Positions 1 through 64,000 of a stretch of 64,000 nucleotides of DNA are shown one piece after another. Both the position numbers and the translations under genes were made by a program. Source of the DNA: Ulvibacter litoralis (GTDB taxonomy: Bacteria > Bacteroidota > Bacteroidia > Flavobacteriales > Flavobacteriaceae); the NCBI RefSeq assembly GCF_900102055.1, contig NZ_FNBA01000001.1, forward strand, positions 124,001 to 188,000, read 5' to 3'. The notes beneath the pieces were generated by a model. The model had not been told where the DNA came from, did not search any database, and was given only the letters and a program-made list of their open reading frames with translations. Position 1 is the first letter of the stretch, and every line of letters starts with the position of its first letter.

Positions 1-735
1 GGAAGACCCATTGTAGGTATTTCTACTATTATATTTTTAATCCTTTCCATTACTGGTATTGTACTTTGGTTTCCGAAGAAAAAATTAAAAAAACTAAAAT
101 GGAAAAATTTAAAGCCTGGGTTTAAAATCGCTTGGCATGCAAAATGGAAACGCCTTAATCATGACTTACACGTTACTTTGGGCTTTTACACCGCTATTTT
201 TTTAGTCATTATGTCGCTTACAGGCTTGTTTTGGTCTTTTGAATGGTATAGGGATGCCGGAAGCGCAGTACTCGGCACAGAGGTTTTTGCAGGTCGCGGT
301 GGTGGGCCAAAAATAAATTCAAAAGTTGATTCGAATGCAATAGATCTTAATTTTGCCAAAGTACTAAAGATTACAAAAAACGAATTACCTTTTGAAGGAA
401 CCACTGTTTTGCAAATTCCTAAAAGCAAAAAGGACATCTACAGTGTTCGAAAATACCACGATCAAGATTTTCTACAAACAGCAACAGACGAGCTTAAAAT
501 TGATCGCGATGGGACGATTATTTCAAAAGAACTTTTTTCTGAGAAACCTTTAAATGTTCAAATTGCAAGTTCTATAAAACCGCTGCACATGGGAACAATT
601 TTTGGATGGTTCTCAAAATCTATCTATTTTATTTCCTGTCTAATCGCCACGAGTCTTCCTGTAACTGGAATCATTATTTGGCTGAATAAACTAAAAAAGA
701 AACCCAAGAAGCCTTCTTCTAAAAGCATCAATTAA
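1..735 (+). CDS. PepSY-associated TM helix domain protein, 5' truncated by the window edge
   Basis: The frame is open from base 1, so the N-terminus lies outside the window; the first ATG-like start inside it is not the real start. The visible 244 residues show a hydrophobic helix in the first 25 residues, a basic loop (KKKLKKLKWKN), a second membrane helix around residues 58-78, a soluble domain of about 115 residues, and a last helix near the end followed by a lysine-rich tail. This layout fits the PepSY-TM family of inner-membrane proteins, often found beside siderophore or TonB receptor genes and sometimes acting as ferric reductases. The iron link is family knowledge, not visible here. 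The gene ends convergently with the next one, overlapping its end by 4 bases. Confidence 0.75.
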   Translation, partial: GRPIVGISTIIFLILSITGIVLWFPKKKLKKLKWKNLKPGFKIAWHAKWKRLNHDLHVTLGFYTAIFLVIMSLTGLFWSFEWYRDAGSAVLGTEVFAGRGGGPKINSKVDSNAIDLNFAKVLKITKNELPFEGTTVLQIPKSKKDIYSVRKYHDQDFLQTATDELKIDRDGTIISKELFSEKPLNVQIASSIKPLHMGTIFGWFSKSIYFISCLIATSLPVTGIIIWLNKLKKKPKKPSSKSIN

Positions 736-1412
736 GGAGTAGAGCTGGAAACCTGTAAAATCTTTCCGTTGTAAAATTTATTTCCGTTTAATGAAAAGTC
801 TAAAATATAGGCTGCCATTTCTTTCGCTGTCAATGGCGCTTCATACCCTGGAAACGCTTCTTCTAACATTTCAGTCTGAACTGCTCCCAAAGCCAATGCA
901 TTAAACGACGGACCCGTTTCTTTATATTCTTCCGCCCAAAGCTCTGTAAGCGTTAACACCGCACCTTTACTGCTGCTGTATGCACTTAACCCAGGAAACT
1001 TCATACTTCCTTGTATGCCGCCCATACTACTTATGGTAAGTACGTGCCCTTGCTTCGGAAGAAAAGGTAGTACCGCTTGTGTAATCGCCGCAACACCAAA
1101 TACATTAACTGCATATACCTTTTGAAAATCGTCCATTTTTATTTCTGAAAAAGGCGCATTCACTAGTAATCCTGAGTTATTGATAAGCACATCTACCTGT
1201 GACCAGTTCTCCTTCACAAATGTTGAAACCTTTTCAATGGAAGAAGCTTCCGTGATATCGAATGAAAAGGCGGTACAATTTTTCAGTCTTAAATCAAGAA
1301 TGGGCTGTGCGTTTCGTGAAAGAGCCAAGACGTTGTGTCCTGCTTCAGCAAATAACTGCACCAATTCAAAACCAATTCCCCTACTGGTTCCTGTTATAAT
1401 AATGTTTTTCAT
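732..1412 (-). CDS. Short-chain dehydrogenase/reductase (SDR) family oxidoreductase
   Basis: This 226-residue protein is a classical SDR. The Rossmann dinucleotide motif TGTSRGIG is at residues 7-14. The NNAG-type motif reads NNSG at 78-81, and the catalytic YSSSK (Tyr-x-x-x-Lys) follows near residue 145. The length is normal for the family. The substrate cannot be read from the sequence; acidic or basic residues after beta-2 (SRN) lean toward NADP(H). The upstream DNA on the minus strand has TATCTTTA with a TTTG about 22 nt before it, an acceptable promoter for this phylum, though it overlaps the terminator hairpin of the pdhC side. It has its own transcript and no obvious functional partner. 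Confidence 0.85.
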   Translation of the reverse strand: MKNIIITGTSRGIGFELVQLFAEAGHNVLALSRNAQPILDLRLKNCTAFSFDITEASSIEKVSTFVKENWSQVDVLINNSGLLVNAPFSEIKMDDFQKVYAVNVFGVAAITQAVLPFLPKQGHVLTISSMGGIQGSMKFPGLSAYSSSKGAVLTLTELWAEEYKETGPSFNALALGAVQTEMLEEAFPGYEAPLTAKEMAAYILDFSLNGNKFYNGKILQVSSSTP

Positions 1413-1430
1413 AGTTTTTTAAAGATACAT

Positions 1431-1471
1431 AAATCCCGCTATTTTCAGACAAACTGAACCTAGCGGGATTT
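1431..1471 (-). terminator. Hairpin after pdhC
   Basis: An 11-bp perfect stem (AAATCCCGCTA at 1431-1441 against TAGCGGGATTT at 1461-1471) encloses a loop that itself holds a small stem (TTCAG/CTGAA). It lies about 50 nt past the stop codon of the E2 gene and just before the SDR gene, so it probably ends the pdhA-pdhC transcript. The T-tract is short, so termination strength is uncertain. Confidence 0.55.
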
Positions 1472-1521
1472 TATAATACGCGTCTTTGCAGCGTGTAAAC
1501 AACAAGGACTTTGATTTTATA

Positions 1522-3138
1522 TTACACAAACATTGTTACTGGATTCTCAATGTATTGTCGCAAGGTTTGTAAAAACTTTGCGCCTGTCGCTCCATCAACT
1601 GTGCGATGATCGCAAGCCAAGGTAACTGTCATTGTGTTTCCAACAGCAATTGCTCCATTTTTAACTACTGGTTTTTCAACAATAGCTCCTACCGATAAAA
1701 TGGCAGAATTTGGTGCATTAATAATAGAAGTAAACTCTTTTATACCGAACATTCCTAAGTTAGAAACAGTAAAGGTACTTCCATCCATCTCTTGAGGCGT
1801 AATTTTCTTGTTTCTAGCTTTTCCTGCCAACTCTTTTACATTCGCTCCAATTTGAGAGAAGGTCATTTGGTCTGCAAATTTCAATACAGGTACTAAAAGT
1901 CCTTCATCTACAGCAACAGCAACCCCAATATGTATGTGTTTTGCAATACGCGTTGCATCACCTGTCCATTGACTGTTTACTTGTGGATGCTTACGCAATG
2001 CCATCGCACACGCTTTTACCACCATATCATTGAATGATATTTTCACATCTGGATTTGAATTAATAGCGACACGGGCAGCAATTGCGTGGTCCATATCCAA
2101 CTCTACCGTTAAATAATAGTGTGGTGCACTAAATTTAGATTCGCCCAAACGTTTTGCAATGGTTTTACGCATTTGAGAGTTCTTAACCTCTTCAAAGCTT
2201 TCAACCCCTACTGGCGTATATGCTTGCGCTCCACCTGCTGTAGGTTGGTAATTTTCAATATCACTTTTTACAATACGTCCATTTTCACCACTTCCTTGAA
2301 CTTGCGCCAAGTTAATTCCTTTATCTTCCGCCATCTTTTTAGCTAGAGGAGATGCAAAAATACGTCCGCCGTCATTAGTTACTGCAGGTTGTGAAACGGA
2401 TTTCTTAGCAGTTGTTTCAGTTTTAGAAGCCTCTTGTTTTGGAGCTTCCTTTTTTTCTTCTTTTACTTCGGAAGCTTTTTCAGCTTTGTTGTAGCTTTCC
2501 GTAAGACCAGAAACATCGGTTCCTTTAGGACCAATAATCGCGAGTAACGAATCTACGGGAGCAGACTCACCTTCTTGAATTCCAATTTTCAGTAAGACAC
2601 CACTGTTGAAAGATTCAAACTCCATGGTGGCTTTATCGGTTTCAATTTCAGCTAAAATATCACCTTCTTCAACAGCATCACCTTCTTTTTTAAGCCAAGT
2701 AGCAACTGTCCCTTCGGTCATCGTATCACTAAGACGAGGCATAGTAACCATAACAACCCCTTCAGGTAATTCAGTTTCCTTTGAGCTAGTCTCTTCTTTC
2801 GTTTCTGTTTTAGTAGCCTCCGCTTCTTCTTTCGAATCTGAAGCTTCTTCTTTTTCTTCTGACTTTCCGTCGCCAGAAATCAGACTTGAAATATCTTCGT
2901 CTTTTTCACCTATAATTGCCAACAGTGTATCTACAGGAGCAGTTTCCCCCTCTTGAATACCAATATGAAGCAATACACCTTCGTTAAAAGATTCAAACTC
3001 CATGGTGGCTTTATCGGTTTCAATTTCGGCAAGAATATCACCTTCATTTACTGTATCGCCTACTTTTTTAAGCCAGGTTGCTACAGTTCCTTCTTCCATT
3101 GTATCGCTCAATCGCGGCATGTTGATTACTTCTGCCAT
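1522..3138 (-). CDS. pdhC: Pyruvate dehydrogenase complex dihydrolipoyllysine acetyltransferase (E2)
   Basis: The 538-residue protein transfers acetyl groups from E1-bound hydroxyethyl-ThDP to CoA through swinging lipoyl arms. Domains in order: lipoyl domain 1 (about 1-78, lipoyl Lys43 in ETDKATMEF), an acidic Glu/Lys/Ser linker, lipoyl domain 2 (about 128-205, Lys169 in the same motif), a second linker, the peripheral E1/E3-binding domain (about 258-297, FASPLAKKMAEDKG), and the catalytic acyltransferase domain with DHRTVDG (His510, Asp514) near the end. It starts 5 nt after pdhA and is certainly co-transcribed with it. The two lipoyl domains share a perfect 41-bp DNA repeat (2609-2649 and 2987-3027), suggesting recent duplication or gene conversion. 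The symbols aceF or pdhC are both used for this gene. Confidence 0.95.
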   Translation of the reverse strand: MAEVINMPRLSDTMEEGTVATWLKKVGDTVNEGDILAEIETDKATMEFESFNEGVLLHIGIQEGETAPVDTLLAIIGEKDEDISSLISGDGKSEEKEEASDSKEEAEATKTETKEETSSKETELPEGVVMVTMPRLSDTMTEGTVATWLKKEGDAVEEGDILAEIETDKATMEFESFNSGVLLKIGIQEGESAPVDSLLAIIGPKGTDVSGLTESYNKAEKASEVKEEKKEAPKQEASKTETTAKKSVSQPAVTNDGGRIFASPLAKKMAEDKGINLAQVQGSGENGRIVKSDIENYQPTAGGAQAYTPVGVESFEEVKNSQMRKTIAKRLGESKFSAPHYYLTVELDMDHAIAARVAINSNPDVKISFNDMVVKACAMALRKHPQVNSQWTGDATRIAKHIHIGVAVAVDEGLLVPVLKFADQMTFSQIGANVKELAGKARNKKITPQEMDGSTFTVSNLGMFGIKEFTSIINAPNSAILSVGAIVEKPVVKNGAIAVGNTMTVTLACDHRTVDGATGAKFLQTLRQYIENPVTMFV

Positions 3139-3143
3139 ATCAA

Positions 3144-4142
3144 TTATAATTTATGTGGTAAAAAAGGGTAGTTTTCTTGATCGTACACTACGTCGTACAT
3201 TACGTTTTTGTCTGGATATGGAGATTCGTCTGCAAATTTTTCACACTCACTCACCAAGTCTTTTACACGCTTGTCAATTTTCTTTATTTCAGCTTCTGTA
3301 GCATATTTCTTTTGGTAAATAGTATGCAATACACTTAAAATAGGATCTTCTTCTTGTTTTTTAGCCACCTCTTCTTTGGTACGGTAATGTTGTGCATCAC
3401 TCATAGAATGACCTCTATAACGATACGTTCTTATTTCTAAGAATGTAGGTCCGTCACCTCTTCGTGCGCGTTGAATGGCTTCGTCCATTTCTTTCGCTAC
3501 CAGTTCTGGTTTCATTCCATCTACTGGACGACAAGGCATTTCGTACCCTAATCCTAATTTATAAATATCGGTATGATTTGCTGTACGTGCTACAGAAGTT
3601 CCCATTGCGTATCCATTGTTTTCACAACAAAATACAACTGGAAGTTTCCAAAGCATTGCTAAGTTGAATGTTTCGTGAAGGGAACCTTGACGAACCGCTC
3701 CATCTCCCATAAAGGTTAATGTTACAGCATCGCTCCCATTATATTTATCAGCAAATGCAAGTCCAGCACCTAATGGAATTTGACCTCCAACAATACCATG
3801 ACCTCCATAAAAACGATGTTCTTTAGAGAAAATATGCATCGAACCTCCCAAACCTTGAGATGTCCCTGTAGCTTTTCCATACAATTCCGCCATTACACGT
3901 TTAGGATCTACGCCCATCCCGATAGGTTGCACGTGATTTCTATACGCAGTAATCATCTTATCTTTTGTTAAATCCATAGCGTGCAAAGCACCTGCTAATA
4001 CAGCTTCTTGCCCGTTATACAAATGCAAAAACCCTCTAACTTTTTGATTGATATACACTTGCGCTAATTTATCTTCAAATTTGCGCCAAAAAAGCATGTT
4101 CTCATACCAGTCTAGGTATGTTTTTTTTGTAATTTTCTTCAT
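3144..4142 (-). CDS. pdhA: Pyruvate dehydrogenase E1 component, alpha subunit
   Basis: At 332 residues this is the usual length for a Bacteroidota E1-alpha, the ThDP-dependent subunit that decarboxylates pyruvate with a separate E1-beta. The ThDP/Mg motif is clear: GDGAVRQGSLHETFNLA followed about 12 residues later by CCENNGYAMGT. The phosphorylation-loop-like segment YRYRGHSMSDAQHYRTKEE is also present. E1-beta is not in the window, as is common in flavobacteria where alpha and E2 are adjacent and beta is elsewhere. The gene leads the pdhA-pdhC operon. A candidate -7 box, TATTTTTG on the minus strand (4190-4197), would give a leader of about 40 nt; I see no good -33 box. Confidence 0.94.
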   Translation of the reverse strand: MKKITKKTYLDWYENMLFWRKFEDKLAQVYINQKVRGFLHLYNGQEAVLAGALHAMDLTKDKMITAYRNHVQPIGMGVDPKRVMAELYGKATGTSQGLGGSMHIFSKEHRFYGGHGIVGGQIPLGAGLAFADKYNGSDAVTLTFMGDGAVRQGSLHETFNLAMLWKLPVVFCCENNGYAMGTSVARTANHTDIYKLGLGYEMPCRPVDGMKPELVAKEMDEAIQRARRGDGPTFLEIRTYRYRGHSMSDAQHYRTKEEVAKKQEEDPILSVLHTIYQKKYATEAEIKKIDKRVKDLVSECEKFADESPYPDKNVMYDVVYDQENYPFLPHKL

Positions 4143-4458
4143 CTATAAATTGTAACAGTTTCCGAAGTGAAAACTCATTGCACGAAAAACAAAAATAGCA
4201 TATTAAAAAGTTTTAAAAAAGAAGTATATCTTCAAATTCAAAAAAAGAAAGGTAAATTTTAAAAAGGACAATAAACTAATTTACTAAAAACACCAAAAAG
4301 CTAGGATTAACAAAGGGTTTACTGCTAATAAGCCTCGTGTTTATGGCACACTAAAGATGTAAAAATTAATTAACTTTTATTCCCAACAGCTACAATTTCA
4401 CCTTGAAATTTAGGTAAAATTAAACATGTGTTTATTCTTTACTTCTTAAAAAAAAGGA
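4143..4458. other. Intergenic region upstream of pdhA, downstream of cdd
   Basis: About 316 bases of very AT-rich sequence without a credible gene. It holds the candidate pdhA -7 box (TATTTTTG, minus strand, 4190-4197) and one TTCCGAAG word at 4160-4167. It also holds a minus-strand mini-ORF of 11 codons (MSFHFGNCYNL) whose TAG stop touches the pdhA ATG. The rest looks like plain spacer, with poly-A/T tracts and no strong hairpin for ending the cdd transcript. Confidence 0.5.
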
Positions 4459-4944
4459 TTAAAACAGATAAGAGCCATCAAAAATAAGTGGCAATAAATC
4501 TTTTATAGAATTTGCCTTAATGACTTTTCCAGATTCGCCCATAAAGTAGATAGCCATCGGTGACTTTTGTTTTACCTCGTACTCTGCCAATGATTGTCGG
4601 CAAGCGCCACAAGGAGGAATAGGCGTAGTAATGGTTTGTTTTAAGGATCGCGCGGTAATAGCGAGGGTGGTAATTGGCACCCCTGGATATAACGCACCTG
4701 CCTGAAAAACTGCGACACGCTCGGCACACAAACCTGACGGGAACGCTGCATTTTCTTGATTGTTTCCCATTACAATCTCACCAGTTTCTAACTGAAGTGC
4801 TGCTCCCACATTAAAATGTGAATAAGGCGCATATGCGTTTTCACGTGCAATATGCGCCTTATTCATTAAGTCTTGCACGTTTTGTGGAAGTTCCGAAATA
4901 GCTTCGTAAACTTCTAAATGTGCCTCAATAGTTATTTTTTTCAA
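4459..4944 (-). CDS. cdd: Cytidine deaminase
   Basis: The enzyme deaminates cytidine or deoxycytidine to uridine in pyrimidine salvage. The two zinc motifs of the tetrameric class are visible: GLCAERVAVF (Cys and catalytic Glu) and PCGACRQSLAEY (two Cys). I place the start at a TTG (4944), giving 161 residues beginning LKKITIEAHLEVY, because flavobacterial homologues begin with M-K-x-I-x-I-E and this avoids overlap with porV. An ATG at 4974 gives 171 residues with an odd Thr/Asn-rich head and a 26-nt overlap with the end of porV; it cannot be excluded. The gene follows porV directly and is likely translationally coupled to it, a linkage common in this family of bacteria. Confidence 0.93.
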   Translation of the reverse strand: MKKITIEAHLEVYEAISELPQNVQDLMNKAHIARENAYAPYSHFNVGAALQLETGEIVMGNNQENAAFPSGLCAERVAVFQAGALYPGVPITTLAITARSLKQTITTPIPPCGACRQSLAEYEVKQKSPMAIYFMGESGKVIKANSIKDLLPLIFDGSYLF

Positions 4945-4948
4945 ATTT

Positions 4949-6100
4949 CTAGTATTCGTCGTATTCGTCTCCAAAATTGAAAGTCAATCCAAAACGAAGA
5001 CTTCCTTCTAATGGACTTACTACTTTCGAAGTAGAGAATAAATAAGAGATATCAAAGTTAATGGCAGTATATCTAAATCCAGCTCCTAATGACAAGAACT
5101 TTCTAGACCCTGCTTCTTCAGCTTCATTAAAATACCCTGCACGGAATGCAAATGCATCTTGATACCAGTATTCTGCCCCTAATGCCCAAACGTATTCTTT
5201 CAACTCATTATCACCATCACCAAAAGAAGAAATCATTCCACTAAAGAAACTTTCTTTGTAGTAGTCATCATTTCTATCAATTGTACCGTCTCCGTTAGAA
5301 TCGCTAGGTGTAGGAACTAATAACTTATCTATTTCTAAAGACACTCCTACTTTATTGTATTCGTCCAAGATAAAGTCGAATCCACCTCCTAAAGCAAGAT
5401 TGGTAGGAAGGTTACTTTCTGAACCAGCATCGTCATATTTAATTTTCGGTCCAATATTCGAAATATTGAAACCTAATCTCCAACGTCCGTCAAAATCACT
5501 ATATGCAATCTCTTCACTTTGGTAGTAACCTGCTACATCTACGGCAAATGTACTTGCTGCGTTCCCTTCACTTGTACTTGACTGACCAAGTTTTAAGTCA
5601 GAGTTAATAAAACGACCTGCAACAGCCATAGAGAAACGCTCACTTAATCGAAGTGAATACGAAACATCTAACATTAATTCGTTCGGCTTTACAATAAGTG
5701 GTTCTTGATCTGGAGTATCTCTAAGTTCAATTTCTCCAGCACTAAAATAACGGAAACTTGCACCTACAGCACTTTGTTCGTTAATACGGTTATAATAGGT
5801 TACATTTCCTAAAAATATATCATTAACTAATTTACTTAAGTATGGTGTATATGTAATACCTACTCCTTGTTTTTTAAGAGCAAAAGCATACTTTGCAGGG
5901 TTCCATTGTTGTGAAAACGCATCTGCAGAGGTTACAACACCAATATCTCCCATACCCGCTGCACGAGCATCACCAGCAATTAAAAGAAACGGAACTCCTG
6001 TTGTAATAACACCTTGAAGTGATCCTGTTTCTGTTGGTTCTTGTGCGTTTGCGTTAAATGCTACTAAAGTTATTAGTATTGAAATAAAGAATTTCTTCAT
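4949..6100 (-). CDS. porV: Type IX secretion system outer membrane protein PorV (LptO)
   Basis: PorV is a 14-stranded outer-membrane barrel that shuttles type IX cargo from the SprA/Sov translocon to the PorU sortase. The 383-residue protein has a signal peptide (MKKFFISILITLVAFNANAQ), then the typical start GVITTGVPFLLIAGDARAAGMGDIGVV and repeated beta-strand patterns ending in an aromatic C-terminus (RFGLTFNFGDEYDEY). The ATG at 6100 is chosen; the frame extends upstream only to a TTG. It follows porU by 35 nt but also has its own promoter overlapping the porU stop (6118-6149). The order porU-porV-cdd beside gldJ-murF matches the layout known in Flavobacterium johnsoniae. Confidence 0.94.
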   Translation of the reverse strand: MKKFFISILITLVAFNANAQEPTETGSLQGVITTGVPFLLIAGDARAAGMGDIGVVTSADAFSQQWNPAKYAFALKKQGVGITYTPYLSKLVNDIFLGNVTYYNRINEQSAVGASFRYFSAGEIELRDTPDQEPLIVKPNELMLDVSYSLRLSERFSMAVAGRFINSDLKLGQSSTSEGNAASTFAVDVAGYYQSEEIAYSDFDGRWRLGFNISNIGPKIKYDDAGSESNLPTNLALGGGFDFILDEYNKVGVSLEIDKLLVPTPSDSNGDGTIDRNDDYYKESFFSGMISSFGDGDNELKEYVWALGAEYWYQDAFAFRAGYFNEAEEAGSRKFLSLGAGFRYTAINFDISYLFSTSKVVSPLEGSLRFGLTFNFGDEYDEY

Positions 6101-6117
6101 GAGGTTCAAATTTTGGA

Positions 6118-6149
6118 CAAATATAATTTTAATTTTTAAAGGATAACAA
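6118..6149 (-). promoter_or_regulatory. Promoter for porV (internal to the porU-porV operon)
   Basis: On the minus strand TTG (6147-6149), 21 nt, then TATATTTG (6118-6125), matching the Bacteroidota consensus TTG-n17-23-TAnnTTTG. It would start transcription about 11 nt before the porV ATG, so porV could be made independently of porU. Confidence 0.65.
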
Positions 6150-9100
6150 GTTTTTCAAATTTTTCAACTTGCTTATTGGTTAACGTCGATTTTACCGTAA
6201 TCTTATATACATAGACACCTTTTCCTATTCTATCGCCAAAATCGTCGGTTCCATCCCAAGTAATCTCCCTCGACAAGAAACCATCGGTAGTTACAATTTG
6301 ATTTTGCGTCCATACTACCTTTCCAGTAACAGTGAACACCTGTACTTGAACTTCTAAAGGCTCGTACGGACGATTGTGATTGAACCAAAATTCGGTATAA
6401 TTCACAAAAGGATTTGGGTAATTTAATACGTTTGTTATTTCAAGAGCATCATCTCCCGCTACTATAAATTGTATTTCTTCAGTAGAGGAATTATTATACA
6501 CATCCCAAGCTTTTAGGGTTAAAGTATGTAATCCATCTTCCAAGTCACGTAATTTATAATTAAGTGTTCCTTTGGTAAAATCATCAACATCTGCTTGATA
6601 ATATTCATTTACCACATACGGATTAGACTCATCTCCATCTAATACAGCCACAATATCATGTCCTACTCCACTTGAGGTATTAATACCATTCGTATCTTCT
6701 ATTTTCGCCAATAGCACGGGAGAATCATTTGTAATTCCGCCAGAAATAAAACTCTCGTCATTCATAAATAGATTAATAAGCGGCCCTCTATCGTCCTCCG
6801 GAGCATTTTCATTTAAACCACCTACTTTAAAATCAACGTTTACACCTCCTTGATCTTGCAGCACATTGTCTCGCTTTGCATATAAACTAACACGACCATT
6901 TCCTACTGGGATTTGGGTATCTCTCGGCATCACAAATTCAAATTCAAAATTACCATTGGTTACCGTGGCTTGTCCGTTAAACAGAACCTCTCCTAACGTG
7001 ATGAAATCAAGAATAAAGCCCGAATTATTAGCTCTATCATTCCCTAAGGTTTGTCGGTTTACGTTTTTATCAAAAAGTTTTGCTTCTAAAACACCATTGT
7101 ATCCCGTTAACTTCTGACCGTTTTGATTTGTTACTTCTCCTTCAAAACGAACTTTACTAAGTGCTTTTAGAGTGTCTGTCGCTTGAGCAATTGGCACTCC
7201 GTTTAAAGTTGTTATCCGTATATCTTTCTTCGGAAAAGCAAGTGGAAGCGCAGGATCTCCTATAAAAAATACAACACGTCGCTCTTCACTATTAATATTA
7301 TTTTTTGAAAGACGTAGTCCTTCAGCTGGCGTATTAGGATTTTCTACTCCAAACCCATAAAGCTCTGAAGCCAATGCTTCATTATAATCTATCCCTAACG
7401 AAATATTTATAGACCTCGTTGTAGTCACCAGCGATATCGCTCCTCCCTCTTTATTCTGATAGGTAAGTTCTCCTGCAGTAATCCGCAACGGATTATCAAA
7501 CTTTGTAAACTCACAGGTTACTGTTATTACACAAGGGTATTTGTATTTATTTTGAAGGTTTTGAGCGGCTTCTTTGGTGTAAATAAATTCATGAGCCAAT
7601 CCATCTTCACCTCCGTGACCGAAATAGTCTATAATTAGCGCCCCTAATTCTATATTATTTTTAATAGCTTCATTGACGGCAGGATATCTATTTCCGCCTG
7701 CTGATGTTTCTTGCTGAAAAGCATCTGAGTGAATCTTTTTTACATTTACAAAGGGTTTTTGTTCAGAAATAACATCTCCCAAAGCATCTAATTCAATTTC
7801 TAAAATTTGATCTCCATTGTCAACATCATCCGAAATTAATAAGAAATTGTTTCTCCAATTACCGTACGACTCTTTCAAACTGTAATCAATAATTTTTTGC
7901 ACCATTGCATTTGCATGGGTCACTTCATCTGTTAAAATTCTTCCTACCGCTATATCTAGCAAATCGTCTGCACTCATCGTTCCTTCATCTTCATCCATCA
8001 TTCCGAAGTAATCATCAGACACATACGAATAATGATTACTTACACTAGCCACCGTATGAAATGAAGGTACTACATTGTTGTTGTTTGAAATTCTATTTTT
8101 ATAATCGACAGAAGTATCGCCAAAAAAGCACAAATATTTCACTCGATTTTCTTCCGAAGAAGCATTCTCATAAACATATCGTATAAAATTTCGAATCCCA
8201 CCAATATCTTGCTGCCCCGAACTAAACTCTTCATAAATCATATCGGTAGTAACTACTTTCGTAGTTAATCCAGATACATTTTTATGATGATTTGCAAGTT
8301 TAAGTGCTGGCTGGATTAGATAAGGAGCCGTAATTATTAAATAATCAATATCCTTAAAACTTCCCGTTTCGTCATTAAAAATAGTTCCTTTTAAATCTTG
8401 ATTAACCACCTGCGAATTAGCTATACGGACGGGCGCATAGTAATCATTAGGATGCACGGCGACGTACTTTCTTAAAAGCCCCATCTGAGCCTTAAATGTA
8501 AATGTACTTTCAGAAGCTTCATTTTGCTTTGCCGTAATTTGGTTTGTATTGGTAACATCCCAAACCTGAGTAAATTGAGAAGCATTACTTATTTGGTATT
8601 CTCCAACACCTGTCATCGCAGTAACACCATTATATTTAAACGGCAATTGTCCTTCTACTCCTGTTAACTGACGCAAAGCTTCAATACCTATATAATCTAA
8701 ATACCCAATACTTGAAGGATTCCCTCCATTGTTATAAGCAAGATCTACCGTTACTGTTGATGATCCAGAGGCAGGTACTTCTCCTCTAAAATCGTCTACA
8801 GACAATACACTTTGCCCACTAAGTCCTGCAAAATTTAAGGGATCTAAACTTGTTCCATTTACCGAAAGAGCCATTGATGTGACACTTTCAGAAGTAGCTC
8901 CAGCTTTCACCACCACAAACATGGGATCACCATTAGAGACGATGTTAGGAAAATCAAATTCAAACGTTTGTTCACTTTCAATATCAAATCTATTTCCATA
9001 CCATCTTCTTCCTACCAACCCAGGACTTGACTCGTCTAGTTCATGAAATTTGTAATCATGAAACTGAGTAATTGGAACTCCCGCTCCCACTGGCTCTACC

Positions 9101-10005
9101 ATTGGTTGTACACGAAGTCCCGCGCCACCTTCAACCGTTACATAATAATATGCTTCATCACTATAAGGATTGATATTAGTATCATTTAACTGTCCGGTAG
9201 CAGACAAATCTCTAAAATCATCAACTGTATCATCATACCCCTGTGTACTTATTCCGTAGAACAAAATAGCATCTCCAGCATCAAAAGACCCATCTTCTTC
9301 GCCAATGACTTGAATGGAATTTTCAGGCAAATCAAAATCTGTATTTAACGAATTTAAAAACGGTAAGGGTTTTCCTCCATGTCCGTAAATTTTCAAATTA
9401 CGAGGGTTAATTCCGTCGGTATTCATTCCTAAGTCATTCAAAAAAGACTTATCTATTTTATGAATACCTGTTTTTTCAACTTTAAATTTATACCAAGCTC
9501 CCGAAGCTAAAACTGAATTGGATAATTGAATTCTATTCTGAGTGTTTTTTGCATTCGTTTTTCTATAATCTGCAGAAAACGAAACTATTTTCCTCAAAAC
9601 TCCATTGACATTTACTACTGGAGAAATTGAAAGAATTGTATATGTTATATTTCGTGCTTTTTTACTTCTAATAAAATACTCGGGCGTAGCAGGAACTAAT
9701 GCGCTATTTACTTTTGCCAATTCTTCTGCGGAAAGTGAAGCGTATACAATATTGCTTACTCGTAAACTAGAAGGATCTGCGAAACCATTATCTTCCCATT
9801 GCTCACTATATTGAAGTGTTCTATCTGTCAACTGAAGATTCAACTTCGAGAAGGCCTTTTCTTTATAGGTCAGATAATTAGTCTCGGAAGGAGCCTCGCT
9901 AAGACTAGAAGATTGATTGTCCCAATCTATTGAAAAGGTTCGAACTTGCGCTTTCACAATGAAAGGCAGTAATAGTAGACTTAAAAAAAGGAAAAATTTT
10001 TTCAT
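6136..10005 (-). CDS. porU: Type IX secretion system sortase PorU
   Basis: PorU is the gingipain-like (peptidase C25) transpeptidase that removes the C-terminal sorting domain of type IX cargo and joins the cargo to A-LPS at the cell surface. The 1289-residue protein has a signal peptide (MKKFFLFLSLLLLPFIVKAQ), an N-terminal beta-rich half, and the caspase-like domain with catalytic His797 (DYFGHGGEDG) and Cys831 (TVTCEFTKFD), spaced as in gingipains. It ends in a sorting-domain-like module (NVLNYPNPFVN ... GKGVYVYKITV). The start at the ATG 10005 is supported by the promoter just upstream; the longer frame starts at a TTG that would sit on the transcription start. Length agrees with flavobacterial PorU (about 1250-1300). 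Confidence 0.95.
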   Translation of the reverse strand: MKKFFLFLSLLLLPFIVKAQVRTFSIDWDNQSSSLSEAPSETNYLTYKEKAFSKLNLQLTDRTLQYSEQWEDNGFADPSSLRVSNIVYASLSAEELAKVNSALVPATPEYFIRSKKARNITYTILSISPVVNVNGVLRKIVSFSADYRKTNAKNTQNRIQLSNSVLASGAWYKFKVEKTGIHKIDKSFLNDLGMNTDGINPRNLKIYGHGGKPLPFLNSLNTDFDLPENSIQVIGEEDGSFDAGDAILFYGISTQGYDDTVDDFRDLSATGQLNDTNINPYSDEAYYYVTVEGGAGLRVQPMVEPVGAGVPITQFHDYKFHELDESSPGLVGRRWYGNRFDIESEQTFEFDFPNIVSNGDPMFVVVKAGATSESVTSMALSVNGTSLDPLNFAGLSGQSVLSVDDFRGEVPASGSSTVTVDLAYNNGGNPSSIGYLDYIGIEALRQLTGVEGQLPFKYNGVTAMTGVGEYQISNASQFTQVWDVTNTNQITAKQNEASESTFTFKAQMGLLRKYVAVHPNDYYAPVRIANSQVVNQDLKGTIFNDETGSFKDIDYLIITAPYLIQPALKLANHHKNVSGLTTKVVTTDMIYEEFSSGQQDIGGIRNFIRYVYENASSEENRVKYLCFFGDTSVDYKNRISNNNNVVPSFHTVASVSNHYSYVSDDYFGMMDEDEGTMSADDLLDIAVGRILTDEVTHANAMVQKIIDYSLKESYGNWRNNFLLISDDVDNGDQILEIELDALGDVISEQKPFVNVKKIHSDAFQQETSAGGNRYPAVNEAIKNNIELGALIIDYFGHGGEDGLAHEFIYTKEAAQNLQNKYKYPCVITVTCEFTKFDNPLRITAGELTYQNKEGGAISLVTTTRSINISLGIDYNEALASELYGFGVENPNTPAEGLRLSKNNINSEERRVVFFIGDPALPLAFPKKDIRITTLNGVPIAQATDTLKALSKVRFEGEVTNQNGQKLTGYNGVLEAKLFDKNVNRQTLGNDRANNSGFILDFITLGEVLFNGQATVTNGNFEFEFVMPRDTQIPVGNGRVSLYAKRDNVLQDQGGVNVDFKVGGLNENAPEDDRGPLINLFMNDESFISGGITNDSPVLLAKIEDTNGINTSSGVGHDIVAVLDGDESNPYVVNEYYQADVDDFTKGTLNYKLRDLEDGLHTLTLKAWDVYNNSSTEEIQFIVAGDDALEITNVLNYPNPFVNYTEFWFNHNRPYEPLEVQVQVFTVTGKVVWTQNQIVTTDGFLSREITWDGTDDFGDRIGKGVYVYKITVKSTLTNKQVEKFEKLVIL

Positions 10006-10022
10006 TAATATCAATAACGCTT

Positions 10023-10055
10023 CAAATATACACTTAGTATTATATCGGTTTCAAA
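10023..10055 (-). promoter_or_regulatory. Promoter for porU
   Basis: Minus strand TTTG (10052-10055), a 21-nt spacer, then TATATTTG (10023-10030), a near-perfect Bacteroidota promoter. The expected transcription start is around 10016, leaving a leader of about 11 nt before the ATG at 10005 and ruling against a start at 10014. Confidence 0.7.
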
Positions 10056-10162
10056 CTTTATTTTATTATAATTCAAATAATAATTATTAAAGTAATACGT
10101 TTGCATTTGTGTTAGTGGTAAAAACCACAAAAAACTAACATTGTATTAATGCTAAAATATTA

Positions 10163-10192
10163 TTGCAATTTTATCGTTAATTACTATATTGC
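10163..10192 (+). promoter_or_regulatory. Probable promoter for gldJ
   Basis: TTG (10163-10165), a 19-nt spacer, then TATATTGC (10185-10192), one base short of TAnnTTTG. A second, exact -7 box (TACGTTTG, 10096-10103) lies further upstream without a matching TTG. One or both may drive gldJ. Confidence 0.45.
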
Positions 10193-10219
10193 GAACCCAA
10201 TTTCTTCATAATTGAAACT

Positions 10220-11890
10220 ATGAACTTAAAAAAAACATTAGTATTACAGCTATGCATTGCTATAGCTGCAACTTCATTTTTAGTGAGTTGCAACAAATCA
10301 CGAGACTACAAAGATAGTTCTAGAGCTACTGGTTGGAAGATGAACTCCAAAGAAGGAGGATTTCAATACAACCCAAAAGCGAAAGAACAGGAAACTGGTC
10401 CTGGCTTAGTCTTTATCGAAGGTGGAACTTTCACCATGGGTAAAGTGCAAGATGATCCTATGCACGACTGGAATAATAGTCCTAACCAACAACACGTTCA
10501 ATCTTTCTACATGGATGAAACTGAGGTGACAAACCTTATGTATCTAGAATATTTAGATTGGATAAAAAATGTTTTCCCTCCATCCGACGAAAATTATCGT
10601 AGAATATACGAAGGAGCATTGCTTGACACTTTAGTTTGGAGAAACAGATTAGGGTACAACGAAGTAATGACAAACAACTACTTACGTCATCCTGCTTATG
10701 GTGATTACCCAGTAGTAGGTGTTAGTTGGATTCAAGCCGTTGAATTTAGCAACTGGAGAACAGATCGTGTGAATGAATTAATTCTTGAAAAAGAAGGTAT
10801 CACTACAAGAAATGCGCGTTACGAGGTAGAGCCTGGCGAAACATTTAGCACAGAAACCTATTTAAATGCTCCTACTTTAACGTATGGCGGTAACGACTCT
10901 ATTACTAGAGGAGGAAAACGTTCACAAGGAATCGCTAAGAAAAGCAAAGACAGTACTGGACTATATATCCAAAGAAAAGATGGTCTATTAATGCCATCGT
11001 ACCGTCTTCCGACTGAAGCAGAATGGGAATACGCAGCTTTAGGTCTTGTTGGACTTCGTAACTACAATGTATATAGAGGAAGAAAAAAATATCCTTGGGA
11101 TGGTCAATACACTCGTTCAGGAAAAAGAAGAAGCCGTGGAGATCAAATGGCAAACTTCAAACAAGGTGATGGAGATTATGGTGGTATTGCTGGATGGAGT
11201 GATGATGGTGCCGATATTACTGCTGAAGTAAAATCATACGAACCAAATGACTATGGTTTATACGATATGGCTGGTAATGTTGCAGAATGGGTTGCCGATA
11301 TCTACCGTCCTATTGTTGATGATGAATTTAACGACTTTAACTACTATCGTGGTAACGTTTACACTAAAAACTCAATCGATAAAGATGGAAAAGTTAGAAT
11401 TGTAACTGCCGACTCTATTGTATACGACACGTTAAGTAACGGTAGAATTGTCGCTAGAAATTTACCTGGTGAAATCTTACAAGTACCAGTTGACGATAAA
11501 GAAACATACTTAAGAACAAACTTTTCTGAAAGTGATAACCGTGATTACCGCGATGGAGACAAACGTTCTTCACGTTACTACCAATCATTTGGCGAAGATG
11601 AAGAAATGGACGAATCTGAAAGAATGTATAATTCTCCTAAGAACAAAGTATTTGCCGATAGCTTAGGAAACTTAGACCGTCAATTTGACAAATCGTCTAA
11701 CAGAACTACATTAATTAACAACGAAGTTCGTGTGTACAAAGGTGGTTCTTGGAAAGATCGTGATTACTGGTTAGATCCAGCACAAAGAAGATACTTCCCA
11801 GAAGATATGGCTACAGATTACATAGGCTTTAGATGTGCTATGTCTCGTGTAGGTTCTAAATCTAAAAAAGGGAAAAGACCTAGAAATTAA
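10220..11890 (+). CDS. gldJ: Gliding motility lipoprotein GldJ
   Basis: GldJ is an outer-membrane-associated lipoprotein needed for gliding and for stability of GldK and the type IX machinery. The 556-residue protein has a lipoprotein signal with lipobox LVSC (acylated Cys24). It then has a formylglycine-generating-enzyme/sulfatase-modifying fold: GLVFIEGGTFTMG near residue 70, YPVVGVSWIQAVEFSNW near 165, LPTEAEWEYAALG near 260, YDMAGNVAEWV near 350, and YKGGSWKDRDYW with GFRCAM at the end. This domain is structural in GldJ, as in GldK, and not expected to be catalytic. The gene is divergent from porU and followed by its own terminator before murF. Confidence 0.95.
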   Translation: MNLKKTLVLQLCIAIAATSFLVSCNKSRDYKDSSRATGWKMNSKEGGFQYNPKAKEQETGPGLVFIEGGTFTMGKVQDDPMHDWNNSPNQQHVQSFYMDETEVTNLMYLEYLDWIKNVFPPSDENYRRIYEGALLDTLVWRNRLGYNEVMTNNYLRHPAYGDYPVVGVSWIQAVEFSNWRTDRVNELILEKEGITTRNARYEVEPGETFSTETYLNAPTLTYGGNDSITRGGKRSQGIAKKSKDSTGLYIQRKDGLLMPSYRLPTEAEWEYAALGLVGLRNYNVYRGRKKYPWDGQYTRSGKRRSRGDQMANFKQGDGDYGGIAGWSDDGADITAEVKSYEPNDYGLYDMAGNVAEWVADIYRPIVDDEFNDFNYYRGNVYTKNSIDKDGKVRIVTADSIVYDTLSNGRIVARNLPGEILQVPVDDKETYLRTNFSESDNRDYRDGDKRSSRYYQSFGEDEEMDESERMYNSPKNKVFADSLGNLDRQFDKSSNRTTLINNEVRVYKGGSWKDRDYWLDPAQRRYFPEDMATDYIGFRCAMSRVGSKSKKGKRPRN

Positions 11891-11913
11891 TCTGAATTTA
11901 ATTTATAATTTAG

Positions 11914-11947
11914 CCCTCCTTTTCCATTCGGAATTGGAGGGTTTTTT
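11914..11947 (+). terminator. Rho-independent terminator after gldJ
   Basis: Stem CCCTCC (11914-11919) with GGAGGG (11936-11941); the 16-nt loop can extend the pairing through TTCC/GGAA. Six T residues follow. It separates gldJ from murF, whose ATG is only 21 nt from the hairpin. Confidence 0.8.
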
Positions 11948-11962
11948 ATTACATTTATTTCT

Positions 11963-13243
11963 ATGAAAATTGAAACAGTTTATCAGCATTTTATAGCAAG
12001 TACAGGAATTTGCACTGACACCCGAAAAATTAAAAAAGGGTGTTTGTTTTTTGCACTAAAAGGAGACAACTTTAATGGAAATAAATTTACTGAAGAAGCG
12101 CTAACTAAAGGAGCTTTAAAAGTGATTATCGATGAAGAAGAGTATCACAAACCCACCGGAGAAACCATTCGGTGCCCTAACAGCCTAGAACTGCTTCAAG
12201 AGCTTGCCACGTATCACAGAAAGCAATTAAACATCCCAATTATAGCATTAACAGGAAGCAATGGTAAAACAACAACCAAAGAGCTTATAAACGCTGTTTT
12301 AAAACAAAAATACAATACTACTGCCACCGTTGGCAATCTCAATAATCATATCGGAGTACCGCTTACACTCCTTTCTATGACAAAAGATACCGAAATAGGT
12401 ATTATCGAAATGGGTGCCAATCATCCAAAAGAAATTGCGCTTTTATGTGAAATCGCACAACCAGATTATGGCTATATAACAAATTTCGGAAAAGCGCATT
12501 TAGAAGGCTTTGGAAGTATTGAAGGAGTTATAAAAGCGAAAACGGAACTATACGAATACCTTCGTAAACACCAAAAGACAGTATTTATTAATGCAAATGA
12601 CCCTATTCAAAAATCTCTTTCAGAAGGCATACAAAGAAATACTTTCGGAACGGAAGGTCAAGATATAGGTGTAACTCTCCTAAATAGCAAGAAAGAACTT
12701 GTAGTTTCTTTTAAAAATTTAGATATCAAAAGCAATTTAATAGGAATTTACAACTTTAATAACATAGCTGCTGCAATAGCGATTGGTGATTATTTTAAGG
12801 TTTCTTCGGAAAAAATTAAAACTGCAATTGAAGCTTACACTCCCACAAACAATCGCTCGCAACGGATTGAAAAGGATACAAATCAAATTATTCTAGACGC
12901 CTACAACGCCAATCCAACAAGTATGCTTGCTGCTTTAGAGAACTTTAAACAAGCGGAAGGTGACAACAAAGTACTTTTTCTAGGCGATATGTTCGAACTA
13001 GGCGCTGAAGCAGCTTCAGAACACCAAAAAATAACAGATTACCTTACCGAAAACAACCTTGGCACAACGTATTTATTAGGAAGCAACTTTTTTAAAACAA
13101 AATCAAACGCTTCAAATATTTTACAGTTTGAAACTTTTGAAGACTTTAAAGCACAATTTTCAGAAAAGAGTATCCAGAAAAGTTTCATCCTAATTAAAGG
13201 ATCTAGAGGCATGGCCTTAGAAAGAATTACGGAACTTCTTTAA
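11963..13243 (+). CDS. murF: UDP-N-acetylmuramoyl-tripeptide--D-alanyl-D-alanine ligase
   Basis: MurF adds D-Ala-D-Ala to the UDP-MurNAc tripeptide, the last cytoplasmic step of peptidoglycan precursor synthesis. The 426-residue protein shows the Mur-ligase ATP loop ALTGSNGKTTTKELI near residue 95-109, the central motif IIEMGANHPKEIALL near 150, and the C-terminal-domain motif LDAYNANPTSMLAAL near 312 with LGDMFELG near 340. Length is slightly short of the enterobacterial enzyme but normal for flavobacteria. The gene sits alone here, away from the dcw cluster, next to gldJ as in other flavobacteria. The following 282 bases to the next gene contain no clear gene or terminator. Confidence 0.95.
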   Translation: MKIETVYQHFIASTGICTDTRKIKKGCLFFALKGDNFNGNKFTEEALTKGALKVIIDEEEYHKPTGETIRCPNSLELLQELATYHRKQLNIPIIALTGSNGKTTTKELINAVLKQKYNTTATVGNLNNHIGVPLTLLSMTKDTEIGIIEMGANHPKEIALLCEIAQPDYGYITNFGKAHLEGFGSIEGVIKAKTELYEYLRKHQKTVFINANDPIQKSLSEGIQRNTFGTEGQDIGVTLLNSKKELVVSFKNLDIKSNLIGIYNFNNIAAAIAIGDYFKVSSEKIKTAIEAYTPTNNRSQRIEKDTNQIILDAYNANPTSMLAALENFKQAEGDNKVLFLGDMFELGAEAASEHQKITDYLTENNLGTTYLLGSNFFKTKSNASNILQFETFEDFKAQFSEKSIQKSFILIKGSRGMALERITELL

Positions 13244-13525
13244 CCGTAATTACACGATAAAAATCAATTTTAGAAACTATCGCAACTTCCTTTTTTCCTC
13301 TAAATTAAACTTCCGAAGAAAAGAAATTACACCCAAAATTTTTAACACCAATCCTTCGTTTTAACATCTTATTATGTTAAAATTTCACTAGCTTGGTTAA
13401 AGAGCGTTAAAGTCCCTCTCTCAGCTCAAAATAGTTCTTACATTAGTACTAATCAAACACTTAAAACTCACATTTTTGAGTTTGTGTTTGAGTCAAACAA
13501 ACTAATAATTAAAACTAAAAACAAT

Positions 13526-13849
13526 ATGTCTAAAACTGGCAATACCCTATTAGGGATCGTAGCAGGAGCAGCACTAGGAGCAACTTTAGGAATTCTATAC
13601 GCACCTGAAAAAGGAACAAAAACTAGAAAAAAAATAAAAAAGAATGCAGTGCACGCTAAAGATGACATTATAGCTAAAACAAACGAGCTTACTTCGCAAT
13701 TAAATTCTAAATTTAATGTGCATAAAGAAGAGTTTGGAACCAAACTAGACTCCATGGTAAGTGAAATGAGCGATAAAGCAGAAGATGTTATTTCTACGTT
13801 AGAAAAAAAATTAGCGACACTTAAAAAGCAGAATGAAAAAGTAAGCTAA
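13526..13849 (+). CDS. YtxH domain-containing protein
   Basis: The 107-residue protein begins MSKTGNTLLGIVAGAALGATLG, an N-terminal glycine/alanine-rich membrane helix followed at once by LYAPEKGTKTRKKIKK, the signature of YtxH-type proteins. An amphipathic, lysine-rich coiled-coil tail follows. I start at the ATG 13526; the frame continues 14 codons upstream, but that part is AT-rich leader without family likeness. YtxH proteins are general-stress membrane proteins of unknown biochemical role. It forms a tight operon with the next two genes, an arrangement I know from other flavobacteria. Confidence 0.8.
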   Translation: MSKTGNTLLGIVAGAALGATLGILYAPEKGTKTRKKIKKNAVHAKDDIIAKTNELTSQLNSKFNVHKEEFGTKLDSMVSEMSDKAEDVISTLEKKLATLKKQNEKVS

Positions 13850-13850
13850 G

Positions 13851-14216
13851 ATGATTATGGACACGTTCAAATCATCTAAAGAAGAACTAATAGACGGAGG
13901 CTCGCATTTAAAAGAGTACGCTAAGAAAGAATATGAATACTCGAAATTAAAGATATTCTTTCAAATCGCTAGTTTAACTACTAGTATTGCAAAAGCGATT
14001 TTAATTGGTACAGCGTTCACCCTATTTACAGTTTTTATCTCCTTTGCCTTAGCCATAGGCTTGGGTCAATTATTTAACAACATGTATTTAGGATATATCG
14101 CTGTAGCTGGACTCTATCTTTTAATTGCAGTATTCATCTACGCGTTTAGAAGTAAATTAGAACGATTTATAGTGCAAAAATTATCCAAAACTTATTTCGA
14201 CGATGAAAACATATAA
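13851..14216 (+). CDS. Phage holin superfamily III-like / YqjE-type membrane protein
   Basis: The protein is 121 residues (or 119 from the ATG at 13857). It has a soluble, charged N-terminus of about 40 residues, then two strongly hydrophobic helices (about 50-75 and 82-102), and a short basic tail. This layout matches the putative holin/YqjE-type family that pairs with YtxH or YqjD proteins. In this setting it is likely a housekeeping envelope protein rather than a phage lysis gene, since nothing phage-like is nearby. It starts 1 nt after the ytxH stop and overlaps the next gene by 14 nt. Confidence 0.7.
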   Translation: MIMDTFKSSKEELIDGGSHLKEYAKKEYEYSKLKIFFQIASLTTSIAKAILIGTAFTLFTVFISFALAIGLGQLFNNMYLGYIAVAGLYLLIAVFIYAFRSKLERFIVQKLSKTYFDDENI

Positions 14217-14403
14217 TTCACTCAAAGATATCGAGCTTGATCTTAAGAAAATGAAGTTGGAAAAGCAGATTTTAGTGGAAGAAATGAAACTAAATGTACA
14301 TCGAATTGATGAAAACTTTTCATCGAACATTATTATGAGCACGTTACTTCCTATCGCGAAAAAGTTTGGAATTCCTTATTTGATTCATCGGATTTTCAAA
14401 TAA
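14203..14403 (+). CDS. Small conserved protein of the YtxH cassette
   Basis: This 66-residue protein (MKTYNSLKDIELDLKKMKLEKQ...) has an amphipathic, charged helical first half and a C-terminal amphipathic stretch ending HRIFK. It resembles the small DUF6327-type proteins that follow the YtxH and holin-like genes in flavobacteria; this is recognition from memory. Its start overlaps the previous gene by 14 nt, which supports coupled translation and a real gene. A terminator follows within 25 nt. The function is unknown; a peripheral membrane partner of the two membrane proteins is a reasonable guess. Confidence 0.65.
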   Translation: MKTYNSLKDIELDLKKMKLEKQILVEEMKLNVHRIDENFSSNIIMSTLLPIAKKFGIPYLIHRIFK

Positions 14404-14424
14404 AAATCTGAAAACATTAAAAAA

Positions 14425-14455
14425 ACTCTCAACATTCAATTTGTTGGGAGTTTTT
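14425..14455 (+). terminator. Terminator of the YtxH cassette
   Basis: Stem ACTCTCAACA (14425-14434) with TGTTGGGAGT (14442-14451) has ten pairs including one G-T, a 7-nt loop, and a T-run after it. It ends the three-gene transcript. Confidence 0.8.
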
Positions 14456-14573
14456 ATTTTAAAACTCCTTTTTTTGCTACCCTCACAAAAAGCTGAAATA
14501 CAACCTACTACTTTAGATCGAAACAAGCTTTTAAAAAAGGTGCAAAAAAAATCAATTATTTTTCAAATAAATG

Positions 14574-14604
14574 TTTGTGGAAACTAAAAACTAACTTATA
14601 TTTG
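14574..14604 (+). promoter_or_regulatory. Promoter for tRNA-Val
   Basis: TTTG (14574-14577), exactly 19 nt, then TATATTTG (14597-14604) and a C. This is a textbook Bacteroidota promoter placed about 17 nt before the mature tRNA. Confidence 0.75.
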
Positions 14605-14620
14605 CCCTCGCTAACAATAA

Positions 14621-14695
14621 GGGCGATTAGCTCAGCTGGTTCAGAGCACTTGGTTTACACCCAAGGGGTCGGGGGTTCGAACCCCTCATCGCCCA
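14621..14695 (+). tRNA. tRNA-Val (anticodon TAC)
   Basis: A full cloverleaf of 75 nt. The acceptor stem is GGGCGAT/ATCGCCC and the D arm GCTC...GAGC. The anticodon arm is CTTGG-TTTACAC-CCAAG, with anticodon TAC reading valine codons GUN. The variable loop GGGTC is followed by the T arm GGGGG-TTCGAAC-CCCTC and discriminator A. The CCA end is not encoded. It has its own promoter and terminator. Confidence 0.97.
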
Positions 14696-14702
14696 CAAAA
14701 AA

Positions 14703-14730
14703 AATCTCGAATTTTATTCGGGATTTTTTT
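14703..14730. terminator. Bidirectional terminator between tRNA-Val and folC
   Basis: Stem AATCTCGAA (14703-14711) with TTCGGGATT (14717-14725) has nine pairs with one G-T and a 5-nt loop. It is flanked by A-runs on the left and T-runs on the right, so it can stop both the tRNA transcript and the convergent folC transcript. Confidence 0.8.
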
Positions 14731-14741
14731 ATGCCTTATTT

Positions 14742-15962
14742 TTACAACACTTCCGCAACTACAAACGTACTTCCACCCACAAAAACAACATCACTCTTTG
14801 TTGCGGTTAACAAAGCATCTTTGTACGCCATTTTCACCGAAAGATACACTTCACCTTCCAAACCAAATTTCGCTGCCTTTTCTTCCAACACTTTTACTTT
14901 AAGTCCTCTTGGCACATCTGGTCTACAGAAATAATACTTTGCCTCTTTTGGAAACAGCGGCAATACCGTATCCAAATCTTTATCATCTACAGCTCCCAAC
15001 ACAATATGCAACGCATCGTACTTTTCAAGACTCAGTTGTTTCATCACTAACTGAAGCCCTTCTTTATTATGTGCTGTATCGCAAATTACTTTTGGTTGTT
15101 CTTTTAAAATCTGCCAACGCCCCATTAAGCCAGTATTCGGTATAGTTCGTAACAAGCCATTTTTAATGCTTTTTTCTGAAACCTTCCAACCTTTCTCTTG
15201 CAGTATAAGCAAGGTCGCCAGTACGGTTTTAATATTCTTTTTTTGATAGCTTCCTTTTAAGTCTGAAGCATAGGAAGCCTTTTTAGATTTTTCGGCAAAT
15301 ACAATGAGCGCATTCTTATCTAGCGCAACCTCTTGAAATATTGTTTTTGTTTCTGAAACAGTTTCACCAATCACAACAGGAATGCCTGACTTTATAATTC
15401 CAGCTTTTTCAGCAGCAATTTGCTGAAGTGTTGTTCCCAAAAATCGCATGTGATCCAAACCAATATTCGTAATAACCGATACTTCTGGTGTAATTATATT
15501 CGTACTATCCAATCGCCCTCCTAACCCTACTTCTATAATTGCAATATCAACTTTTTCTTTTTTGAAGTAATCAAACGCTAATCCTACAGTCATTTCAAAA
15601 AAGGACAACGAATGTGTTTCAAAAAAAGACTTGTGCTTCGATACAAAAGCAGAAACCGTTCGCTTCGGAACCATTGTCCCGTTTACTTTTATTCGTTCTC
15701 TAAAGTCTTTTAAATGCGGTGAGGTATACAAACCCACCTTATACCCTGCTTCTTGTAATACAGAAGCTAACATATGGCTAGTAGATCCTTTTCCGTTGGT
15801 TCCCGCTACATGAATTGTTTTAAAACCAGTATGAGGAGTTCCTAAATACTCTGCCAAAAGAAGGGTATTGGAAAGATCTGCCTTATAAGCAGATTTCCCT
15901 ACCCGTTGATACATGGGCAATTGTGCAAAAAGCCACGCTATGGTATCTGAATAGTTGATAAT
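14742..15962 (-). CDS. folC: Bifunctional folylpolyglutamate synthase/dihydrofolate synthase
   Basis: FolC adds glutamate to dihydropteroate and to folates. The Mur-ligase-like ATP loop VAGTNGKGSTSHML, YTSPHLKDFRERI, EVGLGGRLDSTN and CDTAHNKEG are all present. The homologous N-terminus (INYSDTIAWLFAQLPMYQ, matching the usual M-x-Y-x-x-T-x-x-W-x-F) extends upstream of every ATG, GTG or TTG. The only standard start is a TTG at 15920, which would cut 13 conserved residues. I therefore extend to the ATT at 15962 (ATC at 15959 is equally possible). The frame is the same as that of the upstream gene, whose TAG stop (15966-15968) lies one codon before. Either a rare start codon, re-initiation, stop read-through, or a sequencing error must explain this. 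Confidence 0.88.
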   Translation of the reverse strand: MINYSDTIAWLFAQLPMYQRVGKSAYKADLSNTLLLAEYLGTPHTGFKTIHVAGTNGKGSTSHMLASVLQEAGYKVGLYTSPHLKDFRERIKVNGTMVPKRTVSAFVSKHKSFFETHSLSFFEMTVGLAFDYFKKEKVDIAIIEVGLGGRLDSTNIITPEVSVITNIGLDHMRFLGTTLQQIAAEKAGIIKSGIPVVIGETVSETKTIFQEVALDKNALIVFAEKSKKASYASDLKGSYQKKNIKTVLATLLILQEKGWKVSEKSIKNGLLRTIPNTGLMGRWQILKEQPKVICDTAHNKEGLQLVMKQLSLEKYDALHIVLGAVDDKDLDTVLPLFPKEAKYYFCRPDVPRGLKVKVLEEKAAKFGLEGEVYLSVKMAYKDALLTATKSDVVFVGGSTFVVAEVL

Positions 15963-15965
15963 AGT

Positions 15966-18458
15966 CTATTTTACAATTAATTTCTTAGTAACTTGAGACG
16001 TTCCGCTAGTTATTTTAACCCAATACATTCCTATTGAAAATTCTTCAACTGAAAACTGAATTGAATTTTCTCCTCCTGAAAATTTATGTTCAAAATAGGC
16101 CCTTCCTAAAGCATCATACACAATCACTGAAACAATTTCGGAAGGATTCTTCATCGAAATCGTAACAAGATCTGAAGCTGGATTTGGAGCCACCGAAACA
16201 CTTTCAGCAAAATCAAAACCATCTACATTCGCCTCTCCTACATATATTTTATACATAGAACGCCCATAGGTTGCCGCGTACAAATAACTCGATTCAGAAG
16301 AATTCATAAACAAATCGGTCACCACTACTGACGGTAAGTTTTCACCAAATGGTTCCCAATCTTCACCTGGAGATTGAACTCTCATAACACCAATATCGGT
16401 TGCAAGAAAGACACCTTCCCAACCACCAATTTCAATATCACTTACAGGAATATTTGGAAGATTTCTAGTAATATCAATCCAAGTCTCCCCTCTGTCCTCA
16501 CTATAAAAAACATGTCCTCCATCTTCGCCATAACGATACCCGGAAAAAGTAACATAGACCCGTTCCGATTCGTAAGGATCGGCTTTCACTTTCGTTACCC
16601 AACGCTCTGGTAAATTTGCAGACAATTGTTCCCAAGTAACTCCTCCGTCGTCCGTACGCCACACATTACCATCGTCAGTCCCTACAAAAATTAAGTTGGT
16701 GTCAATGGGAGATACATCAATGGTTGTTATGGTTCCAAACGTAAGATTCCCAGAATTCGTACCATTGCTTAAATCTCCACTTATCGCAGTCCAGTTACTT
16801 GCTGCATTCGTTGTTTTATACAAACGCTGTGTTCCATAATACAACACTTGCGAATTTAATGGATCTTGTGTTACAGGCGTATCCCAATTTTTGCGATCTC
16901 CAGAAGAAATCCCATTAGTAGCTCCAAAAAACGAGGCTCCATTATTGGTTGACTTCCCTAGATTTCCATTTTGTGACAATGCATAAATTACATTTGTATT
17001 CGTAAAATCGACTAAAGGCTGAAAACCATCTCCCCCATAAATAATATTCCAATCACTTAAACCTCCTGAAGTAGTTCTGCTGGTGCTATTATCTTGAGCG
17101 CCACCATAAATCTTACTTGGATTTAGCGCATCCACATACATTCTATAAAATTGAGTGATGGGCAAATTAAGGTTCTTAACCGAAGAAGCCCCATCGTTGG
17201 TACTTTTATACAATCCGCCGTCATTCCCCAACAACACCTCACCAGCTACAGAAGCATTAAATGCCATGGCATGCTGATCTACATGCACATTTGAAAATGA
17301 GTCAGACCAATTGGCCCCTCCGTTTGTTGACTTCTGAACTTCAAAATCTACATTGTAAACAATATCTTCATCAGTAGGATCGACAAAAACACCTCCAAAC
17401 CACCAGTGAAAACCTACATTTGTTAATTGCCCTGTATTTTTCTCTACCCAAGTAGCACCGCCGTCATCGGTTCTATAAAACCCTTCAATACTACCTGCCG
17501 TATCTACATATCGTGCATACAACACATTAGGATTCGATTGAGAAATATCAATATTTATACGTCCTTTATCTGCCGCAGCTGTTGGCAAACCATTGGTTAA
17601 TTCTGACCAGGTTTCTCCTCCATCTGTAGATTTATACAGCCCTGAAGTTTCTCCACCATATTGACGTCTATTAGGGCGTCTAATCCGCTCCCAACTTGCA
17701 GCATATACAATATCTCCATTGGTTGGATGCATTGCCATATCTATAATTCCTGTAGAGTCGCTTACAAATAATTTTTGTTCCCAAGTTGCTCCACCATCGG
17801 TCGTTTTATACACACCGCGATTCACATCGTTTCTAAAAAGTGGCCCCATAGCTCCTACTAAAACAGTATTTTCATCATTTGGATCGATTAAAATCTTTCC
17901 GATACTTCCTACATCTGGCAATCCTTTCGACTCCCATGTTAGTCCGCCATCGGCACTTCTAAACATTCCATTCCCGTCGTACGCTAACGAGCCTCCTCCA
18001 GCATTTACTTCTCCAGTTCCTACCCAAATAATATCGGTATCATTTTTTGAAATTTCTATATCTCCTATAGACAACATTTCTTGCTCGTCAAATATGGGAT
18101 TCCAAGTCACTCCCCCATCAATTGTTTTGAACACACCACCAGAGGCAGCTCCTATATAATACGTTTGCGGCTGATCTATTGGAATCTCAATGTCGGTAAT
18201 TCTTCCCCCTATATTTAAAGGCCCTGCAAATTCCCAAGGCAGTGCTGAACTCGAACGTCGTGGTTGTTGTTTTTTCCAAGCAATAGCTGCTGCGTATGCA
18301 TCTGTTTTTAGCGTTCCTGTGGGATACGCGCGTTGCATAAACATAAAGTCGTGTGGTTTTTCTTCGGAAGGTTTTTCAGAGATATCACCCTTAGAGGAAG
18401 GCGCATTGCAACCCAGTATTGAAAGAAAGAAAATTGAAACCAGAATTATACGAGTCAT
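15966..18458 (-). CDS. BNR/VPS10-like repeat protein with type IX sorting domain
   Basis: The 830-residue protein has many repeats of the form 'sxDGGxTWexxxxgLP', the Asp-box signature of BNR or sortilin-like beta-propellers (for example VYKTTDGGATWEQ, LYKSTDGGETWSE, VWRTDDGGVTWEQ). It ends in a type A sorting domain (VSVAPNPASDLVTISM ... GMYWVKITSGTSQVTKKLIVK). It is likely an exported, cell-surface or secreted two-propeller protein. Binding or glycosidase activity is not shown by any clear catalytic residue. Oddly, the N-terminus is lipoprotein-like: MTRIILVSIFFLSILGCNAPSS, with Cys17 in an ILGC box, so it carries two anchoring signals. It precedes folC without a gap and follows tonB by 57 nt on the same strand. 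Confidence 0.85.
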   Translation of the reverse strand: MTRIILVSIFFLSILGCNAPSSKGDISEKPSEEKPHDFMFMQRAYPTGTLKTDAYAAAIAWKKQQPRRSSSALPWEFAGPLNIGGRITDIEIPIDQPQTYYIGAASGGVFKTIDGGVTWNPIFDEQEMLSIGDIEISKNDTDIIWVGTGEVNAGGGSLAYDGNGMFRSADGGLTWESKGLPDVGSIGKILIDPNDENTVLVGAMGPLFRNDVNRGVYKTTDGGATWEQKLFVSDSTGIIDMAMHPTNGDIVYAASWERIRRPNRRQYGGETSGLYKSTDGGETWSELTNGLPTAAADKGRINIDISQSNPNVLYARYVDTAGSIEGFYRTDDGGATWVEKNTGQLTNVGFHWWFGGVFVDPTDEDIVYNVDFEVQKSTNGGANWSDSFSNVHVDQHAMAFNASVAGEVLLGNDGGLYKSTNDGASSVKNLNLPITQFYRMYVDALNPSKIYGGAQDNSTSRTTSGGLSDWNIIYGGDGFQPLVDFTNTNVIYALSQNGNLGKSTNNGASFFGATNGISSGDRKNWDTPVTQDPLNSQVLYYGTQRLYKTTNAASNWTAISGDLSNGTNSGNLTFGTITTIDVSPIDTNLIFVGTDDGNVWRTDDGGVTWEQLSANLPERWVTKVKADPYESERVYVTFSGYRYGEDGGHVFYSEDRGETWIDITRNLPNIPVSDIEIGGWEGVFLATDIGVMRVQSPGEDWEPFGENLPSVVVTDLFMNSSESSYLYAATYGRSMYKIYVGEANVDGFDFAESVSVAPNPASDLVTISMKNPSEIVSVIVYDALGRAYFEHKFSGGENSIQFSVEEFSIGMYWVKITSGTSQVTKKLIVK

Positions 18459-18515
18459 AGCATTGTGTTTATACTGCTAAAGATAGTTAAATTCTAATTT
18501 GAAATACGGGAAGCG

Positions 18516-19340
18516 TTATTCTGAAAGGCTAAATTTATAGATAATTTTTCCTATTTGTTTTGCGGGTGCTTTATCGTCGCTGTTAAATCGTGTTGCTAAC
18601 GCCGCTCTTTTTGCTGGTTCCAACAAGCATTTGGTATTGTTTGTAGTTCCGCGAACTCCTGCTGTAGCACTAATGACTTTACCATTACGATCTACCTCAA
18701 TACTGACTACTACCGTTCCAGCTTCATTACAGTCTTGTACAAATTTCTCTTTGTTTAATGCTTTACGCCCCCCTAACAAGTAATTTCCATCACCGTCTAA
18801 GCCTTTTCCTGTTCCGTAGTAACTTTTAGCATTTGGATCACCGTTCGGGTCTCCTTTATCGCCAGGGGTTTTATCGTCGCCTTCTCCCCCTGAAGCAGTA
18901 CCGTCACTTTTTGGACCATTAATCAAACTAGATAATGCATCGGTTGTTTTCTTGTCTGGCTTTGGATCGGGTTTTTTAGGCGGTTCCTTTTTAGGCGCTA
19001 CCTTTTTAATTGGCGTTTCCTTTTTCTCTACCTTTTTTTCCTCTTTTTTAATAACAGGCGCCTCCTCATTATCTTGCGTCACCACCTCTTCTTTGATTTC
19101 AGATTTTGGTTGTGTTACAGGTTCAGGTTCGGTTTCTTTGGGTGCCGATTTAATAGCTTCGGAAGGTTGTATGTCTCCAGAGCCGGTTTCGGTCGTTCCA
19201 AAATTAACTGCAATTCCTTGTTCTGGTGGTGGGTCTAAATAGGTAAGTCCTACATAAAAAAGCAATAGCAAGATAATCACGTGTAACACTACCGTGATTG
19301 CCATGCTCTTTTTTTTATGTTCGGTATCTAACAGACTCAA
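18516..19340 (-). CDS. tonB: Energy transducer TonB
   Basis: TonB carries proton-motive force from ExbB/ExbD to outer-membrane receptors. From the TTG at 19340 the protein has 274 residues. It shows a short cytoplasmic head (SLLDTEHKKKS), one membrane helix (AITVVLHVIILLLLFYVGL), a long Pro/Lys/Glu-rich periplasmic linker, and a C-terminal domain with VVSIEVDRNGKVISATAGVRGTTN. The reading frame runs on upstream, but that part is the translation of an intergenic repeat (19368-19439), so I reject the longer start. An ATG 36 nt further in would remove the cytoplasmic head. It is downstream of exbB-exbD, as expected for one energising complex. No receptor gene is nearby. Confidence 0.88.
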   Translation of the reverse strand: MSLLDTEHKKKSMAITVVLHVIILLLLFYVGLTYLDPPPEQGIAVNFGTTETGSGDIQPSEAIKSAPKETEPEPVTQPKSEIKEEVVTQDNEEAPVIKKEEKKVEKKETPIKKVAPKKEPPKKPDPKPDKKTTDALSSLINGPKSDGTASGGEGDDKTPGDKGDPNGDPNAKSYYGTGKGLDGDGNYLLGGRKALNKEKFVQDCNEAGTVVVSIEVDRNGKVISATAGVRGTTNNTKCLLEPAKRAALATRFNSDDKAPAKQIGKIIYKFSLSE

Positions 19341-19367
19341 TGGAAAAGGTATTAATATTAGTACTTG

Positions 19368-19439
19368 TTTTGCAAGAGGGATTGAGTACACTACCGTGTA
19401 GTGACGAAAGCCCGACGCGCCCAAAGGCGGGTCTTGCCC
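19368..19439 (-). repeat. GC-rich dispersed intergenic repeat, copy A
   Basis: Read on the minus strand this 72-bp element starts GGGCAAG, contains CACTAC-ACG-GTAGTG (a 6-bp hairpin) and a GC-rich CCCG...CGGG region, and ends CTCTTGCAAAA. A second element at 25765-25874 has the same two ends and a related centre. It interrupts the exbD-tonB spacing and looks like a flavobacterial REP-like or MITE-like sequence. Confidence 0.5.
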
Positions 19440-19444
19440 AAAAA

Positions 19445-19837
19445 TTAATTAGGACGTACTGCTAAAACGACTTTAAAGTTATTTTTATTAGCGATGTTCA
19501 TTACAAAAACAGCGTCTTCGATAGGCACTCCTTCTTCGGCGCGTAATATAATCGTGGGTTTGTCTTCTCCAGCGAGAATGGTTTTTAATTCCTTTTCTAT
19601 GCTGTATTCGCTAACACGCTCTTTGTTTACATAGTAAGCGCCATCTTTGGTGATGCTTACCGATGCTTTTTGAACGTTGGTGCTTTTTCCTTTTGCTTTT
19701 GGCAAAATAAGATCTAACGCATCTGGCGTTATGGCTGGCGAGGTTAGTAAAAAGAAGACCAATAACAAGAATACAATATCTGTCATGGAGCTCATACTAA
19801 ACTCTGCACTTACTTTATTTCTACCTCGTAAATTCAC
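19445..19837 (-). CDS. exbD: Biopolymer transporter ExbD
   Basis: ExbD is the periplasmic-facing partner of the ExbB proton channel. The 130-residue protein has a basic head (MNLRGRNKVSAEFSMSSMTDIVFLLLVFFLLTS) with the critical membrane Asp in MTDIVFLLL, and a small periplasmic domain ending NNFKVVLAVRPN. The start is a GTG that overlaps the exbB TAG by one base (TAGTG), so translation is coupled. Tol-type (TolR) assignment is possible, but the following tonB favours ExbD. Confidence 0.92.
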   Translation of the reverse strand: MNLRGRNKVSAEFSMSSMTDIVFLLLVFFLLTSPAITPDALDLILPKAKGKSTNVQKASVSITKDGAYYVNKERVSEYSIEKELKTILAGEDKPTIILRAEEGVPIEDAVFVMNIANKNNFKVVLAVRPN

Positions 19838-20538
19838 TAAACTGGTTCGTTTAAGATGTCTAAAAAGTCAACAGCCGTTGCTTCCATTTGGTGCACAACT
19901 TTATCTGTTTTTACCACTAAATGATTGTATCCCATATACGCAATAATCCCCACAATTAATCCGGCTACGGTTGTTGTCATTGCGGTGTAAATACCTTCGG
20001 CTAGGGTTCCCATTTCTGCTTGCCCACTACTTGTTGCTAATTCATGGAATGCCAAAACCATACCAATTACGGTTCCTAAGAATCCAATCATTGGAGCAGC
20101 ACCTGCAATTGTTGCTAAAATACTTACGTTCTTTTCGAGTTTGTACACTTCTAACTTCCCAGCATTTTCGATGGCTGTATTGATATCTTCTAACGGACTT
20201 CCGATTCGAGAAATACCTTTTTCAGTAAGTCGAGAGACTGGACTATTTTGTGAAGCACATAGTGTTTTTGCAGCTTGAATGTTCCCCGAAGCTACATTAT
20301 CACGAATCTGATTCATAAAGTTACCGTCCATTTTTGAAGCGCCTTTAATTGCAAACAAACGCTCAAAATAAATATAAACGGCCACAAAAAGTAGTATAAA
20401 AAGAACTCCAATGATGATTTGACCTCCAAGGCCTCCATTCATAAGAAGTTCCATAATAGAAAGCGTCTTTTCTTCTACAACAGGCTCTACCGCCCCTGCA
20501 GCTTCTTGAGCGCTTTCTTGAATTAAGTAGTTAAGCAT
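19837..20538 (-). CDS. exbB: MotA/TolQ/ExbB proton channel family protein
   Basis: The 233-residue protein has the three membrane helices of ExbB: about 35-58 after an Ala/Glu-rich head, then LATIAGAAPMIGFLGTVIGMVLAFHEL, then GIYTAMTTTVAGLIVGIIAYMGYN, which lines the proton path with conserved Thr. Length matches flavobacterial ExbB/TolQ. It leads exbB-exbD-tonB and starts 48 nt after the nhaD stop, so it may also be read from the longer upstream transcript. Confidence 0.92.
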   Translation of the reverse strand: MLNYLIQESAQEAAGAVEPVVEEKTLSIMELLMNGGLGGQIIIGVLFILLFVAVYIYFERLFAIKGASKMDGNFMNQIRDNVASGNIQAAKTLCASQNSPVSRLTEKGISRIGSPLEDINTAIENAGKLEVYKLEKNVSILATIAGAAPMIGFLGTVIGMVLAFHELATSSGQAEMGTLAEGIYTAMTTTVAGLIVGIIAYMGYNHLVVKTDKVVHQMEATAVDFLDILNEPV

Positions 20539-20586
20539 AAAATTACTTTTGTTTTAGTGAATAACGGATATCGTTTCTATAAATTG

Positions 20587-21966
20587 TTATACGTGGTGAA
20601 ATAGAACTCTCTCGATGAATAAAAAGACCCCTGCCCCAGCTATAAAACCAATAAACGCTAACCAGCTTATTTTCTTAAGATACCAGATAAAATCGATTTT
20701 TTCCATTCCCATTGCAGCTACACCTGCAGCAGAACCGATAATTAACATACTTCCACCTGTTCCTGCAGAATACGCAATAAAGTGCCATAATACAGCATCT
20801 GTAGGTGCATCGTACATTCCCATAGAAGCAGCTACCAACGGTACATTATCAATAATCGCCGATAATACTCCTAAAAAGATTACCACAATATCTTGGTTTG
20901 GAATCGCTCCTTGTAAAATTTCGGCAACATATCTAAGGGTTCCGACGTCTTCGCCCCCAACAGTTCCATATACTAAACTTTCCAATCCTGCTACTGCCAT
21001 TAAGATTCCTAAGAAGAAAAGAATACTTGAAATTTCAATTCTAGATAGGGCCTTATGCGCAGAGTATAAGTGTCTTCGTTCTTTCGTGAAGTCTTCTTCA
21101 GGGTGAATATATTCTGAAACCAACCAAACAACCCCAAGGGCTAACATCATTCCAATATATGGAGGTAAGTGTGTAATTGTTTTAAAAATTGGCACAGAAA
21201 CAATCATTCCCAATCCTAAAAACAACATTGTTTTACTACTTAATAATTTATCGGTTTCTTCTTCATCCTCAGAGTTTACCTCTATTTGGCCTTTAAAAGC
21301 AGGCATATAACTTGCGATTCCGAAAGGAATTACAAAACACACAATAGAAGGTATAACCACAAATTCGATAAGTCCTGCTGCTGTAACGTTTTTAGCAATC
21401 CAAAGCATTGTTGTTGTTACGTCACCAATTGGAGACCAAGCACCCCCTGCATTTGCTGCAATTACAACCATTGCTGCAAACCAAAGGCGTTCTTCTCTAC
21501 TAACAATAAGTTTTCTAAGTAGAGTAATTAATACAATTGTAGCTGTAAGGTTATCAATTATAGCAGAAAGTATAAAAGCCAACACTCCTATAATCCATAA
21601 TAACTTTCGTTTACTCTTCGTTTTAACAGCCCCTTTAAGCACCTCAAACCCTTGGTGTAGATCGATAATCTCCACAATGGTCATAGCTCCAATCAGGAAT
21701 ATTAAGATTTCAGCCGTTTTCCCTAAGTGGTGTAACAGCGTATTTTCAAAACCATGTTCAGCGGCTTCTCCACCCGTAAGGAAGCTAAAAGCATTGTCAT
21801 GCGAGTCGATTACATCGAACCAACCAGCGTGAAAACCAATAGCCAATACAGCCCATATTAATGCTGCCATGATTAAGGCAGGCACCGTTTTATCTAACTT
21901 TAATGGGTGTTCAAGCGTTATCGAAAGGTATCCAATAACGAAAATTAAAATAATAATTGATTCCAT
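20587..21966 (-). CDS. nhaD: NhaD family sodium:proton antiporter
   Basis: The 459-residue polytopic protein has about 11-13 membrane helices and the NhaD-type motifs FILSAIIDNLTATIVLITLLRKL and AIIDNVPLVAASMGMY. These are two 'DN' half-helix signatures of the ion-transporter superfamily, repeated in the two halves. It also has NAGGAWSPIGDVTTTMLWIAK and YSAGTGGSMLIIGSAAG. It exchanges Na+ or Li+ for H+ across the inner membrane, and NhaD is frequent in marine and haloalkaliphilic bacteria. It lies 19 nt after the dehydrogenase gene and is probably co-transcribed with it. Confidence 0.92.
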   Translation of the reverse strand: MESIIILIFVIGYLSITLEHPLKLDKTVPALIMAALIWAVLAIGFHAGWFDVIDSHDNAFSFLTGGEAAEHGFENTLLHHLGKTAEILIFLIGAMTIVEIIDLHQGFEVLKGAVKTKSKRKLLWIIGVLAFILSAIIDNLTATIVLITLLRKLIVSREERLWFAAMVVIAANAGGAWSPIGDVTTTMLWIAKNVTAAGLIEFVVIPSIVCFVIPFGIASYMPAFKGQIEVNSEDEEETDKLLSSKTMLFLGLGMIVSVPIFKTITHLPPYIGMMLALGVVWLVSEYIHPEEDFTKERRHLYSAHKALSRIEISSILFFLGILMAVAGLESLVYGTVGGEDVGTLRYVAEILQGAIPNQDIVVIFLGVLSAIIDNVPLVAASMGMYDAPTDAVLWHFIAYSAGTGGSMLIIGSAAGVAAMGMEKIDFIWYLKKISWLAFIGFIAGAGVFLFIERVLFHHV

Positions 21967-21985
21967 ATAATTGTGAGGTTATTTA

Positions 21986-23212
21986 TTATACTAATTGCTT
22001 TAATGCAATCTCAAAAGCGGTACTACTAATGTTCGTTTTAGAACTATTATTGTTAAATGTATTCTGAATTGCATTTTTAATCGTGATAGATGTATCATTA
22101 AAAATAGCTTCATCTGTCATTTGCACTTTACGCTCCATAAAGTATGCAAAAACTCTAGCCATTCCGCAATTACTAATAAAATCTGGAATTAAACTTACAC
22201 GCTCATCGGTGTATTCCATAATAGATCCGAAGAAAATTTCTTTATCTGCAAAAGGTACATTCGCACCACAGCTAATTACTTCCAATCCAGTATCGATCAT
22301 AGAAGAAATTTGTTCTTTTGTAATCAATCTAGAAGCGGCACAAGGTGCAAAAATTTCACATTCTAGCGTCCATATTTTTTCGTTGATCTCTTCAAAAGAA
22401 ATCATATTATCTGCTTTTAGCGTGTTTCCGTCTTTATTTAGGAACATCTGCTTTATCTCATCGAAAGAGAAACCGTCTTTGTTTATAACTCCGCCAGCTC
22501 TGTCTATAATTCCGACAATCTTTGCTCCCATTTGCGCTAAATAATACGCTGCGGCAGCCCCAACATTTCCAAAACCTTGGACAATGGCACGTTTCCCTTT
22601 AATATCGCCACCATAAATATCGTAATAGTGATGCACAGCTTCCGCCACACCATATCCAGTAATCATGTCGGCAACCGTATATTTTCTTGTCACGTCTGGA
22701 GAATAGGCTGTATTTTCTAATACTTTTATCACACCATGACGCAATTGCCCAATGCGGTTAATTTTATCAGCTTCCGTAGGAGAAAAGTGTCCATTAAACA
22801 CTCCTTCTTGTGGATGCCAAACCCCACTTTGCTCTGTAATTGGGATTACTTCGTGAATTTCATCTACATTTAAATCACCACCTGTTCCGTAATACGACTT
22901 TAATAACGGTGAAACTGCTTTGTACCAACGCTCTAAAACACCTTTTTTACGAGGATCTTTTGGATTAAAATTGATACCCGATTTTGCACCACCAATTGCT
23001 GGTCCAGAAACTGTAAATTTCACTTCCATTGTTTTGGCTAGCGACAATACCTCGTTCATATCCAAACCTTCACGCATACGCGTTCCTCCACCAGCAGCAC
23101 CGCCGCGAAGAGAATTTATAACTGTCCACCCTTCGGCTTCAGTTTCTGGATCATTCCAATGAAAAACAATTTCAGGAGTTTTATTTTCGTACTTGCTAAG
23201 TAATTCTTTCAT
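21986..23212 (-). CDS. Glu/Leu/Phe/Val dehydrogenase
   Basis: This NAD(P)-dependent oxidative deaminase of 408 residues has the amino-acid dehydrogenase signature: GGAAGGGTRM near residue 35, catalytic-type Lys in GPAIGGAKSGINFNP near 75, GTGGDLNVDE near 118, and the Rossmann motif VQGFGNVGAAAAYYLAQMGAKIVG near 210-235. The exact substrate (glutamate or branched-chain amino acid) is not certain; the length and the GGAKSGI motif are shared by both. A -7 box lies 47 nt upstream. It heads the run toward nhaD. Confidence 0.9.
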   Translation of the reverse strand: MKELLSKYENKTPEIVFHWNDPETEAEGWTVINSLRGGAAGGGTRMREGLDMNEVLSLAKTMEVKFTVSGPAIGGAKSGINFNPKDPRKKGVLERWYKAVSPLLKSYYGTGGDLNVDEIHEVIPITEQSGVWHPQEGVFNGHFSPTEADKINRIGQLRHGVIKVLENTAYSPDVTRKYTVADMITGYGVAEAVHHYYDIYGGDIKGKRAIVQGFGNVGAAAAYYLAQMGAKIVGIIDRAGGVINKDGFSFDEIKQMFLNKDGNTLKADNMISFEEINEKIWTLECEIFAPCAASRLITKEQISSMIDTGLEVISCGANVPFADKEIFFGSIMEYTDERVSLIPDFISNCGMARVFAYFMERKVQMTDEAIFNDTSITIKNAIQNTFNNNSSKTNISSTAFEIALKQLV

Positions 23213-23258
23213 TAATAAGGTGAGTTAATTTTCATCTGTTTTTTTAGATGTGCATAGG

Positions 23259-23266
23259 CAAATATA
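23259..23266 (-). promoter_or_regulatory. -7 promoter box for the dehydrogenase-nhaD run
   Basis: Minus strand TATATTTG, an exact match to TAnnTTTG, 47 nt before the dehydrogenase ATG. No TTG is found at the proper distance, so this is a partial match. Confidence 0.4.
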
Positions 23267-23305
23267 AAAAATTGACGAAGGCTTACGATTGATTTTATGT
23301 AATTT

Positions 23306-24373
23306 TTATGCAAAGAAAATCATTCCGCCAGAATGATCCTTAGAAGCACCCGTTACACTTGCCAAACAATTTACTTCATTTCGCAATTTCAACACCCCTA
23401 ACAGACCGAATATCAAGGCTTCTTTAAATTCTATCATTTTCGCATCTGGCACAATTAACGCTACATCTTTAGAACGTTTTATCATTTCAAGTAAATACCG
23501 ATTGTAAGCGCCTCCACCTGTAACAAGTACTTTCGATCCTTTGTTAAATTGTCGTGCAATTACCGCAGCAATATGATCGGTAACTGTGCGCAATTTATAG
23601 GCATCACCATAGCGCTTATTATTCAATATGGGCAAAAACTCATTCTGAACCCACTCCAATCCTAAAGATTTCGGTGGCAACAGTTTGTAATACGGTATTT
23701 CTCGCAGTGCTGAAGACAAAGACAAACTAAATTTTCCATGTCGCGCCATTTCTCCACCATCATCGTACGGTTTTCCATAAGCCTCAGCCAACGGGTTTAG
23801 CACAATATTTACAGGACAAATATCGTACGCTATACGTTCGCCGTTTCGTTCAAAAGAGCAATTTGCAAAACCTCCCAAATTCAAACAGTAATCGTATTCT
23901 TTAAAAAGCAACGCATCGCCAATAGGCACCAACGGAGCTCCTTGTCCGCCAAGCGCAACATCTTCCACCCTAAAATCGCACACTACTGTTTGTTGAATCA
24001 GTTTTGCCAGTTTCGGTAGATTTCCAATTTGCAATGTAATTCCGTTGGCGGGCTGGTGTAGAATAGTATGTCCGTGACTGCAAACAGCATCTAGGTTTTT
24101 AATTGTATGTTTCTTAACAAACGTAAGAATCACTTCGGAAAGGTACTCGGTATATTCTAAGTTTAAGGTCTCGAGGGCAGCTTCAGAGTGCGACACCGCC
24201 TCTTGCAATTTTTGTTTCCAAGTGGAAGGATACGCAACCGTTTCCGAAGCAAAAAGCTCAAAACTCCAGGCATTCGTTTCAGAAAATGTAAAAACTATCT
24301 CACATAAATCAATCCCATCAAGAGAAGTTCCACTCATAACTCCTACCACATGATAGCTGTTTTTTTTCATCAT
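23306..24373 (-). CDS. anmK: Anhydro-N-acetylmuramic acid kinase
   Basis: AnmK phosphorylates and opens 1,6-anhydro-MurNAc to MurNAc-6-phosphate during cell-wall recycling. The 355-residue protein starts with the family signature VVGVMSGTSLDGIDLCE. It has CSHGHTILHQP near residue 105, DFRVEDVALGGQGAPLVPIGD near 135-155, NLGGFANCSF near 168, and VLVTGGGAYNRYL near 293, the actin-like ATPase core. There is no murQ beside it. It is divergent from the acyl-CoA dehydrogenase gene and about 90 nt upstream of the dehydrogenase, so it may be a separate unit. Confidence 0.93.
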   Translation of the reverse strand: MMKKNSYHVVGVMSGTSLDGIDLCEIVFTFSETNAWSFELFASETVAYPSTWKQKLQEAVSHSEAALETLNLEYTEYLSEVILTFVKKHTIKNLDAVCSHGHTILHQPANGITLQIGNLPKLAKLIQQTVVCDFRVEDVALGGQGAPLVPIGDALLFKEYDYCLNLGGFANCSFERNGERIAYDICPVNIVLNPLAEAYGKPYDDGGEMARHGKFSLSLSSALREIPYYKLLPPKSLGLEWVQNEFLPILNNKRYGDAYKLRTVTDHIAAVIARQFNKGSKVLVTGGGAYNRYLLEMIKRSKDVALIVPDAKMIEFKEALIFGLLGVLKLRNEVNCLASVTGASKDHSGGMIFFA

Positions 24374-24484
24374 TTGAATTACATTTAATGCATAAAAATA
24401 GCATTCAAATTGAATACTTTTGAAAATTAATCCATCTTTTTCAAAAAAGACTATTAAAAAATCAACAATCGTAGCCTTAGCCTG

Positions 24485-24515
24485 TTTGAGATTTGATTAA
24501 TAAACGGTATCTTTG
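24485..24515 (+). promoter_or_regulatory. Promoter for the acyl-CoA dehydrogenase
   Basis: TTTG (24485-24488), 19 nt, TATCTTTG (24508-24515) followed by C. This is a strong consensus promoter 36 nt before the ATG. Confidence 0.72.
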
Positions 24516-24551
24516 CGCCACTTTTCACACAAAATATAATTACGTATACCT

Positions 24552-25694
24552 ATGGATTTTAGTCTTTCCGAAGAACATATAATGATACGCGATGCAGCTC
24601 GCGATTTTGCAAGAACCGAATTATTACCTGGTGTAATAGAACGTGATAACGCTCAGAAATTCCCTACAGAGCAAGTTAAAAAAATGGGCGAACTAGGATT
24701 CCTAGGAATGATGGTTGACCCAAAATACGGCGGTGGCGGTATGGATACGATTTCCTACGCGATTGTGGTTGAAGAATTAAGTAAAGTAGATGCTTCATGT
24801 TCAGTTATCGTATCGGTAAACAACTCTTTAGTTTGTTACGGTTTAGAGACCTACGGAACAGAAGATCAAAAACAAAAATACTTAACCAAATTAGCAACAG
24901 GACAATCAATTGGAGCCTTTTGCTTGAGTGAGCCAGAAGCAGGAAGTGATGCAACTTCACAAAAAACTACGGCTATCGACAAAGGCGATCACTACATTCT
25001 TAACGGAACTAAAAACTGGATTACCAATGGTGGTACTGCAGATTTTTACTTGGTAATCGCACAAACAGATAAAGAAAAAAAACACAAAGGAATTAACGCT
25101 TTTATTGTTGAAAAAGGCTGGGAAGGTTTCGAAATTGGACCTAAAGAGGACAAGTTAGGAATTCGTGGTAGCGACACCCATTCTCTTATCTTTAACGACG
25201 TAAAAGTGCCTAAAGAAAATAGAATTGGTGAAGACGGATTCGGATTCAAATTTGCCATGAAAACATTGGCAGGTGGACGTATCGGAATCGCAGCGCAAGC
25301 TCTTGGAATTGCAGGAGGTGCGTACGATTTAGCTCGCGAATATTCTAAAGTTCGTAAAGCTTTCGGAACCGAAATTTGCAACCATCAAGCCATTGCTTTT
25401 AAATTGGCAGACATGCACACAAGCATCGAAGCAGCCCGTCATTTAGTAATGAAAGCTGCCTGGGACAAAGACCAAGGCAACGACTACACCATGAGTGGTG
25501 CCATGGCAAAACTATACGCTTCGCAAGTTGCGATGGACGTTTCAGTAGAAGCAGTTCAAGTACACGGTGGAAACGGTTTTGTAAAAGAATACCATGTTGA
25601 ACGTATGATGCGTGACGCGAAAATTACACAGATTTATGAAGGAACTTCAGAGATTCAAAAAATCGTAATCTCCAGAGGATTATTAAAAGACTAA
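24552..25694 (+). CDS. Acyl-CoA dehydrogenase
   Basis: This FAD enzyme introduces a trans-2 double bond in acyl-CoA, probably short-chain (butyryl/isovaleryl type). The 380-residue protein has the classic signatures: GAFCLSEPEAGSDATSQKTTA near residue 125, the FAD segment KNWITNGGTADFYLVIAQT, and QVHGGNGFVKEYHVERMMRDAKITQIYEGTSEIQ, whose Glu in YEGTSEI is the catalytic base. It is alone on its transcript, with a strong promoter and a good terminator, and no electron-transfer flavoprotein gene is nearby. Confidence 0.95.
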   Translation: MDFSLSEEHIMIRDAARDFARTELLPGVIERDNAQKFPTEQVKKMGELGFLGMMVDPKYGGGGMDTISYAIVVEELSKVDASCSVIVSVNNSLVCYGLETYGTEDQKQKYLTKLATGQSIGAFCLSEPEAGSDATSQKTTAIDKGDHYILNGTKNWITNGGTADFYLVIAQTDKEKKHKGINAFIVEKGWEGFEIGPKEDKLGIRGSDTHSLIFNDVKVPKENRIGEDGFGFKFAMKTLAGGRIGIAAQALGIAGGAYDLAREYSKVRKAFGTEICNHQAIAFKLADMHTSIEAARHLVMKAAWDKDQGNDYTMSGAMAKLYASQVAMDVSVEAVQVHGGNGFVKEYHVERMMRDAKITQIYEGTSEIQKIVISRGLLKD

Positions 25695-25737
25695 TACGTT
25701 TCATTTGCGATTCGCATTAAGAATCAATCACTATAGA

Positions 25738-25762
25738 ACCCGGCTTTATGTCGGGTTTTTTT
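25738..25762 (+). terminator. Terminator of the acyl-CoA dehydrogenase
   Basis: Stem ACCCGGC (25738-25744) with GTCGGGT (25750-25756) has one G-T pair and a 5-nt loop, followed by seven T residues. The dispersed repeat begins right after it. Confidence 0.85.
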
Positions 25763-25764
25763 AT

Positions 25765-25874
25765 GGGCAAGCACCCCGTTTTTAGAAATAAAAAACAGGG
25801 CACCGTGCTATTCGTTTCTACGCCACTCCGCCGTTGGCGGATGCGGGGTATCCACTGCTATCACTCTTGCAAAA
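25765..25874 (+). repeat. GC-rich dispersed intergenic repeat, copy B
   Basis: A 110-bp element that starts GGGCAAG and ends CTCTTGCAAAA, like copy A at 19368-19439, but in the opposite orientation and longer. Inside are a CCGCC-GTT-GGCGG hairpin, GGCACCGTGC, and GCGGGGTATCCACTGCTATCAC. It is richer in G+C than its surroundings. It fills most of the 333-base gap between the acyl-CoA dehydrogenase and the coiled-coil gene. Confidence 0.5.
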
Positions 25875-25918
25875 GCAAAAAGGCACCTTACAACTTGTAA
25901 CAATATTTCAGTTCGTCA

Positions 25919-25965
25919 GACTAATTAGTCGAAGCTTTTCAAAAATTGGGTTTCCAAACTCAATT
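25919..25965. promoter_or_regulatory. Two dyads upstream of the AAA+/coiled-coil cluster
   Basis: A perfect 12-bp palindrome GACTAATTAGTC (25919-25930) is followed 13 nt later by a 22-bp inverted repeat, AATTGGGTTT-CC-AAACTCAATT (25944-25965, nine of ten pairs). They lie 63-109 nt before the first ATG of the cluster, where repressor or activator sites would be expected. The closest -7-like box (TAGATTCG, 26016-26023) is a weak match and touches the ATG. Confidence 0.4.
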
Positions 25966-26027
25966 ATTTTCACGAAATTGAAACTCCAAAAAACAAATTA
26001 AAACAACCTTAAAATTAGATTCGCGCT

Positions 26028-27368
26028 ATGTCTGACGATTTTGACTTATTAGAAACCGATTCCTCTTCCTCAAAACAAGAAAAAGTAGATGTAAACTGGG
26101 GTAAAACTGTGGACCAAATGAAGTCCAAACTCGCTCAAGAAGACGATCCAGAAATACGCCAAAAAATACTTAATGCGACCCTAGACGATGTGGTAGGCAT
26201 GGCAGAAAAAGACAGAAGCTCTTTACTAGATGCTATTAAAGACCTTACCGATTACCAAGACGAAGTCGGAATCATTTTCGAAAAATTTTCTACGCTGAAT
26301 CCGTCCGAACAAAAGGTTATCGACGATGCTCAAAAAGCATTGGAACGTGCCAAAATAGAATTGGAAGATGCTCAAAACGTAAAAGACAGCTGGTGGAACA
26401 ACCTTTGGGGACGCAAAGCCAAAATAAAGAACAAAACTTCCGAATTAGCCGCTGCGCAAAAAGTGAGAGATGCTGCCGATATGAAAGCCAAAGAAATGTT
26501 TCAGCAACGTATCGAAACGGCAGACGTACAAACATTATTAAACGAACTTTCGTATAAAAGCCAGGCAGCTGTTACCCGTTTAAAAAATCGTGAGGTTGAA
26601 ATCAAAGAAGTAGAAGACAAACTTCAAGTTGCCATTGTAGAAGCGAGTAACAACCACACCAAAGCACTTGAAAAAAAGAAAGAGACGGAAGACAAACTGG
26701 AAGAGCAATACGCATTGCTAAAACAAGCCAGACAAGAACTAGACGAAATTGCCGACAAACAATCGTCTGCCTATTCTGAAGCGATAGGAAAAATAACCAC
26801 TATCGAACAGAAAGTAGAAGAACTAGAAGGTCTTAAAAACGCCTACACTACACTTGCGGCGAGTAAAGATAGTTTTGTACACAAACACAACTTAACGATT
26901 AAAGTACTTACATCGCTACGTAGTAACTTACAAACACACCGCGCCAAACTAAAAAGTGATACCGATGAGCGTCTTAAATATTACGAAGGATACGTAGTAG
27001 CGTTAAAAGCTAGAACCGATCAAGAATTTGCCGCTATTTTAGAACACTTGGGTGTAAAAACCGATGAGCATATTGGACAAACCTTAGCCGCAATGCATAC
27101 TGCAAGTGCCAAAGCACGTCAGGAAATGATGGACAATATTCCGGTACATGAAAAAGTAATGCAAGGAGTTTATGGAAGTTATGCCGAATCGTTACAAGAA
27201 ATACGCGAGAAAGATGCCGACATTCAGAAGAACTTTGCAAACCGCTACGGGATTGATATGAAAGAGATTTTTGAAGAGTATTACGCAAGCGAAAAAGGAA
27301 CGCCTGCAAACGACAATCCGACGCCCGAAAAACCAAAACCAGCAGCCGAAGACGATTTGTTAGGATAA
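26028..27368 (+). CDS. Long coiled-coil protein of the AAA+ cluster, function unknown
   Basis: The 446-residue protein is almost entirely charged helix and long coiled coil (about residues 90-300), with Lys/Glu/Gln-rich heptads and no membrane helix or signal peptide. It should be cytoplasmic. A tryptophan patch (DSWWNNLWGRK, near residue 122) breaks the helical region. The C-terminal third (DSFVHKHNLTIKVLTSLRSNL...) is less repetitive and loosely recalls TelA-type proteins; this is an impression only. Both ends carry the same short acidic-dileucine motif: DDFDLLE at residues 3-9 and EDDLLG as the very last residues, separated from the core by flexible linkers. It heads a plus-strand gene cluster with an AAA+ ATPase and is likely the scaffold or substrate of that ATPase. 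Confidence 0.75.
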   Translation: MSDDFDLLETDSSSSKQEKVDVNWGKTVDQMKSKLAQEDDPEIRQKILNATLDDVVGMAEKDRSSLLDAIKDLTDYQDEVGIIFEKFSTLNPSEQKVIDDAQKALERAKIELEDAQNVKDSWWNNLWGRKAKIKNKTSELAAAQKVRDAADMKAKEMFQQRIETADVQTLLNELSYKSQAAVTRLKNREVEIKEVEDKLQVAIVEASNNHTKALEKKKETEDKLEEQYALLKQARQELDEIADKQSSAYSEAIGKITTIEQKVEELEGLKNAYTTLAASKDSFVHKHNLTIKVLTSLRSNLQTHRAKLKSDTDERLKYYEGYVVALKARTDQEFAAILEHLGVKTDEHIGQTLAAMHTASAKARQEMMDNIPVHEKVMQGVYGSYAESLQEIREKDADIQKNFANRYGIDMKEIFEEYYASEKGTPANDNPTPEKPKPAAEDDLLG

Positions 27369-27460
27369 TCCAAACACACTGTGTAATAATTGAGCGTTTT
27401 AAATACCTTCAATAACACGGTACACCAAACTGAAATCATTCGAAATCTGTACACATTAAA

Positions 27461-28519
27461 ATGTCAATAAACCAAATTGTAACACCACTCGATAGTGCTG
27501 TTCTTGAAACCAAAGAACAGTACTCGGTGTACTTCAAGATAATAAATCATGCGTTTTCTGAGTTGGTAAGCAAAATAGCGCAACACAACATTTGTTCTAC
27601 AATCGAAACCACTTTCATGGAGCAATACTGTGAGTTGCTTTTGTATTCGCTAGAAGCTTTTAGAGTCAAATATTTGTTCGACAGTGAAGAGAAAATGAAG
27701 GTAGATTTAACCGAATCTGGTTTTCCAAATTACTTGGAGTTTCGTTATCTTTTAAACGATTTAGAACTTAAAAACGAACACATCAGTAAGCTTCCGAAGG
27801 TAGAAGAACTAAAGGCCGAATTTTTAGAAACCTTACTGAAGAACAAGGAAGAAATTTCGGAACGGAAATTACACCAAGCAGCTTCTATTGTGTATTACAA
27901 TTCGGTAGAACAGAAGTTTATTTTTAAACGTTTTGTACAAGGAAAAATCATTGCGAATGTCGGTACTGCAGCTTCCGAAGGAGAATATATGGTTAGTTGG
28001 TCGTTTTACGACGTAACCTATAACCGCCCATTTATTTGTTTTATGTATTTCGATTTATACAAAACGAGTATTTCAGAATACACACAACAGATTTACGAAG
28101 TTTTAGAAACCGTTGCCGATAGAGACATGTCAATGGATATGATGGCGTATGCTATTGACAAAAAATTACCGAAAGTCTGGCCTAAGAAACTTAAAAAAGT
28201 GGACATGGGTCCTTTTCATAATGTTTTTGCGAAAGATGAATTAGAGATTACGCACGTCATTTTAAAAGGGATAATTGAGAAAAACTTAGATCTTTCGGCG
28301 TTTGCTTTGTCGCTAACCATAAAAACAACCAACAGCACCGGGAATTTTTCCGAAGGAAATATTTTCAACAAGCAATACTTACAAGTTTGGGAAAACTCCA
28401 AACCTCAAAAATATGTATTTACGTCGCATAGAGTGATGCAAACCCTTTACGACCAAATACCCGACACCTTACACGCTTTAACCCAAGACCCAATCGAAAT
28501 TTCGGCTTTAACTTTATAA
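27461..28519 (+). CDS. Conserved-looking cytoplasmic protein of the AAA+ cluster, function unknown
   Basis: I do not recognise this 352-residue protein. It has no signal peptide or clear membrane helix. The first 150 residues look helical; the middle (GEYMVSWSFYDVTYNRPFICFMYFDLY) is aromatic and beta-rich; a second half follows with HVILKGIIEKNLDLSAFALSL. It lies 92 nt after the coiled-coil gene and stops 2 nt before the AAA+ ATPase start, so it is certainly translated together with the ATPase. That tight coupling suggests a fixed-stoichiometry partner or adaptor. The upstream gap holds a segment related to the repeat at 32311-32445. Confidence 0.7.
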   Translation: MSINQIVTPLDSAVLETKEQYSVYFKIINHAFSELVSKIAQHNICSTIETTFMEQYCELLLYSLEAFRVKYLFDSEEKMKVDLTESGFPNYLEFRYLLNDLELKNEHISKLPKVEELKAEFLETLLKNKEEISERKLHQAASIVYYNSVEQKFIFKRFVQGKIIANVGTAASEGEYMVSWSFYDVTYNRPFICFMYFDLYKTSISEYTQQIYEVLETVADRDMSMDMMAYAIDKKLPKVWPKKLKKVDMGPFHNVFAKDELEITHVILKGIIEKNLDLSAFALSLTIKTTNSTGNFSEGNIFNKQYLQVWENSKPQKYVFTSHRVMQTLYDQIPDTLHALTQDPIEISALTL

Positions 28520-28521
28520 CT

Positions 28522-30483
28522 ATGGAACACAACAGTACATTTCCTATTAAATTATCTGAACTTGAAGCCCTTCGAGAGGAAGCCACTTCGTATTTAAAAG
28601 GCGTACAATGGGAACAGGGAAATAAAGCTAGAAGTCGCGATAAAGACCAAAAGGACGATTCTATTTTACTGTACCTTTCGAAAGCAAATAATGGCGGAAG
28701 CACTGAAGTGACTTCGGTCGCTAAAACCATTGCAAGTGTTAAGAAACGCTTGTTGCCCGATTCGGTCGCCATTCCGTTGCACCTTAACAGAGCCTTGTTT
28801 GCCCTGCAGGAAGGGTTAACTATGGGGATTTGGCTAAAAGACAGTTATTACGATGCTTCCGGACTCTCAAGTTTAAACGAACGCAGAGGAAGTTTAGATG
28901 CAGCGCAACGCCGTGAGTTTGATTCGAAAATGCAAACGGCTACGGCTTTTATGCTCTTCGGAATTGCCTACAGAACTTTATTCGATTTAAAACAAGTGGC
29001 TTCAGACGACCTTAGTGTGATGAAAAATAAAATCTCATCCATTCCTGAAGTGTCTCTTTTATCACCATTGAAAGGAATTTCATGCTTGTTATTCTATTAC
29101 GATGGTTTCTTAAATCACAACGAGATTATTACTTCAGACAAAGACGTAGTCGATTTTACCGTGGTCTTTTTTGAAAGTATTATTTCTGAAATTCAGTTGC
29201 GCATCAATTCCTTAGAATACACTGAAGTCATTACCGACCGAACCTATAAACTTGAAAAAAGTGAATTCGCTGTTTCAGGCTGGGAAAACACATTTGAAGG
29301 CACTGCGAAAAGTGTAGAATTCAACAAAATTGAATTTGAAGAAATTGTAGGGAACCGCGATGCTAAACATTTTGCGCGAAGACTAACCGAGCGAATGTTG
29401 AGCTATGATTTTGAAGCACAAAAAAATCCTTTTCAAGAATTGGGTGGTTTTATGCCCGTTTTTATGGGCTACGGAATTCCAGGAACAGGAAAAAGTATGC
29501 TCATCGCTGCCATTGCCACTCGCTTGAAAAAACATTGTGAAGCTTTAGACATTCCGTTTTTGTTTCATCCCATGCCAGATACGCTTATCTCAACCTTTCA
29601 AGGAGGTTCGGCCGAAAAAATGGTGCAATGGATGAAGCCCTTACAAGATCCTAACAAACTAATTTTCGCGCCTATTGACGATGCGGAAAACAATTTACAA
29701 GAACGAACTACACAAGGAGTCTCGGCTGGAGTTAAAGAAGTGATCGGTGTGTTTCTACGATATACGGAAGGCGCCTATGCGATTAACTACGGAAACAGCT
29801 CGATTGGTTTGTTTACGAACCTTCCTGAAATGCTTGATAAGGCAGTAATCTCAAGAGTGCAAGGACGTTTTAAAATTGACGGAGCTCGTACCCTACCCGA
29901 TTTTATAGATCAGGATTATTTATGGTGGCGAAAACTAGAAAAAACAATGCCCGATTTCGTGAATATGAAGAATCCCGAAAAATACGACTTCCTAAGCGAG
30001 CAAGGGTTGGCTAAAAACTTGGGCGAAATCATGAACGTGAGCGACAAACCTTCCGAAGCAAAAATTTTAGAAATTTATGAGCAAACGGAAGCAAATCATT
30101 CAAATACCGAACATTTGTTTTTTGCCGAATTGTATAAAAACGTTCAGAAATCATTTCCGTTTTTCTCTTCTCGAGACATTCGGAACATACAAAGTGCTGT
30201 TTCACTTCGCTTAACTGATTTTGATCTTCCTCAAGCTTGGTTTGACGATGCTAGTTTGTATTTCAAAAAAGACTACGACACCAAACTTTCGATGCTTCAA
30301 GACTTGATGAAGCAAAACATGAAAGGCTTGAACTTTTCAGACATTCGCCGTCAGGAAGTGATTCGCTATTTAGACAACGTAGCTACCATTGCAGACACCG
30401 ACTTTAAACGTCAGGTAGAAGGCAGAATTCACGATATGAATGTGCAAGTAGAAGCCAGACGTCAATTTGAAGAAAAAGAGTAA
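28522..30483 (+). CDS. AAA+ ATPase of the coiled-coil cluster
   Basis: The 653-residue protein has a 300-residue N-terminal region of unknown fold, then one classical AAA module. Walker A is GIPGTGKS at 318-325. A pore-loop-like STFQGGSAEK (Phe359 in the place of the Vps4/FtsH aromatic) follows. Walker B is unusual, LIFAPIDDAEN, with Asp387 where the catalytic Glu normally sits (Glu389 is nearby). Sensor 1 Asn433 lies in LFTNLPEMLD, and arginine-finger candidates are Arg445 and Arg449 (ISRVQGRF). A helical C-terminal domain of about 200 residues ends in a charged coil. There are no membrane helices, so it probably acts in the cytoplasm as a hexameric remodeller of a neighbour-encoded protein. 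The substrate is unknown. Confidence 0.85.
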   Translation: MEHNSTFPIKLSELEALREEATSYLKGVQWEQGNKARSRDKDQKDDSILLYLSKANNGGSTEVTSVAKTIASVKKRLLPDSVAIPLHLNRALFALQEGLTMGIWLKDSYYDASGLSSLNERRGSLDAAQRREFDSKMQTATAFMLFGIAYRTLFDLKQVASDDLSVMKNKISSIPEVSLLSPLKGISCLLFYYDGFLNHNEIITSDKDVVDFTVVFFESIISEIQLRINSLEYTEVITDRTYKLEKSEFAVSGWENTFEGTAKSVEFNKIEFEEIVGNRDAKHFARRLTERMLSYDFEAQKNPFQELGGFMPVFMGYGIPGTGKSMLIAAIATRLKKHCEALDIPFLFHPMPDTLISTFQGGSAEKMVQWMKPLQDPNKLIFAPIDDAENNLQERTTQGVSAGVKEVIGVFLRYTEGAYAINYGNSSIGLFTNLPEMLDKAVISRVQGRFKIDGARTLPDFIDQDYLWWRKLEKTMPDFVNMKNPEKYDFLSEQGLAKNLGEIMNVSDKPSEAKILEIYEQTEANHSNTEHLFFAELYKNVQKSFPFFSSRDIRNIQSAVSLRLTDFDLPQAWFDDASLYFKKDYDTKLSMLQDLMKQNMKGLNFSDIRRQEVIRYLDNVATIADTDFKRQVEGRIHDMNVQVEARRQFEEKE

Positions 30484-30524
30484 AACGATAAAAATTGAGA
30501 TTCCTGTGTTCGCAGGAAATGAAT

Positions 30525-31769
30525 ATGGATAAATTAAAAGCAGCAGGATTATACGGTGGCGCCTTGGTTCCACTTTCAGGATCGTTGGCAAAACGCTATA
30601 ACGGCTGTCTCGAAATGATGGGAATTACACCTACTGCCCTATCGCACTTTTCTATTGATGCGATGGGCTGGAGCCCTGAAATTGCTGAAGAGAAAAAGGA
30701 CAATTATTACCTAAATATAGGAGAGGCCAACGTAAATGCAATTATTATTTCGCCAGCTCAAAACAACAAACCTGTGCACATGCCGTCGCATAGTTTTGAT
30801 CGTGATTTGCTGAATGCAGTATTTGTCGCTTACGAAAAACCCATTCGAGATATTACTAAAGATTCCGCTATTTGTGTGCAGTTAGACCAGCATATTGACA
30901 CCTTTTATGAAGCTTTCGATTTGTTGCGCTACGGAAAGATTACCGTTAATTTTAAAATTTTAAACGATCTTGACAAAAAACAAGAAGCCCAATTTGAACT
31001 CATTAAAAAGTTTCAAGAAGGGAATGCTTTTTTAGATCGTGAAGTACATAAAGAACTACTAGCATCGTCGCGTGCTTATGGCGATCTTCGGAATCGAAAA
31101 CTAGACCTTGAACCTTTTTCATTAGAGGTGAGTTCTTTTTACACAAGAGCTTTTGGCGGTGTTTTTATTCTGAAAGATTTTTTGAAGCCCATCATGATTT
31201 TTGAATCGAAAGAAACCTTCAACGAAGCGATAAAAAATGACACGTTTGATGTACTTCTGTTTCATATTGAACACGACGAATTGTTAGAATCGTTAAAGAG
31301 TCATTTAATTTTAGAAAGCAATTTGAAGAAGTCGGTAAAAACCCCGAGTTACGAACGAATTAAGAAGCATCTGTTCTCTCGCCATGTTAAAAGTCCGCAG
31401 CAACCCTTCAAAGAGATCTTCGACAGTCATTTTCTGTTTCTTAAGTATTTGAATGAATTGGATATTGCTGTTCAGAAAAAAATAACAGGCGTCGAATTGT
31501 ATTTTCAGAAATTAATTATCGACAAATCGTTACAACAAGAAGATTATATCGACAAACCTTTTTACAAAGCATTGCACCAACCGCATTCATCGCTTGAAGA
31601 AGATCAAAAACAACTGATTTGGAAACTAATTTCAACAATAGCGCCGCTAGACCCGGTCTATTTATTTTGGTATAACAAAGCGCAATTTTACAAAAACTAC
31701 GCTTCTTGGGACGAAACCTATCAAGATTGGGTAATAGATTGTATCTTAGAAGAGAACAAAAAACAATAA
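30525..31769 (+). CDS. Unknown protein of the AAA+ cluster (DUF6638-like)
   Basis: The 414-residue protein starts MDKLKAAGLYGGALVPLSGSLAKRYN. I chose the ATG at 30525 because an AGGA sits 7 nt before it; the longer frame starts at a TTG and includes non-homologous-looking residues. From memory this resembles the DUF6638 family found beside this type of ATPase in Bacteroidota; I cannot verify the number. The sequence is globular, mixed alpha/beta, with helical C-terminal repeats rich in Leu/Phe, and no signal or membrane helix. It lies 41 nt after the ATPase and 3 nt before a membrane protein gene, so it belongs to the same transcript. It may link the ATPase to the membrane component. Confidence 0.7.
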   Translation: MDKLKAAGLYGGALVPLSGSLAKRYNGCLEMMGITPTALSHFSIDAMGWSPEIAEEKKDNYYLNIGEANVNAIIISPAQNNKPVHMPSHSFDRDLLNAVFVAYEKPIRDITKDSAICVQLDQHIDTFYEAFDLLRYGKITVNFKILNDLDKKQEAQFELIKKFQEGNAFLDREVHKELLASSRAYGDLRNRKLDLEPFSLEVSSFYTRAFGGVFILKDFLKPIMIFESKETFNEAIKNDTFDVLLFHIEHDELLESLKSHLILESNLKKSVKTPSYERIKKHLFSRHVKSPQQPFKEIFDSHFLFLKYLNELDIAVQKKITGVELYFQKLIIDKSLQQEDYIDKPFYKALHQPHSSLEEDQKQLIWKLISTIAPLDPVYLFWYNKAQFYKNYASWDETYQDWVIDCILEENKKQ

Positions 31770-31772
31770 CCT

Positions 31773-32297
31773 ATGACACTGGAAATCATCATTTTTATAC
31801 TCGCCATTCTCTTCGGAATTGTTTTTTACTGGAGAGAAGCAAAAAACAATGCGTTGTATCGTTTTTGCAACAAAGTAACGCACTCGAAAGAGCTTCAGAT
31901 GAAACTTGAGAACAGAAAAGGATTTATTCACCAACAACCGTTCTTATTGCGATTGGTTTGGGTTACGTTGTTCTTTTTAGTGATTGCAATTGTACTTACA
32001 ATCATTATTCCGTTTACGGTGAATTACCTTCAGTACTTTATTGCAGCCATAGTAGGAACGCTTATCGGAACCTATATTGCTTCTTTATTTTTGTTCGCGA
32101 AGGAAAAAACGAATAAAGAAAATCTTGAAAAAACCTTTCAGAAAGGAAAAGATATCATCGATGATTTTTCTGAAGATGTACGTGAAAAATTTGAAGACGA
32201 AGTACAACCGGAAACCACTGAAATTCCGAAGAAAGAACCTGAAGCGCCTCAGAAATCGGCACGAGAACGATTAAAGGACAAAGGGATGATTAAGTAA
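31773..32297 (+). CDS. Small membrane protein of the AAA+ cluster
   Basis: The 174-residue protein has an N-terminal helix (about 3-19), a basic loop of about 40 residues, two adjacent helices (about 58-83 and 85-109), and a charged cytoplasmic tail rich in Glu/Lys/Pro ending SARERLKDKGMIK. There is no known domain. It begins 3 nt after the preceding gene. The tail could recruit the soluble cluster proteins to the inner membrane; this is inference from layout only. Confidence 0.7.
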   Translation: MTLEIIIFILAILFGIVFYWREAKNNALYRFCNKVTHSKELQMKLENRKGFIHQQPFLLRLVWVTLFFLVIAIVLTIIIPFTVNYLQYFIAAIVGTLIGTYIASLFLFAKEKTNKENLEKTFQKGKDIIDDFSEDVREKFEDEVQPETTEIPKKEPEAPQKSARERLKDKGMIK

Positions 32298-32310
32298 CGC
32301 ATTCAATTAA

Positions 32311-32445
32311 CGGTACTATATCATAACACAGTACGTCAACCTGAACTTGTTTCAGGTTCCCTCTTCAGGTATTTAAAACCTGCTTGATGTGACGCCGAAG
32401 CAAATTCGGAATGACGTGAAAATGATAGTATGTGACATAGTACGG
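32311..32445. repeat. MITE-like palindromic intergenic element
   Basis: A 135-bp element with nested inverted repeats. Outer arms are GTACTAT (32313-32319) with ATAGTAC (32437-32443); middle arms are ACGTCA (32333-32338) with TGACGT (32412-32417). Three inner hairpins are AACCTGAA/TTCAGGTT, CAGGT/ACCTG and CCGAA/TTCGG. 'CCTGAACTTGTTTCAGG' is a word I remember from dispersed elements in flavobacterial genomes. It sits between two genes of the AAA+ cluster and may act as a terminator or processing site. The segment at 27412-27440 resembles its left arm. Confidence 0.55.
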
Positions 32446-32480
32446 ATATACATTAGTGTATTCTTTTAAAACAACGAAAG

Positions 32481-34151
32481 ATGATAAAAAAATATTGGCA
32501 AAAAGGAGGAAAACAAAAGCGCATCGTTGTACTAAGTGCGTTTGTATTGGTATTGTTGCTTTTCTTTTTACGAGACAACTACCAGCCTGCTTTATTGTTT
32601 GTTCGTAAGTATGTGTTCCTTATTTTAATGGGCGGACTCTTTTTAGGATTTACACTTTCAAAATTTAGAAGTGCGTTGACGGCTGGAAAACGAGTTTTAA
32701 TCCTCATCGGAATTGTTGTCTTTTTTGGCGCGGGTTGGTTTTTAGGTTGGAAAATGGAATTGTACCAATTTATGCAAACCTATAATGTGTTTAACAACTT
32801 AAATTTGGTTGAGATTAGCGAATTGCCACTCACCCAAAACGAACGCATTCAGCCCTACAATAATATTGTAACCATGGCCTACGAGTCGATTGGTGAAACG
32901 CAAGAAGTTTCGGCACCGCAATTAGTGCGTGTAGATAGTACGAACCAATGGACCATGGCGGTACAACCTGCTGAAGAATATATGTGGCAACGTATGAACG
33001 ACAATACCGAAGAGTTGTTTTCGGTTCCGAGTACGTCGCCGTTTCCTCGTTTTTCTGATAAAAGTAGAATTCCGATTACGTTTGCCATTGGAGAATCGTT
33101 AGCGTTTAGTAGAAACACCTACAATGCCGTAGTGCAACGTTTTAATTTCTTTCAACTGTTTACAATGGAGCCGAGCGAGGTTTTCTATATGAAAGACGAC
33201 ACCGGCAAGTGGGTTCAGGTAGTGAGTTTAATTAAATGGAAAGGGTTTTTCTTTCCGTATCCTTCGTATGGAGGTGTGATGGTTATAGAGCCTGGCGAAC
33301 ATGATTTTGGAGATTATATGGAACGTATTACCATTGGAAAAGGAACCTATATCTCGCCAAAAGAAACACAAAACCATCCTTTTTTAACGCGTCAAAATAC
33401 GCTGAACGAGAAAGTATCGCGTTTGCAAGCACAATCGCTTCAGTTTTTAGGTGGATTTACAGATCCGTTGCCTTGGAATATGGAAACAGCCGTGAAAATT
33501 CCAGATTTGGCCGACGATCAGAATCAGCAGCCTTTTGTTACCGATTTCAATTTTGAAGGCATGAATACCGATGCGTTTAGCGGACTCTACCACTGGTTTG
33601 GTTTGGAACCTATTGGCGAAGAACGCACCAGTTTGGCATTTAGCGTACTCGTTCCTGCTGACGGAACGGATGCGTTGTACTACTACAATCACGCAGCCAA
33701 AAAAGAAGGACTTGCGGGTGTTTCGGCAATGCCATTAAAAGTGATTGAATCTAAAAAGGAATACGATTGGTCGGTAAACAAACCTGTTGAATTTAGACCT
33801 TTTGTTAAGTATATAGCGGGAAGAAAACGTTTATTTGTACTTAGTACGATTGCCGCAAAACGAGAAGGAAACAAAAAATTTGACGGTGCTGCAACACCCG
33901 ATTTGGCACTAATCGATTTGGAATACAGAGATGTTATTTGGGTAGATGCCAAGCATCCTTCACAATGGGAAACGACTATTTTAAATCAGTTAGGCGAAAC
34001 TTGGAAGGCTTCAGAAGGACTTACCGATAAAGAATTGTATCCTAATAAGATTGAAATTGATGTAGTGCCCATTCAGCAGCTTGACAGCCTTAACATTGAT
34101 ACACTTTCCGAAGAAAATATTGAAGTGGTAACCGATACCATTTCAAAGTAG
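32481..34151 (+). CDS. Membrane protein with large extracytoplasmic domain, end of the AAA+ cluster
   Basis: The 556-residue protein has three N-terminal membrane helices (about 14-30, 44-59 and 71-90) after a basic head, then about 460 residues that should lie in the periplasm if the first helix enters inside-out. The large domain is rich in aromatic and proline residues (for example FFFPYPSYGGVMVIEPGEHDFG, LQFLGGFTDPLPWNME) and ends in an acidic tail. No known family was recognised. The intervening repeat separates it by 183 nt from the cluster, so co-transcription is likely but not certain. A role as the envelope-side partner of the cluster is inference. Confidence 0.7.
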   Translation: MIKKYWQKGGKQKRIVVLSAFVLVLLLFFLRDNYQPALLFVRKYVFLILMGGLFLGFTLSKFRSALTAGKRVLILIGIVVFFGAGWFLGWKMELYQFMQTYNVFNNLNLVEISELPLTQNERIQPYNNIVTMAYESIGETQEVSAPQLVRVDSTNQWTMAVQPAEEYMWQRMNDNTEELFSVPSTSPFPRFSDKSRIPITFAIGESLAFSRNTYNAVVQRFNFFQLFTMEPSEVFYMKDDTGKWVQVVSLIKWKGFFFPYPSYGGVMVIEPGEHDFGDYMERITIGKGTYISPKETQNHPFLTRQNTLNEKVSRLQAQSLQFLGGFTDPLPWNMETAVKIPDLADDQNQQPFVTDFNFEGMNTDAFSGLYHWFGLEPIGEERTSLAFSVLVPADGTDALYYYNHAAKKEGLAGVSAMPLKVIESKKEYDWSVNKPVEFRPFVKYIAGRKRLFVLSTIAAKREGNKKFDGAATPDLALIDLEYRDVIWVDAKHPSQWETTILNQLGETWKASEGLTDKELYPNKIEIDVVPIQQLDSLNIDTLSEENIEVVTDTISK

Positions 34152-34261
34152 TAAAAATTGGAGACGTTTTTCGTTTTCTAAGTACCCTAAATATGATTAC
34201 ATTGTGTAACATCCATTAAGACTTAAGGATCACTTGTATATTGCGTCAATAAATTTTTATT

Positions 34262-34486
34262 ATGAAACTAAACTTATTGTCCTGCGATACTCCAAGACCC
34301 GACAGAAGAGCGATAGCCAAATGTATTGTAGAGATTTCTTCAAATATGGCTGAATCTTTGTCGTATGAACTTACAGCTATTCTTTTAGATGGAGACGCTG
34401 TTGATATTGAACTAAATGATAAAAACTCAGGTTCTGCTTTAAGAGCTCTACGAAAACTAAGTATTGATTACGAAATTATAGAGTGA
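34262..34486 (+). CDS. Small hypothetical protein, 74 residues
   Basis: Begins MKLNLLSCDTPRPDRRAIAKCIVEIS and continues as a compact alpha/beta sequence with two Cys (8 and 21) and an acidic C-terminal half. The predicted pattern (helix, strand, helix, strand) fits a small ferredoxin-like or L7/L12-type fold, but I recognise no family. Codon use and spacing, with a TATATTGC box about 20 nt upstream, support a real gene. It is not part of the preceding transcript by distance alone (110 nt). Confidence 0.55.
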   Translation: MKLNLLSCDTPRPDRRAIAKCIVEISSNMAESLSYELTAILLDGDAVDIELNDKNSGSALRALRKLSIDYEIIE

Positions 34487-34818
34487 CTCAAAATAGAAAG
34501 CTATGTATGTTTGGTTTTCGCTAATCTGCTTATTGCAGTAAGAAAGGAGAAAATGTATTAGTTGACGTAGAAAACGAAGATACCTCATTGTAAATGCACC
34601 TTGTGCTTACAAAACTTGAAGTATACTGTTTTAAAAAAAATAACTATCTTAGTTTCTGACAAAACCACAACACTTACATTTCTGATTTACAGCTAGCTAA
34701 AACCAACACACAACTAAGATGAAAAGTTTCAATTCGTTGCCCATTTCCCCACTATACCATCCCCTAGCACCGTGTTTATAAGACCATTTATATATTAATT
34801 TAAGTAAAAACTATTTGT
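34487..34818. other. Intergenic region before the S9 peptidase
   Basis: About 330 bases, AT-rich, with no ORF longer than a dozen codons in a plausible context. A small hairpin (CTGC-TTATT-GCAG, near 34528) is visible. I see no exact TAnnTTTG box upstream of the peptidase. Confidence 0.4.
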
Positions 34819-36771
34819 ATGCAGTCAAAAATTTTAGGGTTATGTTTCGTAGTTCTTTTCTTCTCTTGTAAAGAAGAAGCAAAAGATAAAGCAATCGCAG
34901 AGCGTGAAATTCAACAATACACCATTGAACAATTTATGGACAATGAAGCTATTGGTGGCGGAAGTTTTTCAGCAGACAATAGCAATTTACTTATATCAAG
35001 CAATCGATCGGGTATTTATAACGTGTACACCATTCCTGTAAAAGGAGGCGAAATGACGGCCATTACTAAATCGGATAGCACCTCTATTTTTGCAGAATCC
35101 TATTTTCCGAATGACAACAGAATGTTATTAAGTGCCGATGGAAATGGGAATGAAATTGATCACTTATTTGTAAGAGATTTAGACGGAAATATTAAAGACA
35201 TCACTCCAGAAAAAGAGGCTAAATCAGGCTTTTATGGATGGTCTAAAGATGATCAATATTTGTATTTTGGTTCAAATAAAAGAGATCCTAGATATTTTGA
35301 TATATATAAAATGTCTATTGCCGATTTTTCTTCGGAAATGATTTATCAAAATAATGACGGTCTTGATTTTGAAGGTATGTCCAATGATGAATCGCATTTT
35401 GCGCTCTCAAAATCGATTAACACCAACGATAGCGACCTTTTTCTTTACAATGTGAGCACAAAAGAAATGACGAAGATTAACGAAAATCAGAGTGCAAATT
35501 CTGCTCAGGATTTTTCAAACGATAATTCTACCTTTTATTACACCACCGATGATGGTGGCGAATTTTCATATTTAGTCTCTTACAACCTAGGAACTAAGAA
35601 AAAGGAAAAAGCACAAGAAAGGTCATGGGATATTATGGGGAGTGGTTTTACTTCTGAAGGAAAATACATGGTTATGTACGTGAATGAAGATGGTAAAAAC
35701 GCTATAGAAGTCTTAGATTCTAACACAATGACACCTATTGACCTGCCCGACTTTGGGGATAAAAGTATTACGAGCGTAGGTTTTAGCGATGATGAAAAAT
35801 GGATGCGCATGTATGTAGGAGGTTCTAATACTCCTTCAGATTTATACACCTATAATTTTGAAACAAAAGAACAACACAAACTTACAAATGTTTTAAACAA
35901 AGAAATCAATGCAGACGATCTGGTAACGGCGAAAGTGATTCGTTATCCTTCATTCGACGGTACTGTTATTCCTGCAATATATTACCTACCTAAACAAGCT
36001 TCCGAAGCAAACAAAGTGCCTGCGATAGTTTGGGTACATGGGGGGCCTGGAGGACAAACGCGCCAAGGGTTTAATTCACTTATTCAATATATGGTAAATC
36101 ACGGATATGCAGTATTAGCCGTAAATAATCGTGGGAGCAGTGGCTACGGAAAAACTTTTTTCCAAATGGACGATTTAAACCATGGAGAGAAAGATTTACA
36201 AGATTGCGTAGAAGGTAAAAATTGGTTGGCTTCTCAAGCTGAAATTGACGGTGATAAAATTGGAATTCTCGGCGGGTCTTATGGTGGATATATGACCATG
36301 GCTGCGCTTACCTATGCTCCTGAAGAATTTGATGTGGGTGTAAATTTATTTGGTGTTACCAATTGGATTCGTACGTTAAAAAGCATTCCACCGTATTGGG
36401 AATCACAACGTAAGTCATTGTACTTGGAACTAGGAGATCCTTATTCGGCAGATTCGGTTCGACTGAAGCGTATTTCTCCACTGTTTCATACAGACAAGGT
36501 AACCAAGCCGTTAATTGTATTACAAGGCTCTCAAGACCCAAGAGTATTACAAGTAGAAAGTGATGAAATTGTTGCGGGTGTTAGAAAAAATGGGGTTCCC
36601 GTAGAATATGTATTATTTGAAGATGAAGGACATGGTTTCGTTAAAAAAGAAAATCAGATAGAATCATACCGTAGAATTCTAAAATTTTTAGACACGTATC
36701 TTAAAAAGGAAACGGCACCAACTGATGGCACTACAACAGAAAGTATAGAGATTAAAAGTGAAACAGAATAA
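34819..36771 (+). CDS. S9 family peptidase (prolyl oligopeptidase-type) lipoprotein
   Basis: The 650-residue exported peptidase has a lipoprotein signal (LGLCFVVLFFSC, acylated Cys17), a seven-bladed beta-propeller region up to about residue 370, and an alpha/beta-hydrolase domain. The catalytic triad is visible: Ser487 in GILGGSYGGYMT, Asp573 in QGSQDPRV and His605 in EDEGHGF. The oxyanion region PAIVWVHGGPGGQTRQGFN is near residue 405. It cleaves short peptides, often after proline or Ala, at the cell envelope. Its length is typical. It stands alone and ends 3 nt from a convergent gene. Confidence 0.93.
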   Translation: MQSKILGLCFVVLFFSCKEEAKDKAIAEREIQQYTIEQFMDNEAIGGGSFSADNSNLLISSNRSGIYNVYTIPVKGGEMTAITKSDSTSIFAESYFPNDNRMLLSADGNGNEIDHLFVRDLDGNIKDITPEKEAKSGFYGWSKDDQYLYFGSNKRDPRYFDIYKMSIADFSSEMIYQNNDGLDFEGMSNDESHFALSKSINTNDSDLFLYNVSTKEMTKINENQSANSAQDFSNDNSTFYYTTDDGGEFSYLVSYNLGTKKKEKAQERSWDIMGSGFTSEGKYMVMYVNEDGKNAIEVLDSNTMTPIDLPDFGDKSITSVGFSDDEKWMRMYVGGSNTPSDLYTYNFETKEQHKLTNVLNKEINADDLVTAKVIRYPSFDGTVIPAIYYLPKQASEANKVPAIVWVHGGPGGQTRQGFNSLIQYMVNHGYAVLAVNNRGSSGYGKTFFQMDDLNHGEKDLQDCVEGKNWLASQAEIDGDKIGILGGSYGGYMTMAALTYAPEEFDVGVNLFGVTNWIRTLKSIPPYWESQRKSLYLELGDPYSADSVRLKRISPLFHTDKVTKPLIVLQGSQDPRVLQVESDEIVAGVRKNGVPVEYVLFEDEGHGFVKKENQIESYRRILKFLDTYLKKETAPTDGTTTESIEIKSETE

Positions 36772-36774
36772 CAC

Positions 36775-37215
36775 TTACTTTTTCTGATTAAAAATCTTTT
36801 TCCGAACTCGTACAATGGCATGGGCTATTTTTGGGCTACTCGAAAACGCATCCGAAAATGTCATGCTTGCAAGTAAAGCGATTAGAGCCAAGGTTCCAAT
36901 GGCGCCTCCGTACCCGTCGAAGAAACTGCTTTTATTAATGTAGATCACACTAAATATAGATCCTGCCACGATTAGGCGCGTATAACTTCCATTTTTGGAA
37001 GAAACCATTCCGATGAAGGAAGCGCCTATAAATACAATTTGAATATTTTTTGTTAGATAGTCGTTGAGTAAGTTTGGAAACACATAAAAAAATAATCCTA
37101 CTAATAATGAAAGTAACGCAGAAGCTCGAACGGCTCCTTGGTTTAAACGTTTGCTCACGTAAAACGTAAGTGTTGCTCCAAGAATCCCAGTTAGTATAAT
37201 AATGATATCATTCAT
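36775..37215 (-). CDS. Small membrane protein, partner of the preceding paralogue
   Basis: The 146-residue protein has four or five membrane helices and no signal peptide. Its second half (FIGASFIGMVSS ... GYGGAIGTLALIALL) matches the end of the gene upstream (YCGAFVGMSS ... GIGGKLGTIAFVGVV), so the two are probably homologous halves of one pair. The ATG overlaps the upstream TGA (ATGA), showing coupled translation. Function unknown; a two-subunit channel or transporter is possible. Confidence 0.7.
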   Translation of the reverse strand: MNDIIIILTGILGATLTFYVSKRLNQGAVRASALLSLLVGLFFYVFPNLLNDYLTKNIQIVFIGASFIGMVSSKNGSYTRLIVAGSIFSVIYINKSSFFDGYGGAIGTLALIALLASMTFSDAFSSSPKIAHAIVRVRKKIFNQKK

Positions 37216-37775
37216 AGCACTATCCAGTTAATTAAAGAAACAAGAACCACTCCCACAAAAGCAATTGTACCAAGTTTTCCGCCGATACCTAGAAATAAGT
37301 TTTTAGACAACATATAAAAGACTCCTGCTAAAATTCCGGCGGCAACTACAAAACCTATTGAAGGTGTTATTGCTACGCTTGACATTCCGACAAAAGCACC
37401 GCAATACATTGCGTTTGGCAACTTTTTAAGATAAAAAGACTCTTTACGCAATAAGGGCAAAAAAGAGGCCACAGTTCCAGTAATTCCTGCAGCTAAAACA
37501 CTTCCTAGATTTCCATAAACATTTAGCACATAACAAACAACTGCTCCAATAGGAACCCAAATCACTACCGAAACCTGTTCGTATGCATATTCATGATGGT
37601 GCAAATCTAAGTACCTATATCCAAAAAAAATAGTCAGTAAAATTAGAAGTATTGATAGTATGGCGGCAAAGTTGTCGGTTTCGTATTTCTCTTTCACCGT
37701 GACTGCTAAAAATACAATTTGAAGTAGCAAGACAGTTAGTACTATGAAAAACCGAATGACTTTGTGTTTACTCAT
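37212..37775 (-). CDS. Small membrane protein, first of a paralogous pair
   Basis: The 187-residue protein has about six hydrophobic helices and a His-rich loop (LDLHHHEYAYEQ) after the second helix. The motif CGAFVGMSS in the C-terminal half recurs in its neighbour. There is no recognised family. It is the first gene of a two-gene operon lying between the S9 peptidase (convergent) and the porin gene (49 nt upstream, same strand, so possibly part of a longer transcript). Confidence 0.7.
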   Translation of the reverse strand: MSKHKVIRFFIVLTVLLLQIVFLAVTVKEKYETDNFAAILSILLILLTIFFGYRYLDLHHHEYAYEQVSVVIWVPIGAVVCYVLNVYGNLGSVLAAGITGTVASFLPLLRKESFYLKKLPNAMYCGAFVGMSSVAITPSIGFVVAAGILAGVFYMLSKNLFLGIGGKLGTIAFVGVVLVSLINWIVL

Positions 37776-37824
37776 TAAAAATTATTAGTGTTTACTACAA
37801 GAAGTTTCTATAGTGTATAAAACA

Positions 37825-39765
37825 TTATAAAAAGAAATCCCACACCAAGCCGAAACGAATCACAGCATCGCGATATGGATATCCAGGTGCTGAAAAGTAT
37901 TCACTTTTATTGGAGAACAATGTATTAAAATGCTCCCATTTAAAGAAGATACGCGTTTGTTTAATTTTCGCATTAAAGAAAAAATCGACAAGTGGAAAAC
38001 CACCTATTTCTTGATCGTTTTGCACATAGAATTCGGCCAACACAGGATCGTAGGCATTCATATGGTACGTTGTAAAATACTTAAAATTGATTCCTGTTTG
38101 CAAGAACAATGCTCTTTTAAATAAATGATCTTCGTAATAAACCGTGTTTCGAGTAAGTATTTGAGGCACGTTAAAAACAGACTCCCCATTAAGAACTTGT
38201 TGGTACATCACTGTATTTGCTAATCCCCATTTTTTATAACGAAACTCTTTTTCAGCTTTAATCTTTAAGTAATCAACCCGATCGTTAAACTGATTTGGTG
38301 TTGGTGTAGAATCGTTGGCTTTTATCCCAAAATAGGCATAATCATCAATTCCCGTATAACTTACCGAAGCATTCAGAAGTTTCTTAGATTTCAAATCAAA
38401 ACGAAGTTCTTGTGTTTTTACATTATTCAAATTGTTTTGCCAATTGTAATTTATGTAATCACTTTGATATAGTTGAAAATTAAAATTTGGCGCTACAGAA
38501 TGAATTGTAAGAGATGCTTCCGCTTTATTGTCGGCATCTAGTGCATAAGAAGCAGCTCCTCTTAGGTAATTTCCATCGTAATCGCCAGCGACATTGATCG
38601 CTCCTTTTCCGGAAAGTTGAAATCCACGATACTCTTTTTCATAAGTGGCTCCCACTTCCACGATACTCCCTTTCAAACGATTGGTGATACGCCCGTCTTC
38701 TAAAATGAGGACTGAATCATATCCATAATTATAATTGGTATATCCTGCGAAGGCACTTAGCTTTCCGAAGACAGAACTATTGAAATTTGCAAAAGCTTTC
38801 GCATTAAAATCTTCTAACTTCACGGTCTCTTTCAAATCAGCCGTTTCAAAAGATTCACCAAAACCATCATACGGACTGGTTTGTCGGTATTCGTAAAATT
38901 TATCCTCGTACGAAATACTATTTCCAATGGTTAACACAGAATAATTACTACTGTCGCGCTTCGAAATTAGCTCATATTCGTGTTCTCCATAGAATCGAAG
39001 TCCTTCCAATTTATTTTCGGCATTTTCAAAATTCACATCAAGACGTCCTCTATCGGAAAACTCAGAATCGTCATTTATAAACAATTCTAAGGAAGCATCT
39101 GCGAGTCCGCCGTTCTCTTCATTCAACACATCTTGGGCAGTCATATGTGCCTTAATTTTATACCGTTTGTTTTTTGTGTGGTAATTGGTTGTAAACGTAA
39201 AATTACCTGTACTTGTTAGCATTTGCTGGTACGCTCCTAACGAACGAATCCCTTTATAAGCGATTGAAAAATTAAATTGCTCGGAAGTATTTACCGTAAA
39301 AAAAGCATCCATTTGCTGTCCTTGACGAAAAGCTGTTTTAAAATACAATTCAGTTAAAGGTGTCGGAACGTGGTAATAGTTAATAGCTTCAATTTCGTGA
39401 TAATTGAAATGATGCGACTGTGCGGCAAAAAGTGGTTTTAAATTAAGTCGGTCAAAATTATAAGCCAACGAATTATACGTTTGTCCAACATTGGAAAACG
39501 GCAACAATTCAAAATCATCCTTGCGTAGGTAATTAAATTTATAATCCTTCTGAATGGAAAGTGTTGTGTCTATATAAGTAGTATCGCGTTGGGCCGAAAT
39601 AATACGGTACAAATCAATGGGGGGCTTTTCAGCTTTTCCTTTCGTATTATTTGACGCTGTTTGGGTTCTAGTGTTTTGAGCAGATCTATCTCCAGCAGGT
39701 TTATTTTGTGCATACACGATTGTTGACACACACATCCACAGAACTAGCAAAAAGGTTTTCTTCAT
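37825..39765 (-). CDS. Putative outer-membrane porin
   Basis: From the ATG at 39765 the 646-residue protein has a signal peptide ([20 protein letters not shown]), a basic Thr/Asn-rich stretch, and a long run of alternating beta-strand pattern with many aromatic residues. It ends in a final strand ([15 protein letters not shown]) with terminal Leu after Phe, as in outer-membrane barrels. It resembles the 'putative porin' family of Bacteroidota. The longer frame to 39807 is rejected because the extra residues lack a signal-peptide form. It is divergent from rnhB, with only 127 nt between the two starts. Confidence 0.8.
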
Positions 39766-39892
39766 CAATATTTTCCTTACGTTGCAAAATAACAAAATAA
39801 GCGCCAACTTTCAAGCACCAATCTTCAAAGAAGTTGCTTCAAAAATGAGTTTGCGAGTTGGTTCAATCTTCGTTTTTTGTAATTTGCACCCA

Positions 39893-40492
39893 ATGTTAGA
39901 ATTAAAAATACACAAGCATTTGTTAGAATGTGGTACCGACGAAGCGGGACGTGGTTGTTTATCGGGCCCTGTTACTGCGGCTGCGGTAATTTTACCAGAC
40001 GATTTTAGTCATCCATTTTTAACCGATTCTAAACAGCTTTCAGAAAAAAAACGCTTACAACTGAAAGAAATTATAGAGGCCGAAGCTATTTGCTATAGTG
40101 TGACGCATGTAATGATGGAAGAAATTGACAAAATAAACATTCTTAACGCTTCCATTTTGGCAATGCACCGCTCTATTAAAAAGTTAACAACGCAACCTGA
40201 ATTTATTGCAATTGATGGCAATCGTTTTAAGCCCTTCGGAAAGATTCCGTATGAATGTGTGATTAAAGGAGATGGAAAATATTTACACATTGCTGCAGCT
40301 TCCATTCTTGCAAAAACTGCGCGTGACGCTTATATGGAAGATTTACACGAGAAATTTCCTGCGTATAATTGGAAACAAAACAAAGGCTATCCCACCAAAC
40401 AACACCGTGCTGCCATTTGCGAACACGGCACTACACCGTTTCACAGAATGAGTTTTAAACTCCTCCCCGAACAATTGCGTTTGGATGTTTAA
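39893..40492 (+). CDS. rnhB: Ribonuclease HII
   Basis: RNase HII cuts RNA in RNA/DNA hybrids and starts removal of single ribonucleotides from DNA. From the ATG at 39893 the protein has 199 residues, the normal size. The family signature [22 protein letters not shown] is at about 10-31, with the acidic catalytic residues Asp and Glu in DEAGRG, and AIDGNRF and [12 protein letters not shown] later. The frame is open upstream by 37 codons that look like translated intergenic sequence, so the later ATG is preferred. It is followed by a large envelope protein gene. Confidence 0.95.
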
Positions 40493-40577
40493 ACTGTTTT
40501 TCTACGTTGTTGAAAACCCGTCAATAAAGAATTGTTAATATGTACGAACAGCCAAAATTGATTGTTATTTTTGTAAT

Positions 40578-43040
40578 ATGAAGTGTTTTCTGAAAAACGT
40601 ATTTTTTGTGCTTTCGCTATTGGTTTTATGGCGCTGCGACACCCCTGTTACAACCACTGGAGATCTTATCGATTATGTACCTGAAGGTGCTTCCGTTGTA
40701 TTTAAAATTTCGGAAGTTCCCGATCCTGAAACGGGTTTTACAACCTTTACATCGGATGTGAATTCCAATACGGTACTTTCAGAAATTCAGAAAAAAGGAC
40801 TCTTTAAAGGACTATCAGAAAGGGCTAATTTGCTAAAACATTTAACGCCTACTGCAAAAAGCATTGTGTGTATTACGGAAACAAACACTGTTTCAGACGT
40901 TACTTTTATTACGAGGTTAACCTCTAAATTATTCACCGCAGATTCTATCCCAAACAAAACCATTGAAACGATTACGTATAACGATAAAACGCTTCAAAAA
41001 ATCACCATTGATGCACAAACATCGTTTACAACAATAAAAGACAGTGTGTTTATCGCTTCTACTTCGCAAGCTGTTTTACAAGGGATTTTAGATGGGAAAA
41101 CAGAAAAAAGCAACACATTTAAAAAAGTGTTTTCAATTAACAACGGTAGTGATTTTACGGCCATTACAAAAGGAGAAAAAGTAACGCTAAACGATTCGCT
41201 TTCGGTTGATTTTACAAGTTGGACGGCCATGAGTATTACCGTGTTGCAAGACGGAATTACAGCGACGGGTGTTAGTATTGCCAATGATTCAGTGCCGCAA
41301 GTATTAGCCGTCTTTAAAGGTCAAGTACCACAACAAAACAATATAGCAGCCATACTTCCTACCGAAGCTACAGCGGCGTATTCGTTTACATTTAGCGATG
41401 CTGAATTGCTTCAGAAAAAACTACAAGTATTTAAAAAAGATTCTACAAAACTGACAACCACAGGTCTTTTCGGATCTGTAAATGAGGTTGGACATATCAC
41501 CCTTTCAGAAGGGAATGCAATTGTTTTAAAGAGTATCGACCCGATGCTTACCGATGAAGCCTTGGCTCGTTTTGTTTCAGAAAAAAATACCTTTCGAGAA
41601 ATTGATATTCGCACCTTTAGCGAGCCTAAATTATTTCGAAATGCTTTTTATCCTTTGATTAGTACAACGCTCCCAACCCTTGCGTTTCAGTTAGACGACT
41701 TTTTTGTTTTTACTGAAAATGAAGCCACCGCAGAGCAGCTTATTTCGGCTTATAAAAATAATGGCTGTTTGGACAAAAGCGCATATTATGAAATGCACCA
41801 ATCGGAATTAGCCGCTGCATCATCGTTCGTACTTTTTAAAATGCAAGGTGCCATTCCTACCAATCTTTCTGGATTTTTCACCACTTCTGAAAGCTCTGAA
41901 CACAACATTTCTCTCAAAAAATATCCATTAGCCGTGTTGCAATACAGTTATGACCGTGATTTTGCACATGTTAATTTTGTTTCGGAAGAAGCTTCAGAAA
42001 AGAAGCAAACTACAGGGACTGTTTCGGAAGATTTTAATGTGAAATTCACCAATCAACTACTTGGAGATCCGCAGTTTTTCAGCAATCACAAAACAAACCA
42101 AGAGGACATTGTGGTGCAAGACATGACCAACGCATTATTTTTTATCTCTTCCAACGGAAAAGTATTGTGGAAAGAAAAATTAGACGGCCCTATTTTAGGA
42201 ACTATTACTGAAGTAGATTTACTACGGAACGGGAAAAAACAACTTGCGTTTACCACGAAACACACCTTTTACATTCTAGATCGTACAGGAAAAGCTGTTG
42301 CGCCGTTTCCTATAAAATTTAAAGACCCTATTACACAACCGCTTTCCGTTTTTGACTACGACAACAACCGAAAATACCGTTTTATAGTAACACAAAACGA
42401 GGAAGTATTTATGTACGACTCGGAAGGAAAAGCGGTAAAAGGATTTACTTTCAAAAAAACCAAAACACCAATTGTATTATCGCCGCAACACATTCGATTG
42501 GGCAATAAAGATTACATTGCAATTGCCGAAGAAAGTGGAAAGCTTAATTTACTAAGTCGGGTTGGAAAATCGAGAGTTACCGTTTCGAAAAATTTTCAAT
42601 TTTCAGAAATACCTATTCAAAAAGAAGGTTCTAATTTTGTTGTTATTACAAAAGATCACAAAAAAGAAAGCATTTCACAAGCGGGTAAAGTGACATCGCT
42701 GCCTTTGCAAGTTTCAGACAATTATCATTTTGCCATGATGGGAAGCACCAAGGTAACATTAGATGATAATTTATTGCGAATTAACGGTCGCCTTGTTGAG
42801 CTTCCGTTTGGTGTGTATACACAGCCAAAATTATTTCTTGCCAATCGAAATACGTATGTTTCAATTACCGAAACACAACAAAACAAAGTGTATTTGTTTA
42901 AAAAAGACGGAGAACTTATTTCTGGATTCCCTGTTTTTGGTAGCGCGAGTGCTTCCGTTGAAGAAAGCTCTAAAAAAGGAAAGCTCATCCTTGTTGTGAA
43001 AGGTGACGCGAAAGAAATTTTAAAATATACGATTCAGTAA
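40578..43040 (+). CDS. Large envelope protein with C-terminal beta-propeller-like region
   Basis: The 820-residue protein has a hydrophobic start (MKCFLKNVFFVLSLLVLWRC) with a Cys at 20, but the -1 Arg makes a normal lipobox doubtful; a signal peptide is still likely. The first about 500 residues are a low-complexity beta/helix region with repeated 'T-x-F-x-x-I' and resemble DUF3352-type proteins. Residues about 520-815 look like PQQ- or WD-type propeller blades (DMTNALFFISSNGKVLWKEKL; FYILDRTGKAVAPFPIKF; VFMYDSEGKAVKGF). I do not recognise a specific function. It starts 86 nt after rnhB and may be co-transcribed with it; a TATTTTTG box (40566-40573) lies immediately before the ATG. Confidence 0.75.
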   Translation: MKCFLKNVFFVLSLLVLWRCDTPVTTTGDLIDYVPEGASVVFKISEVPDPETGFTTFTSDVNSNTVLSEIQKKGLFKGLSERANLLKHLTPTAKSIVCITETNTVSDVTFITRLTSKLFTADSIPNKTIETITYNDKTLQKITIDAQTSFTTIKDSVFIASTSQAVLQGILDGKTEKSNTFKKVFSINNGSDFTAITKGEKVTLNDSLSVDFTSWTAMSITVLQDGITATGVSIANDSVPQVLAVFKGQVPQQNNIAAILPTEATAAYSFTFSDAELLQKKLQVFKKDSTKLTTTGLFGSVNEVGHITLSEGNAIVLKSIDPMLTDEALARFVSEKNTFREIDIRTFSEPKLFRNAFYPLISTTLPTLAFQLDDFFVFTENEATAEQLISAYKNNGCLDKSAYYEMHQSELAAASSFVLFKMQGAIPTNLSGFFTTSESSEHNISLKKYPLAVLQYSYDRDFAHVNFVSEEASEKKQTTGTVSEDFNVKFTNQLLGDPQFFSNHKTNQEDIVVQDMTNALFFISSNGKVLWKEKLDGPILGTITEVDLLRNGKKQLAFTTKHTFYILDRTGKAVAPFPIKFKDPITQPLSVFDYDNNRKYRFIVTQNEEVFMYDSEGKAVKGFTFKKTKTPIVLSPQHIRLGNKDYIAIAEESGKLNLLSRVGKSRVTVSKNFQFSEIPIQKEGSNFVVITKDHKKESISQAGKVTSLPLQVSDNYHFAMMGSTKVTLDDNLLRINGRLVELPFGVYTQPKLFLANRNTYVSITETQQNKVYLFKKDGELISGFPVFGSASASVEESSKKGKLILVVKGDAKEILKYTIQ

Positions 43041-43184
43041 ACACGTCTTTTCTGCATCGAGAATTGAAACCTTTATTTTCTATTTTCCAAATCTGATGGT
43101 TTTTATACCCGTATTTTTCAGAATAAAATATATTTTTGAGCAAATTCAATTCAGAAGAAAGCCATTTCGCTAATGTATAGCCCT

Positions 43185-43910
43185 ATGAAAAATATTATTT
43201 CCCTCCTGTTAGTCTTATTTTCAACAACAATTGCTATTTCGCAAAGTTGCAGTACTTACTTTCCGCTTACAGAGGATGCTACTTATCAAATGACAAATTA
43301 CAAAGATGGCGACACTCCCGTTTCTGTAGTTGATTATGCGGTTACTGAGGTTACAAAAAAGGATGGAAAAGCGATAGGAACTGTTCATTCAATTACGAAA
43401 GATGCCGCAGGAGCTGTCATTTCGGAAATGCCCTATAAAGTGTATTGTAAAAATAATGTGTTCTCTATCGATATGGAATCGATGATAGATCAAAAAACGT
43501 TGGAACAATACAAAGAGATGAACCTTAAAATGACTAGCACAACGCTAGATTACCCAAATGATTTATCGATAGGAAGTACGCTTAAAAGAGCTTCTATAAA
43601 AATGACAATGGATATTGCTGGAGAGTCAACGAGTATTGACATGGTTATTGGTAATAGAAAAGTGATTGGAGAAGAAACCATTACAACTGCAGCAGGCAGT
43701 TTTAAATGCTTGGTACTAACACGTACCTTTAATTACACAATTCCTTCTTTAAATATGTCCGAATCCTTTAAAACAAAACTATGGCTTGCTGAAGGACCTG
43801 GAATTGTAAAGCAATTGGATTACAATGCAGACGATGTTTTAACGATGAGAAGTGAGTTAACAAAATATAGTCAACCAAAATCAAGAAGGAGACTACAAAT
43901 AATGCATTAA
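43185..43910 (+). CDS. TapB/DUF3108-like exported protein
   Basis: From the ATG at 43185 the 241-residue protein begins with a signal peptide (MKNIISLLLVLFSTTIAISQ) and then CSTYFPLTEDATYQMTNYKDGDTP, the usual start of exported Bacteroidota proteins of this kind. The mature part is beta-rich and includes TTAAGSFKCLVLTRTFNY and TKLWLAEGPGIVKQLDYN. It ends with a basic tail. A TATTTTTG box (43131-43138) lies 46 nt upstream. Function is not known; family members are envelope proteins. It ends convergently with lipB, 26 nt apart. Confidence 0.7.
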   Translation: MKNIISLLLVLFSTTIAISQSCSTYFPLTEDATYQMTNYKDGDTPVSVVDYAVTEVTKKDGKAIGTVHSITKDAAGAVISEMPYKVYCKNNVFSIDMESMIDQKTLEQYKEMNLKMTSTTLDYPNDLSIGSTLKRASIKMTMDIAGESTSIDMVIGNRKVIGEETITTAAGSFKCLVLTRTFNYTIPSLNMSESFKTKLWLAEGPGIVKQLDYNADDVLTMRSELTKYSQPKSRRRLQIMH

Positions 43911-43936
43911 CTAAGAAACGTATGGTTTTTAGTTGC

Positions 43937-44656
43937 TTACGAAATAGCTTCAGAAGCGACTTCTGCTTCAAAAAGGAGCAAGAAATGTTTTAATAATTTT
44001 GTTTTAACTTCTTCCATAGAAACAGACTCTTTTCCTAGTTCTAAATTTAAAGAGGTTACTGCCTTTCCTTTAATTCCGCAGGGAATCATATGATCAAAGT
44101 AGCCAAGATCCGAATTTACATTTAGAGCAAATCCGTGCATGGTCACCCAACGACTTGCGCGAACACCCATGGCACAAATTTTACGAGCAAAAGGAGTTCC
44201 TACATCAAGCCAAACACCTGTTTCTCCTTTAGATCGTTCGGCCTTAATACCGTATTCTGAAAGTGTATTTATGATCATCTCTTCCAAAAAACGCATGTAT
44301 TTATGAATGTCTGTAAAGAAATTTTCTAAATCTAAGATGGGATAGCCTACAATTTGCCCTGGGCCGTGGTAGGTAATATCACCTCCTCGGTTAATTTTAT
44401 AATACGTAGCATTAATTTGGGCTAATTTTTCTTCGGAAATCAATAAATTAGAGAGGTCGCCACTTTTTCCTAACGTATAGACATGCGGATGTTCTACAAA
44501 CAACAAATAATTTGGAGTTTCAACTTCAGTTTCTTCTCTTCGATTTTTGATTTTAAGATCAATAATTTCTTTGAAGAGTTCCTCTTGATAATCCCAAGTT
44601 TGTTTGTAATCCTTTACTCCTAAATCTTCAACTACGACCTGTTTATTTAAGGACAT
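43937..44656 (-). CDS. lipB: Octanoyltransferase (lipoyl(octanoyl) transferase)
   Basis: LipB moves octanoate from ACP to lipoyl domains such as those of PdhC in this window. The 239-residue protein has RGGDITYHGPGQIVGYPILDLE near residue 88, MGVRASRWVTMHGFALNVN near 170, and MIPCGIKGKAVTSLNLELG near 195 with the catalytic Cys and Lys. It has the flavobacterial N-terminal extension of about 40 residues. A TAATTTTG box lies 21 nt upstream on the minus strand (44678-44685). Lipoate synthase (lipA) is not adjacent. Confidence 0.94.
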   Translation of the reverse strand: MSLNKQVVVEDLGVKDYKQTWDYQEELFKEIIDLKIKNRREETEVETPNYLLFVEHPHVYTLGKSGDLSNLLISEEKLAQINATYYKINRGGDITYHGPGQIVGYPILDLENFFTDIHKYMRFLEEMIINTLSEYGIKAERSKGETGVWLDVGTPFARKICAMGVRASRWVTMHGFALNVNSDLGYFDHMIPCGIKGKAVTSLNLELGKESVSMEEVKTKLLKHFLLLFEAEVASEAIS

Positions 44657-44897
44657 TTATACAGTAATTTTAAAGAGCAAAATTAAGGATAAACACCCCT
44701 ACAATTTAAAGATTTAAGAAGATTTTAGGTCTCGATTAAAGAATATTTCAATTATTACACCCTTTAAACCGCATTTATTGCACTTTCAATCCCTAAAAGT
44801 TTAAAAATAACATTAAATTTATGGCATAAATAAGGATGAAACACCCTTTTTTAAATACTAAACGCAATAGGAAAACAAAATAGTGTCTTTAAAATGA

Positions 44898-44905
44898 TAT
44901 ATTTG
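44898..44905 (+). promoter_or_regulatory. -7 box for the reprolysin-like metallopeptidase
   Basis: TATATTTG, an exact match, 36 nt before the ATG. A TTG at the right distance is lacking, so the promoter call rests on this box alone. Confidence 0.4.
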
Positions 44906-44941
44906 TTTTCTACAAAATTAAATTAATCTATTATAAATGTT

Positions 44942-47197
44942 ATGAAAAACTACCTATTAAAGGCTTCGTTTGCACTAGCAATTTTCTTTGCTGGTTTTCA
45001 ATCACAAGCTCAAAATGCAACTAATGTATGGGAGTCTGTATCTTCAGACAGGACCCAGTCATTAGAAAAAGAAACAAGAAAAGCAGAACCGTCTAACTAC
45101 GATTTATTTAGACTAAACACAGCTAATCTTAAAGCAATGCTTAGTGAAGCTCCTTCAAGAGACCAACTAGCAACTTCTCAAGTAATTATTCAATTACCAA
45201 CATTAAACGGCGAAATGCAAAGTTTCCGTGTTGTAGAAGCTCCTACTTTCACTGAAGGTTTGCAAGCTCAATTTCCTGAAATCAGATCGTATGCTGCACA
45301 AGGAATTGATGACCCTACAGCAATTGCTAGATTTAGTGTTTCTCCACTTGGTTTAAACGCTATGATTTCTTCTGCAAATCATGAAACTACTTACATTGAC
45401 CCATACACAAGAAACAAAGAATTCTACATTGGGTATTCAAGAAGTTCTATGCCTGCAGACTCTAACACATTTGAGTGTTTAGTTGAAGATTCTAACGAAC
45501 CAACAATAGACTACGAAGCAGTAGCAGCTTTAAAAAATGCTGACGATGGTAAATTAAGAACTTTCAGATTGGCTTTAGCTTGTACTGGAGAGTATGCAAC
45601 ATACCACTTAAACAACCAAGGGATTCCTACCACTGCTACAGACGCTGTTAAAAAAGCAGCTGTTTTAAGTGCGATGAATACTTCTATGACTCGTGTAAAT
45701 GGAATTTACGAAAGAGATCTTTCAGTTACAATGGTAATTGTTCCTAACAACACAGACATTATCTTTTTAAATGCAGCTACAGACCCTTACACAAACAATG
45801 ATGGTGCGGTTATGTTAAACCAAAACCAAACTACATGTAACAACATTATTGGATCTGCAAATTATGACATCGGTCACGTATTTAGTACTGGTGGTGGAGG
45901 TATTGCTCAATTAAACTCTCCTTGTACTGCTAGTGGAAAAGCTAGAGGTGTAACAGGATTGCCTGCTCCAATTGGAGACTTTTTTGATGTAGATTACGTA
46001 GCGCACGAAATGGGTCACCAATTTGGTGGAAACCACACTCAAAACAACAACTGCCAAAGATCTTCAGCTTCTGTAGAGCCAGGTAGTGCTTCAACTATTA
46101 TGGGATACGCAGGTATTTGTGCTCCTAATGTTCAAACACATAGTGACGATTACTTCAATGGAATTAACATTTTAGAAATGTGGAATAACATTTCTGTTGG
46201 AAATAGTACTTGTGGTGTTCAAACAAACACAGGAAACAACCCTCCAACTGCAGATGCAGGAGACAACTTTACAATTCCTAAGTCAACTCCTTTCGTATTA
46301 AAAGGTATCGCTTCTGATCCAGATGCAACAAACACTCTTTCGTACAACTGGGAACAAAGAGACAATCAAGCAGCAGCAATGCCACCACAACCAACATCGA
46401 CTGTAGGGCCAGCTTTTAGATCATTACCATCTCAAGCAAGTCCAGACAGATACATGCCAGCATTACCTACAGTATTATTAGGTTCTACTCAAACTACTTG
46501 GGAAGTTGTTCCTTCAGTAAGTAGAGTTATGCGTTTCAGATTTACAGTTAGAGATAACGCAGCAGGTGGGTCTTCTACAGCTAGTGATATCACTGCTGTT
46601 TCTGTAGATGACAGTGCAGGTCCGTTTGTTGTAACTTCACAAGCTACTAACATTACTTGGAATGCAGCTCAAACAAGAGAGGTTACTTGGGATGTTGCAG
46701 GAACTGATTCTGGTACAGTGAACAGTCCAAATGTTGACATTTTACTTTCTGTTGATGGAGGTCTTAATTTTGATATTACGCTTGCAAGTGGAGTACCTAA
46801 CAATGGTTCAGCTAACATTACTGTTCCTTCTAACATTGACACAACAGATGCTAGATTAATGGTTGCTAGTTCAAACAACATTTTCTACAATGTAAATGCA
46901 TCTAACTTTACAATTGATAGTGAACTTAGTGTTAATGATGTTAATTTTTCTGATTTAGCAATTTACCCTAACCCATCTAACGGAACTTTTAAAGTGAACT
47001 TTACACCACTTTCAACTTCTGAAATCGCTATCTCTTTATATGATGTAAGAGGAAGAGAAATCAACACTCAAGTATTTGAAAGTACTGGAGCTACATTTAA
47101 CGAAACATTTAACTACTCTAATTTAGTAGCTGGAATGTACTTCGTAACTGTAAAAAACAATGGATTAAGCCAAACAATGAAAGTTATCATTGAATAA
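44942..47197 (+). CDS. Reprolysin-like zinc metallopeptidase with type IX sorting domain
   Basis: The 751-residue secreted protease has a signal peptide (MKNYLLKASFALAIFFAGFQSQAQ), a prodomain to about residue 200, and a metzincin catalytic domain with HEMGHQFGGNH at 355-365 (three zinc His and catalytic Glu356). The Met-turn SASTIMGYAGIC follows about 35 residues later. Next come beta-sandwich domains (PPTADAGDNFTIPKSTPFVLKG, PKD-like) and a type A sorting domain from about 665 (LAIYPNPSNGTFKVNF ... GMYFVTVKNNGLSQTMKVIIE). It should be exported by the Sec and type IX systems and handled by PorU. A strong terminator follows. Confidence 0.94.
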   Translation: MKNYLLKASFALAIFFAGFQSQAQNATNVWESVSSDRTQSLEKETRKAEPSNYDLFRLNTANLKAMLSEAPSRDQLATSQVIIQLPTLNGEMQSFRVVEAPTFTEGLQAQFPEIRSYAAQGIDDPTAIARFSVSPLGLNAMISSANHETTYIDPYTRNKEFYIGYSRSSMPADSNTFECLVEDSNEPTIDYEAVAALKNADDGKLRTFRLALACTGEYATYHLNNQGIPTTATDAVKKAAVLSAMNTSMTRVNGIYERDLSVTMVIVPNNTDIIFLNAATDPYTNNDGAVMLNQNQTTCNNIIGSANYDIGHVFSTGGGGIAQLNSPCTASGKARGVTGLPAPIGDFFDVDYVAHEMGHQFGGNHTQNNNCQRSSASVEPGSASTIMGYAGICAPNVQTHSDDYFNGINILEMWNNISVGNSTCGVQTNTGNNPPTADAGDNFTIPKSTPFVLKGIASDPDATNTLSYNWEQRDNQAAAMPPQPTSTVGPAFRSLPSQASPDRYMPALPTVLLGSTQTTWEVVPSVSRVMRFRFTVRDNAAGGSSTASDITAVSVDDSAGPFVVTSQATNITWNAAQTREVTWDVAGTDSGTVNSPNVDILLSVDGGLNFDITLASGVPNNGSANITVPSNIDTTDARLMVASSNNIFYNVNASNFTIDSELSVNDVNFSDLAIYPNPSNGTFKVNFTPLSTSEIAISLYDVRGREINTQVFESTGATFNETFNYSNLVAGMYFVTVKNNGLSQTMKVIIE

Positions 47198-47219
47198 GGA
47201 ACTTTGTTCATTCATATAA

Positions 47220-47252
47220 AAAAAGCGGGACTTGTTATAAGTCCCGCTTTTT
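47220..47252. terminator. Strong bidirectional terminator
   Basis: A perfect 14-bp stem (AAAAAGCGGGACTT with AAGTCCCGCTTTTT) and a 5-nt loop, with A- and T-runs built into the stem. It stops both the metallopeptidase and the convergent lipoprotein gene. Confidence 0.9.
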
Positions 47253-47275
47253 ATTTATATAATACTCTTCTTTTT

Positions 47276-47812
47276 CTAAAGAGAAATATTTTTTGAAAAG
47301 TGATTTGTTTTTTGAGAAATTCCATCCACTACATAAGAAGCATCTACAGTAAGTTGATCTCCTTTTTTAGAAAGTTGTAAAGCTCCATTTTCAACTTTAT
47401 AAAATCCAGCTTCTCCTCTACAAAAACACTGCTTTCCAAATAAGAAATTTACAGTTTGTAAAGTTCCATCTTTCAATGCTAAATCTGCATCCGAATTTTT
47501 AATTTCAAATTGAACTGTCTCTGAATAATCGCCATCTGCAGTTCCTTCAGGACCTTTTTCCATATACGAGTATTCAACCACAATATTCTCTCCAGGTGTA
47601 ATCACTGGATATAATTGTCCCGTTTCATCTTCTTTAATCGTTAATGACGAATTTTTCATCACCTTTACGTTACAAGCTCCAGCATCTGGACACACACTTT
47701 CTGTAATTGCCATAGTTTCTTTTGAATCAGTTTTGGTAGTCTCGGCTCCTCCGGTTGTACTCTTACATGCGTTTATCATGATTAGAGGAATTAAAAAATA
47801 AAATGCTTTCAT
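47276..47812 (-). CDS. Small lipoprotein, function unknown
   Basis: The 178-residue protein has a lipoprotein signal (MKAFYFLIPLIMINACKS, acylated Cys16). The mature part is beta-rich and has two Cys in VCPDAGACNVKV and another pair in QCFCRGEAGF, which could form disulfides. Many flavobacteria carry such short lipoproteins. It lies just downstream of the gene at 47872 but 59 nt away, so it may share its transcript. No function can be read from the sequence. Confidence 0.75.
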   Translation of the reverse strand: MKAFYFLIPLIMINACKSTTGGAETTKTDSKETMAITESVCPDAGACNVKVMKNSSLTIKEDETGQLYPVITPGENIVVEYSYMEKGPEGTADGDYSETVQFEIKNSDADLALKDGTLQTVNFLFGKQCFCRGEAGFYKVENGALQLSKKGDQLTVDASYVVDGISQKTNHFSKNISL

Positions 47813-47871
47813 GTATTTGTGATTAAGGTTATTATTGATTTATATCTGCTTTTAACGCTTTCAAATATAGC

Positions 47872-48606
47872 TTATTTTTCTAACTCCACTTCTACATCTA
47901 AAATGTCAGGGTTTTCAATATACGCTACAAAATCACGATGAACTTCAATTGTTTTTCCATCTAAAGAGTAGGTTGCATCATCTACTGACGACTTTTTAAT
48001 TCTCTTCGGAAAGGTATATTTTAATGTATATGTCATGCCCGACATAAATGCTTTCGCAGTCTGCATACTATCTATTTTCATTTGGTGTCGCTCCGCATCC
48101 ATGATATAAGCGTCTCTTTTAAAAACATTTTTTTCAAAAGAAAAACGAACACCCACCGTTTCTTCTGAAGCATCATCGGGACTATTTTTCTTGCTATTAG
48201 ACATTTCTGGCATTAGATTGGCACCTTCATTTAAGCCTTCAACCATATTATTAGCTTCGCTCACTTGTTTGAAATCTTGATACAATTCCAATTGCATTTC
48301 TGAAGATTCGGTATCCATTACCATATGAAACGTATAATCTTCAAGCTTTTTTAAGCGTTGTTGTTCTGCTTCAGAAAGCATCGAAATACTATCCTTCTTC
48401 GATTCTAAAAACTGTTTCATCACTATAATAGAATCTACTTTTATTTTAGTGGTATCAAAACCCATTCCGCCGAAAGACATCATATCGTCCATATTTAAAT
48501 GCATCGTTATACGACCGCTACCATTTTCATTTAAAACCATGGTTTCAGTAAACTGGCAACTGATTAATAACATTGAAAAAACAACTACTAAAAAACGTTG
48601 TAACAT
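47872..48606 (-). CDS. Lipoprotein, function unknown
   Basis: The 244-residue protein has a lipoprotein signal (VVVFSMLLISCQF, acylated Cys17) followed by TETMVLNENGSGRITMHLNMDDMMSFGG, the start seen in small envelope-stress-like lipoproteins of this group. It is rich in Met, Glu and Lys, and predicted mostly helical in the middle with a beta-rich end. The gene starts 4 nt after a YqaE-type mini-gene on the same strand, so the two are co-transcribed. Function unknown. Confidence 0.75.
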   Translation of the reverse strand: MLQRFLVVVFSMLLISCQFTETMVLNENGSGRITMHLNMDDMMSFGGMGFDTTKIKVDSIIVMKQFLESKKDSISMLSEAEQQRLKKLEDYTFHMVMDTESSEMQLELYQDFKQVSEANNMVEGLNEGANLMPEMSNSKKNSPDDASEETVGVRFSFEKNVFKRDAYIMDAERHQMKIDSMQTAKAFMSGMTYTLKYTFPKRIKKSSVDDATYSLDGKTIEVHRDFVAYIENPDILDVEVELEK

Positions 48607-48609
48607 AAA

Positions 48610-48768
48610 TTAATTCTTAGGATTATTAATAATAATTAAAGCGGCAATGACACCTGGAATCCATCCGCAGATCGTTAAAATCAAAACAATCACAATAGAC
48701 CCGCATCCCTTATCCAAAACGGCCAAAGGTGGAAACAAAATTGAAAGCAATACTCTCCAAATACTCAT
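48610..48768 (-). CDS. YqaE/Pmp3 family membrane mini-protein
   Basis: A 52-residue gene that is easy to miss. Read on the minus strand from the ATG at 48768, it encodes MSIWRVLLSILFPPLAVLDKG, then CGSIVIVLILTICGWIPGVI, then AALIIINNPKN. The motif FPPLAVLDKGCG, two hydrophobic segments and the WIPGVIAALIII end are hallmarks of the YqaE/Pmp3 (UPF0057) family, which sits in the inner membrane and is induced by salt, cold or membrane stress in many organisms. A TAAATTTG box lies at 48773-48780. It precedes the lipoprotein gene by 3 nt. Confidence 0.88.
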   Translation of the reverse strand: MSIWRVLLSILFPPLAVLDKGCGSIVIVLILTICGWIPGVIAALIIINNPKN

Positions 48769-48967
48769 AGTACAAATTTACAAATTAAAAAAAACTGACC
48801 CTCTTATAAAGTACATTTAGCAATCTCAAAAAACAGTTCGAAAACCAAATTTTAAAGCGACCATCCATTATATCAAGGTTCACATTTTATTTGTCCTTTA
48901 CAATTAGCTTTTGTTACACCTATTGATTTACAATTTGATTGTACTTATATTCGTACTTTACTTCCTT

Positions 48968-50026
48968 ATGAATCGAAACCAACTTGTTTACACCTTTCTT
49001 TTTTGTTTAGCGACACTATCGAGTCATGCACAGTATCAATTTTCTGGGCACGTAGACACACAAGTAATCGATGGCAATGTATACCTTTCGGTTGTAGAAG
49101 ACTACCGAAAAATTTCTGGGGTGTATCCAGAACAAATACTAAGTAAAACAACACCCGACACTACCGGATATTTTTCTTTTTTTGGTAATAATCTACCCTC
49201 CGAAAACAGAATTTATCGCATTCACGTAGATACCTGCAACGAAGCAGACCAAAACACCTCTCACTTCACAAGCCATTGCCCGAACAGCAAAGAAATCATT
49301 TTTATCGCCAATAATAATGACACCCTTACGCTTCCATTTAGCTTCGATAATGAAATGTTTTGCAAAGTAGTTTCTAAAAATGAAAAAGCAAACGCCTTTT
49401 TAAAAATAGACTCTTTAAAACACGATATGAGTTTTGCCTTCGGAACCTATCGAAGTGAAGCCAATAGAAGCATGAATTCAAAAAAATGGTTTCATATTTT
49501 ACAAGAATATGGCGAACAATTACACGAACCCTTGGCCGAATTATACAGCTATGCATTTTTGTCGGACAGGACACAGAGTCTTCATTCGTATTATTTGGAA
49601 GACCTAAAAACCAATCCGTACTACGACAACTTATTAGAACGTCTTACCACAGCTTATCCAAACAGTCAGTACGTTTCACAATACAAAGCAGAACTAACAT
49701 CTGATAAGTATATTATTTCTGAAAACCATACCATTAAATATCCGTGGTGGTTGTACTTATTAAGCGGCATCGCATTAGTTTCCATTTTGGGGAATTTTTA
49801 TTTCTTCGGAAAGTTAAAAAAGGCAACCGCACAAATTCCGTCTCTTGAAGCATCTCTTTCCAAACAAGAGAAAAAAGTGCTCGATCTTATTTTGGAAGAC
49901 AAAACCAATAAAGAAATTGCTGCGGAGATGTTTGTGAGTCTTAGCACTGTTAAAACGCACATCAACAATCTTTACAAAAAACTACATGTTTCTTCTCGAG
50001 AAGAAGTTAAGAAACTCAATAACTAG
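48968..50026 (+). CDS. Membrane-anchored LuxR-type HTH transcriptional regulator
   Basis: From the ATG at 48968 the 352-residue protein has a signal peptide (MNRNQLVYTFLFCLATLSSHAQ) and an exported domain of about 230 residues. One membrane helix follows (WWLYLLSGIALVSILGNFYFF, about residue 255-275), then a short coiled linker (SLEASLSKQEKKVLDLILE). It ends in a cytoplasmic GerE/LuxR helix-turn-helix (NKEIAAEMFVSLSTVKTHINNLYKKLHVSSREEV). This is a one-component sensor regulator: the exported part could sense an envelope signal and the DNA-binding part would act at the membrane. The likely target is the next gene, 132 nt downstream, or a wider regulon. The upstream TACTTTAC box resembles a -7 element. 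Confidence 0.85.
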   Translation: MNRNQLVYTFLFCLATLSSHAQYQFSGHVDTQVIDGNVYLSVVEDYRKISGVYPEQILSKTTPDTTGYFSFFGNNLPSENRIYRIHVDTCNEADQNTSHFTSHCPNSKEIIFIANNNDTLTLPFSFDNEMFCKVVSKNEKANAFLKIDSLKHDMSFAFGTYRSEANRSMNSKKWFHILQEYGEQLHEPLAELYSYAFLSDRTQSLHSYYLEDLKTNPYYDNLLERLTTAYPNSQYVSQYKAELTSDKYIISENHTIKYPWWLYLLSGIALVSILGNFYFFGKLKKATAQIPSLEASLSKQEKKVLDLILEDKTNKEIAAEMFVSLSTVKTHINNLYKKLHVSSREEVKKLNN

Positions 50027-50158
50027 TCTTAGCAAAAACCTGATTTAAAACACTTTAACTCATTTCAACCTAGGACTAGACCTCTTTTCAAACCGCTAAT
50101 TTTTCACTTTATGGGTCGTTTGGTATAGCTTCGTTTCAGAAACTAAAACCAAAAACAA

Positions 50159-51061
50159 ATGAAAAATTTACTATTTCTATTATTCAGTCTATCCGCTTTA
50201 ATAGCACCCGCACAACCTTTCAATCAAGAAATCGCGAGAGATGATACTTCTGTATTACTTGGAAAAATAAACAAAGACATCCTTCTAAATGGAACCTACA
50301 AAGAATGGTTTGAAACCCACTACAACGAATACCAACCCAATAAAGAACAACTATCTATTATAAAAAATAAACTTCCAGAATACACCATTACTGCATTTTT
50401 CGGAACTTGGTGTGGCGATAGTAGAGAAGAGCTTCCTCGCTTTTACAAAGTATTAGACGAAGCTAATTTTCCTTTAGCACGGTTAACAACGGTAGCCGTA
50501 AACAATGAAAGAGACCACTACAAACAAAGTCCCGGTGGCGAAGAAGAAGGACACACCATTCATAGAGTCCCTACGTTTATCTTTTACAAAGACGGAAAAG
50601 AAGTAAACCGAATTGTAGAACATCCCGTTAGTTCGTTTGAAGCCGATGTTGTAGAAATCCTTCAGCAAGAAAACTACATCCCCAATTATCAAGCGGTCAC
50701 CACTGTATCAAACACGCTAGCAGAAATGGGATTGCAAAAGTTTCAGAAGAAATCGAAAAAACTCCTTCCGAAGTTAAAAAAAGAAGCCAAAAGTCTTTCG
50801 GAATTAAACACCTACTCTAGCGTACTATTTTATTCAGAACAAAAAGATGAAGCGATTGCTGTTGCAAAACTAAATACCTTATTATATCCTGAAGAAGCCT
50901 ATACGTACGAGAATTTAGGGAACAAACTATACCTTACTCATAAACTACCGGAAGCACTTGAGTATTATAAAAAATCGTTTGCGTTAAACCCAAAAAACGA
51001 AAGGGTGCAAAAAGCGATCGCAAAAATTGAAGAAACCCAACAAGAAGCTAAAAAGTATTAA
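50159..51061 (+). CDS. Thioredoxin-like and TPR protein, exported
   Basis: The 300-residue protein has a signal peptide (MKNLLFLLFSLSALIAPAQ), a thioredoxin-like domain at about 70-160 (TITAFFGTWCGDSREELPRFYKVLDEAN), and C-terminal helical repeats that look like TPRs (residues about 215-290, PEEAYTYENLGNKLYLTHKLPEALEYYKKSFALNP). The active-site motif is CGDS, so only one of the usual two cysteines is present. It therefore cannot act as a normal disulfide oxidoreductase; a monothiol or binding role is more likely. It follows the membrane regulator gene on the same strand and may be its target. Function uncertain. Confidence 0.8.
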   Translation: MKNLLFLLFSLSALIAPAQPFNQEIARDDTSVLLGKINKDILLNGTYKEWFETHYNEYQPNKEQLSIIKNKLPEYTITAFFGTWCGDSREELPRFYKVLDEANFPLARLTTVAVNNERDHYKQSPGGEEEGHTIHRVPTFIFYKDGKEVNRIVEHPVSSFEADVVEILQQENYIPNYQAVTTVSNTLAEMGLQKFQKKSKKLLPKLKKEAKSLSELNTYSSVLFYSEQKDEAIAVAKLNTLLYPEEAYTYENLGNKLYLTHKLPEALEYYKKSFALNPKNERVQKAIAKIEETQQEAKKY

Positions 51062-51104
51062 ATACACCTAGAACCGAATTTATACCTAAAAAAGGCCAAC
51101 GAAA

Positions 51105-51135
51105 TTGAAAAACCCGTTGTTTGTCTCTATATTTG
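51105..51135 (+). promoter_or_regulatory. Promoter for lysS
   Basis: TTG (51105-51107), 20 nt, TATATTTG (51128-51135) followed by C. The expected start of transcription is about 15-17 nt before the ATG at 51158. Confidence 0.72.
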
Positions 51136-51157
51136 CGTCTTATTTTACACAAACATT

Positions 51158-52849
51158 ATGCAACTTTCTGAACTCGAATTAGTACGAAGAGACAAACTAA
51201 ACCAATTACGCAATTTAGGCATCAATCCTTATCCTGCCGACTTATACCCTGTAGATGCTACTAGTAAGGGGATAAAGAAGGATTTCAAGGAAGGTAAAAA
51301 GGTGACTATTGCAGGTAGATTAATGTCGAGACGTATTCAAGGTCCTGCTTCATTTGCAGAGCTACAAGATTCGGAAGGGCGTATTCAGGTGTATTTTAAC
51401 AGGGATGAAATTTGCCCTGGAGAAGACAAATCTCACTACAATAATGTGTATAAAAAATTACTCGATATTGGTGATTTTATTGGAATTGTAGGTGAATTGT
51501 TCACCACCAAAGTAGGTGAAAAAACAGTGATGGTAAAAGAGTTTGTATTGCTTTCGAAAGCATTAAAACCCTTACCACAGCCTAGAGTTGATGCGGAAGG
51601 AAAAGTACACGATGCATTTACAGATCCAGAACAAAGATACCGTCAGCGGTACGCCGATTTGGTAGTGAATCCGCATGTGAAAGAAATATTCATGAAGCGC
51701 ACCAAGCTTTTTAATGCCATGCGTACTTTCTTTAATGAGCGTGACTATTTCGAGGTAGAAACCCCTGTATTACAACCCATTCCTGGTGGTGCAGCAGCAC
51801 GTCCGTTTACAACACATCACAACTCGTTAGACATTCCATTATACATGCGAATTGCGAACGAATTATACCTAAAACGCCTTATTGTTGGTGGTTTTGATGG
51901 TGTGTATGAGTTTTCTAAAAACTTCAGAAATGAAGGAATGGACAGAACGCACAATCCTGAGTTTACTGCGATGGAAATCTATGTAGCGTACAAGGATTAC
52001 AACTGGATGATGGATTTCTGTGAGCAGTTGTTAGAATTTTGTGCTACGGAAGTAAACGGAACTACAAAAGCGACTTTTGGGGAACATGAAATAGATTTTA
52101 AAGCCCCTTATGCACGTGTTACCATGGCAGATTCTATCAAACATTTTACAGGATTTGATATTAATGGCAAATCGGAAGATGAAATTCGAAAAGCCGCACA
52201 AGAAATGGGCATCGAAGTAGATGACACGATGGGGAAAGGAAAACTGATTGATGAGATTTTTGGCGAAAAATGTGAAGGAAATTACATTCAACCCACTTTT
52301 ATCACTGACTACCCTAAAGAAATGAGTCCGTTGTGTAAAGAACACCGAGACAATCCAGAGCTTACCGAACGCTTTGAGTTAATGGTCTGCGGAAAAGAAA
52401 TCGCAAACGCATACAGTGAGTTAAACGACCCTATTGATCAACGCGAACGTTTTGAAGCACAGCTAAAACTTGCCGACAGAGGTGATGATGAAGCAACGGC
52501 TTTTATCGACTACGACTTTTTAAGAGCTTTGGAATACGGAATGCCTCCAACAAGTGGAATGGGAATTGGAATGGACCGTTTAATTATGTTCCTAACCAAC
52601 AACGCTTCTATTCAAGAAGTTTTATTTTTCCCGCAAATGCGTCCGGAAAAGAAAAAAGTTGAAATGTCGGAAGACGAAAAAGCTGTGTTTACACTTCTAA
52701 AAGCAAATTCTCCTATGGAACTGAACACGCTAAAAGAACAAAGTGGATTAAGCAACAAAAAATGGGATAAGACGATTAAAGGCTTAACCAAAAGCAAAAT
52801 TGCTACTGTCGAAAAAAACAACGAAGGCCTCTTTGTTAAGCTAGCTTAA
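51158..52849 (+). CDS. lysS: Lysyl-tRNA synthetase, class II
   Basis: LysS charges tRNA-Lys. The 563-residue protein has an N-terminal OB-fold ([32 protein letters not shown]) and the class II core: motif 1 region, motif 2 ([31 protein letters not shown]) and motif 3 ([21 protein letters not shown]). A C-terminal extension of about 60 residues (from [17 protein letters not shown]) predicted as a winged-helix-like domain is common in Bacteroidota LysS. It has its own strong promoter and terminator. Confidence 0.97.
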
Positions 52850-52880
52850 ATCACACTTATATAACTAAGTATAAAAAAAA

Positions 52881-52908
52881 GGGAGTAGCAAAAGCTACTC
52901 CCTTTTTT
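52881..52908 (+). terminator. Terminator of lysS
   Basis: Perfect 9-bp stem GGGAGTAGC (52881-52889) with GCTACTCCC (52894-52902), tetraloop AAAA, and six T residues. Confidence 0.92.
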
Positions 52909-52998
52909 CGTTTGTAAGAATAATCATTTCTCATAAATTATTATTATCCTAAAAAATAAGGTTACTTTTATAAAAAACTAACTCTTAATCTTTAATCA

Positions 52999-55152
52999 AT
53001 GAAAGTAATAGTATCTCTCTTGCTATGCATGTTTACACTGTCACAGGTAGTAATAGCGCAAGAAAACAAAGAACAAGTAGCCCAAACATGGCTTACTGAA
53101 AACGTACAAAATTTAAAAGCCAATCAGAGCTTTGCCTTAAATTCTAGCAGAGCTGGTCTTTCTGGAGAAACATTTAGATACCAACATACCGTTAATGGTG
53201 TGGAAGTTTTTGACTCGTCAATTGCGGTTCACGTCTCAAAAAAGAACAAAGTAACCTATCATTCTAGCACCTTCGACGAATCGATAGAAACAATTAACAC
53301 AACACCTTCTATTTCTGAAAATGAAGCATTACAAGCTGCAATTACTGCATTAAGAATTGAAGGAGTAATTTATCAAGAAGAAGTAAAACTATATGTTTAC
53401 AACAAGCTTGATGCTACAAAATTAGTATATCGAGTTACTACAATGTCTGAATTTTTAATTGGATACTGGGAAACGATTGTAGATGCTCAAACTGGAGCTG
53501 TTCTTAGCACTAACGATATTTCTATTTATGAAAAAGAAAAATCAGCAGAACCACAATATACAGGAAGCTCTAAAAAAAAAGCGGGAAAAAGAAGCGAAAG
53601 TGTTGGCTTTTCGGCGGTAGCTAATGGAACTGCAATGGTGTTTGATCCAGACCCATTAACAAAAACTCTTAATATTTACGGTGGAAACTACTCTGACAAC
53701 AACGATGCTACAAATGCTGACTTAGATGCAGCTAGAACTGCGGTAACTCTTTTAGACATCGAACAAACAGGATCTGATTATAGATTAAGAGGTCCTTATG
53801 CTGAAATTGCAGAATTACAATCACCTGCGACTGGATTATTTATTCAAGATTCTCCTGATTTTGACTTCACGAGAGATGAGCAAGGTTTTGAAGCAGCAAA
53901 CTGCTACTACCACCTAGACAAAGCAATTAGACATATTAATGAAGATTTAGGAATTACACTTGTATCTATTTATAATGGAGGTGTTGTTCGTTACGACCCA
54001 CACGCTTTTAACGGAGCAGATAACTCATCATACGGTGGTGGAAGCCTTAACTTCGGAGAAGGTGGTGTTGATGATGCTGAAGATATGGATGTAATTTTAC
54101 ATGAATTAGGTCACGGACTTCACGATTGGATTACTAACGGAAACCTTTCTCAAGTAAATGGATTAAGTGAAGGTACTGGAGATTATTTCGCGAACTCTTA
54201 TAAAAGAGGCTTAGGACAATGGCAAACTTCAGACCCATCCTACTATTATGTATTTGGATGGGATGGTCATAATCCTTATTGGCCAGGACGTGTAACAAAC
54301 TACACAGCAATGTACCCAGGAGGTCTTACAGGTAGTATTCATACAGATGGTCAAATCTGGGCAACTGTATTATTAGAAATCTGGGAAATTATTGGAAAAG
54401 ACAAAATGGACACCGCTGTACTAGAAGGTTTAGCGATGACAAACAGTTCTACCAACCAACAAAATGCTGCTATTGCAGTGCGTCAAGCTGCCATCGATAT
54501 GGACTACACATGTGCTGAGATTGATGCGTTCACAGAACGTTTTGAAGCTAGAGGATATGTATTACCTCCTTACTCTTGTACAGGTTGTTCAATTTCAGAC
54601 ATAGAAGCGACAAACTTTTCTGCTTGTGATGACAATGGAACCAATACTGATCCATCTGACGACTTCTTTACAGCAGATATCGTAGTTACTTTTGAAAACA
54701 CACCAGCAACTGGTACTTTAGACTTAACAGGTGATGGTACTGCTTCAGTTTCGGTAGCAGGTTTAGTTTCTCCTTACACATTTACAGGAGTAACACTTCC
54801 TTCAGACGGTGAAGCGATTGACTTAACAGCTGCTTTTTCTGATGACGCTGCTTGTTTGGTTAACGAATCTAATGCAGGTACTGCTCCAGAACCATGTAGC
54901 GCACTTGGTGTTGCCGATATAGATGCTGTATTAACAATATCACTATATCCAAACCCAGTAGATGATACTATAACATTCTTAGATGTTACGAAAGAGTACA
55001 ATGCGACTGTTTATAACTTACTAGGTCAAAAAATACTAGAACAAACAATCGACACTAACGCTAACACGTTAAACGTTTCTAACGTTGCAACTGGAGCCTA
55101 TATTATTAAAATAGAAGGTTACAGCGATGTTTTAAAGTTTATCAAAAAATAA
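52999..55152 (+). CDS. M36 (fungalysin-like) metallopeptidase with type IX sorting domain
   Basis: The 717-residue secreted protease has a signal peptide (MKVIVSLLLCMFTLSQVVIAQ), an N-terminal FTP/PepSY-type propeptide (about 25-190), and a gluzincin catalytic domain. Zinc motif HELGH is at 368-372 with catalytic Glu369, and the third ligand is Glu391 in NGLSEGTGDYFANSY. After the domain come a Cys-rich spacer (CTGCSISDIEATNFSACDDNGTNTDPSDD), a beta-sandwich, and a type A sorting domain from about 650 (ISLYPNPVDDTITFLDV ... GAYIIKIEGYSDVLKFIKK). It is cargo for PorU/PorV. M36 and M4 families share this layout; the HELGHGLHDW start favours M36. Confidence 0.92.
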   Translation: MKVIVSLLLCMFTLSQVVIAQENKEQVAQTWLTENVQNLKANQSFALNSSRAGLSGETFRYQHTVNGVEVFDSSIAVHVSKKNKVTYHSSTFDESIETINTTPSISENEALQAAITALRIEGVIYQEEVKLYVYNKLDATKLVYRVTTMSEFLIGYWETIVDAQTGAVLSTNDISIYEKEKSAEPQYTGSSKKKAGKRSESVGFSAVANGTAMVFDPDPLTKTLNIYGGNYSDNNDATNADLDAARTAVTLLDIEQTGSDYRLRGPYAEIAELQSPATGLFIQDSPDFDFTRDEQGFEAANCYYHLDKAIRHINEDLGITLVSIYNGGVVRYDPHAFNGADNSSYGGGSLNFGEGGVDDAEDMDVILHELGHGLHDWITNGNLSQVNGLSEGTGDYFANSYKRGLGQWQTSDPSYYYVFGWDGHNPYWPGRVTNYTAMYPGGLTGSIHTDGQIWATVLLEIWEIIGKDKMDTAVLEGLAMTNSSTNQQNAAIAVRQAAIDMDYTCAEIDAFTERFEARGYVLPPYSCTGCSISDIEATNFSACDDNGTNTDPSDDFFTADIVVTFENTPATGTLDLTGDGTASVSVAGLVSPYTFTGVTLPSDGEAIDLTAAFSDDAACLVNESNAGTAPEPCSALGVADIDAVLTISLYPNPVDDTITFLDVTKEYNATVYNLLGQKILEQTIDTNANTLNVSNVATGAYIIKIEGYSDVLKFIKK

Positions 55153-55187
55153 AAACAGCCCCTTTTTAAGGAGCCGTTTTCATCATC

Positions 55188-55231
55188 AAAACAGGTATTT
55201 CTAACCTATAGGAATACCTGTTTTGTTTTTT
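55188..55231. terminator. Terminator between the M36 peptidase and the YiaAB gene
   Basis: Perfect 12-bp stem AAAACAGGTATT (55188-55199) with AATACCTGTTTT (55213-55224), 13-nt loop, then GTTTTTT. It may stop transcription from both sides, because the next gene is convergent and ends at 55234. A second, imperfect hairpin lies just upstream (AAAACAGCCCC / GGAGCCGTTTT). Confidence 0.8.
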
Positions 55232-55233
55232 TA

Positions 55234-55710
55234 TTATTTATCTTGTTCGTCTATCCATTTAATGTCTCGCACGTTTTTCTGAACGGCAACAACACCAAAT
55301 AATGCCAATGCAAACGACATTCCGTAGAACCCTTTCTCACTTAATTCTAAATCGGCATTCCACAAACCGATCACTAATAATACAATTGAAGCGATAGTTG
55401 TAAACCAACTAATTCCATAATAGATATCTGTTACGGGCACTCCTTCTTGCCTGTCTCGCACACTTTTCTGAACGGAAACGACCGAGAATAACCCAAATAG
55501 TAAAATGGTAAAATAATATCCTTTTTCATTAAGCATCATGTTTACATTCCACAGTCCGATGCAATACGAGACCATTCCTATAAATAGTGCCGACCAAGAG
55601 GCAGAAACAAATGCTGCAGTAGGTCTGCAATTAAACTTTTCTTCTTTTTTGTCTTTTGACGTTGAACTTTTTTTGTTCTCTATTGCGTCACTAAAAAATT
55701 GATTTTCCAT
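55234..55710 (-). CDS. yiaA: YiaA/YiaB-type inner membrane protein with two repeats
   Basis: The 158-residue protein has a charged cytoplasmic head of about 30 residues, then two copies of the YiaAB two-helix unit: [49 protein letters not shown] and [49 protein letters not shown]. They share the LWN(V/A)xxxLxEKGxY...LFxVVxVQKxVRD pattern, an internal duplication. In enterobacteria yiaA and yiaB are separate. Function is unknown; it is an inner-membrane protein. Confidence 0.82.
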
Positions 55711-55872
55711 AATAAATTGTTTTGATGATTATTTATTGATGATGGTACAAATATGCAATGCTTCTGAAGTGTGAGAAATAGCATTTTTACAAAAAACTTA
55801 CGATTTAAAATATCAATAAATAATAAAAAGCTAATAATTAAAGCTATTTTTGAATAATAATCTTACGATTTA

Positions 55873-57336
55873 ATGAAAGCTTTATCTACTATTATTTCCA
55901 TTCTTTCTGAAGAAGAACAACAAGAATTCCTGCGATTTCTTCAGAAAAAGAACCGAAGAGGCGATACCAAAAACAGTGCGCTCTTTAAATTGATTGTAAA
56001 TGGAAAAACCGAGAACCTTGATGTAATACTCTACGGAAAAGCAGCTAGAAATGCATATCATGCACTCTGCAAACGACTTCAAGACAACCTAATTGATTTT
56101 ATTGCTTCTAAAAGTTTCGCTATTGAAAGCAATGAAGAAATGGAGATATTAAAACTCCTTCTCGCTGCTCGTATCTTTTTTGAACACAAACATTATAAAA
56201 CAGCCTTTAAAACACTTGAAAAAGCCGAACGTAACGCACAGCAACTCGATGTCTATTCTATTCTTACTGAAATCTATCACACAAAAATTCAGTATGCACA
56301 TTTACATCCGAAACTAGCACTTTCAGAAATTATAGCAGAAGCACAATTAAACTTAAAGTACTTTCAGCAAGAGCAACATCTAAATATGGCGTACGCTACT
56401 ATAAAAGCGAAATTAAAAACAACCCCTAAGCAATCGATCAACGACATTATTTCCGAAGCCTTCTCAGCTTTCAATATTGAAATAAACAAAGCACTTACTT
56501 ACAAATCGCTCTTTCAATTAATGAGTACTATTACAACGGCTGCGAGATTGCAAAGCAACTTTTACGAGATTGAAAACTTCATGTCTCAGACGTACGCGGT
56601 AATTTCAGAAAAACAAAAAGACATTACTACCGACAAGCATTTGTATTATCATATTGAGATATTGCATGCGATGGCCGTGACGCTTTTCAGAAATAAAAAC
56701 TTTACGGCTTCTAAAGCATTTTCAGAAAAAATGGAACTGGAAATGGAAAAGAAAAACGGTGTTTACAAACAACGCTTTCAAGAAAAACTGATTCTAAACA
56801 AAGCCTTGGTTCAAATTTATACGGGAGAGTGTCTTGCCGCTACCGAACTCCTTCCGAAATATGCAAAAGACTCCTTAGATATTCAGCTTACTTTGGCAAT
56901 GGGACTCTTTCAGCAAAATAGATGGAAAGAGGCCTATCAAATTTTTAAAGACTTACACCATAGCGATGTTTGGTATGAGAAAAAATCGGGTTGGCTCTGG
57001 GTTTTAAAAAAATCGATTCTCGAAATTTTAGTGCTAATAGAATTAGATCGTCTAGAACTTGTCCTTTCACGATTGCAAAGTTTCACCTCTAAATTCTCAA
57101 AACGCTTAAAGGAAGGAGATGAATTACGGGTACTAAACTTTATAAAACTAGTAGGCTTGTATTACGAAAATCCAAACGCGGTACAATCGGAAGCATTTAA
57201 AAATAAAGTCGAAGCTTCTTTCAATTGGATTGGAAAAGAACGCGAAGACATTTTTGTTATGAGTTTTTACGCTTGGTTAAAAGCAAAAATGGAACAAAAA
57301 GACGTGTACGAAGTCACTTTAGAATTGGTGCATTAA
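55873..57336 (+). CDS. Helical repeat (TPR-like) protein, function unknown
   Basis: The 487-residue protein has no signal peptide or membrane helix and is predicted all-helical. The pattern of paired helices (for example FFEHKHYKTAFKTLEKAERNAQQLDVYSILTEIYHTKIQYAHL, and ALVQIYTGECLAATELLPKYAKDSL) fits TPR-type solenoid repeats across most of its length. The N-terminus begins MKALSTIISILSEEEQQEFLRFLQKKNRRGDTKNSALFKLI. A TATTTTTG box (55845-55852) lies 21 nt before the ATG. It is a cytoplasmic scaffold-type protein; I do not recognise a partner in this window. Confidence 0.7.
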   Translation: MKALSTIISILSEEEQQEFLRFLQKKNRRGDTKNSALFKLIVNGKTENLDVILYGKAARNAYHALCKRLQDNLIDFIASKSFAIESNEEMEILKLLLAARIFFEHKHYKTAFKTLEKAERNAQQLDVYSILTEIYHTKIQYAHLHPKLALSEIIAEAQLNLKYFQQEQHLNMAYATIKAKLKTTPKQSINDIISEAFSAFNIEINKALTYKSLFQLMSTITTAARLQSNFYEIENFMSQTYAVISEKQKDITTDKHLYYHIEILHAMAVTLFRNKNFTASKAFSEKMELEMEKKNGVYKQRFQEKLILNKALVQIYTGECLAATELLPKYAKDSLDIQLTLAMGLFQQNRWKEAYQIFKDLHHSDVWYEKKSGWLWVLKKSILEILVLIELDRLELVLSRLQSFTSKFSKRLKEGDELRVLNFIKLVGLYYENPNAVQSEAFKNKVEASFNWIGKEREDIFVMSFYAWLKAKMEQKDVYEVTLELVH

Positions 57337-57410
57337 AAAAAACACCGCCCTCAACTTAAAAGCGAAGAACGGTGCCACTCACCAACCATTAATTTGTAGA
57401 TTACAAAAAG

Positions 57411-58712
57411 TTACTCTCCTACTTTTCGTAAAAACTCAATATCATTTTCTACGGTTAACAACAACACACTGGTCGCAGTGCAAAACACCGGACTCGTAAT
57501 ACAGTGATGACCGTTCCAGCTTCCATCGGTATTTTGAATCTTTAAAATTCGTCCGCTCATATTATCGTACCATTTTTTCCAATCTTCATCTTTATTCACC
57601 ACCATCGATTCCCCCGTTTGCAAAAAACTCAAAAACTCTTCACCGCCATTGTTTCCAAATCCGTTAAGCACATCATTTTGTTGCGCTTTATCTTTCGCAG
57701 ATTGATACACATTATACGACGTTGAATACAGCAATGCTTCCGATTCGTCCAAACCAGCCGTTTTTAAATTGGCAACCGTCATAGGAGCATCTTTTTTCAA
57801 TTTCCCTATTCTCTTAGCTTCATTCAAAGATTCTTCTGCCTTTCTCGCTTCTTTCGCACTGGCACGAACACTGCTGCTTACTGCGTACAACATAACACCT
57901 GCACCATCTTCGGTTTTTACATTTCCTGTTTCGTCGTTGTAATTTCCTTTTTGATAGTTTCGAGAGCGTTCCATCACTTCTTCATCCACTTCAGCACCGA
58001 CTGCTTGTGCAGATTCTAAAGCACTATTTGCCAAGCCACTTTGCAATACTCCTGCCCAACCAGCTCCAGCTTGTTTACCATTGCCATCGGTTCCTTGTTG
58101 TATTTTTGAAACACAGATATCCAAACAACGAGCTACGCGTTTTTTATCAATGCCTTTAAGGTCGCGGTCTAATAAACTTGAAAGAAACTGAGCCGTTAAC
58201 ACAGCGTCTATATTCTCTCCCAATTTTGTTTGTATTTGCGTCCCGCGAACTTCTGTGATATACGGACTATCGGAAGGCGTGTTCTCCACAGTTTCAAGCA
58301 AATAATTTATGGCTCCTTTTAAGTTGTTGGCATACGCCCCTTTTTTTAAGGTAGTTCCGCTTCGTAAAAAAGCAGTTGCCACCATTGCAGTGGTTGCTGG
58401 ATCGGCAGAAACAGCGTGCGGATTTTTAACATGTTGCGCACTATGACTTCCTGCGCCATAACCGCCGTTTGCTAATTGTGCCTCTCGCAACCATGAGAGT
58501 CCGTCGCGTACCGATAACCCAACATTTTCATTGGTCTTATACACATCAAAATCTGTAGAAGACTGCTCTCCCATGACCGTCATAAACACACAACCCTTTT
58601 CAGATTGCAGTGTTCTTTTTGTTTCTGGATAGGTTGCTTCTGAAGAAAAGAAAGCGATTAATACACTTACAACTACCGCTGGAAAACCTAGTAACATCAA
58701 TTTTGTTTTCAT
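57411..58712 (-). CDS. Exported alpha-alpha toroid (prenyltransferase/squalene-cyclase-like) protein
   Basis: The 433-residue protein starts with a hydrophobic helix (MLLGFPAVVVSVLIAFFSSE) that may be a signal peptide or anchor. The rest is helical with repeats such as SVRDGLSWLREAQLANGGYGAGSHS, ADPATTAMVATAFLRSG, and, near the end, KIQNTDGSWNGHHCITSPVFCTATSVLLLTVENDIEFL, with the 'Q-x-DGSW...T' repeat of the terpenoid-cyclase toroid fold. The DxDD or other cyclase catalytic motif is not visible, so I call it a toroid-fold protein only. It is divergent from the FnIII/cytochrome gene. Confidence 0.65.
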   Translation of the reverse strand: MKTKLMLLGFPAVVVSVLIAFFSSEATYPETKRTLQSEKGCVFMTVMGEQSSTDFDVYKTNENVGLSVRDGLSWLREAQLANGGYGAGSHSAQHVKNPHAVSADPATTAMVATAFLRSGTTLKKGAYANNLKGAINYLLETVENTPSDSPYITEVRGTQIQTKLGENIDAVLTAQFLSSLLDRDLKGIDKKRVARCLDICVSKIQQGTDGNGKQAGAGWAGVLQSGLANSALESAQAVGAEVDEEVMERSRNYQKGNYNDETGNVKTEDGAGVMLYAVSSSVRASAKEARKAEESLNEAKRIGKLKKDAPMTVANLKTAGLDESEALLYSTSYNVYQSAKDKAQQNDVLNGFGNNGGEEFLSFLQTGESMVVNKDEDWKKWYDNMSGRILKIQNTDGSWNGHHCITSPVFCTATSVLLLTVENDIEFLRKVGE

Positions 58713-58779
58713 AATTCTGTTTTATTTTTCACCGAAGCTATTGTAAACAGGCACTTTAAAAAACATAGGATTAGGCAAC

Positions 58780-58817
58780 ACTCTTTCTCATTGAGGGAAC
58801 TTTACTGCTGAAAGAGT
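58780..58817. promoter_or_regulatory. Dyad in the divergent intergenic region
   Basis: ACTCTTTC (58780-58787) and GAAAGAGT (58810-58817) form an 8-bp inverted repeat with a 22-nt spacer, in the 175-bp divergent region between the toroid protein and the FnIII/cytochrome lipoprotein. It could be a shared operator; evidence is positional only. Confidence 0.25.
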
Positions 58818-58887
58818 TTAGATTTTAACAACCCTATGGTAAACAACACAATGTATTTTCCTATTTTTAACAATAAATACCACTCAA

Positions 58888-60150
58888 ATGAAGATTGTAT
58901 CTCAGTTATGTAACTTTTTCTTAATACTCTTATTAATTTCCTGCGGAAGTGATGATAGCCCTGTAGCTACAGAAGACACTGAAGCACCTTCTACTCCTTT
59001 ACAATTGACAGCTTCAAGTATTACTGAAACTTCAGCGCAACTTAGTTGGGAAGCGGCTACAGATAATGTAGGTGTTGCCTCCTATCAATTGTACGAAAAT
59101 GGAACCTTAACTGAAACTGCGATCAACGCAACCTCATTCGCCGTTACGTCACTTTCCGAAGAAACAACCTATAATTTTAAAGTAACTGCTATAGATGCTG
59201 CTGGCAACGAATCTGGAGCCAGCAATACGGTTACTTTTTCAACAATTGCTGCACCGCTTCGATTTGAGACAAACTTATCGGATATGGGAATTTATACTGG
59301 CACGTTTTCCGATTTAACGCCTGCCGATGGTGTTCAGTTATACGAATTGAATAGTACATTGTTTACCGATTACGCAAAGAAACAACGTTTGGTTCGGCTT
59401 CCGAATGACACAAAACTAGAATACAATAATTCTGATTTACTTCCGAAGTTTCCAGACAACACCTTAATCGCTAAAACTTTTTATTACTATGTAAACGAAG
59501 GAGATCCAAGTCAAGGAAAGCAAATTATTGAAACGCGTGTGCTTTTAAAAATTGAAGGTTCTTGGCAAGTTGGAAATTATGTATGGAACGGAAGCATGAC
59601 AGATGCTGTATATAGTGAAGCTGGAAGTGTTGACCCGATAAGCTACATTGACACAAATGGAGAAACACAAAATATAAATTATGTGATTCCCTCAAAAACG
59701 GACTGTTTTACCTGTCACAATAACGATGAAAATACATTTCCTATTGGAATGAAACTGAGAAGTATGAATTTTACACCGAGTTATGTGAGCCAGAATCAGT
59801 TGGATTATTTCTCTGGAATTGGATTGCTAGATGGTGTAAATTCAGCAAGCATTTCTATTCTTCCCGATTGGACAGATGAAAGTTTAGACATTTTTTCTCG
59901 TGCAAGAGCATATATTGACATCAATTGCGCGCATTGCCATCAACCTGGCGGACCTGTTTCTAATTTTGGTCTTGATTTTAGATTAGAGACTCCGTATGAA
60001 GGTACTGGAATTTACGCAAATAGAGGTGAAATTGAAGCGCGTACCCAAAGCAACATTCCGTCGTATATGATGCCACAATTAGGCAGAACCATTGTACACA
60101 ATGAAGCGGTTGTTATGTTATTGCAGTACTTAGATGAAATTGAACCTTAA
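58888..60150 (+). CDS. FnIII-domain diheme cytochrome c-type lipoprotein (SO2930-like)
   Basis: The 420-residue protein has a lipoprotein signal (FLILLLISCGSDDS, acylated Cys19) and an FnIII domain at about 35-120 (PLQLTASSITETSAQLSWEAATDNVGVASYQLYENG). The rest has two CxxCH heme-binding motifs: CFTCH in KTDCFTCHNNDENTFPIG and CAHCH in INCAHCHQPGGPVSNFG. The order FnIII then diheme cytochrome resembles the SO2930 family. It is likely bound to the outer or inner membrane on the periplasmic side and used in electron transfer, partner unknown. Confidence 0.8.
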   Translation: MKIVSQLCNFFLILLLISCGSDDSPVATEDTEAPSTPLQLTASSITETSAQLSWEAATDNVGVASYQLYENGTLTETAINATSFAVTSLSEETTYNFKVTAIDAAGNESGASNTVTFSTIAAPLRFETNLSDMGIYTGTFSDLTPADGVQLYELNSTLFTDYAKKQRLVRLPNDTKLEYNNSDLLPKFPDNTLIAKTFYYYVNEGDPSQGKQIIETRVLLKIEGSWQVGNYVWNGSMTDAVYSEAGSVDPISYIDTNGETQNINYVIPSKTDCFTCHNNDENTFPIGMKLRSMNFTPSYVSQNQLDYFSGIGLLDGVNSASISILPDWTDESLDIFSRARAYIDINCAHCHQPGGPVSNFGLDFRLETPYEGTGIYANRGEIEARTQSNIPSYMMPQLGRTIVHNEAVVMLLQYLDEIEP

Positions 60151-60156
60151 AAACGA

Positions 60157-61197
60157 TTACGATTTATTTGCCAATTGACCACAAGCTGCGTCAATGTCTT
60201 TTCCACGACTTCTTCGAACGGTTACAGGGATTCTGTAGCGCTCCAACGTATTTATATACGCATCTATCGCGGTACTTTTGGCTTGTTGAAACTCTCCATC
60301 GTCGATAGGATTGTATTCAATCAAATTTACTTTACAAGGCACGGCTTTACAGAACTGCACCAAAGCTTCAATCGCTTCAGTGTTATCGTTTATTCCGTCC
60401 CAAACAATGTATTCGTAAGTGATTTTTCGGTTGGTTTTTTCATACCAATAAATCAGCGAATCTTTTAAATCGGGCAACGTAAAACTTTTTGCAAAGGGCA
60501 TTATTTGCTCTCGCGTTTCCTGAATTGCCGAGTGCAACGAAACTGCCAAATGGAATTTCACTTCATCATCGGCCAATTTCCGAATCATTTTAGGAACCCC
60601 AGAAGTTGAAACAGTAATTCGCTTTGGAGACATTCCTAAACCACCTTCCGAAGTAATCTTATCGATTGACTCTAGAACATTCTTATAGTTCATTAAGGGT
60701 TCTCCCATCCCCATAAACACAATATTAGAAAGGGGTCTGTCATGGTACAACCTACTTTCTTTATCAATAGCGACTACCTGATCGTAAATCTCATCAGGAT
60801 TTAGGTTTCGCATTCGTTTTAAACGAGAGGTCGCACAAAATTTACAATCCAAACTACACCCCACTTGCGAAGAAACACAGGCAGTTGTTCTGTTTTTGGT
60901 AGGTATCAACACCGATTCTACGATGAGTCCGTCGTGTAATTTTACGGCATTTTTAACGGTACCATCGTTACTACGTTGGATGTTATCAACTTCAATATGA
61001 TTGATCACATAATTGGCTTCTAAATGGGCACGTGTTTCCTTAGAGATATTTGTCATATCCTCAAAACGGTGTATTCCTTTACTCCACAGCCACTCATATA
61101 CTTGATTACCACGGAATGCTTTGTCACCAATACTTTCAAAGAAAACGCGTAGGTCTTCTTTGGAAAGTGATCTTATATCTTTTTTTTCTGAAGTCAT
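60157..61197 (-). CDS. rlmN: 23S rRNA (adenine(2503)-C(2))-methyltransferase
   Basis: RlmN is a radical SAM enzyme that methylates A2503 of 23S rRNA and A37 of some tRNAs. From the ATG at 61197 the protein has 346 residues. It shows the N-terminal accessory domain (KEDLRVFFESIGDKAFRGNQVYEWLW), the radical-SAM cluster CSLDCKFCATSRLKRM with its CxxxCxxC Cys (QVGCSLDCKFC), VFMGMGEPLMNYKNVL, and the catalytic Cys near the end (DIDAACGQLANKS). The frame is open a further 8 codons upstream, but MTSEKKDIRSLSKEDL is the usual start in this phylum. It ends 7 nt from the convergent lipoprotein gene. Confidence 0.95.
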   Translation of the reverse strand: MTSEKKDIRSLSKEDLRVFFESIGDKAFRGNQVYEWLWSKGIHRFEDMTNISKETRAHLEANYVINHIEVDNIQRSNDGTVKNAVKLHDGLIVESVLIPTKNRTTACVSSQVGCSLDCKFCATSRLKRMRNLNPDEIYDQVVAIDKESRLYHDRPLSNIVFMGMGEPLMNYKNVLESIDKITSEGGLGMSPKRITVSTSGVPKMIRKLADDEVKFHLAVSLHSAIQETREQIMPFAKSFTLPDLKDSLIYWYEKTNRKITYEYIVWDGINDNTEAIEALVQFCKAVPCKVNLIEYNPIDDGEFQQAKSTAIDAYINTLERYRIPVTVRRSRGKDIDAACGQLANKS

Positions 61198-61310
61198 TGA
61201 ATGCAAAAATACAGAATTCAATATTCAATTATGCCTATTCAAGATGCAAACTTCTGAATAGCACTTCTGAATAGAAAAAAGGAGTGGCAAAATAAAAAGG
61301 ATAAGAAATA

Positions 61311-62966
61311 TTATCGTTCTACAACAATCTTCTTAGTGATTGTAGATTCAGAATCGGCATCTAAAAGATACAAGAAGTAAATCCCTTCGTTAAAACTTTC
61401 AAGAGAGATAGTGTTCATTGTATTCGACAAAGAACCTTCCATTAATTTCTGACCTAATGTAGAAAATAACTTGAACGACAAATTAGGGAATCTACTGTTT
61501 AAGACTGTAATGTTAGTAGCCGTTGGATTAGGGTAAATTTCAAGTGCCCCAATTTCTTGAACTTCTGGTACGTTCAGAATATTTTGTAAAGATTCAGTGC
61601 TAGAAATACCACTTCCCGTAGGATCTAACCAATCGCTTAATCTTGTTTCTGGTGTTGCACCCGCATTCCATGAAACGCCAAACCTTCCGTAGATATCATA
61701 ATCGTTATTGTTCTGAAACCCGTCGCAGAAAGATTGCCCAGCATATAACTGCCCAATAATTTTACCGTCTTGATTAAATAAAGGAGAACCTGACGAACCA
61801 CTTTCGGTAGTTCCAATTTCCCAGCCATCGCCTGTTCCAACCGACACACCACCAATAAGCCAGACTTCAGTTCCGTTGGCGTTTTCTTTCACAGCACCAG
61901 AATCGTCTCGACAAATTTTCATGATATCTCCATTAGGATGATGAATCCCTACTTCGAATAAAGGGTTTTCGTCTCTATTATCCCAACCGGCAAAGGTAAC
62001 ATCCCACGATTCCGGAATTGCATTATACATTTCGACCAGCGCAAAATCTGTTAGCGCATTGTTTGCTTTTAATTCGGCACCACTCATGGTAAAATTCGTT
62101 TGCAAATCTGGACTTTCTTCGCCCGTTGCGCACACAGGCCCTGGACTCATCCAATTAAACCGAACGGTCCAAAAAGCAGGATCGCTATTATCCAAACAGT
62201 GATTTGCGGTAAGTAAATACGGTGTTTTGTCTGCTTGCGAATTGTTCACTAAAGCGGCAGAACACAAATAGCCATTTCCTAAGGTTAATAAAGCAACTGC
62301 TTTTTTTACCACATCTTTTTTACTGTCAAAATCATCTCCAATAGGACAATTTACATCATAATTACATGCTCCAGAATCATTCATACCGCGATTTGCTCCT
62401 ACAAATTGAGAAACACGATCCATTCGATATCCATGAATTATACTACCAATAGAAATATTCGCCTCTTCATTCACACTCTCTGGCTCAAAATATTCAATCC
62501 AGATTAGATCTCCTGTCACAAACCAAGATCCTAATATTTTATTGGCTCGGTTTTGTTTAGAAGAATAGGTCTGTGACACTTCAGAACGATCGCTATTATA
62601 AAGATGAAGTGTTGTTCCTTTTGGCAAGTAGAAACTATTAAAATTCACACTTAAATTAAGTGCGTTTGGCGATTTTATAGCACCGCGCCATATTCTTCCA
62701 ATATTCGGAATGTCTGTCCATTGGCCTGTTTCAGAAAAATCGATATCAAGCCTTCTTTCAACTCCATAACGCCAAGGAAGTGTTTTATCTAAATCATTTA
62801 TACTATCCTCTACAGCCAAAGCTTCTAAGTTAATAGACGGAAGCTGAACAATAGGAACATTTGTTGTGATAGGTAGTCGCCAACTAACAGGAACTGTTTC
62901 TATCTCTTGCGAAAAAGAGCTTAGAACAGTAAAGCAGATAAAACATAGAAGTAAAAATCGTTTCAC
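61311..62966 (-). CDS. Trypsin-like serine protease with type IX sorting domain
   Basis: The 551-residue secreted protease has a signal peptide (MKRFLLLCFICFTVLSSFSQ), an N-terminal beta-rich part, and a chymotrypsin-fold domain with catalytic His256 (YLLTANHCLD), an Asp in NNALTDFALVEM, and Ser392 in GSSGSPLFNQDGK. The architecture fits lysyl-endopeptidase-like Bacteroidota proteases, though Lys specificity is not proven. It ends in a type A sorting domain from about 475 (LEIYPNPTATNITVLNSR ... SITKKIVVER). It is another cargo for the PorU/PorV system. It follows no operon partner. Confidence 0.92.
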   Translation of the reverse strand: MKRFLLLCFICFTVLSSFSQEIETVPVSWRLPITTNVPIVQLPSINLEALAVEDSINDLDKTLPWRYGVERRLDIDFSETGQWTDIPNIGRIWRGAIKSPNALNLSVNFNSFYLPKGTTLHLYNSDRSEVSQTYSSKQNRANKILGSWFVTGDLIWIEYFEPESVNEEANISIGSIIHGYRMDRVSQFVGANRGMNDSGACNYDVNCPIGDDFDSKKDVVKKAVALLTLGNGYLCSAALVNNSQADKTPYLLTANHCLDNSDPAFWTVRFNWMSPGPVCATGEESPDLQTNFTMSGAELKANNALTDFALVEMYNAIPESWDVTFAGWDNRDENPLFEVGIHHPNGDIMKICRDDSGAVKENANGTEVWLIGGVSVGTGDGWEIGTTESGSSGSPLFNQDGKIIGQLYAGQSFCDGFQNNNDYDIYGRFGVSWNAGATPETRLSDWLDPTGSGISSTESLQNILNVPEVQEIGALEIYPNPTATNITVLNSRFPNLSFKLFSTLGQKLMEGSLSNTMNTISLESFNEGIYFLYLLDADSESTITKKIVVER

Positions 62967-63049
62967 TCGTAAGGTTTGTTAGTTAGCAAACAATCATACT
63001 AAAATAGCTATTTAAATTGGGATTTGAAAATCAATTTGTTACAAAATAA

Positions 63050-63076
63050 AAAACCCCGATGAAACATCGGGGTTTT
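63050..63076. terminator. Terminator of queA
   Basis: Perfect 12-bp stem AAAACCCCGATG (63050-63061) with CATCGGGGTTTT (63065-63076) and a 3-nt loop. It sits 21 nt after the queA stop on the minus strand and has T-runs for termination in that direction. Confidence 0.88.
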
Positions 63077-63097
63077 AGTAGAATTATTGAACGTTAC

Positions 63098-64000
63098 TTA
63101 GATAATAAGCATTGCGTCTCCGTAGGTATAGAACCTGTATTTTTCTTTAATTGCTTCATCGTACGCTTTCTTAATAAAATCGTGTCCTGCGAATGCAGAA
63201 ACCATCATTAATAAAGTTGATTTTGGCGTATGGAAGTTCGTTATCATCGCATTTGCAATACTAAAATCGTATGGAGGAAAAATAAACTTATTTGTCCAAC
63301 CCGAATATGCATTTAATCTATATCCTGAAGACACCGAGCTTTCTAGAGCACGCATTGCAGTTGTACCTACAGCACACACACGTTTTTTTCTTTCAATCCC
63401 GTTGTTGATAATTTTTGCTGCAGCTTCATCAATGATCATCTCTTCAGAATCCATTTTATGCTTCGAAAGGTCTTCAACCTCAACAGAGCTAAACGTACCT
63501 AGACCTACGTGAAGTGTTACTTCCGCAAAGTCAATTCCTTTTATCTCTAAACGTTTTAGCAAATGCTTCGAAAAGTGCAATCCAGCAGTTGGTGCTGCTA
63601 CTGCTCCTTCATTTTTTGCAAAAATAGTTTGGTAACGCTCTGCATCTTCTGGCTCTACCTCTCTTTTAATGTATTTTGGAAGTGGCGTTTCACCAAGTTC
63701 GGTTAGTTTATTTCTAAACTCTTCATACGAACCATCAAACAAGAAACGCAATGTTCTTCCTCTTGAAGTTGTATTATCGATTACTTCAGCAACTAATGTT
63801 TCGTCATCGCCAAAGTATAATTTATTTCCAATTCTAATTTTACGTGCAGGATCTACCAACACATCCCAAAGACGTGTCTCAGGATTTAACTCACGCAACA
63901 AAAACACTTCGATTCTCGCTCCTGTTTTTTCTTTATTTCCGAACAAACGTGCTGGAAAAACTTTTGTGTTATTAAGAACCAAAACATCATCTTCTTCAAA
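63098..64000 (-). CDS. queA: tRNA preQ1(34) S-adenosylmethionine ribosyltransferase-isomerase, N-terminus cut by window edge
   Basis: QueA builds epoxyqueuosine on tRNA by transferring the ribosyl group of SAM to preQ1. The frame is open to the last base of the window, so 301 residues are visible and the start lies beyond 64000. The visible part begins [21 protein letters not shown] and contains [46 protein letters not shown] and [24 protein letters not shown], all typical of QueA. The C-terminus ([15 protein letters not shown]) is complete. Confidence 0.95.

Follow-up and report, generated by a model that had tools for sequence, protein, structure and literature searches.

The analysis supports an undescribed and conserved AAA+ operon in which an ATPase is accompanied by a scaffold-like coiled-coil protein and by membrane partners. 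Its six genes, here designated A to F, almost certainly act as one functional unit, and profile comparisons indicate that the first four, A-B-C-D, form a core common to two phyla. In the preferred reading, to which a probability of roughly 0.4 is assigned, C would remodel a membrane scaffold made of A, B and D would act as adaptors, and E and F would provide the membrane link and the periplasmic output.

Gene organization and inheritance

The window, i.e., the whole stretch of 64,000 nucleotides that was analysed, is part of a 3.8-Mb Flavobacteriaceae genome. All six genes lie on its plus strand. Open reading frames for a cytoplasmic coiled-coil protein of 446 amino acids (A, 26028-27368) and for a soluble protein of 352 amino acids without a Pfam family (B, 27461-28519) are followed by gene C (28522-30483), which encodes a classical AAA+ ATPase of 653 amino acids (PF00004), and by gene D (30525-31769), whose product of 414 amino acids belongs to DUF6638 (PF20343). 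For the last two products, membrane segments are predicted from hydropathy: E (31773-32297, 174 amino acids) has three, and F (32481-34151, 556 amino acids) has three at its N-terminus and then a C-terminal domain of about 450 residues. The mechanically called open reading frame of D opens with a TTG at 30495; the ATG at 30525 is supported as the start by the relatives of D, most of which are 411-417 amino acids long. With this start, the intergenic gaps from A to F are 92, 2, 41, 3, and 183 nt, exactly those of the six-gene arrangement given in the first-pass annotation. Matches to the Bacteroidota-type promoter consensus occurred in the window at chance level, with none upstream of A, and sigma-70 and terminator scans gave results at or below chance.

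No part of the operon matched a described system at the sequence level. A, B, E, and F hit no Pfam family above its cut-off, NCBIfam and PADLOC returned for the six proteins nothing beyond weak AAA-domain matches, and no convincing hit came out of PDB profile searches that used A, B, D, or F as the query. The first-pass annotation had proposed that none of the six proteins belongs to a known system. This proposal stands, as the neighbours of the ATPase showed no clear match to one in any of these searches and the gene order was not lost outside this genome.

With C as the query, 84,980 species genomes were scanned and 100 relatives were found; the 80 loci that were fetched are nearly all from Flavobacteriaceae. 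The order A-B-C-D-E-F on one strand is complete in 68 of these 80 loci, spread over many genera. Ten of the 12 incomplete loci end at a contig end, as judged from their lengths, and the remaining two are real rearrangements. In the genome of the first (L079), other contigs hold A (83% identity) and F (66%); in that of the second (L083), F (61%) lies on another contig and a search for A found none. An apparent loss of A-B-C in locus L009 (genome G088) was rejected: C and D are separated there by an inserted block of about 9 kb, and A-F are all retained. The interval between C and D also holds 0.9-5.7 kb of variable genes in Kordia and a NUDIX hydrolase gene in a Winogradskyella/Gelidibacter group.

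The system is present as a single copy, its flanking genes gdh-anmK-acd are common to many relatives, and C is 88% identical in a genome of the same genus. Within Flavobacteriaceae, the pairwise distances of the six proteins correlate with r values of 0.81-0.93, as expected if the genes travel together. The dN/dS ratio was 0.04-0.14 in the comparisons with measurable synonymous change, most dS values being saturated. Together with the shared gene order, these ratios place the conservation of the genes far beyond chance.

Distribution and the four-gene core

Of the 299 Flavobacteriaceae genomes sampled, 86 (about 29%) encode C, and these represent 71 of 236 genera. In a sample of the class, it occurred in 8 of 295 genomes and 7 of 156 genera. 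Six of these eight carriers come from four other Bacteroidia families, with C at 43-45% identity. The A-F order is complete in all six loci of these four families, E being present and F showing 34-39% identity, which bears out the expectation that the arrangement extends past this genome to several genera. An order-level sample yielded C only inside Flavobacteriaceae, and a phylum sample yielded DUF6638 in 4 of 296 genomes. Given the low counts in the class, order, and phylum samples, most Bacteroidota are without the system, so a universal envelope need is not what it meets. The earlier description as conserved in Bacteroidota is too broad, the system being present in part of the Flavobacteriaceae and scattered elsewhere in the class.

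The core also reaches beyond Bacteroidota, into Pseudomonadota. In tblastn searches against plasmid records, second chromosomes included, C adjoins D in Sinorhizobium, Shinella, Rhizobium, and Vibrio. In the annotated rhizobial and Vibrio records, two genes without a name are followed by one for an ATP-binding protein and then by one for a DUF6638 protein. Profile comparison by hhalign relates them to A (probability 98.4%, E 9e-15), B (the second gene; 99.8%, E 4e-28), C (100%, E 7e-63), and D (100%, E 1e-41), and the partners of D are DUF6638 proteins in Pfam as well. A restriction to Bacteroidota, as the first-pass annotation implied, can thus be set aside, since rhizobia and Vibrio also carry A-B-C-D as a unit.

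In Sinorhizobium and Shinella, the gene directly after DUF6638 encodes a DUF2333 protein (PF10095) with two predicted membrane segments. It shares the position of a membrane protein behind DUF6638 with the operon described here, but no sequence relation to F (hhalign probability 0.4%) or to E (0.1%) was detectable, and the candidate assignment of F or E as a version of DUF2333 was rejected on this comparison. DUF2333 gave no match in 148 Bacteroidota genomes. In the two Vibrio records, the DUF2333 gene is unlinked and lies elsewhere on the same replicon, and no F was found in the Vibrio record searched. This gives the picture of a core of four genes whose membrane part can be exchanged. Because the rhizobial slot holds a different protein with two transmembrane segments, a membrane partner recurs while its identity changes.

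The ATPase, the coiled-coil protein, and their partners

C exceeds the Pfam cut-off for PF00004 (E 3.5e-9; 37.6 bits against a cut-off of 21.2), and its closest solved relatives are the AAA domains of VCP-like proteins, Vps4 (including Vps4/SKD1), and FtsH, with E values of 3e-4 to 8e-4 for the VCP-like and Vps4 domains. The conservation of its motifs was assessed over 96 homologues from both phyla. The Walker A motif GYGIPGTGKS follows the pattern GxxxxGK[ST], and residues G318, P320, G321, T322, G323, and K324 are kept in at least 98% of the homologues, as are N433 of sensor 1 and the arginine-finger residues R445 and R449. In this pattern of Walker A, sensor 1, and arginine finger, C resembles the classical AAA+ proteins of the VCP-like, Vps4, and FtsH types. 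It differs from them in the Walker B motif, FAPIDDAEN, which departs from hhhhDE in that Asp387 occupies the position expected for the catalytic Glu. It also differs in its N-terminal part, about 265 residues that belong to no known family, and in the absence of a protease domain. The assignment to the AAA fold stands despite the Asp because the Pfam cut-off is passed. The non-standard Walker B had been pointed out in the first-pass annotation; it proves to be family-wide, with IDD in 96 of 96 homologues, and is a fixed feature of the family rather than a local oddity.

This Asp is no proof of lost ATPase activity, given that C retains Walker A, sensor 1, and the arginine finger. Judged from the motif, hydrolysis could be slow or absent. 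The D2 domain of NSF has an Asp at the Walker B Glu position and hydrolyses ATP poorly, while other AAA+ proteins with an altered Walker B stay active. A membership in the MoxR-vWA group is not indicated, as C matches PF00004 and none of the six proteins has a vWA match in Pfam. The N-terminal part of C may contain a divergent helical domain; the MIT domain that characterizes Vps4 gave no Pfam match in C up to an E value of 1.

None of the other five proteins evolves as slowly as A, whose distance is 0.75 times that of C and clearly below those of B, D, and E. Coiled coils tend to change fast, so this rate is unusual for one; it is consistent with self-assembly or with many contacts. A structural model of moderate quality (overall pLDDT 62) predicts an antiparallel helical hairpin of helices at about 167-240 and 247-327 (pLDDT about 70-90), with the flanking helices poorly placed. 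The model matches what a long helical hairpin of any kind would match: Vipp1 (Z 10.6) and an Asgard ESCRT-III filament (Z 10.0) rank level with chemoreceptors, Smc, and dynein stalks, at Z values that, according to the tool, helical proteins reach by common arrangement.

Both ends of A carry short conserved motifs. The N-terminal one reads DFDLLE here and DFDLL[ED] in 69 of 74 sequences; the C-terminal one, which follows a linker of low prediction confidence, reads DDLLG here and DDLLx in 70 of 74. In the six distant Bacteroidia loci, A keeps FDLLD and a related D-L-hydrophobic end, and in the rhizobial and Vibrio versions the terminal motifs are not obvious. E, the least conserved of the six proteins, has a C-terminal tail that ends in SARERLKDKGMIK, a conserved end behind a variable, charged stretch. 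The termini of A and the end of the E tail may serve as docking peptides, since tethered peptides of this kind are the sort that AAA+ rings or their adaptors bind.

D is a member of DUF6638 by a wide passage of the Pfam cut-off (E 1.1e-29; 104.1 bits against 27), as the first-pass annotation had surmised. The family itself is without a described function and no paper in the literature searched mentions it, whereas D is tied to a fixed AAA+ neighbour. The model of D is confident (pLDDT 90.4, pTM 0.85). Structure searches returned best Foldseek E values of 0.2 in the PDB and 0.26 among viral models, and a second comparison gave nothing above Z 5. The only match below E 0.01 in the PDB profile search was to the Ribophorin 1 superfamily (E 0.002), a fold that the structural searches with D did not list. 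On the basis of its model, D is a candidate for an unseen fold.

Membrane partners had been proposed for the operon, and they are indeed predicted in both E and F, at about three segments each. The segments of E are predicted together with a basic cytoplasmic loop. In F, 207 of 556 columns are conserved at 97% or more in Flavobacteriaceae, and basic residues precede the first membrane segment and lie between the second and the third; by the positive-inside rule, the large C-terminal domain is probably periplasmic. The proposal of a trans-envelope machine in the first-pass annotation went further than this, and the analysis gave no sign of outer-membrane or secretion parts.

Possible functions and significance

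In the preferred reading, the six genes would encode one inner-membrane machine. C would assemble into a ring of the classical AAA+ type and use ATP to load, disassemble, or turn over A, which could be recognized via its terminal motifs. On the cytoplasmic side of the inner membrane, A would serve as a scaffold that assembles itself or binds several partners, and B and D may be adaptors that join ATPase, scaffold, and membrane. E and F would anchor the assembly at the membrane, and the large domain of F would relay the state of the assembly to the periplasm. Maintenance or remodelling of the cell envelope would be the likely purpose. This mechanism is favoured because of the gene order in Flavobacteriaceae and in the six loci of four other Bacteroidia families, the correlated distances of the six proteins, the retention of missing parts on other contigs in rearranged genomes (A and F for L079, F for L083), the homologous core in rhizobia and Vibrio, the recurrence of a membrane partner in the rhizobial slot, the intact Walker A, sensor 1, and arginine finger of C, the slow evolution of A, and the conserved end peptides of A and E. 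Against it stand the moderate model of A with fold matches at the level of any hairpin, the failure of the terminal motifs to stand out in the A proteins of rhizobia and Vibrio, the possibly slow or absent hydrolysis by C, and the fact that most Bacteroidota are without the system (DUF6638 in 4/296 genomes).

The soberest rival, and a tentative one, is that of an assembly chaperone for an envelope complex, in which C together with B and D would load or mature E and F, and A would be a stalk or spacer rather than the substrate. It would account for the position of E and F directly after C and D, in genes that often overlap or touch, for the strong conservation of F, and for the different membrane protein in the rhizobial slot. 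It sits poorly with A being the first gene and the most conserved, with E being the least conserved, and with the Vibrio record in which F was not found and DUF2333 is unlinked.

The most exciting rival is a bacterial counterpart of ESCRT-III and Vps4, in which A would polymerize on the membrane via its hairpin and a Vps4-like C would dismantle the polymer, with bending, cutting, or repair of the membrane as the outcome. Vps4/SKD1 is among the closest solved AAA domains of C, and A is predicted as a long helical hairpin followed by shorter helices, with Vipp1 and Asgard ESCRT-III among its fold matches. ESCRT-III proteins carry MIT-interacting motifs, which the end motifs of A recall. The comparison is weakened by the absence of any match to the Pfam PspA (PspA_IM30) or Snf7 models at E 0.1 among 46 A proteins, by the lack of a Pfam MIT match in C, by the ties of A with chemoreceptors, Smc, and dynein stalks, and by about 165 residues ahead of the hairpin that are absent from ESCRT-III proteins. 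This counterpart is considered improbable. PspA, Vipp1, and Snf7 operons with AAA+ ATPase partners have been described (PMC11237479, PMC8281802), including PspA/Snf7 operons with classical AAA+ ATPases (PMC11237479), and they likewise place an AAA+ ATPase beside a helical coiled-coil protein and membrane proteins. The operon studied here differs in that A matches neither the PspA nor the Snf7 model, and the consulted parts of the PspA/Snf7 survey contain no counterpart of B, D, E, and F and do not describe this gene set (PMC11237479). A bolder form of the idea, which is likewise rather doubtful, is a transferable membrane-remodelling engine: A would be a new type of membrane-associated filament, unrelated in sequence to ESCRT-III and dismantled by a dedicated AAA+ ATPase with a conserved Asp in its Walker B, B and D would be adaptors with unseen folds, and the membrane proteins would differ by phylum.

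An anti-phage defence role is decidedly unlikely. C weakly matches the AAA protein IetA in PADLOC (E 5.6e-5) and the system is patchy within Flavobacteriaceae, but the match is limited to the AAA domain, and no IetS-like partner, nor any protease in Pfam, is found among the six genes. The single copy, the flanking genes shared by many relatives, the in-step evolution of the six proteins, and the absence from phages (no relative in phage records and none in a scan of viral contigs with the C profile) argue against such a role. A stress-response module related to the tellurite-resistance TelA/Ter genes, with A as a TelA relative, can be dismissed as very improbable: TelA is a soluble helical protein of similar size, likewise encoded in an operon of unclear biochemistry, but A is unrelated to it in sequence (hhalign probability 0.2%; no PF05816 match in the members of A), no TerD-like genes are present here, and the Bacteroidota TelA loci examined have mostly TerD-like genes around them and carry neither C nor D. 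The length and helical pattern of A had prompted this comparison. B as a relative of the gene after TelA in Ter clusters was likewise rejected on profile comparison. A weak TelA match in one Bacteroidota genome (L101) was discarded because it falls in an MlaD-like protein.

The system is more widely shared than the first-pass annotation held, and its function is without a description in the literature searched. AAA+ ATPases that work on membrane coiled-coil scaffolds are central in eukaryotes and archaea and little known in bacteria. The present module is well delimited, with a fixed gene order, a two-phylum core, and a lineage-specific membrane part, and it raises the question of how an AAA+ ring can function when the catalytic Glu is invariably replaced by Asp. 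Among the sampled genomes of the large and mostly marine Flavobacteriaceae, about 29% carry the module, and it offers a handle for finding the function of DUF6638 and of several unnamed protein families.

Genes inserted within the operon

The gap between the AAA+ ATPase gene (28522-30483) and the DUF6638 gene (30525-31769) is occupied in several relatives of the operon. In a Winogradskyella/Gelidibacter/Flavivirga group, the two genes are separated by one for a NUDIX hydrolase, which is about 195 aa long and by eye resembles NudK (loci L059, L061, L063, L064, L067, L069-L071, L073, L077, L078, L082 and L121). The Kordia copies (L084-L090) carry 0.9-5.7 kb of inserted variable genes at this single site inside the operon, among them, as named by eye, genes for amidohydrolase, SnoaL-like, signal peptidase I-like and TPR proteins. 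Small four-helix genes, by eye of the 23S rRNA intervening-sequence type, and GIY-YIG-like genes are also recurrently inserted in operon gaps (L012, L042, L064, L068, L070, L078, L081; L046, L055, L063).

Rhizobial and Vibrio copies

On pSymB of Sinorhizobium meliloti Ak57, the AAA+ and DUF6638 genes are split by a DUF559 endonuclease gene and the IS4-family element ISRm16 (L091:11410-13155). The related copy L096 has a spacing of 762 bp between the same two genes and no ISRm16-sized gap. Vibrio parahaemolyticus encodes a full-length DUF2333 gene (L123, NZ_CP062152.1:493395-494342) on the same replicon as its four-gene operon, from the coiled-coil gene to DUF6638, but unlinked to it.

Genomic surroundings of TelA and of the operon

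In the Bacteroidota loci examined, the tellurite-resistance gene TelA is mostly surrounded by TerD-like genes, and in L103, L105 and L106 the next gene encodes a protein without a name, about 320 aa long. Upstream of the coiled-coil gene lies a gdh-anmK-acd block (21986-25694), which is common to many relatives but not all, and the operon thus occupies several chromosomal sites.
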